This document shows, piece by piece, positions 1 to 23,081 of a DNA stretch of 23,081 bases (positions are counted from its first letter, which is position 1; every line of letters begins with the position of its first letter). The translations under genes were made by a program, and so were the position numbers. The DNA comes from a virus. Where the stretch lies: positions 1 through 23,081 of IMG/VR virus record IMGVR_UViG_3300032561_000137. The stretch is one strand, 5' to 3'. The notes below the pieces were generated by a model, which was given only the letters and a program-made list of their open reading frames with translations, was not told the DNA's origin and made no database searches.

Positions 1-388
1 CAATTATTTCGTTTCTATCAGTATATTCAGCTAAATGATGCCAGATATTACCTGTTTTTTTATAGAATTGTTTTCTTTTAACAGAAAGAGCCTTTTTTCG
101 CCTTTTACTATGATTTTCCCATACTTCATCAGGTAGTTGTTCATATTTAGGGTAACCATCTTCCCATTGCCCAATAACTTTTTTTTTAGGCTCTTTAGGC
201 ATAGTGCCTGGTTGATAAACATCCATAGAGCCTAATAAGAAAAACTCTTGTGCAACTAATGGCATAGCATAAAATCCCTTACTAGCAGGTGGCGAATGGA
301 AAGTATCAGACTTTCTAAACCCCTTTTGTCTTTTGATATTAGTGCCGCCGAAGCGAACAAATATGTTTAAATTTTTACCCTTCAACAT
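1..388 (-). CDS. Partial unknown phage protein, C-terminus beyond left edge
   Basis: An uninterrupted reading frame starts at ATG 388 and runs off the left edge, giving about 129 residues. It begins MLKGKNLNIFVRFGG and contains FHSPPASKGFYAMP near residues 31-44, a Lys/Arg-rich stretch (residues 92-109), and GNIWHHL close to the edge. The mix of aromatic, Gly and Pro motifs looks like a folded enzyme or structural domain, but I do not recognise the family. The start lies 14 nt inside the end of the upstream 63-residue gene, so the two are probably translationally coupled and share the promoter at 573-580. A shorter ORF in another frame over the same bases is a shadow. No function is assigned. 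Confidence 0.7.
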   Translation of the reverse strand, partial: MLKGKNLNIFVRFGGTNIKRQKGFRKSDTFHSPPASKGFYAMPLVAQEFFLLGSMDVYQPGTMPKEPKKKVIGQWEDGYPKYEQLPDEVWENHSKRRKKALSVKRKQFYKKTGNIWHHLAEYTDRNEII

Positions 389-566
389 GTTGATATTCTT
401 TAATAAAATCTCCCCACAAATGATTACCTTTACAGGCTATACCAGTATGCCTTCTATTTATCTCTGTGTATTTTTTACCGTCACAGCTATAAGCTTTTTC
501 ACCTACTTGGATTTGATGTGTGCATTCTTCTGGTATAACTCTACCTCTTATTATTATTTCGCTCAT
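375..566 (-). CDS. Small cysteine-containing hypothetical protein (63 aa)
   Basis: This 63-residue protein starts MSEIIIRGRVIPEEC and ends KEYQHVEG. It has three cysteines (in EECTH, YSCDG and IACKG) and two histidines besides one in the tail, so it may bind zinc, but no standard ribbon is evident. I chose ATG 566. A TTG at 575 would add three residues but overlaps the promoter -7 element. The ATG lies only 6 nt downstream of that TATCTTTG box, so the mRNA may be leaderless or nearly so. It overlaps the next gene by 14 nt. Family not recognised. Confidence 0.6.
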   Translation of the reverse strand: MSEIIIRGRVIPEECTHQIQVGEKAYSCDGKKYTEINRRHTGIACKGNHLWGDFIKEYQHVEG

Positions 567-572
567 TAGCAA

Positions 573-580
573 CAAAGATA
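573..580 (-). promoter_or_regulatory. Bacteroidota-type -7 box TATCTTTG
   Basis: On the minus strand this reads TATCTTTG, matching the Bacteroidota -7 consensus TAnnTTTG. At the expected -33 position (600-603) the sequence is TTCG, an imperfect TTTG, and it overlaps the foot of the terminator stem at 602-634. It serves the gene starting at 566. Confidence 0.6.
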
Positions 581-601
581 CGAAATATTTTTGTAAATAC
601 G

Positions 602-634
602 AAAAAAGTTGCTAAAATAATTAGCAACTTTTTT
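602..634 (-). terminator. Hairpin terminator after glycosyltransferase gene
   Basis: A perfect 14-bp inverted repeat (602-615 with 621-634, GTTGCTAA core) encloses a 5-nt loop. Six A/T pairs at its foot leave a U-run on either strand. It lies 24 nt after the stop codon of the glycosyltransferase gene and directly before the next promoter, so it insulates the two units. Confidence 0.85.
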
Positions 635-657
635 GTCTTTTATTGTTCACCTTTAGC

Positions 658-2001
658 CTAAGAAAAAGTGCTACCTTGATACCCATCATTGTTACTATCA
701 TTAAGATTGTAACTTGTAGTATCTTGGTGTATACCATTGTCTACACCATTGTCTTGGCTGAAGTTATTTGTATCACTTAGATTAAAACTTGAATTATCTT
801 GGTGGACACTATCTTGTGGATAATTTGGTTGTGATTGACTATCAACCCAGCTGCCACCGGCACCAGCACCGTCTGTTTGTCCACCACCATATTGTATGCT
901 ATCATCTGGATAATTATTTGGGTCAGAATCTTGTAATATTACATCGCCACCATCATCCATGATTTCACGCATCATAAAGTATTGCATCATATAATTTGTA
1001 TCATCCACATCATCTGTGATATACAACCCATTTTCATCACGCTGTTGTATGCGTTTTGCTTTTGTGGTAAATTCAGTTACACGCTTAAAATATTGGCGGT
1101 CTTTCAATTCACCATGCCAGATATGATATATATCACCTGGTATATAACCAAGTTTACCTTTGACAGCAGCGTAGAAAATTTTCGACCATTCATTTACTGC
1201 TTGAATATCATCGGTAAAAGATTTTGTAATACAATTGTGTGGGATATGGCCGGCTGCGGCATGTGCCATTATGTGGTCAGCACCACCAACAAGTGCTTTA
1301 TCATAAAGCCCACCAGGAACCATATCTAATATTTCACGCTTAATGCCCCATGCAAACCCAACATGTCCATGCGCATCATAATTGATGTGTCCTGATAAAT
1401 TAGGATGATTAGAGCAAAAACTTCTCCATAATTGTTTATGCCTTAATGTTGGATTAGAACAATTACGGCGGTAAGCATTAACATTGAATGTAGGTGCTAA
1501 TTCGCCTTTGTTGAGATGTATACCAAATTCAAATGGTTGAACCATATTAGCGCCATTTTTCATTACCTTAACACTTTCTTCTAACCAATTGGGATTAGTG
1601 AAAATAATATCAGCATCTAACCAGAAAATATATTTATATTTTGCAGGTAGGGTTTTGATAATATTATTCAATAAAGTTTCTTTATGCCACAATAAAGATT
1701 TTGTATAAACCTTCTCAAAAGTATCAGGCAAATCAGGCGTAGAATCACCAATAACACACTCAACTATTTTGTGATTATAATGCTTAATTCCTTCATAGAA
1801 TTTTTCAAATCCTTTGCGTCTGTATGGCGACTTCATAGGATTAAAATAACAACTGATGATTATAGCCTCATCAACGCCTACGCTAGGCTTTGGTTCAAAC
1901 AAAGGCATAAGTGGTGTTTTGTATGCTGGTATTGAGCCAAATTTTTTAGTATCTGGCACATCTTCATACAATAAACTTTTGAGATAACTGATTATTGACA
2001 T
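658..2001 (-). CDS. Glycosyltransferase (GT-A-like) with disordered C-terminal tail
   Basis: A 447-residue protein. Residues about 45-340 look like a GT-A-fold glycosyltransferase: a beta strand EAIIISCYFNP, then YIFWLDADIIF with the metal- and nucleotide-sugar-binding D129-A-D131 motif, later GHVGFAWGIKREIL and VGGADHIM, and DIYHIWHGELKDRQY. These resemble proteins that transfer a sugar from a nucleotide-sugar donor; the acceptor (DNA base, virion protein or host surface) cannot be read from sequence. Residues from about 350 on are low-complexity Asp/Asn/Gln/Ser/Gly with repeated Y/F-N-L-N/S-D-S/T-N units, probably disordered. It is a single-gene unit with its own promoter (2021-2051) and terminator (602-634). 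No signal peptide is seen, so it is probably cytoplasmic. The glycosyltransferase fold is fairly secure; the substrate is unknown. Confidence 0.82.
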   Translation of the reverse strand: MSIISYLKSLLYEDVPDTKKFGSIPAYKTPLMPLFEPKPSVGVDEAIIISCYFNPMKSPYRRKGFEKFYEGIKHYNHKIVECVIGDSTPDLPDTFEKVYTKSLLWHKETLLNNIIKTLPAKYKYIFWLDADIIFTNPNWLEESVKVMKNGANMVQPFEFGIHLNKGELAPTFNVNAYRRNCSNPTLRHKQLWRSFCSNHPNLSGHINYDAHGHVGFAWGIKREILDMVPGGLYDKALVGGADHIMAHAAAGHIPHNCITKSFTDDIQAVNEWSKIFYAAVKGKLGYIPGDIYHIWHGELKDRQYFKRVTEFTTKAKRIQQRDENGLYITDDVDDTNYMMQYFMMREIMDDGGDVILQDSDPNNYPDDSIQYGGGQTDGAGAGGSWVDSQSQPNYPQDSVHQDNSSFNLSDTNNFSQDNGVDNGIHQDTTSYNLNDSNNDGYQGSTFS

Positions 2002-2020
2002 AATTTTTAAATTTGTTTTG

Positions 2021-2051
2021 CAAAGATACGCTATTTTATAACAATAGCAAA
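2021..2051 (-). promoter_or_regulatory. Bacteroidota-type promoter for glycosyltransferase
   Basis: On the minus strand TTTG (2051-2048), exactly 19 nt, then TATCTTTG (2028-2021). This fits the Bacteroidota consensus TTTG / TAnnTTTG. The ATG follows 19 nt downstream without a Shine-Dalgarno sequence. Confidence 0.8.
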
Positions 2052-2077
2052 CAAAAAAGTGTTAAGAAAAACATAAA

Positions 2078-2107
2078 ATAAAAGGCTCCATTATTGGAGC
2101 CTTTTAT
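2078..2107 (-). terminator. Hairpin terminator after AAA+ ATPase gene
   Basis: A perfect 13-bp stem (2078-2090 with 2095-2107; AAAAGGCTCCA / TGGAGCCTTTT) with loop TTAT begins immediately after the ATPase stop codon and is followed by a T-rich run on the minus strand. It is symmetric and could work in both directions. Confidence 0.9.
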
Positions 2108-3550
2108 TTATCGCCTTAGTTTCGCCTTTACTATGCGTTTTTTAGCGAGTTGTTTCCATAGTTCAATCTTTTTGCCGTTCAAAGTAATAGTTTCTTCTGG
2201 GAAAGATTTTCTAATATCAATAAAGTGGATAAGTTCACGTAAGTTCAAATCAAATTTACAAATATAATTTGAAGTTAAATACTCCAAATGATGTAATGCT
2301 TCTAACTTCCAGCTTATATCAACTTCTGGACGAATATCTAACATAAGTTCGTGCATCCTTTCAATCATTTGCTTTTTACTTAAACGAACTTCAACATGTA
2401 ACGCCCTTGAAATAAGTGCCTTATCAAATTTATCTTCGTGTATATTACTAATGAAGATGATATTACCAGAAAACTTAAACTGATTAGGAACTTTTTGTGT
2501 AATTTCATATTCATCCCACATTTCTTGGTCAGTCATACCAAGTGAGTTAAATGAATTGCCTTTAGTCATTTTAGATAGTTCACGAATAGGATATGTATCT
2601 AAAGCAGCTTTTAATAGGTTAATGCAATCATCATCTTTTAGTACCGAATCAAAGTCATCAAATATTAATAACTTGTGACGGTGGATGAATAGAAGTTCGT
2701 ACAAAGCAGCTGCGGTACAAGTACCGCTTGCAATATAATAGCCTGAATCTACATTATTACGAGATTCGGCTAATGTTTTGACTACTTTATGTTTTTTAGC
2801 AGGCTGTTTTTTTACCTTAACAGTAAATGTAGGTTGTTCTACAGATTGTTCTGTAATAGGTTGTTGTTCTACAATAGGTTGTTCTACAACAGGTGTTTCT
2901 TGTCCTACAATTACAAAATTGACATCTCCTTCTTTTTTGCCTTCTTCTGGTTGTTCTTCTGTTGTATCTCCAATGTCGTCTACTTCTTCCTCATCATCTT
3001 CTTCTACAATCATAGATTCTTTGATAGGATTTAAGAAAGCAATTGCTTCTTTTACAGTATGTGTTTTACCGACACCAGCATCACCTGTTATGATTAACGC
3101 ATTTGATTTTTTAAGCGCAACCATTTTAGCATTATAACTAATAGCATCAAAGATATTCATATCTTCCTCATCGCTAGATTCTATACCAGAATCAGCACTT
3201 ATTAAGTTGATATATTGTCTTGCTAGTTCAATAGCGTCAAGGCATTTTGTTTGTGCGGCTCTTTGTGATAGAGTTTTAAGCCTTGCTTGTTTAATAGTAA
3301 TTAAGTCCTGAAGTTTTTCAATTTTTTCTTCATTTGTAATAGAAAGATCATCTGCTATTGCAGTAACCTCATCTGATTGAGCAACAGCAGAACCAATAAC
3401 ATTATCCGATATTGATACTGACCTCAGTGGCGGTTGTTTTTTGGGATGTGTTTTAATAGTAAAAATTGGTGTTGCTGTTTCTTGCGGTTGTGTCATTGTT
3501 TCCTTAGACTCAACTGGTGTTTGTTCAGTTTGTGCTGAATTTTCCGTCAT
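2108..3550 (-). CDS. AAA+ family ATPase with acidic insert
   Basis: A 480-residue P-loop ATPase. Walker A GDAGVGKT is at residues 156-163, Walker B LLIFDDF at 294-300, a sensor-1 Asn at about 369 (FISNI) and a candidate arginine finger R382 in ISRAL, so the AAA+ core order is complete. The N-terminus (1-75) is Thr/Gln/Glu-rich and probably disordered, followed by a predicted coiled coil (75-100). Unusually, residues about 178-262, between Walker A and B, form a low-complexity acidic insert (EEDDEEEVDD, then V-E-Q-P-like repeats and a Lys-rich end). The partner is unknown; replication-factor loading, DNA remodelling or chaperone roles are possible. It is a single-gene unit with promoter 3570-3600 and terminator 2078-2107. 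Confidence 0.85.
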   Translation of the reverse strand: MTENSAQTEQTPVESKETMTQPQETATPIFTIKTHPKKQPPLRSVSISDNVIGSAVAQSDEVTAIADDLSITNEEKIEKLQDLITIKQARLKTLSQRAAQTKCLDAIELARQYINLISADSGIESSDEEDMNIFDAISYNAKMVALKKSNALIITGDAGVGKTHTVKEAIAFLNPIKESMIVEEDDEEEVDDIGDTTEEQPEEGKKEGDVNFVIVGQETPVVEQPIVEQQPITEQSVEQPTFTVKVKKQPAKKHKVVKTLAESRNNVDSGYYIASGTCTAAALYELLFIHRHKLLIFDDFDSVLKDDDCINLLKAALDTYPIRELSKMTKGNSFNSLGMTDQEMWDEYEITQKVPNQFKFSGNIIFISNIHEDKFDKALISRALHVEVRLSKKQMIERMHELMLDIRPEVDISWKLEALHHLEYLTSNYICKFDLNLRELIHFIDIRKSFPEETITLNGKKIELWKQLAKKRIVKAKLRR

Positions 3551-3569
3551 GTTTATTAATTTTAGTTAA

Positions 3570-3600
3570 CAAAGATACGAAATTTTTTTTTAAAAACAAA
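3570..3600 (-). promoter_or_regulatory. Bacteroidota-type promoter for AAA+ ATPase
   Basis: Minus strand: TTTG (3600-3597), exactly 19 nt, TATCTTTG (3577-3570). The ATG of the ATPase is 19 nt downstream. The divergent HNH endonuclease gene begins 60 nt beyond the -33 box. Confidence 0.8.
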
Positions 3601-3645
3601 ATTTTTTTTTACCCAGAACATAATATAAAAACTAATATAAAAAAA

Positions 3646-3655
3646 TTAATATATA
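3646..3655 (+). promoter_or_regulatory. TTAATATATA start-site box before HNH gene
   Basis: The decamer TTAATATATA ends 4 nt before ATG 3660. The same decamer stands 4-5 nt before the other two plus-strand endonuclease cassettes. It could be a phage-specific late-type promoter or a translation-initiation element. Confidence 0.5.
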
Positions 3656-3659
3656 TAAT

Positions 3660-4352
3660 ATGAAAAAATGTAATATGTGTAAATTAGAAAAGGATTTTAA
3701 TTGCTTTAGTAAATGCAAAAACAATAATGATGGATATAAATATCATTGTAAAGAGTGTGGTAATCTCATGTCGAAAAAATATTATGAAGATAATAAAGAG
3801 AAAACATATATTAGAAATAAAAAATGGATAGATAATAATAAAGAAAAGGATAAGAAAACAAAAAAGGAATATTATAAAAATAATATTGAAAAATGTTCTC
3901 TTCTTTCAAAGAATTATAATCTAATTAATAAAGAAAAAATCAAAATACAAAAAGCTAATTATTATCTCGATAATAGGGAAAATATTCTTAAAAGAAATTA
4001 TAAATACTATTCGACTAAATTAAATGCCGATGATTTATTTAAACTTAAATGCAATTTGCGTAATCTTATTAAAAACTCCTTACACAAGAGGGGATTAAAT
4101 AAAAAAAATAAAACTGAAGTTATATTAGGGTGTTCTTTTGAAGATTTTAAATTATATTTAGAATCTAAATTCGAAGCGTGGATGAATTGGGAAAATAGAG
4201 GATTATATAATGGTGAGATAAATTACGGTTGGGACATCGACCATATAATACCATTATCTTCTGCTAAATCTGAAGATGATTTAATAAAATTAAACCATTA
4301 TACTAATTTACAGCCACTTTGTTCAAAAACAAATAGGGATATTAAAAAATAA
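3660..4352 (+). CDS. HNH homing endonuclease
   Basis: A 230-residue basic protein typical of free-standing phage HNH endonucleases. The N-terminus carries a zinc ribbon with C4/C7 (KKCNMC) and C30/C33 (CKECG). A long Lys/Asn-rich helical linker contains Y-Y-x-x-N-x-E/K repeats. The C-terminal HNH nuclease spans about 155-228, with W-D-I-D-H (D194, H195), H213, N216 in the YTNLQPLC strand, and N225 in KTNRDIK. Members of the family make a nick or double-strand break at a cognate site and spread by gene conversion. It lies alone on the plus strand between two minus-strand units, and its base composition is even more AT-rich than its neighbours, which suggests recent insertion. Length and motifs are complete, so it is probably active. 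Confidence 0.93.
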   Translation: MKKCNMCKLEKDFNCFSKCKNNNDGYKYHCKECGNLMSKKYYEDNKEKTYIRNKKWIDNNKEKDKKTKKEYYKNNIEKCSLLSKNYNLINKEKIKIQKANYYLDNRENILKRNYKYYSTKLNADDLFKLKCNLRNLIKNSLHKRGLNKKNKTEVILGCSFEDFKLYLESKFEAWMNWENRGLYNGEINYGWDIDHIIPLSSAKSEDDLIKLNHYTNLQPLCSKTNRDIKK

Positions 4353-4354
4353 CA

Positions 4355-4389
4355 ACGCAAAACCAGGATTTGACTCCATGGTTTTGCGT
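4355..4389 (-). terminator. Hairpin between convergent genes
   Basis: An 11-bp perfect stem ACGCAAAACCA / TGGTTTTGCGT (4355-4365 with 4379-4389), extended by GGA/TCC across one bulged A, lies 3 nt after the HNH stop codon. Read on the minus strand a T-rich stretch follows the stem, so it probably ends the operon that finishes at 4456. On the plus strand no U-run follows. Confidence 0.55.
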
Positions 4390-4455
4390 GAGATAATATT
4401 GCAATTATTTTCTACCATTTTTACATGGCGAATAAGTGAAGATAGTTTTTCCGAA

Positions 4456-4638
4456 TTATTCATTTCTCGTTTCTTCTAAAACAGTTTCACTTTCATCCTC
4501 ATTAACTTTTATTAATGCCGCATAAAAATCATCATGTTTAACTTCTTCATAATGAGCTTTAGCAGAATCATAATCTTCAAAAGGAGATATTTCGGTAGCA
4601 CCTGATTCACTACCAGTAATTACTTTAAAATTTTCCAT
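4456..4638 (-). CDS. Small acidic hypothetical protein (60 aa)
   Basis: A 60-residue strongly acidic protein, starting MENFKVITGSESGATEI and ending VLEETRNE. No domain is recognised. Alternating strand and helix (KVITG, then DSAKAHYEEVK, then AALIKVNED) suggests a small alpha/beta fold. Its ATG overlaps the stop codon of the preceding 155-residue gene as TAATG, so it is the translationally coupled last gene of the operon read from 7217. Small acidic phage proteins of this kind are sometimes host-takeover factors, but nothing here shows that. Confidence 0.65.
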   Translation of the reverse strand: MENFKVITGSESGATEISPFEDYDSAKAHYEEVKHDDFYAALIKVNEDESETVLEETRNE

Positions 4639-5105
4639 TATTCTTCATTTAATGCGTTCATAATATCGTCCAACTCTCTTTGTGCTTTAAGCTCAGGAGA
4701 TTCGAGAGCAGCTAATCTTGCCTCAAGGTCAGCCAATTTCTTTTTCTCAGAAGAGATAGAAATTTTATTAAGACGAGTTTTAAGGTCAGTTTCCCACTCA
4801 TTAAGAGTGTAACCTTGATGCTTAAATTCAGATGCTTTAACACCTAATCTTGTTGCTGCTTCTGCATGAGCATTAGCCTTCTGTAAGAGTATAGCCAATA
4901 TTTCAACTATCTCATTAGAGTCAGTAACAGTATTAAGGTTTCTGCTTGTTGAATTAGTAGTTTCTTTAAATGACTGATTGGTCAAATAAGTAGAATTTGT
5001 GATTTTGGAAATTTTAGACTTTTTCTCAGAAATTAACTTCTGGAGGTCAACGATAATTTCATCACGAGTTTTTGTTACGGGTGCCGATTTTGATGCTTTT
5101 GCCAT
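4638..5105 (-). CDS. Coiled-coil hypothetical protein (155 aa)
   Basis: A mostly helical 155-residue protein. It has a basic N-terminal tail (MAKASKSAPVTKTR), a helix near 15-40, a Thr/Ser/Asn-rich stretch (about 40-60), a central part NEIVEILAILLQKANAHAEA, and a C-terminal coiled coil about 105-150 rich in Lys, Glu and Ala. No catalytic motif is visible. It starts 1 nt after the stop of the upstream 413-residue gene and ends in a TAATG overlap with the next gene. Family not recognised; coexpression with the NADAR and zinc-finger genes is clear from spacing. Confidence 0.75.
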   Translation of the reverse strand: MAKASKSAPVTKTRDEIIVDLQKLISEKKSKISKITNSTYLTNQSFKETTNSTSRNLNTVTDSNEIVEILAILLQKANAHAEAATRLGVKASEFKHQGYTLNEWETDLKTRLNKISISSEKKKLADLEARLAALESPELKAQRELDDIMNALNEE

Positions 5106-5106
5106 T

Positions 5107-6348
5107 TTATATTGTTTTTATTTTTTCTATATTTTTAATCTTGAAACCAATTTCATATAACCTCATAGCATCAATTTCAGCCGGGCTATAATTTCTATCA
5201 TGGTGATAGCCAGCTCTATTATTGCTTGTGCCTTTTGCTAGTGGTTCTTTTTTGCTTACTATTACAGTGTTGCCCTTGATGTTTATTATATTTCCAGATG
5301 GAAATAAATTAAATCCCATGAACTTATAATGTGAATTATCTCTACCACCATTAAGCCAACTATAGTTGCGTACATATTCTTTATGTTCACGCAAAGTAAA
5401 TGATTCATATTGGTTATCAGCCAATTTAGCATACACTACTTTATTAGCGCAATTATAGTTCTGCTCTCCTTCAGATAGAATTGAGCGTGAATTAGTAAAT
5501 TGGTTTATATCAATTGATATAAATGGAGTTACTAATCCTGAATTTTCAAGTTCTTCTACTAATTCAGCAAAATTACCTACTATATTTTCATCAACTAACT
5601 TAGCCAATTTATTAACTTTCATGTTCTTAAATGGACGAGGTTTGGCAACAGGGTTCATATAGAAGTTGGAAACTTCATCTTCACCAAGGAACATATGCTC
5701 ATTAGGTAATACATTGATATTTTCATTATAACCATACTCTATATAGTTATACTTACCCATGTAAACCACTTTCTCTTGGTCTTTAGTGTAATAAGTTCTG
5801 CCAGGAACTAATGTTTTGGCATGTACACTCAATTTCTTCAAATCGGTGAACTCTTGCGAACTCTTATAATCTTCACCAGAACATGGTAAAAGAACTATAT
5901 CTTTGCCTGACCAAGCATATACAAACTCACCTTCTAAGCCTTTGCCCTTGTATGAGTTGCTTTCCTGTAAGATGAATAATAAATTCTCAACAGTTATTTC
6001 AAACTCAAAACCACGGGGGTCCCATACACGACATTTAGTTTGACGATGATTCCAACCTGAGCCATAACCACCAGCTTTTCTGTTCAACACAAAGCCTTCC
6101 ATTGGAACATTATCGTAATCTTCAATAGGAATACCTTCTTTATCCTCATATACATACTGACCATTTTCATAGCCTACGTATACTTTTTGCGGTGTATCAT
6201 GTATCCAACCACGCCAAGACTTTTCTTGTGCTAGTTGTCCTTTAGCATTGTAGTAAACTACATATGCCAATTTACCTGTGTAAGTGTCTTTTCGCCACTG
6301 ACATCCTACTTTGATTTTCTTCGGAATGAATAATTGGTCGTTTGCCAT
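5107..6348 (-). CDS. Hypothetical phage protein, beta-rich (413 aa)
   Basis: A 413-residue soluble protein rich in Tyr, Trp, Gly and Asn. A basic opening (MANDQLFIPKKIKVGCQW) leads into repeated beta-hairpin-like stretches (YVVYYN, KVYVGYENGQYVYEDKEG), followed by a distinctive segment around 102-127 with RVWDPRGFEFEITVENLLF. From memory, segments like this occur in conserved hypothetical proteins of large myoviruses, but I cannot name a function. No signal peptide, membrane segment or nuclease motif is seen. It begins 3 nt after the stop of the NADAR gene and is followed within 1 nt by the coiled-coil gene, so it is co-transcribed with both. Confidence 0.8.
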   Translation of the reverse strand: MANDQLFIPKKIKVGCQWRKDTYTGKLAYVVYYNAKGQLAQEKSWRGWIHDTPQKVYVGYENGQYVYEDKEGIPIEDYDNVPMEGFVLNRKAGGYGSGWNHRQTKCRVWDPRGFEFEITVENLLFILQESNSYKGKGLEGEFVYAWSGKDIVLLPCSGEDYKSSQEFTDLKKLSVHAKTLVPGRTYYTKDQEKVVYMGKYNYIEYGYNENINVLPNEHMFLGEDEVSNFYMNPVAKPRPFKNMKVNKLAKLVDENIVGNFAELVEELENSGLVTPFISIDINQFTNSRSILSEGEQNYNCANKVVYAKLADNQYESFTLREHKEYVRNYSWLNGGRDNSHYKFMGFNLFPSGNIINIKGNTVIVSKKEPLAKGTSNNRAGYHHDRNYSPAEIDAMRLYEIGFKIKNIEKIKTI

Positions 6349-6351
6349 AAA

Positions 6352-6876
6352 CTATATTATATTAAATATGTTCTCCTTATTATAGAGTAAATCCATTAAA
6401 AAGTTGCGTGTATCAGTTAGTGCATAGCCTAAAAGATTTTCACCTTGCCAATTTTTTTCGTCCTCTACACCATAGTCATTTTCTTTCATGCCTATGCCCC
6501 ATATTTTATCATATGGTGATGCTTCTACTAAAGTTCTGTCGCCAGTCTTTAATAATTCAGCAAGCATATCAGGATTTTGTGTAAACTTTAAATAACAGGC
6601 ATTTTGAACAATGTCATATTTAACACTATCCCACTTAACTGCATCAAAGTTTTTAACCTCTCTACCAAGTTCTTTTTGTAACTTTGGATTAGTTGCTTTG
6701 AGTATTTTTTCTGCCGTTTGAGTATCTTTAAATACCATTGCTTTATTATACATCATGTATTGTTCTGCATGAGTAAATATAATACCAGTTTTAAGACATT
6801 TAAACTTAGATGGGTGCCATTGAGAATAAATATCAGCATTGCCCCAAAAATATATGTATTTATCGGTTTTTCTCAT
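6352..6876 (-). CDS. NADAR (YbiA-like) ADP-ribose N-glycosidase
   Basis: A 174-residue single-domain NADAR/YbiA protein. Family hallmarks in order: an N-terminal YFWGNADIYSQW motif (residues 9-20), the F-T-H-A-E-Q-Y-M-M motif (34-42), LGREVKNFD, ASPYDKIWGIG (about 118-128) and the closing WQGENLLGYAL (143-153). Length and all conserved stretches are normal, so it should be active. Family members hydrolyse N-glycosidic bonds of ribosylated substrates. Some NADAR proteins remove ADP-ribose from guanine bases and act as antitoxins to DarT-type toxins; orphan phage copies have been reported as anti-DarT factors. A counter-defence role here is therefore plausible but inferred. The gene is second in the operon, after a zinc-finger protein. 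Confidence 0.93.
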   Translation of the reverse strand: MRKTDKYIYFWGNADIYSQWHPSKFKCLKTGIIFTHAEQYMMYNKAMVFKDTQTAEKILKATNPKLQKELGREVKNFDAVKWDSVKYDIVQNACYLKFTQNPDMLAELLKTGDRTLVEASPYDKIWGIGMKENDYGVEDEKNWQGENLLGYALTDTRNFLMDLLYNKENIFNII

Positions 6877-6887
6877 TAGTTTTTATT

Positions 6888-7217
6888 TTAATCTATTTCT
6901 ATATCCTCAAGTGTATCAAATGCACCATGAGTATAAATAGCAGTTGCTATATAATTACCATTTTTACCTTTGCCATTTATAGAATAATAAACTTGATAAT
7001 CATGCCTATCTACTTCATCCAAAGTATCAAAATCCCATTCAATATCATCAATAGGAACTTTGCCAGTTCCGTCGCAGTAGTTACAATCTTCCCAATAGCC
7101 TTGTCCACGACAACCACAATCTGGATTGCCTATATCATCATAGCCACGACAGCAATAAACGCTAACGCCGCCTTCCCCATCACAAACATCACATTTTGTG
7201 TAAAATTTGGTTGTCAT
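6888..7217 (-). CDS. DnaJ-type CxxCxGxG zinc-finger protein
   Basis: A 109-residue protein whose first half holds DnaJ-like cysteine-rich repeats: C9-x2-C12-DGEG, C34-x-C36-RGQG and C45-x2-C48-DGTG, with an extra C22-C23 pair. These would bind one or two zinc ions, as in the DnaJ central domain. There is no J-domain. The acidic second half (about 55-109) contains a likely beta strand (YQVYYSING) and ends FDTLEDIEID. It is the first gene of the operon that includes NADAR, 16 nt downstream of the promoter -7 box. It could be an adaptor or nucleic-acid- or protein-binding factor; the partner is unknown. Confidence 0.82.
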   Translation of the reverse strand: MTTKFYTKCDVCDGEGGVSVYCCRGYDDIGNPDCGCRGQGYWEDCNYCDGTGKVPIDDIEWDFDTLDEVDRHDYQVYYSINGKGKNGNYIATAIYTHGAFDTLEDIEID

Positions 7218-7232
7218 TTATTTTATTTTTTA

Positions 7233-7263
7233 CAAAAGTACAAAAAAAAATTCAATTTTCAAA
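7233..7263 (-). promoter_or_regulatory. Bacteroidota-type promoter for the NADAR operon
   Basis: Minus strand: TTTG (7263-7260), exactly 19 nt, TACTTTTG (7240-7233), matching TAnnTTTG. It drives the five-gene operon 7217-4456. The GIY-YIG endonuclease gene starts 93 nt beyond it on the other strand. Confidence 0.8.
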
Positions 7264-7340
7264 ATTTATTTTGCATCTACTTACTAATTTAGATAATTAT
7301 AATTTATAATTATTTTGTCAATAAAGGAAAGCAAGCAAAT

Positions 7341-7350
7341 TTAATATATA
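7341..7350 (+). promoter_or_regulatory. TTAATATATA start-site box before GIY-YIG gene
   Basis: The decamer TTAATATATA, identical to those at 3646 and 12561, ends 5 nt before ATG 7356. Confidence 0.5.
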
Positions 7351-7355
7351 AAATT

Positions 7356-8051
7356 ATGAAAGGTTATATTTATAAAATAATAAGTCCATCGGGTAGAATA
7401 TACATTGGGCAGACAATAAACTTAAAACAGCGATTAAGTAGATATAAAGGAAAACATTGCAAAACGCAAACAAAGTTGTATAGAAGTATTGAAAAGTATG
7501 GCTGGGAATCCCATATATTTGAGGTTATTGAAGAATGTTTTGTTGAACTGTTAGAAGAAAGAGAAATATTTTGGATAAAAGAATATAATAGTTTTATATT
7601 TGGGTTGAACTGTAATGAAGGCGGCATAGGTATAAAAAATATTGGACATACTGATGAAGCTAAGAAAAAAATGAGCGAAGCAGCTAAAGGCAGAGTTGTA
7701 AGTGATGAAACTAAGAAGAAAATGAGCGAATCGCATAAAGGAATTACATTCTCGGAAGAAACTAAGAAAAAAATTAGCGAATCTAATAAAGGTAAAATTA
7801 TATCAGATGAAACAAAACAAAAATTAAGTGCTGCGCAAACAAATAAAAAATACACCATGGAAGCTAAAAATAAGATGAGTGAATCAGCAAAGAAAAGAAA
7901 AAGGAGCAAAGTTTCGGAAGAAACAAAATTGAAAATTAGCGAATCACATAAAAATAAAAAAGTTTCGGAAAAAACAAAATTAAAAATGAAAAAAGCCGCA
8001 TTAGAAAGACATAAAAAATATAGGAAAAAGAAAGGTATAAAAAATAAATAA
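7356..8051 (+). CDS. GIY-YIG homing endonuclease with NUMOD3 repeats
   Basis: A 231-residue free-standing homing endonuclease. The N-terminal GIY-YIG nuclease has Y4-I-Y6 (GYIYKI), Y16-I-G18 (RIYIGQT), a conserved Arg (R26 in LKQRL) and the metal-binding Glu in the segment ELLEEREIFWIKEY. From about residue 98 the protein is built of six or seven tandem NUMOD3-type DNA-binding repeats, each like S-x-E-T-K-K-K-M/I-S-E-S-x-K-G, and it ends in a very basic tail. Family members cleave a site in an allelic locus and copy themselves there. It is alone on the plus strand between two minus-strand operons, and its stop is 2 nt from the convergent RNase H stop with no strong terminator between. Confidence 0.93.
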   Translation: MKGYIYKIISPSGRIYIGQTINLKQRLSRYKGKHCKTQTKLYRSIEKYGWESHIFEVIEECFVELLEEREIFWIKEYNSFIFGLNCNEGGIGIKNIGHTDEAKKKMSEAAKGRVVSDETKKKMSESHKGITFSEETKKKISESNKGKIISDETKQKLSAAQTNKKYTMEAKNKMSESAKKRKRSKVSEETKLKISESHKNKKVSEKTKLKMKKAALERHKKYRKKKGIKNK

Positions 8052-8053
8052 CA

Positions 8054-8521
8054 TCATGTTATGGATTCATACCATGTGTCTATAGCCCAGTTTAAATTAT
8101 TTTTGCTGTTTGATGCCGCAGTTGCTAATTCATCACAGCGATTATTGCCTGCATTAGAAGCATGTCCTTTAACCCAAATCATGTTAATAGTATAATTATC
8201 TCTTAGAGTAAGAAATTCTTTCCACAAATCTACATTTGCTTTACCCTTGAAGTTAGTTTTAACCCAATTATCTATCCAACCTTTAGAGATTGAATTAACT
8301 ACATACGCAGAATCAGAATAAATATCTAATGTTACATTTTTTACCTTAAGACATTTAATTGCTTCTATAACAGCAGTCAATTCCATCCTTTGGTTTGTTG
8401 TGTGACGAAATGAACCAGAGATTTCTTTTCTATGAGTACCTGATTCAAGTATAGCACCCCAACCACCAGGTCCGGGGTTTGTAGGCGCACAACTGCCATC
8501 AGTGTATATTGTTATAGTCAT
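8054..8521 (-). CDS. rnhA: Ribonuclease HI
   Basis: A 155-residue RNase HI of normal bacterial length, which degrades the RNA strand of RNA-DNA hybrids, for example primers in replication. The catalytic set is complete: D8 (IYTDGSC), E47 (RMELTAVIEA), D70 (YSDSAYV), and D130 in GNNRCDELA, with H120 in the flexible KGHASNAGN loop. A basic handle region (about 80-100) is present. The start overlaps the end of the acyltransferase gene by 23 nt, making it the last gene of the lipoprotein/nucleotidyltransferase/acyltransferase operon. Its job is probably phage replication rather than the envelope functions of the genes before it. Confidence 0.96.
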   Translation of the reverse strand: MTITIYTDGSCAPTNPGPGGWGAILESGTHRKEISGSFRHTTNQRMELTAVIEAIKCLKVKNVTLDIYSDSAYVVNSISKGWIDNWVKTNFKGKANVDLWKEFLTLRDNYTINMIWVKGHASNAGNNRCDELATAASNSKNNLNWAIDTWYESIT

Positions 8522-9218
8522 ATTTTTTTAATTCAGTTTCTATAATAGAATATACTTTTTGTTTTAATTCTTCCACAGTCAATCCATACGGACTAACAGG
8601 TGGCATAACAATAGCTCTATTTTTACCTGGAATTATTTTCCACCAAGCAGTATAATGCCATCTGCTAATAGTATCAGGTAAAACTATTGGCACTATACTA
8701 GTTTGTGTGTCAACCGCAATTTTAAATGCACCGTCATAGAAATTGATAAGTGTATTTTCAGTAGTATTAAATTTGCCTTCTGGAAATAAGAATATACTAT
8801 TACCATCATTAACATATTGAAGCAGTTTCTTAAAACTACTTCTCCTGCTTTCTTGAGAATTTCTATCAACCATTACAACTATTTGACGATATATTAGACC
8901 AATAATAAATTTTCGTGAAAATTCTTTATTACCTAATACTCTAAAATAATTATCTATTGCTGAGAAAATAACCATACTATCTAAATAAGATATATGATTA
9001 GCAACATAAACATATTTACCATTTGACACACTTCCAATTTTTTCGACAGGCATACCTATCATGAATAGCCAATATTTGCTCCAATATTTTACAATATTGA
9101 ATATAATTTTATCGGCATTAAATATGCTTATAAATAATGTAACTGGCAATATAATTACTATACTTGTAACAAATACAATAAGTATATACAAGATATAAAA
9201 TGGTTGAAGTATTTTCAT
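8499..9218 (-). CDS. PlsC-like 1-acylglycerol-3-phosphate acyltransferase
   Basis: A 239-residue membrane-associated acyltransferase. A hydrophobic N-terminal helix (about 7-33) anchors it. Motif I is N74-H75-ISYL-D80, the catalytic H-x4-D of the glycerolipid acyltransferase family; motif III is FPEG (145-148); motif IV-like SIVPIVLPDT is at about 174-183. PlsC enzymes transfer an acyl chain to lysophosphatidic acid at the inner membrane, although relatives acylate other lysolipids or ornithine lipids. All motifs are intact and the length is normal, so activity is likely. Its ATG shares a TAATG overlap with the upstream nucleotidyltransferase gene. A phage-encoded copy is unusual; host acquisition is plausible, and a role in membrane remodelling is inferred. 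Confidence 0.92.
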   Translation of the reverse strand: MKILQPFYILYILIVFVTSIVIILPVTLFISIFNADKIIFNIVKYWSKYWLFMIGMPVEKIGSVSNGKYVYVANHISYLDSMVIFSAIDNYFRVLGNKEFSRKFIIGLIYRQIVVMVDRNSQESRRSSFKKLLQYVNDGNSIFLFPEGKFNTTENTLINFYDGAFKIAVDTQTSIVPIVLPDTISRWHYTAWWKIIPGKNRAIVMPPVSPYGLTVEELKQKVYSIIETELKKYDYNNIH

Positions 9219-10030
9219 TAGTAGGTTATTTCATTTTCAAATGCGTCATAAAAAGGAGTTAAATCAAATTTAGATAAAGCATTTTGCTTAGAAAACCAAG
9301 CAGTTGGCATTTTCATCAAATTCTGAATTTCCCTATCAAGTTTAACTTGATTTTCCACGGACATATATTTTGGCAAATTTAAGGTATTGTTATTGAACTT
9401 ATGATTCAATTCCTCTCTTAATTCTGTTACAATTTTTTGACCATGTGCTAACCAGCGTTTTTTCTCTGTAAAATCATTTTCACTAATTGCTTTTAATTGA
9501 GCAAAGATTGCCAAAAATTCATCATTGATTAAGCGAAAATTGCCATCTAAAATAGATTGTGCAAAATAGTAACCACGCAAAATATGACCTAATGACTTAA
9601 TCTGTTCACGATGTCCTTTTGCTTTATGATAATGCTGAATATCACGCCTTGCAAAACCAAGATAACTTCTTACAATGGCATAATTTGTAAAGGCATCTTT
9701 CATATCATACAAGAAGCTTAGTGGCGTATTTTTAAAAGCATCAGAGTGTACAATTTCAAATAAAACTGTACTATCACCTCTTAATAAGTTATGCAAAAAA
9801 GTATGCAAACTTACAAATATATGATCTTTACCTTCTTCTTTATATTGCAGATGGTGATGCGATTTTAGGAAACTATTCAATTCATTTACAGATGTAGCAT
9901 ATACATAATGTATATCTACATCCGAAAATTCATCGCTAGTATTATACAATACCGAACCGAATTGACATTGAGCCAATGAAGCCATTTTCATGGCTTCAAA
10001 TGACTCAATATCTTTAATATGAATATTCAT
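9218..10030 (-). CDS. Pol-beta-superfamily nucleotidyltransferase (YcgL/RlaP-like)
   Basis: A 270-residue protein. The nucleotidyltransferase signature is G25-S26 followed by D37-V-D39 (GSVLYNTSDEFSDVDI), the metal- and NTP-binding triad region of the pol-beta superfamily. Further on are HTFLHNLLRGDSTVLFE (about 76-92), a helical segment with RSYLGFARRDI, and SLGHILRGYYFAQSIL with RLIND. This order resembles the COG3541/PF10127 group (YcgL; RNA-repair-associated nucleotidyltransferases), recalled from memory. The substrate could be an RNA end or a small molecule. It lies in a TAATG-coupled chain between the RGGFG lipoprotein and the PlsC-like gene. A second, shorter nucleotidyltransferase is at 21575-22171. 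Confidence 0.8.
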   Translation of the reverse strand: MNIHIKDIESFEAMKMASLAQCQFGSVLYNTSDEFSDVDIHYVYATSVNELNSFLKSHHHLQYKEEGKDHIFVSLHTFLHNLLRGDSTVLFEIVHSDAFKNTPLSFLYDMKDAFTNYAIVRSYLGFARRDIQHYHKAKGHREQIKSLGHILRGYYFAQSILDGNFRLINDEFLAIFAQLKAISENDFTEKKRWLAHGQKIVTELREELNHKFNNNTLNLPKYMSVENQVKLDREIQNLMKMPTAWFSKQNALSKFDLTPFYDAFENEITY

Positions 10031-10407
10031 TACGATGCAGATGAACCATGTGCTGATGAACCAAATCCACCTCTTGAAGTATAAGAAGCATGTCCTATAG
10101 AACCATGTGGCACACTTACACGGGCTACTCTACCACCCGATGTGGCTGCATAACCACCACTACGAGTTCTATATACAACCGAAGTATGATTGCAGACATG
10201 CCCGCCATAATACCCATATGAGTAATCTACATAGAATGGGTAATAATATATCATCGGTGAATAACCATAACCATCATCTACATAATAGTTATCATCCCAA
10301 TTAGGGTCGGTTAGTGTCGGGTGCCTATGTAGTGCATGTGGGTGATGATTGCAGGATGCAATCGAAGCCGCAAGCAACCCAATTGTTATTGCATTACTTT
10401 TTCGCAT
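10030..10407 (-). CDS. YgiB/DUF1190-like small lipoprotein with RGGFG motif
   Basis: A 125-residue probable lipoprotein. Its signal peptide MRKSNAITIGLLAASIASC ends in an I-A-S-C lipobox (Cys19). The mature part is low-complexity: His/Pro-rich, then Asp/Tyr-rich with YYYPFYVDYSYGYYGG, then Gly/Ser/Arg-rich, ending SRGGFGSSAHGSSAS. The closing R-G-G-F-G followed by small residues resembles the C-terminus of E. coli YgiB/YjfM (DUF1190), whose genes sit next to ygiC/yjfC. A YgiC-like ATP-grasp gene lies about 0.9 kb upstream here. The protein may be a substrate of that enzyme. Similarity is at motif level only, as the rest does not align by eye. It is linked by TAATG to genes on both sides. Confidence 0.65.
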   Translation of the reverse strand: MRKSNAITIGLLAASIASCNHHPHALHRHPTLTDPNWDDNYYVDDGYGYSPMIYYYPFYVDYSYGYYGGHVCNHTSVVYRTRSGGYAATSGGRVARVSVPHGSIGHASYTSRGGFGSSAHGSSAS

Positions 10408-10664
10408 TAGTTGGCATTTTTAGAAAGGTTAATAAACATTTGATACCTACGCCAATGAGTAACAACAGTATCTACATACTGTTCATCGCCATTAGCATCA
10501 GTATAAGTTCTTTCTGTTTCTAAGGTATCGGTTTTCATACCTAAACTTGGTATAGTATCTTTATGAGATATAATCCCAATAAAATTACCATCTGCGTTAT
10601 ATACGCTATCAGTGTAACTTACAATAGTGTTTCTTTCAGTATTGTATTGGTTAATTTCAACCAC
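10407..10664 (-). pseudogene. Downstream part of a frameshifted lipoprotein gene
   Basis: An 85-residue frame whose only start is GTG 10664, with no promoter or leader of its own. The same frame is already open upstream of the GTG and reads NNEVDKHGTCVVEINQY, so the coding signal continues leftwards in the protein. The body (YTDSVYNADGNFIGIISHKDTIP, then TDANGDEQYVDTVVTHWRRYQMFINL) looks like a secreted beta-rich domain with Thr/Asp-rich turns. It lacks its signal peptide, which is supplied in another frame at 10619-10771. Either a one-base indel splits one gene, or a -1 slip joins the parts. It ends in TAATG with the next lipoprotein gene. Confidence 0.6.
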
Positions 10665-10771
10665 ACAAGTGCCGTGTTTATCAACCTCATTGTTTGTTTT
10701 GTGGTTTCTGGTTCATCATTACATGATGTGAGCAGAAATAACGCAAAAATTGGAATAAGAAGTTTTTTCAT
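10619..10771 (-). pseudogene. Upstream part of a frameshifted lipoprotein gene (signal peptide)
   Basis: A 50-codon frame from ATG 10771. Residues 1-17 are a clear lipoprotein signal peptide, MKKLLIPIFALFLLTSC, followed by an acidic linker NDEPETTK that resembles a Bacteroidota lipoprotein export signal. After about residue 26 the frame degenerates and stops at TAA 10619-10621. A -1 change of frame near the AAAA run (about 10709-10714) would join it to the frame at 10407-10664, giving about 105-110 residues. It has its own Bacteroidota promoter 16 nt upstream. Other readings are a sequencing error or programmed slippage. Confidence 0.6.
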
Positions 10772-10787
10772 TGCTTAATAATTTTTA

Positions 10788-10819
10788 CAAAAATAGTTAA
10801 AAAATGTGAAATAGACAAA
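10788..10819 (-). promoter_or_regulatory. Bacteroidota-type promoter for lipoprotein/acyltransferase operon
   Basis: Minus strand: TTTG (10819-10816), 20 nt, TATTTTTG (10795-10788), matching TAnnTTTG. It serves the operon 10771-8054. Confidence 0.7.
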
Positions 10820-10840
10820 TAATTTATGTTAAATAAAAGT

Positions 10841-10980
10841 TAAAAAAAGAACCCTCTCGGCGTGGATGTTGCCACCGTTCACAGTTGATATAGTACGCTA
10901 ATACTAAACGGACCTGCCACCAGAATACCTTCCCGAAACTATACTTGCGTCCAAGTTTAACTACAAGGGTTCTTTTTTTA
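10841..10980. ncRNA. Candidate structured RNA enclosed by a 15-bp stem
   Basis: A 140-nt element between a stop codon and a promoter, visibly richer in G+C than its surroundings and without a plausible ORF. A perfect 15-bp outer stem (10841-10855 with 10966-10980, AGAACCCT / AGGGTTCT plus seven A/T pairs) closes it. Inside are GTGG/CCAC (10862-10865 with 10872-10875), a composite stem CCGTT/AACGG with TAGTA/TACTA (10875-10911), and ACTTG-CGTC-CAAGT (10943-10956). TGCCACC occurs twice. The outer stem gives a U-run on either strand. On the minus strand it follows directly from the gene at 10978, sharing its stop codon, so it is probably a processed 3' part of that transcript. No promoter was found for a plus-strand RNA. 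I do not recognise the family. Confidence 0.6.
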
Positions 10981-11322
10981 TTTTTTTAGCAGTTCTATAT
11001 CGGATTTATCGAAATTATCTTGCCAAGTGCTGGCGCCATCATGATAATCCATTGCGATGTCTATTGTGCCATCGGCATTATGACTTATAAGCAGGAAATG
11101 TTCATCTTCTTTCATACTTAGCACCTTAAATAAGGTATCATCTAACAATAGATATTCATCACACAAATCATTAAAGGCTTCAACCCAATCATCATAGCCA
11201 GATTTTTCTAAACCTTTATTTCTGATTGATTTAGATTTTTCTTTAACCTTTCTTTCACAGAATTGTAAAAGAGTTTCGTTAGTTAAAGTAACTTTACGGA
11301 GTTTTGCTTGTATATTTGCCAT
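10978..11322 (-). CDS. Hypothetical protein downstream of the amidoligase (114 aa)
   Basis: A 114-residue protein of unrecognised family. The N-terminal half is basic and helical (NETLLQFCERKVKEKSKSI); the C-terminal half is acidic and probably alpha/beta (LFKVLSMKEDEHFLLISHN, then DGTIDIAMDYHDG). No signal peptide is present. It starts 1 nt after the stop of the ATP-grasp gene, so the two are coexpressed and may work together, for example as an accessory of the amidoligase. Its stop codon TAA lies within the first three bases of the outer stem of the structured RNA element, which suggests that the RNA also shapes the end of this transcript. Confidence 0.75.
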   Translation of the reverse strand: MANIQAKLRKVTLTNETLLQFCERKVKEKSKSIRNKGLEKSGYDDWVEAFNDLCDEYLLLDDTLFKVLSMKEDEHFLLISHNADGTIDIAMDYHDGASTWQDNFDKSDIELLKK

Positions 11323-11323
11323 T

Positions 11324-12463
11324 TTATTCAGATATTATATGTGGTAAAAATCTTGATAAATTATCAGTAATTGGTGTTAAACTTTCACGAATACTCATAC
11401 CTGCTGCTTCGCCGCCTATAATCCAACTACCTATAATTGCATAATTATTATCAATATATGAAATTTCTGCTCTTTTTTGATATATTAAAGAAGTGGTATC
11501 ATATTCGCCATCTGTCTGTGCGGCAACTGCTAATTTATCATAAATTGTTATATTAGCACCTTCACGGCTGTAAATTGGTTTACTAACATAATCAATCATT
11601 GTATTAGGTGAATCAAAATAACACTCTAATAAGTTTGGATGATCAGGAAACATTTCCCATAAGATAGGAAGAATGCCTTTATTAGAAAGTATTGCTTTCC
11701 AGGCAGGTTCAATCCATTTAGATTGATTTTTATCTTTGATGATATTAACACCAAAATCTTCTGCTATTAACCATTCGTATGGATATAATTTGAATATATT
11801 TTTGATTGGTTGACATTCCATGTCAACAAAACATTCATGTTTTGAGTCCCAGCCAATTTCATCAATATACAAGAACTTAGTTTTAAGTCCTGCTTGATGA
11901 GCAGTGTCACGAAGATATTCAACCGTAGTAAAATCTTCGATGGATTCACGAACACAAGTAAAGTGAACTGTTTCACCATTAAAATATTCTAAGCAGCTTG
12001 CCCAGTAACCAATTAATCTTTCATGTATTGAATTGAACTGGTCTTTATCTTTAAATAAATCTTGCAACCAGAACCATTGCACAACTGAACATTCATAAAG
12101 CGATGTAGGGGTATCGGCATTGAACTCTAACATTTTAGGTTCTGAGCCGTTTGTATATGCTAAGTCAAAGCGACCGTACACACAAGGTTCTTCATTTTCC
12201 CAGCTTCTTTCGATTAAAGGAATAAGATTTTTATCAATATGGAGTTTTTCATATAGGTTGTTGTCCATAACATATTGAACAGCTTTTAAGCACATTTCGT
12301 ATAGTTCATTTGTTACGGCTTCTATTTTATCAACTTCGTTTGGTAAAAACGAGTAAAACGCACTTTCATCCCAATAGATATTATTGAGAGAATGGAAATT
12401 AAAAGATAAATCTTCTAATTTCTTTTGGTAGTTATGTCGTGGACTTATTTTGATGCGCTTCAT
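11324..12463 (-). CDS. Glutathionylspermidine synthase-like ATP-grasp amidoligase (YgiC/YjfC type)
   Basis: A 379-residue ATP-grasp enzyme of the GSP-synthetase family (PF03738), without the N-terminal amidase domain of E. coli Gss, and therefore like YgiC/YjfC in length and layout. Conserved stretches: YGRFDLAY (about 96-103), LEFNADTPTSLYE (112-124), IHERLIGYW, FKLYPYEWL, WIEPAWKAILSNKGILPILWE (252-272), HPNLLE, SKPIYSREGANI (295-306) and a final GSWIIGGEAAGMSIRES plus SRFLPH. Family enzymes form amide bonds using ATP, joining a carboxylate (such as glutathione) to an amine. The true substrate is unknown; YgiC/YjfC types are thought to modify peptides or surface proteins. It heads its operon, under the promoter at 12483-12513. 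Confidence 0.92.
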   Translation of the reverse strand: MKRIKISPRHNYQKKLEDLSFNFHSLNNIYWDESAFYSFLPNEVDKIEAVTNELYEMCLKAVQYVMDNNLYEKLHIDKNLIPLIERSWENEEPCVYGRFDLAYTNGSEPKMLEFNADTPTSLYECSVVQWFWLQDLFKDKDQFNSIHERLIGYWASCLEYFNGETVHFTCVRESIEDFTTVEYLRDTAHQAGLKTKFLYIDEIGWDSKHECFVDMECQPIKNIFKLYPYEWLIAEDFGVNIIKDKNQSKWIEPAWKAILSNKGILPILWEMFPDHPNLLECYFDSPNTMIDYVSKPIYSREGANITIYDKLAVAAQTDGEYDTTSLIYQKRAEISYIDNNYAIIGSWIIGGEAAGMSIRESLTPITDNLSRFLPHIISE

Positions 12464-12482
12464 AAAAAATGCTAACTTTTTA

Positions 12483-12513
12483 CAAAGATAGCATTAATTA
12501 TTTACTTTTAAAA
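12483..12513 (-). promoter_or_regulatory. Bacteroidota-type promoter for amidoligase operon
   Basis: Minus strand TATCTTTG (12490-12483) is a perfect -7 box 19 nt before ATG 12463. At the -33 position the sequence is TTTT rather than TTTG (12513-12510), with the usual 19-nt spacing, so the upstream half is weaker. Confidence 0.65.
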
Positions 12514-12560
12514 GTGATTTTTGTTAAAAAATATACAAAAATATACAAAACAAAAATATA

Positions 12561-12570
12561 TTAATATATA
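12561..12570 (+). promoter_or_regulatory. TTAATATATA start-site box before HTH/nuclease cassette
   Basis: The decamer TTAATATATA ends 4 nt before ATG 12575; identical copies stand before the HNH and GIY-YIG genes. Confidence 0.5.
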
Positions 12571-12574
12571 CATT

Positions 12575-12718
12575 ATGGAAATGAAGGCAAAAGAAGTTTT
12601 AGAAAAGTATAAAATTAGCAGAAACACACTTACTAATTGGGTTAAAAAAGGTTTAATTAAAGTAAAATTAACACCATCTGGTAGATATATCTACATAATA
12701 GAAGATAAAAATGATTAA
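12575..12718 (+). CDS. MerR/excisionase-like helix-turn-helix protein (47 aa)
   Basis: A 47-residue protein that is little more than one winged helix-turn-helix of the MerR/excisionase type: KAKEVLEKYKISRNTLTNWVK (helices 1-2 with recognition helix), then GLIKVKLTPSGRYIYI (wing). A TTG 54 nt upstream would lengthen the frame, but ATG 12575 fits the family start and follows the TTAATATATA box. The nuclease gene starts 5 nt after its stop, so they form a two-gene cassette. The HTH could bind the cassette's own promoter or help the nuclease choose its target; similar stand-alone HTH modules form part of IS607-type recombinases, but no recombinase domain is present. Confidence 0.78.
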   Translation: MEMKAKEVLEKYKISRNTLTNWVKKGLIKVKLTPSGRYIYIIEDKND

Positions 12719-12723
12719 TAAAA

Positions 12724-13821
12724 ATGGGTGAAAAATTAACAACCGAGGATTTTATTAAAAAATCTAAAGAAAAGCATGGTGACAAATATTGTTATGATAA
12801 AACAATCTATTCTGGCACAAAGAAAAAAGTTATCATAACATGTAAAATACATGGAGATTTTGAACAAAGATCATACGAACATTTAAATGGAAATAATTGT
12901 GCAGAATGTAGTGGTAATAAAAAACTAACAACTGAATCGTTCATAAAAAAGGCAAAATTAGTTCATGTAAATAAATATAATTATGATAAAGTATTATATA
13001 CTGGTTCTAAAACAAAAATTATCATAACATGTAAAATACATGGAGATTTTGAACAAGAACCAAGAAACCATTTAAGTGGATTTGGATGTGATAAATGTGG
13101 TGGAACTTATAACTATAATACATTAGAATTTATAGAGAAGGCAAAACTTATACATGGTGATAAATATATTTATAATAAAGTTAATTATATTAATAACGAA
13201 AATAAAATTATCATAACATGTAAAATACATGGTGATTTTGAACAAACACCATATTTACACCTAAATAGTGGCGGGTGTTATAAATGTGGAGGTAAGGAAA
13301 AATCCAATACTAGAACTTTTATAGAAAAATCTATAAAAGTTCATGGTGATAAATATAATTATGATAAAGTAGATTATGAACTTTGTAAAATTAAAGTTAC
13401 AATAAATTGTAGAATGCATGGAGATTTTAAACAAACACCAAATAGCCATTTATTGGGTATAGGATGCCCTAAGTGTTCTTCATCTAAAGGAGAAATTATA
13501 ATAAAAAAATTGTTAGAAGAAAAAAATATAAGTTATAAACCTCAATTTACATTTCCTGATTTAAAATACAAGAAAATTTTATACTTTGATTTTGGGGTAT
13601 TAGATAGTAAAGGTAATTTAAAATATTTATTGGAGTATAACGGCGAACAACACTATAGAAGATTTGTAAAATTTCATCCAACAGAGGAGAAATTTAAAAT
13701 AGCACAATATAGAGATAAATTAAAAATGGAATATTGCATGAGAAACAATATTCCGCTTTTTATAATTAAATTTGATGAAGATATAAAATTAGAAATGGAA
13801 AAAATTATCTCTTTATATTAA
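12724..13821 (+). CDS. Putative homing endonuclease: four zinc-binding repeats plus Vsr-like nuclease
   Basis: A 365-residue protein. Residues 6-251 are four repeats of 63 residues, each with F-I-K/E-K, H-x-D/N-K-Y-x-Y-x-K, a strand ending T/N-C-K/R-x-H-G-D-F-x-Q, H-L and a final C-x-x-C, so each should bind zinc through paired cysteines and perhaps histidine. From memory this resembles DUF723-type repeats of phages and large DNA viruses. Residues 253-365 look like a PD-(D/E)xK/Vsr-related nuclease: GEIIIKKLLEEKNI, D289 in LYFDFGVL, then E304-Y-N-G-E-Q-H-Y and a YCMRNNIPLFIIKF strand, as in EDxHD homing endonucleases. The catalytic assignment is by pattern only. It ends 17 nt inside the convergent gene. 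Confidence 0.8.
   Translation: MGEKLTTEDFIKKSKEKHGDKYCYDKTIYSGTKKKVIITCKIHGDFEQRSYEHLNGNNCAECSGNKKLTTESFIKKAKLVHVNKYNYDKVLYTGSKTKIIITCKIHGDFEQEPRNHLSGFGCDKCGGTYNYNTLEFIEKAKLIHGDKYIYNKVNYINNENKIIITCKIHGDFEQTPYLHLNSGGCYKCGGKEKSNTRTFIEKSIKVHGDKYNYDKVDYELCKIKVTINCRMHGDFKQTPNSHLLGIGCPKCSSSKGEIIIKKLLEEKNISYKPQFTFPDLKYKKILYFDFGVLDSKGNLKYLLEYNGEQHYRRFVKFHPTEEKFKIAQYRDKLKMEYCMRNNIPLFIIKFDEDIKLEMEKIISLY
12739..13479 (+). repeat. Four tandem 189-nt units within the nuclease gene
   Basis: The zinc-repeat region has a period of 189 nt. The core TATCATAACATGTAAAATAC starts at 12831, 13020 and 13209, exactly 189 nt apart and identical in units 1-3, while unit 4 has clearly diverged at this place. This points to a more recent duplication or gene conversion among units 1-3. 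Confidence 0.85.
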
Positions 13822-14440
13822 CTTTAACAGAAGGTGTTATATTTTTAGGTTGTATTTTTTTAGTATTTCTATTTTCATTAACTGAAACACTAACTTTTTT
13901 AGATAATTTTGCTTTAAAATCTTCTTCCCATGGAATAAATAGTGAGCCCTCGGCTATTATCTCTAAGCGTATTTTACCAATGGTGCCTTCTTTTAAAATA
14001 GATAGTTTTTTCATATTTATTTCACATTGTCCACTTCTTTTTATATCACCATTGAACATAATAGTCCAGTCATCCGATTCTATAACTAATCTTGCTTCGG
14101 TCTTATTAATATCAGCACCATCAATAGATACTTGGCATGTGAATAATTCTGGTTTATCTAAAAAAACAGGATAAAAATCATCATTAGATTCTTCGATAAC
14201 TTCTTCTTCAACTTCTTCTAATATATGTGTAACTTCTTCTTTAATAGAATCCACTTCTTTGATAAGTTTATCTATTTTTTCTATTTTTTTCTCAACGAAT
14301 TTTTCTTCTGTAATAGGTTCTTCTTCCTCAATAAAGAAATTATCAAAATCTTCTTTTTTAAAGTCGGTTTTAAATACTGGCGCATCTTCTTTTTTGAAGA
14401 AGTCCATGAAATTTATTATATCTTTTTTACTATTTTCCAT
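13805..14440 (-). CDS. Probable virion or assembly protein with acidic coiled-coil N-terminus
   Basis: A 211-residue protein in two parts. Residues 1-85 are highly charged and mostly acidic, with a predicted coiled coil (EEKFVEKKIEKIDKLIKEVD and EEVEEEVIEES). Residues 90-195 form a beta-rich domain: LFTCQVSIDGADIN, EARLVIESDDWTIMFNGDIK, KLSILKEGT, and IRLEIIAEGSLFIPWEEDF, ending in a basic tail. From memory, similar domains (FNG...PWE.DF) occur in small structural or prohead-associated proteins of T4-like cyanophages, so a virion or assembly role is likely but unproven. Position next to the tail-fibre gene supports this. A TAATATATA box lies 4 nt before its ATG. It overlaps the convergent nuclease gene by 17 nt. 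Confidence 0.68.
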   Translation of the reverse strand: MENSKKDIINFMDFFKKEDAPVFKTDFKKEDFDNFFIEEEEPITEEKFVEKKIEKIDKLIKEVDSIKEEVTHILEEVEEEVIEESNDDFYPVFLDKPELFTCQVSIDGADINKTEARLVIESDDWTIMFNGDIKRSGQCEINMKKLSILKEGTIGKIRLEIIAEGSLFIPWEEDFKAKLSKKVSVSVNENRNTKKIQPKNITPSVKVNIKR

Positions 14441-14444
14441 AGAT

Positions 14445-14453
14445 TATATATTA
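14445..14453 (-). promoter_or_regulatory. TAATATATA start-site box before the 211-aa gene
   Basis: Minus strand TAATATATA followed by ATCT and ATG 14440. It is one base short of the decamer found before the endonuclease cassettes, and it overlaps the end of the upstream gene at 14451. Confidence 0.45.
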
Positions 14454-14780
14454 TATTTTTTTATCAATTTTAACGCCAACTTTTATAGCCTCATTTATAA
14501 CTTTATCTATTTGCTCAACAGTTATTTTTATATTATCTCTTTTTTCTAAAACCTCATTATAATCTAAATTATTAACTGTGCAAAATAATTTAATTATTTT
14601 TTTAGTTTTTTCCTCACCTAATTCTCTTTTAGTAACATCCCATGGATTTCCATCGACATAAGCTTGTGCCCCACCATGTTTGCGTATTACTTCTATAAAT
14701 TCACCAACAAGTTCCCAAGGCATATCTAATTTATCCCAAGTAAAGTTAGTTTCTTCCCATTTAAAATATCTGAATGGCAT
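14451..14780 (-). CDS. Hypothetical phage protein next to tail fibre (109 aa)
   Basis: A 109-residue protein beginning MPFRYFKWEETNFTWDKLDM. The aromatic W-x-x-T-N-F-T-W opening is of a kind often seen in small phage structural proteins. Then follow LVGEFIEVIRKHGGAQAYVDG, a basic helix (REL through KKIIKLF), and a C-terminal helical part with NIKITVEQIDKVINEAIKVG. No enzyme motif is visible. It is divergent from the giant tail-fibre gene with only 99 nt between, and both starts carry the same TTTATATATAC element, which suggests common late timing. A role in tail or neck assembly is possible, with weak support. Confidence 0.65.
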   Translation of the reverse strand: MPFRYFKWEETNFTWDKLDMPWELVGEFIEVIRKHGGAQAYVDGNPWDVTKRELGEEKTKKIIKLFCTVNNLDYNEVLEKRDNIKITVEQIDKVINEAIKVGVKIDKKI

Positions 14781-14783
14781 AGG

Positions 14784-14794
14784 GTATATATAAA
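14784..14794 (-). promoter_or_regulatory. TTTATATATAC box before the 109-aa gene
   Basis: Minus strand TTTATATATAC ends 3 nt before ATG 14780; the identical 11-mer occurs on the plus strand before the divergent tail-fibre gene. Confidence 0.5.
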
Positions 14795-14863
14795 AATTAT
14801 TGTCTATTAGAGGACTTTTTTATTATTAATAATATAATAATAAAATTTTGGATTAGTTTCTTT

Positions 14864-14874
14864 TTTATATATAC
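14864..14874 (+). promoter_or_regulatory. TTTATATATAC box before the tail-fibre gene
   Basis: The element ends 5 nt before ATG 14880. It resembles the TATAAATA late promoter of T4, but stands much closer to the start codon than a -10 element normally would. Confidence 0.5.
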
Positions 14875-14879
14875 TTAAT

Positions 14880-17800
14880 ATGCTTCAAAATGATTTAACT
14901 GGTGTTACCGTCTCTGGTTCGTATGGGCGACTTGTTCAAATAGTTGATAATCTTTACTATGATGGGTTTGGAAATCCTCTTAACATAGGTGGTGGTACTT
15001 ATAGCATAGGTCCTCAAGGTGCTACTGGTCTTCAAGGTGCTACTGGTCCTCAGGGTCACAATGGTATTGATGGTGCTACTGGTCCTCAAGGTGCTACTGG
15101 TCCTCAGGGGCACAATGGTATTGATGGTGCTACTGGTCCTCAAGGCGCCACTGGTCCTCAAGGTCATAATGGTATTGATGGCGCAACTGGTCCACAGGGT
15201 TATAATGGTGTTAATGGTGCTACTGGCCCACAGGGTTTAATGGGTCCAACTGGTGCATCAGTTTATTTATATTTTGGCACATCAAGCACTTATATTATTA
15301 CTCCAGTTATTGGAGAAGTTGTTAATTTTAATACACAGCCAGGTTTAGCATATACGGAAAATCAAACAGTAATTGTTTCAAATGATTATTCAAATCTTTA
15401 TATAGAGGGGTATAATTCAGATGGTATAAATAATTATTTTTTAGGAGAAATAGATTATTATGATATTAATACAGGGTCTATGTCTATTACAGTAGATTAT
15501 TCTTATGGTGTTGGCATAACTTCTAGTTTTTGGTATATAAATCTTGGTGGAAAAATTGGTATAGAAGGCGCAACTGGCGCCAACGGTTTAAATGGTGCCA
15601 CTGGCCCGCAGGGTGATATTGGCGCCATTGGCCCACAGGGGCCACAGGGTGATTATGGCCCAGTAGGTCCAATGGGGTTAATATGGTGTGGTACTTGGGT
15701 ATCTGGGTTTACATATTCTATTGATAGTGCAGTAGGTTATGCATCTGCTTCTTGGTTTTGTACCGCTACTGTAAGTTCAATTACACCGCCGAATTTAGAT
15801 TCAACACACTGGGCATTGTTGGCTGCCCAAGGCGCACCTGGTCAAATTGGCCCGCAGGGAGCCACCGGCCCTCAAGGCGCCAACGGATTGAATGGCGCTA
15901 CCGGTACACAGGGTGCTCCTGGTAACACCGGGCCACAGGGAGCATCTGGCTCACGAGGTGCTACTGGTCCACAAGGTGCTACTGGTGCTACTGGTCCTCA
16001 GGGTGCTACGGGCGCTAATGGCTTGAATGGTGCTACTGGTACACAGGGTGCTACTGGAGCCAATGGCTTAAATGGTGCCACTGGTCCACAAGGTGCTACT
16101 GGTGCTAATGGATTAAATGGTGCTACTGGTCCACAAGGTGCTACCGGCGCTAATGGGTTGAATGGTGCTACTGGTCCACAAGGCGCTACCGGTGCTAATG
16201 GGTTGAATGGTGCTACTGGTCCACAAGGTGCTACTGGCCCAGGATTTAATGCTATATCAAATCCTGGAGCAAATAGAATTTTAGTATCTAATGGCACAAC
16301 AACTGGTGCTACTGCACAATCAAATTTAACATTTGACGGAACAACTCTAACAATAGGTACTAATTCAAATTCGGTTTATATTAATAGTAATATAACAAAT
16401 ATTAGTAGTATTGTATTTAATCAAAATCCATCTACTATATCTGCCACTACTTCTTTATTATTTTATGATAATACAGAACAAGCGTTAGCTTATTATGATG
16501 ATAGTGTTTTTACTTCACCTATACATATAGGCAGAGAAACCTTTTTTAGAGCTTATAATTTAACTGGTGCTACTATTTCAAAAGCTGGTGCTGTTCATAT
16601 AAATGGGTCATCTGGTAGTATACCTACTGTTACTTTATCATTATCTAGTAATGATTTAATTGCTAATGTAAATGGCTTAGCAAATGATGATATACCTAAT
16701 GGTTCAATTGGTTTAATTATTACTCAAGGCATAATAACTGGTGCTAATACTACAACTTTAATTAGTGGTACACCTTCGCCAGGACAACAATTATATTTAT
16801 CTGATACTATTGCTGGTAGATACTTAACAGATTTTTATTCTTTACAATACTCGTCAAGAGCAATGGTTTGTGGTTATGTTGTAGCAACTGGCTCAACAAC
16901 TGGAAAAATTTATGTTCAATTAAATAACGAAAATCTTAATCTATCTATTACTGCTAGACAAAGAAATATAGAAGATGGTAATGTTAATTCAACTGGTGCC
17001 TATTATGTAGCTAGTCCAGGTTTAACAGTATCTTCTTCAACTACATTTAATGTGCCAGCAATTAATGGTTGGATAGTTTATAATACTGGCTCTTATTCAG
17101 TTTTACCAAAAGTACAATTAATTACTTATTCTGGAGCAACTGGTGTAACTTCTTCTTTTTTAACTACTGATATAGCAACTTATGTATTAATAAGTGCATC
17201 TGCATCTTTAATACTACAAAATACTTTTCCAACACCTCAACAAAGAAGGCTTAATATTTATTTAGGCAAAATAGTACATCCTAATAAATCAAGTATTCAG
17301 AATGTTAATAATACTACAGATTATGATGTATCACCATTTTCAGCGTTAAGAGATTTATGGGTCCCATTGACATTGATTAATCAAGGTATAATTGTTTCTG
17401 CGTATTCAACAGGAACTATGAATTTTCAAACATCAACTGGCACTCTTTGGGGGAATGGTATTGGGTTTGTAATAAATCCTTTAAATCCTAATAGTGCAAC
17501 ATTAACAGGACAGTCTCCTGCTACATTTCAATATAGAACACAACTAGGCACAGGTACTTATTCAAATATAAACACTATTGATCCAACTAATTATGATGTT
17601 GGTGGGGTTATTACTTCTGTTCGTGGTTCATCAAATGCAGCAACTAATCAAAGAGTTTATATATTCCCAACAGGTGTAATAAGAGTTCAATATGGACAAC
17701 AAGTTTATTCTACTTTAGCAGCTGCGGTTGCTGGGCAACAAACTGAGCAATTTGTAGTTAATGCTAATAATTCAGAAAATGGTATATTAATAGGAATTTT

Positions 17801-20800
17801 ATCAGTTCAAAAAAATGCTACTGATTTATCTAATACTTCTCAAGCTATATTTAATTATGTTTCTAAATTTGGTGAAGTATTAGGTGGCGCATCTGGATTA
17901 TCAACTACAACTTTACAACAAGCTTATAATAACTCTTCAGGTAATCCAGAAATTATAACTAATGCTTCAAATTATGGTTTAAATATACGCCAAGGCAGTG
18001 GTTCTGATAATGACATTGTTTTAGCTATACAAAATGGCGCAGGAACAAATGTAATGTCAGTAGATGGCACTGGTAAAACTACAACTAACACATTAGCAAT
18101 TAATACTATTAGTGCTACATCTGGATTGACTAATTATTTAGTAATAGCAACAAACGGTGTAGTTTATTCGCAAACTGGTTCTATTGGTCAAGGCCCACAA
18201 GGTTCACAAGGTCCACAGGGTCCTACTGGCGCAAATGGATTGAATGGCACCACTGGTCCACAGGGAGCTACTGGTGCCACTGGTACACAAGGCGCTACCG
18301 GGGCACAAGGCGCTACTGGGCCACAGGGACCAACAGGTTCACAAGGTTTTACTGGGCCACAGGGACCAACAGGTTCACAAGGTTTAATACCTGCTGCAAG
18401 TTATATGAGGGGTTCTCGTTCAACGCAACAAACTACAAATTTATCAGCCAATAATTTAGTTGTTTTTACGCAAGTTGATAACTATAATGGTAGCGATATA
18501 ACACTTGCGACTGCATCTGGTCAAATAACACTTGCTGCAAATAAGACTTATAGAATTATAGGGCAAGTTCCTAATATAACTACCACTGCAGGAAACATGG
18601 CACTTTGTTGGTATAATGAAACCGCGGGTGCTTACATAGGTAGCATATCATCAGTATATTCACCTACTAATGGTGCTGCTTATGCAGCTTTTGGTGGCCC
18701 ATCCGAAGTATTATTGACTACAACTGCATCCACAGTAATATCTTACAGAATAACAAACAACAGTTCAGTAACAGGATTAGGAGGCAACACAGATTTTACA
18801 ACTACAGGTTCTTATCCATGGTTTGAAATAGAGGTTATATCTGGCTTTTCGCCTGCCTTAAATGGCGCAACTGGTTCACAAGGCCCAACTGGTCCACAAG
18901 GAGCAACTGGTAATGCTGGTGCACAAGGCGTTCAGGGCGCAACTGGCCCACAAGGATTTCAAGGCCCGCAGGGATTTCAAGGATATCAAGGCGCACAAGG
19001 TTTACAAGGCATACAAGGCGTTCAGGGTGCAACTGGTCCACAAGGACTTCAAGGTACACAAGGACTTCAAGGCACACAAGGTGTTCAGGGCGCAACTGGT
19101 CCACAAGGAACTCAGGGTTTTCAAGGCACTCAAGGGTTTCAAGGCACTCAAGGGTTTCAGGGCACTCAAGGTCCAACTGGTTCAAATACCATAATTTCTG
19201 GTACTGCTGGATATATTGCTTATTATCCTTCGGGTGGTGTAACTATATCTTCTAGTTCTAATATAATTTTAACTACTAACTTAGTTACATTAACACAACC
19301 TGTTTCAATCACAAATAGCACAACAGGCGCTTTATTAACCGTAAATGGTTCGCCAGCAACCGGCGGTTGGATTGCTTTTAATAATATTGGCTCTCTTTCG
19401 CCGACACTTGGCTCAAGAAGTCAAGGAACTAAACTTGTTTTATACGAAACAATTTCAACACAAAGTGCCGGATATGCCATAGGTATAGCTCCTTCTACTA
19501 TGTGGTATGGCGTTGACGTACAAGGGTCATCTCACAAATGGTATGCCAGCACAACACTTATATCAACACTTGATGGTTACGGAAATTTAAGTGTTAATAA
19601 CGGATATTTATCTTCAGCAAGTTATTCAGCAGCATTTTCTTCTGGAACAGTAATTGACTACTTCAATAATAATGGTAGAATATCTGTCGGATCAAATGCA
19701 AATATATCTTTCTATACAGGTGGTATAGGAGGCACAACAATGTCTGTTTTTGGAACTAACTCACATATAGTTTATACACCAACAACAATTAATAATACTT
19801 TAGCTGTTACTGGAAATTCTACTTTAACAGGAACTTTATTTTCTGGCACATATTCTGTATTAGGAAATATAACTGCTACTGGTTCTATATCAGTAAGTAG
19901 CAATATAATTACATCTGCTGGATTACTAACAACAGCAACTTATTCAGGTACTTATTCATCTGGTACTGTTATTGATTATGCTACAGGTAATGGTAGAATA
20001 TCTGTCGGGTCAAATGCCAATTTATCTATTTATACAGGTGGTATAGGAAATACACCTATATCAGTTTTTGGTACAAACTCAGTTATAACATATCAACCAC
20101 TAACAGTAAATGCTACTTATTCAACTACATCAGCCGGAGCAAATATTAATATAAGTGGTTATAATACAAAAGGTGGTTCTAATTATTTAGATTTCTTAGT
20201 TGCTACTAATACGGTATCTGGTGCTACAAATCCAAATAAATGGTTCCGTGTAGATAATACTGGCACATTTCAAATTGTCAATAATTTATACAATTCATCT
20301 ATATTTAGTTTAACAGATGGTGGTGCATTAACTTTAGTTGCCACTTCATCTTCGGCTGCTTTATCTATTACGCAAAATGGCGCATCAGCCGATTGTCTTT
20401 TACAATTAAACTCTCGTAATACCGGTACTTGGACCCGTATTGGCTCAAATGGATCATCATTAGCCTTAATTACTGGTGGATCTGACCTTACAAATGGAAC
20501 TCCAGCGATACATATTAGTTCTTCAAATAATGTTGGCATAAATGGCGTAGCTTCTAGAGCCCGCTTAGATATATATGGCGCTATATCTGGTTATACATCA
20601 ACTCAAACATATGCTTATTACGCATTAGGCAGCAGTAATACAAATACAGGTTATTATAATGGTACATCTCAAACCATTACACCATCTATTTGGGCAGACC
20701 AAAGAGTTTTGGCGGTAGAATTTGACGCAATCTCTGATGAAAGAATTAAAGATATTAAAGGTATTTCCAATAATGGAGAAGATTTAGATATATTGAAAAA

Positions 20801-21245
20801 AATTCAAATAACTGATTACCAATATAAAGATAAGATTGCAAATGGTACAAATAACTTTAAAAAAGTAATTGGTCAACAAGTGCAAAAAGTTTTTCCACAA
20901 GCAGTTAAAGAACAAAAAGATATAGTTCCAGATATATTCAAATTAGCAAATATTATAAACGGTGTTGTTAATTTAACAGCTGATGTTAAAAAAGGTGACA
21001 CCATTAAAATAGTATCTCAAACAGGAGAATTAAAAGTTAAAGTTATTTCTGTAAATGAAGAAAACTTTACCATAGATAAGCCCCTAAATGAGGAATGTTT
21101 TATCTATGGTAAAGAAGTTGATGATTTTGTTGTGGTAGATTATGACGCTCTATCTATGTTAAATATTTCGGCTACACAAGAAATAATTAAAAGATTGGAA
21201 TTACTCGAAAAAGAAAACGAGGAATTAAGAAAATTACTTAAGTAA
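14880..21245 (+). CDS. Giant collagen-like tail fibre with S74 intramolecular chaperone
   Basis: A 2,121-residue virion fibre protein. Five Gly-X-Y blocks, rich in GATGPQG and GPQGxxG, lie at about 44-126, 226-266, 317-452, 1103-1170 and 1328-1435; they should form rigid collagen-like triple helices. Between blocks 2 and 3 (about 268-316) is a Trp-rich module ([12 protein letters not shown] to [10 protein letters not shown]) like the short carbohydrate-binding domains of tail fibres. Between blocks 4 and 5 (about 1172-1322) is a beta-sandwich resembling C1q. Long Ser/Thr/Asn/Gly-rich beta regions fill the rest. The C-terminus holds a peptidase S74 domain: S1952-D-E-R-I-K1957 supplies the Ser-Lys dyad for self-cleavage after trimerisation, and a closing coiled coil ([16 protein letters not shown]) ends it. 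Receptor binding is inferred. Its stop lies in a palindrome shared with the next gene. Confidence 0.94.
15018..15179 (+). repeat. Three 54-nt collagen-like units (block 1)
   Basis: Three tandem 18-residue units GATG(L/P)[13 protein letters not shown]. Units differ mainly at third codon positions (cagggtcac, caggggcac, caaggtcat). Confidence 0.85.
16002..16226 (+). repeat. Five 45-nt collagen-like units (block 3)
   Basis: Exactly five tandem 15-residue units [15 protein letters not shown] (x is T in the first, P afterwards). Synonymous codons vary between units (ggc/ggt, gct/gcc, ttg/tta), so the protein repeat is better conserved than the DNA. Confidence 0.88.
19620..20106 (+). repeat. Two copies of a beta-rich fibre module
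   Basis: Residues about 1581-1643 and 1687-1747 are two copies of a module with YSSGTVIDY / [26 protein letters not shown] and SVFGTNS. The copies are about 318 nt apart and still similar at DNA level, showing internal duplication of the distal fibre shaft. Confidence 0.8.
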
Positions 21246-21578
21246 TACTTGTATCAAAACAATTAATATAGCTAATCCTAAACAAATAGCATTTTTAATT
21301 GTTAAGTTTTCTCCTATAATAAAATGTGTCATGGTCGTGAAGATTAATATACCTGTTGCAAACGATATTAATCTTTGCGGCCACATTTCACCACCAAACG
21401 CTTGTACACCAAGTGAAGTTGCTTTTAAAAATAGCCATGTTATAGGTATACCACTTAATAGCAACCAATAATTATCTTTAAATTTAGGATTTATAAATTG
21501 TAAGTTTAACTGGAACCATGTTACGGCTTGAGCAATAAATACTACTAATATAAAATAGATTACTAATAATGGTTTCAT
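21234..21578 (-). CDS. Small multi-pass membrane protein (114 aa)
   Basis: A 114-residue hydrophobic protein with about four membrane helices: [20 protein letters not shown] (3-22), [20 protein letters not shown] (38-57), [19 protein letters not shown] (70-88), and [18 protein letters not shown] (95-113). Size and helix count resemble small DMT/SMR-like transporter proteins, but I cannot name a substrate. The start overlaps the upstream nucleotidyltransferase gene as ATGA, so it is the last gene of the minus-strand operon. Its last 12 nt are shared with the convergent tail-fibre gene. A function in the host inner membrane is inferred from topology only. Confidence 0.75.
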
Positions 21579-22171
21579 TTTTCTGTTATTTTTCTAAATT
21601 CTGTTAAAGTTTTATTTCTTTCTGCTCTAAACTCCTTATCAAGTTCTTCCCAAGTCCACTGTTTAGATTGCAATTTATCCCATATATGATTCGCACATTG
21701 CCAATCAATAATTTTACCATGTTCGGCTAATTGAATGCCAAACATAGCAATACGTAAAGAATGAAACATAGATTTTATACCAATATAATAATCTCCTTGT
21801 TCTAATTTCTTTTTAGATTTTACCCATGAATTACTACATATATGTGAAATAGAATGACGTAATGAAGGTATTTTTATGTCTAAGGAAATTTCTATGCTAT
21901 TTTTCAAGATAAAGGGCGACAAAACGCACTCAATTTTTCCTATATGATGCTGTTTTAGTTGTTCTAAAAATCTATCCAATACAAGTATATGTATATTTAA
22001 ATTATCAACAACTAATTCTTTTTCAGGATATGGTGTATTAGCAATAACTAAAACATCATAATCCGACTTATCAGATGCAGTTCCGTATATTCTACTCCCA
22101 AAGACATAGACATTTTGTATTCTAGTTGGGTGTAATCCTGATTTTTCTACCACTTCGTCTAAAGTCACCAT
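21575..22171 (-). CDS. MNT-like nucleotidyltransferase (198 aa)
   Basis: A 198-residue protein with the minimal nucleotidyltransferase signature G25-S26 and D37-Y-D39 (VYVFGSRIYG, then SDKSDYDVLVI), followed by a strand LNIHILVLDRF. The C-terminal half is helical: SISHICSNSWVKSKKKLEQG, then YIGIKSMFHSLRIAMFG and a final basic helix. The helical part may be a HEPN-like or YcgL-like substrate domain. MNT-type enzymes transfer NMP to RNA, proteins or small molecules; an antitoxin-like AMPylating role is one option. It overlaps the flavoprotein gene by 7 nt and the membrane-protein gene by 4 nt. Its first 40 residues place the motif at exactly the same numbers as the enzyme at 9218-10030. Confidence 0.8.
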   Translation of the reverse strand: MVTLDEVVEKSGLHPTRIQNVYVFGSRIYGTASDKSDYDVLVIANTPYPEKELVVDNLNIHILVLDRFLEQLKQHHIGKIECVLSPFILKNSIEISLDIKIPSLRHSISHICSNSWVKSKKKLEQGDYYIGIKSMFHSLRIAMFGIQLAEHGKIIDWQCANHIWDKLQSKQWTWEELDKEFRAERNKTLTEFRKITEK

Positions 22172-22704
22172 AAATGATTATACATTTTAACATGTGACAG
22201 TATTTCTTCCAGTTCAGCCATTCTACCTGGGCCAACTAGACCACTTGCAAGTTCACCGTTTCCAACAGGTATAATATGATTATTATATTCTTCTAATAAC
22301 TTAATATTTCGTTGTGTAGAAGGATGTTTCCACATATCTTCATCCATTGCTGGTGCAATAAATATAGGACATCGTGCTGATAAATAAACAGCTGTTAGTA
22401 AATTATCACATAAGCCATTAGCCAATTTGCCTAAAGTATTAGCACTACAAGGTGCTATAAGAATCAAGTTTGCCCATAAAGCAAGTTCAACATGGTTGTT
22501 CCATGTTGAACCTTCATTTACAGTTATTAAAGTTTCATTACCTGATAATACAGATAACACAAGAGGGCTTACAAATTTGGTAGCTGCTTCGGTTAAAATT
22601 ACTTTAACTTCTGCGCCTTCTTTTTTAAGCATTCTTACAAATCCAGGCATTTTATATGCTGCTATGCTACCTGTAATTGCTAATATTATTTTTTTGCCTT
22701 TCAT
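22165..22704 (-). CDS. CoaC-like flavoprotein (phosphopantothenoylcysteine decarboxylase family)
   Basis: A 179-residue stand-alone flavoprotein of the HFCD/PF02441 family, equal to the N-terminal half of bacterial CoaBC (Dfp). Signatures: ILAITGSIAAYK (7-18), catalytic His H71 in NHVELALWA, the FMN-binding PCSANT (85-90), PAMDEDMW (118-125) and GELASGLVGPGRM (150-162). CoaC makes 4'-phosphopantetheine for coenzyme A by FMN-dependent decarboxylation. The enterobacterial Asn of PAMN is Asp121 here, and the active-site Cys of the LACG segment is Ser154; from memory Bacteroidota CoaBC shows the same pair, so this looks like host-derived rather than dead. The synthetase (CoaB) half is absent. EpiD-type peptide decarboxylation is an alternative. 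Confidence 0.88.
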   Translation of the reverse strand: MKGKKIILAITGSIAAYKMPGFVRMLKKEGAEVKVILTEAATKFVSPLVLSVLSGNETLITVNEGSTWNNHVELALWANLILIAPCSANTLGKLANGLCDNLLTAVYLSARCPIFIAPAMDEDMWKHPSTQRNIKLLEEYNNHIIPVGNGELASGLVGPGRMAELEEILSHVKMYNHLW

Positions 22705-22706
22705 TA

Positions 22707-23081
22707 TTAATTAGTTAAACCATTCAACATTTCAGCTTCAATTAAGTCTAATTGTTGCCTTTTAGAAAAGGCTCTTAATATCGAAGTATGTTTAGTTATT
22801 TCGGTTAATAAAAATGATTTAATACTTTTTGCATGAAAAAACCATTCTAAATCTTTTTGATAATCGGTGAATTTAGAATGTAATTCTGATTCTGAAAATT
22901 GTGATGCAGGAAAAACGTGTAATAAACTTATTGATGGATTAGCAGTTTTTAACTGGTTTAATCTCAAAATAGGATCATTTTTTGTTTTACCTATCTTAAT
23001 AGTGGCGTGTGCCTTATCTTCCATAATATATGTATATTCATCACAACTAGAAATATTATATTCAATGTTTTCATTATTATT
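22707..23081 (-). CDS. T5orf172/MUG113-type GIY-YIG-like protein, 5' end beyond right edge
   Basis: The frame is open to the right edge: upstream of ATG 23024 it continues in phase and reads ISSCDEYTYIMEDKA, so the gene is 5'-truncated by the window and ATG 23024 is internal. The domain order YTYIM, IKIGKTKNDPILRLNQLKTA, then LHVFPAS, SESELHSKF and LEWFF matches the T5orf172/MUG113 branch of the GIY-YIG superfamily, in which Y-x-Y and I-K-I-G-K-T replace the GIY and YIG strands. A Lys/Leu-rich helical end follows. These proteins are suspected DNA-binding nucleases or regulators in phages. It probably heads the operon that runs to 21234. Confidence 0.8.
   Translation of the reverse strand, partial: NNNENIEYNISSCDEYTYIMEDKAHATIKIGKTKNDPILRLNQLKTANPSISLLHVFPASQFSESELHSKFTDYQKDLEWFFHAKSIKSFLLTEITKHTSILRAFSKRQQLDLIEAEMLNGLTN

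Follow-up and report, generated by a model that had tools for sequence, protein, structure and literature searches.

Ligases of the YgiC/YjfC type are widespread in bacteria and occur in many phages. YgiC and YjfC themselves are named peptide-spermidine ligases in RefSeq (see Pederick 2023, pmid 36745518, cited in PMC12568646), and the E. coli enzymes are known to join spermidine to peptides in vitro. No description of the natural substrate of these ligases was found. A gene of this type lies in a viral sequence of 23,081 nucleotides (IMG/VR record IMGVR_UViG_3300032561_000137), referred to here as the window, and raises the question which molecule the enzyme modifies and what a phage might gain from it.

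The ligase gene and its surroundings in the window

The gene at 11324..12463 (minus strand) encodes a protein of 379 amino acids which is spanned completely by the Pfam family GSP_synth (PF03738; E=1e-144, 482.5 bits, cut-off 29.3), residues 13-377 matching profile positions 2-371, and which also matches PHROG 6215 (E=2e-124). Its AF2 model (pLDDT 93.8) superposes over the whole length on YjfC (PDB 7uk6, TM 0.94) and YgiC (PDB 7uk8, TM 0.90). The YgiC/YjfC layout which the initial annotation had assigned to this ATP-grasp protein is thereby borne out. The enzyme is a single synthetase domain without the N-terminal amidase domain (GSP_synth is the only Pfam match), and it scores far below the bifunctional GspSA family (NCBIfam PRK10507, 147 bits, cut-off 882). 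In the alignment to E. coli GspS, R316, D318, E330 and N332 correspond to R98, D100, E113 and N115 of the window ligase, the ATP/Mg and acyl-phosphate residues, which do not vary in alignments of 38 and of 21 homologues; S335, S337 and R598 correspond to T118, T120 and R359 (residues counted from the alignment). E391 and E392 of GspS, the putative acidic pair of the amine site, align with E176 and D177. D610, presumably a residue that helps in spermidine binding, is aligned with an arginine (R371), and this counts against the mechanism proposed below. The product is a predicted peptide-polyamine ligase.

Downstream of the ligase a lipoprotein of 125 amino acids is encoded, Lipo2 (10030..10407, minus strand), with the lipobox ...ASIASC and the C-terminal end SRGGFGSSAHGSSAS, whose codons occupy 10033..10077 (minus strand) and whose last residue is Ser. 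The lipoprotein with an RGGFG-type tail mentioned in the initial annotation is therefore present, but the DUF1190 homology suggested for it there was not upheld: Lipo2 reaches 13.2 bits against the Pfam cut-off of 22 for PF06693 (E=0.12), and its body is unrelated by profile. Profile-profile similarity between Lipo2-type and DUF1190-type proteins does go beyond the Gly-rich motif but is confined to the signal region and the tail; the bodies of the Bacteroidota-type and the proteobacterial lipoproteins show no similarity (hhalign probability 0.1%). Within the A2 set, 11 of 14 lipoproteins match DUF1190 at E up to 1, the best at 9.6e-36. A close-relative search with Lipo2 alone as query gave no match in viral contigs or phages because the Lipo2 body diverges fast, and among PDB sequences only weak low-complexity matches were obtained (best E 0.08). 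Nevertheless, Lipo2 fits a DUF1190-like functional class by its lipobox, its RGGFG-like tail with small last residues and its position next to the ligase, and it is proposed to be the substrate of the ligase and the functional counterpart of YgiB/YjfM.

A further small lipoprotein gene, Lipo1 (10407..10771, minus strand), is split over two reading frames, one holding the start with the lipobox (10771) and the other the remainder (10407-10664). The second lipoprotein noted at the outset thus exists as a gene with intact homologues in relatives but not as an intact open reading frame in the window. Altogether 27 homologues were found, intact ones in L032, L002, L003, L118 and others. The L032 protein is modelled as a beta fold (AF2, pLDDT 88.8) for which Foldseek found nothing in the PDB at E up to 0.001. 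Lipo1, unnamed until now, belongs to the cassette as its third, Bacteroidota-specific component in hosts and phages. A surface-export signal of Lipo1 (acidic residues after the Cys) was considered and dropped, since it is inconsistent across homologues.

In the ligase tree the window falls into a supported phage clade of five rows, placed among Bacteroidota host and phage ligases accompanied by Lipo1, and phage and host ligases interleave. The window is the DNA of a phage of Bacteroidota bacteria that carries a copy of a bacterial cassette in its Bacteroidota form, including Lipo1, and the cassette has been exchanged between phages and Bacteroidota hosts.

The remaining genes of the region stand apart. 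The PlsC-like acyltransferase (8499-9218, minus strand; PF01553, E=1.5e-20) was correctly recognised in the initial annotation; its assignment to the module has to be withdrawn, as no homologue lies beside the ligases of the window's relatives. Between it and Lipo2 an RlaP-like nucleotidyltransferase is encoded (9218-10030; PF10127, 5e-7), which is absent from that annotation. A protein of 114 amino acids between the ligase and the lipoproteins (10978..11322, minus strand) matches phrog_6035, of unknown function, at 6e-4 and no Pfam family. The nucleotidyltransferase, an RNase H, a NADAR protein and the 114-residue protein were rejected as module members, because no homologue of them accompanies the ligase in the window's relatives; NADAR genes near a ligase occur in phages FADO and PhiW-14 only. 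For a structured stretch at 10830-10980 neither an Rfam family nor similar DNA was found.

Pairing of ligase and lipoprotein in phages and bacteria

A tailed lipoprotein adjoins the ligase in 144 of 160 non-redundant loci, 71 of 79 viral and 73 of 81 bacterial ones, so that the ligase and RGGFG lipoproteins do occur together in phages. Lipoprotein-like open reading frames with such a tail were counted on the same strand as the ligase, in a near zone within 1.5 kb of it (456 kb of flank) and in a far zone (1,177 kb of flank farther out). The counts were 122 near versus 6 far, and three of the latter are true partners just beyond the cut-off. The pairing is real and above chance. It is also present in E. 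coli, where ygiB-ygiC and yjfM-yjfC combine a lipoprotein of RGGFG-type tail with a ligase, as previously stated, and in isolated phages of Ochrobactrum, Sinorhizobium, Achromobacter, Acinetobacter and Aeromonas; with divergent tails it is found in phages of Bacillus, Pseudomonas and Delftia. No adjacent partner was seen in L127, L139 and L172 or near the ligase of phage Ac42, whose genome also gave no hit when searched with one related lipoprotein; these loci count against a strict pairing. In the literature searched, the RGGFG tail of this ligase-linked family is undescribed, and part of it may have been noted earlier (Pederick 2023; Iyer 2009, amidoligase survey).

The last residue of the partner and the proposed modification

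In 136 of 142 loci the partner ends in Gly, Ser, Ala or Glu, compared with a mean of 102.5 and a maximum of 120 in 20,000 within-tail shuffles. Of the six exceptions, five are spurious open reading frames. A genuine tail ending in Thr is found in L179, and the divergent phage HRDY3 has a tail with a terminal Met. Along the ligase tree the last residue changed at least 40 times and left this set once, with 122 of 123 labelled rows inside it. Further inward, position -2 is Gly in 65% (27% expected) and position -4 is Ser in 60%, while the RGGFG motif lies mostly 7-14 residues upstream of the tail end. This constrained last residue of the ligase's partner is new here. The confinement to four residues points to the C-terminal carboxylate as the acceptor of the ligase, and on these comparative grounds suggests that the lipoprotein C-terminus is what the enzyme modifies; the peptide-tagging idea of the initial annotation gains support from it.

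The following mechanism can be envisaged. The cytoplasmic ligase, docking at the RGGFG motif, would use ATP to phosphorylate the C-terminal carboxylate of the partner's flexible tail, and the activated carboxylate would be joined to an amine of spermidine or a related polyamine; in the window the acceptor would be the terminal Ser of Lipo2. The physiological substrate, polyaminylated by the ligase, would be the tail of the lipoprotein. As the ligase is cytosolic and the substrate exported, the modification must precede or accompany secretion; presumably it precedes export, and the modified lipoprotein would then act in the envelope, whose charge or stability in the course of infection may be where the phage benefits. 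A phage copy of a bacterial ligase-lipoprotein cassette, in the Bacteroidota form with Lipo1, that polyaminylates the tail of its partner is the best explanation of the locus, with a probability of about 0.5. Against it can be noted that the constraint on the tail could come from another partner, such as a protease or the outer-membrane machinery.

It is unlikely, though deserving some weight, that the ligase makes a diffusible peptide-polyamine conjugate which the lipoprotein senses, binds or transports, the tail being an interaction motif. The nearest biochemically known enzymes, GspS and trypanothione synthetase, use small peptides, the E. coli enzymes are described as peptide ligases in what is cited of pmid 36745518, and DUF1190 has been called metal-chelating (PMC11237479); however, a diffusible product does not predict a terminus restricted to Gly, Ser, Ala and Glu beside a variable tail interior, and no dedicated small-peptide gene recurs in the ligase neighbourhoods. 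We give less credit still to the idea that the tail end is read by some other envelope machine (protease, assembly, sorting), that the ligase has a different target, and that a shared envelope-stress programme (PspA, DUF350, ion channel, SPFH) makes the genes neighbours. DUF350 genes are indeed present in 18 ligase loci, phages have genes for an ion channel and SPFH, and PspA-YjfK-YjfL adjoins yjfM-yjfC in E. coli, but these genes come and go whereas the tailed lipoprotein alone is nearly universal, in phages as well as across phyla, which makes a specific pairwise link more likely.

Quite improbable is a decaying cassette in the window phage, with the genes besides a broken Lipo1 being passengers of host or ancestral-phage origin. 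The split of Lipo1 would agree with it, as would three related contigs (L097, L098, L100) in which the ligase is truncated after about 230 amino acids near an HNH gene. Yet neither the ligase nor Lipo2 of the window is truncated, the catalytic residues and the tail are all in place, the closest relative (L032, 70%) keeps the ligase, Lipo1 and Lipo2 intact and nearly abutting, and the break in Lipo1 may have arisen by error in sequencing or assembly.

Comparison with known systems

The YgiB-YgiC and YjfM-YjfC pairs of E. coli share with the window a ligase of the same fold and about 41% identity, next to which a signal-bearing protein with an RGGFG/RGGYG tail and small end residues (SMGG, HWGG) is encoded, as in Lipo2. 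In contrast to them, the window cassette is phage-encoded, its lipoprotein lies downstream instead of upstream of the ligase and has a body unrelated by profile, and the Bacteroidota-specific Lipo1 is added. GspSA (gss) and trypanothione synthetase have the ATP-grasp core and the catalytic residues in common with the window ligase, which lacks their amidase domain and glutathione-specific context; the E. coli gene gss, a true glutathionylspermidine synthetase, has no tailed lipoprotein as neighbour. The PSP-associated operons (ATP-grasp, DUF1190, DUF350, channel), which are placed with polyamine metabolism in a survey of PSP systems (PMC11237479), likewise combine ligase and lipoprotein, and several phage and bacterial ligase loci share with them DUF350, channel or SPFH genes, but the window itself has no recognised gene for PspA, DUF350 or a channel, and the window clade has Lipo1. 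A homospermidine-synthase-like gene (saccharopine dehydrogenase fold), counted as a polyamine link, occurs in five ligase loci including phage Motura.

Phage genes of PHROG 6215 (137 phage records) belong to the same ligase family and stand alone in the annotation, under the misleading name glutathionylspermidine synthase; in the phage records examined the tailed partner, its C-terminal constraint and Lipo1 are unannotated, except for a DUF1190 annotation in LAh_8. Tentatively, and at somewhat less than even odds, YgiC/YjfC-type ligases would couple a polyamine to a dedicated lipoprotein of the envelope at its C-terminal carboxylate, an undescribed protein modification, with ligase and substrate being carried as a unit by phages from seven or more host genera and those of Bacteroidota adding a third, new lipoprotein family. 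The comparative evidence names a candidate substrate with a testable acceptor, the last residue of the neighbouring lipoprotein. If true, this would be a new protein modification and would explain the "glutathione-polyamine" enzyme of phages as a modifier of an envelope lipoprotein which they bring along.

The YgiC/YjfC-type ligase and its surroundings

The window (23,081 bases, an IMG/VR virus record) is a phage fragment, since it encodes a collagen-like tail fibre of 2121 aa (14880-21245), in which collagen repeats were matched nine times and which ends in a chaperone-of-endosialidase (S74) domain. The cassette region on the minus strand starts with the ligase gene (12463-11324), followed by the genes for a 114-aa protein (11322-10978), the small lipoprotein Lipo1 (10771-10407, split over two frames) and Lipo2, the lipoprotein with the RGGFG tail (10407-10030). 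An RlaP-like nucleotidyltransferase (10030-9218) comes directly after Lipo2, then a PlsC-like acyltransferase (9218-8499) and, last in the minus-strand series, an RNase H (8521-8054). A second, different nucleotidyltransferase, also of the RlaP/NTP_transf_2 kind, is located at 21575-22171.

The initial annotation of the ligase as a YgiC/YjfC-type ATP-grasp protein was confirmed by matches to Pfam GSP_synth (1e-144) and PHROG 6215 (2e-124). Its best sequence relatives in the PDB are E. coli YgiC (1e-101) and YjfC (7e-94), with trypanothione synthetase and GspS far behind, and its AF2 model (pLDDT 93.8) superposes on YjfC (7uk6) and YgiC (7uk8) with TM scores of 0.94 and 0.90, respectively. In a profile alignment with hand-counted residues, R316, D318, E330 and N332 of GspS correspond to R98, D100, E113 and N115 of the ligase, S335 and S337 to T118 and T120, and E391, E392 and R598 to E176, D177 and R359; GspS D610 aligns with R371. 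RefSeq names both E. coli proteins peptide-spermidine ligase, in agreement with Pederick et al. 2023 (pmid 36745518) as cited in PMC12568646, and YgiC, unlike Gsp, is described as having no glutathionylspermidine synthase activity (Sui 2012, cited in PMC12506659).

Two free-standing endonuclease genes, one HNH-like (3660-4352) and one of the GIY-YIG/NUMOD3 type (7356-8051), lie on the strand opposite to their neighbours. In three compared loci (L097, L098, L100; 6001-6696) a ligase gene with 59% identity to that of the window ends after about 230 aa, and a gene like the HNH-like one follows immediately downstream, on the opposite strand; a mobile endonuclease may have damaged the ligase gene there. 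A NADAR-domain protein (6352-6876; PF08719, 3e-52) has relatives close to the ligase in phages FADO and PhiW-14, beside ADP-ribose-phosphatase-type genes, and such genes may serve NAD/ADP-ribose counter-defence. Furthermore, an intergenic stretch of about 150 nt (10830-10980, both strands) contains a 16-bp closing stem (AAGAACCCT...AGGGTTCTT), bordered by runs of A and T, and folds better than shuffled sequences (z −2.4 and −3.0). The stretch matched no Rfam family, and searches for similar DNA gave no hit; it is possibly a bidirectional terminator or an unknown structured RNA.

The tailed lipoprotein partner and its C-terminus

Eighty viral and 80 bacterial ligase loci were fetched, in addition to isolated-phage and E. 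coli loci; 160 loci had ligases less than 90% identical. In 144 of these (71/79 viral, 73/81 bacterial) the ligase has, no more than 1.5 kb away, a small protein with a signal and with a C-terminal tail rich in Gly and Ser, mostly directly upstream and often at a distance of only a few bases; 135 of these partners carry a recognisable RGGFG-like motif. Many of the remaining loci are cut by a contig end or have variant tails missed by the filter (GVFGSTG, RGTFG). As a control, same-strand tailed lipoprotein-like ORFs numbered 122 near the ligase versus six in the 1,177 kb of flank lying further away, three of the latter being the true partners in L054, L063 and L065, just past the cut-off. E. 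coli YgiB and YjfM both carry this kind of tail, YjfM ending with SRGGYGRSSSARGHWGG; no such tailed neighbour occurs beside gss, the E. coli gene for the genuine glutathionylspermidine synthetase. A Gly/Ser-tailed lipoprotein adjoins even the ligases of Bacillus, Delftia and Pseudomonas phages, which are highly divergent (22-25% identity). The proposed pairing of ligase and RGGFG lipoprotein is real and widespread, its outline being already known for E. coli.

The last residue was counted in the nearest ORF with the motif per locus, without a composition filter (n=142): Ser 62, Gly 54, Glu 13 and Ala 7. When one residue was drawn at random from the part of each tail behind the motif, a mean of 102.5 of 142 fell into these four classes, with a maximum of 120 in 20,000 draws. 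Five of the six exceptions are spurious ORFs by inspection; the genuine one (L179) ends with TIIT. The excess persists at redundancy cut-offs of 70% and 60%, where 104/109 and 76/80 tails end in one of the four residues (random draws: mean 79.1, maximum 96, and mean 58.7, maximum 72, respectively); at 50%, a small sample, 34/37 do so (mean 26.9, maximum 35). Mapped on the ligase tree, this terminal residue changes at least 40 times, with 122 of 123 labelled rows remaining within Gly/Ser/Ala/Glu. Draws, cut-offs and tree changes together argue that the terminal residue is constrained beyond tail composition. Gly occupies position −2 in 65% of the tails and Ser position −4 in 60%. A constraint on the terminal residue would be expected if an amide-forming ligase used the C-terminal carboxylate as acceptor; in the GspS reaction the group acted on is the Gly carboxylate of glutathione. 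New here is a testable statement on the ligase substrate.

Exchange with hosts and possible function

The window ligase groups with those of four other viral loci (L032, L002, L003 and L028) in a supported clade, and all five loci have the order ligase-Lipo1-Lipo2. Surrounding ligases in the tree come from Bacteroidota hosts and phages, with Lipo1 ahead of Lipo2 and ligase. Viral and cellular labels require 22 changes on the tree, at least six of them forced by supported branches; host-phage transfer was therefore repeated.

The best reading is that the cytosolic ligase would join a polyamine to the C-terminus of the lipoprotein tail before or during export; candidate gains for the phage are envelope stability, charge and exclusion. 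Gene context supports this reading: a homospermidine-synthase-like gene lies beside the ligase-lipoprotein pair in five loci, among them that of phage Motura, SMR transporter genes occur near it in Acinetobacter phages, and DUF350, ion channel and SPFH genes in other loci. A PSP survey likewise groups ATP-grasp, DUF1190, DUF350 and channel proteins together (PMC11237479). A divergent ligase-lipoprotein pair is also present in phage PhiW-14 (L022), where a link between polyamine supply and ligase is possible. The DNA of this phage contains putrescinyl-thymine.

Lipo1 and Lipo2

The second lipoprotein of the initial annotation is indeed encoded beside Lipo2, although in the window its gene is broken by a frame change, which may reflect real decay or a sequencing or assembly error; relatives have intact copies. 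In L003 and L032 a lipoprotein of 117-135 aa immediately follows the ligase and precedes Lipo2, and in L002 two short genes lie between ligase and Lipo1-Lipo2. Profile matches were obtained in Chryseobacterium, Sphingobacterium, Mucilaginibacter, Pedobacter, Segetibacter, Paenimyroides and other Bacteroidota as well as in viral contigs L028, L031, L034 and L035; neighbourhood clustering placed Lipo1 in 20 loci, seven of them viral, always on the strand of the ligase. Its confidently predicted structure is a small beta fold (pLDDT 88.8) that matched nothing in the PDB at E ≤ 0.001, and Pfam and NCBIfam gave no convincing match for the protein. Lipo1 is a new third component of the cassette.

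Membership of Lipo2 in DUF1190 is not supported by profile, its Pfam score being 13.2 bits against a cut-off of 22. By profile-profile comparison the Bacteroidota-type and proteobacterial lipoproteins are alike in the N-terminal signal (MKxS...) and the tail, with no likeness in the body. By analogy in context, signal and tail, Lipo2 may well work like YgiB; on present evidence it should not be classed as DUF1190.
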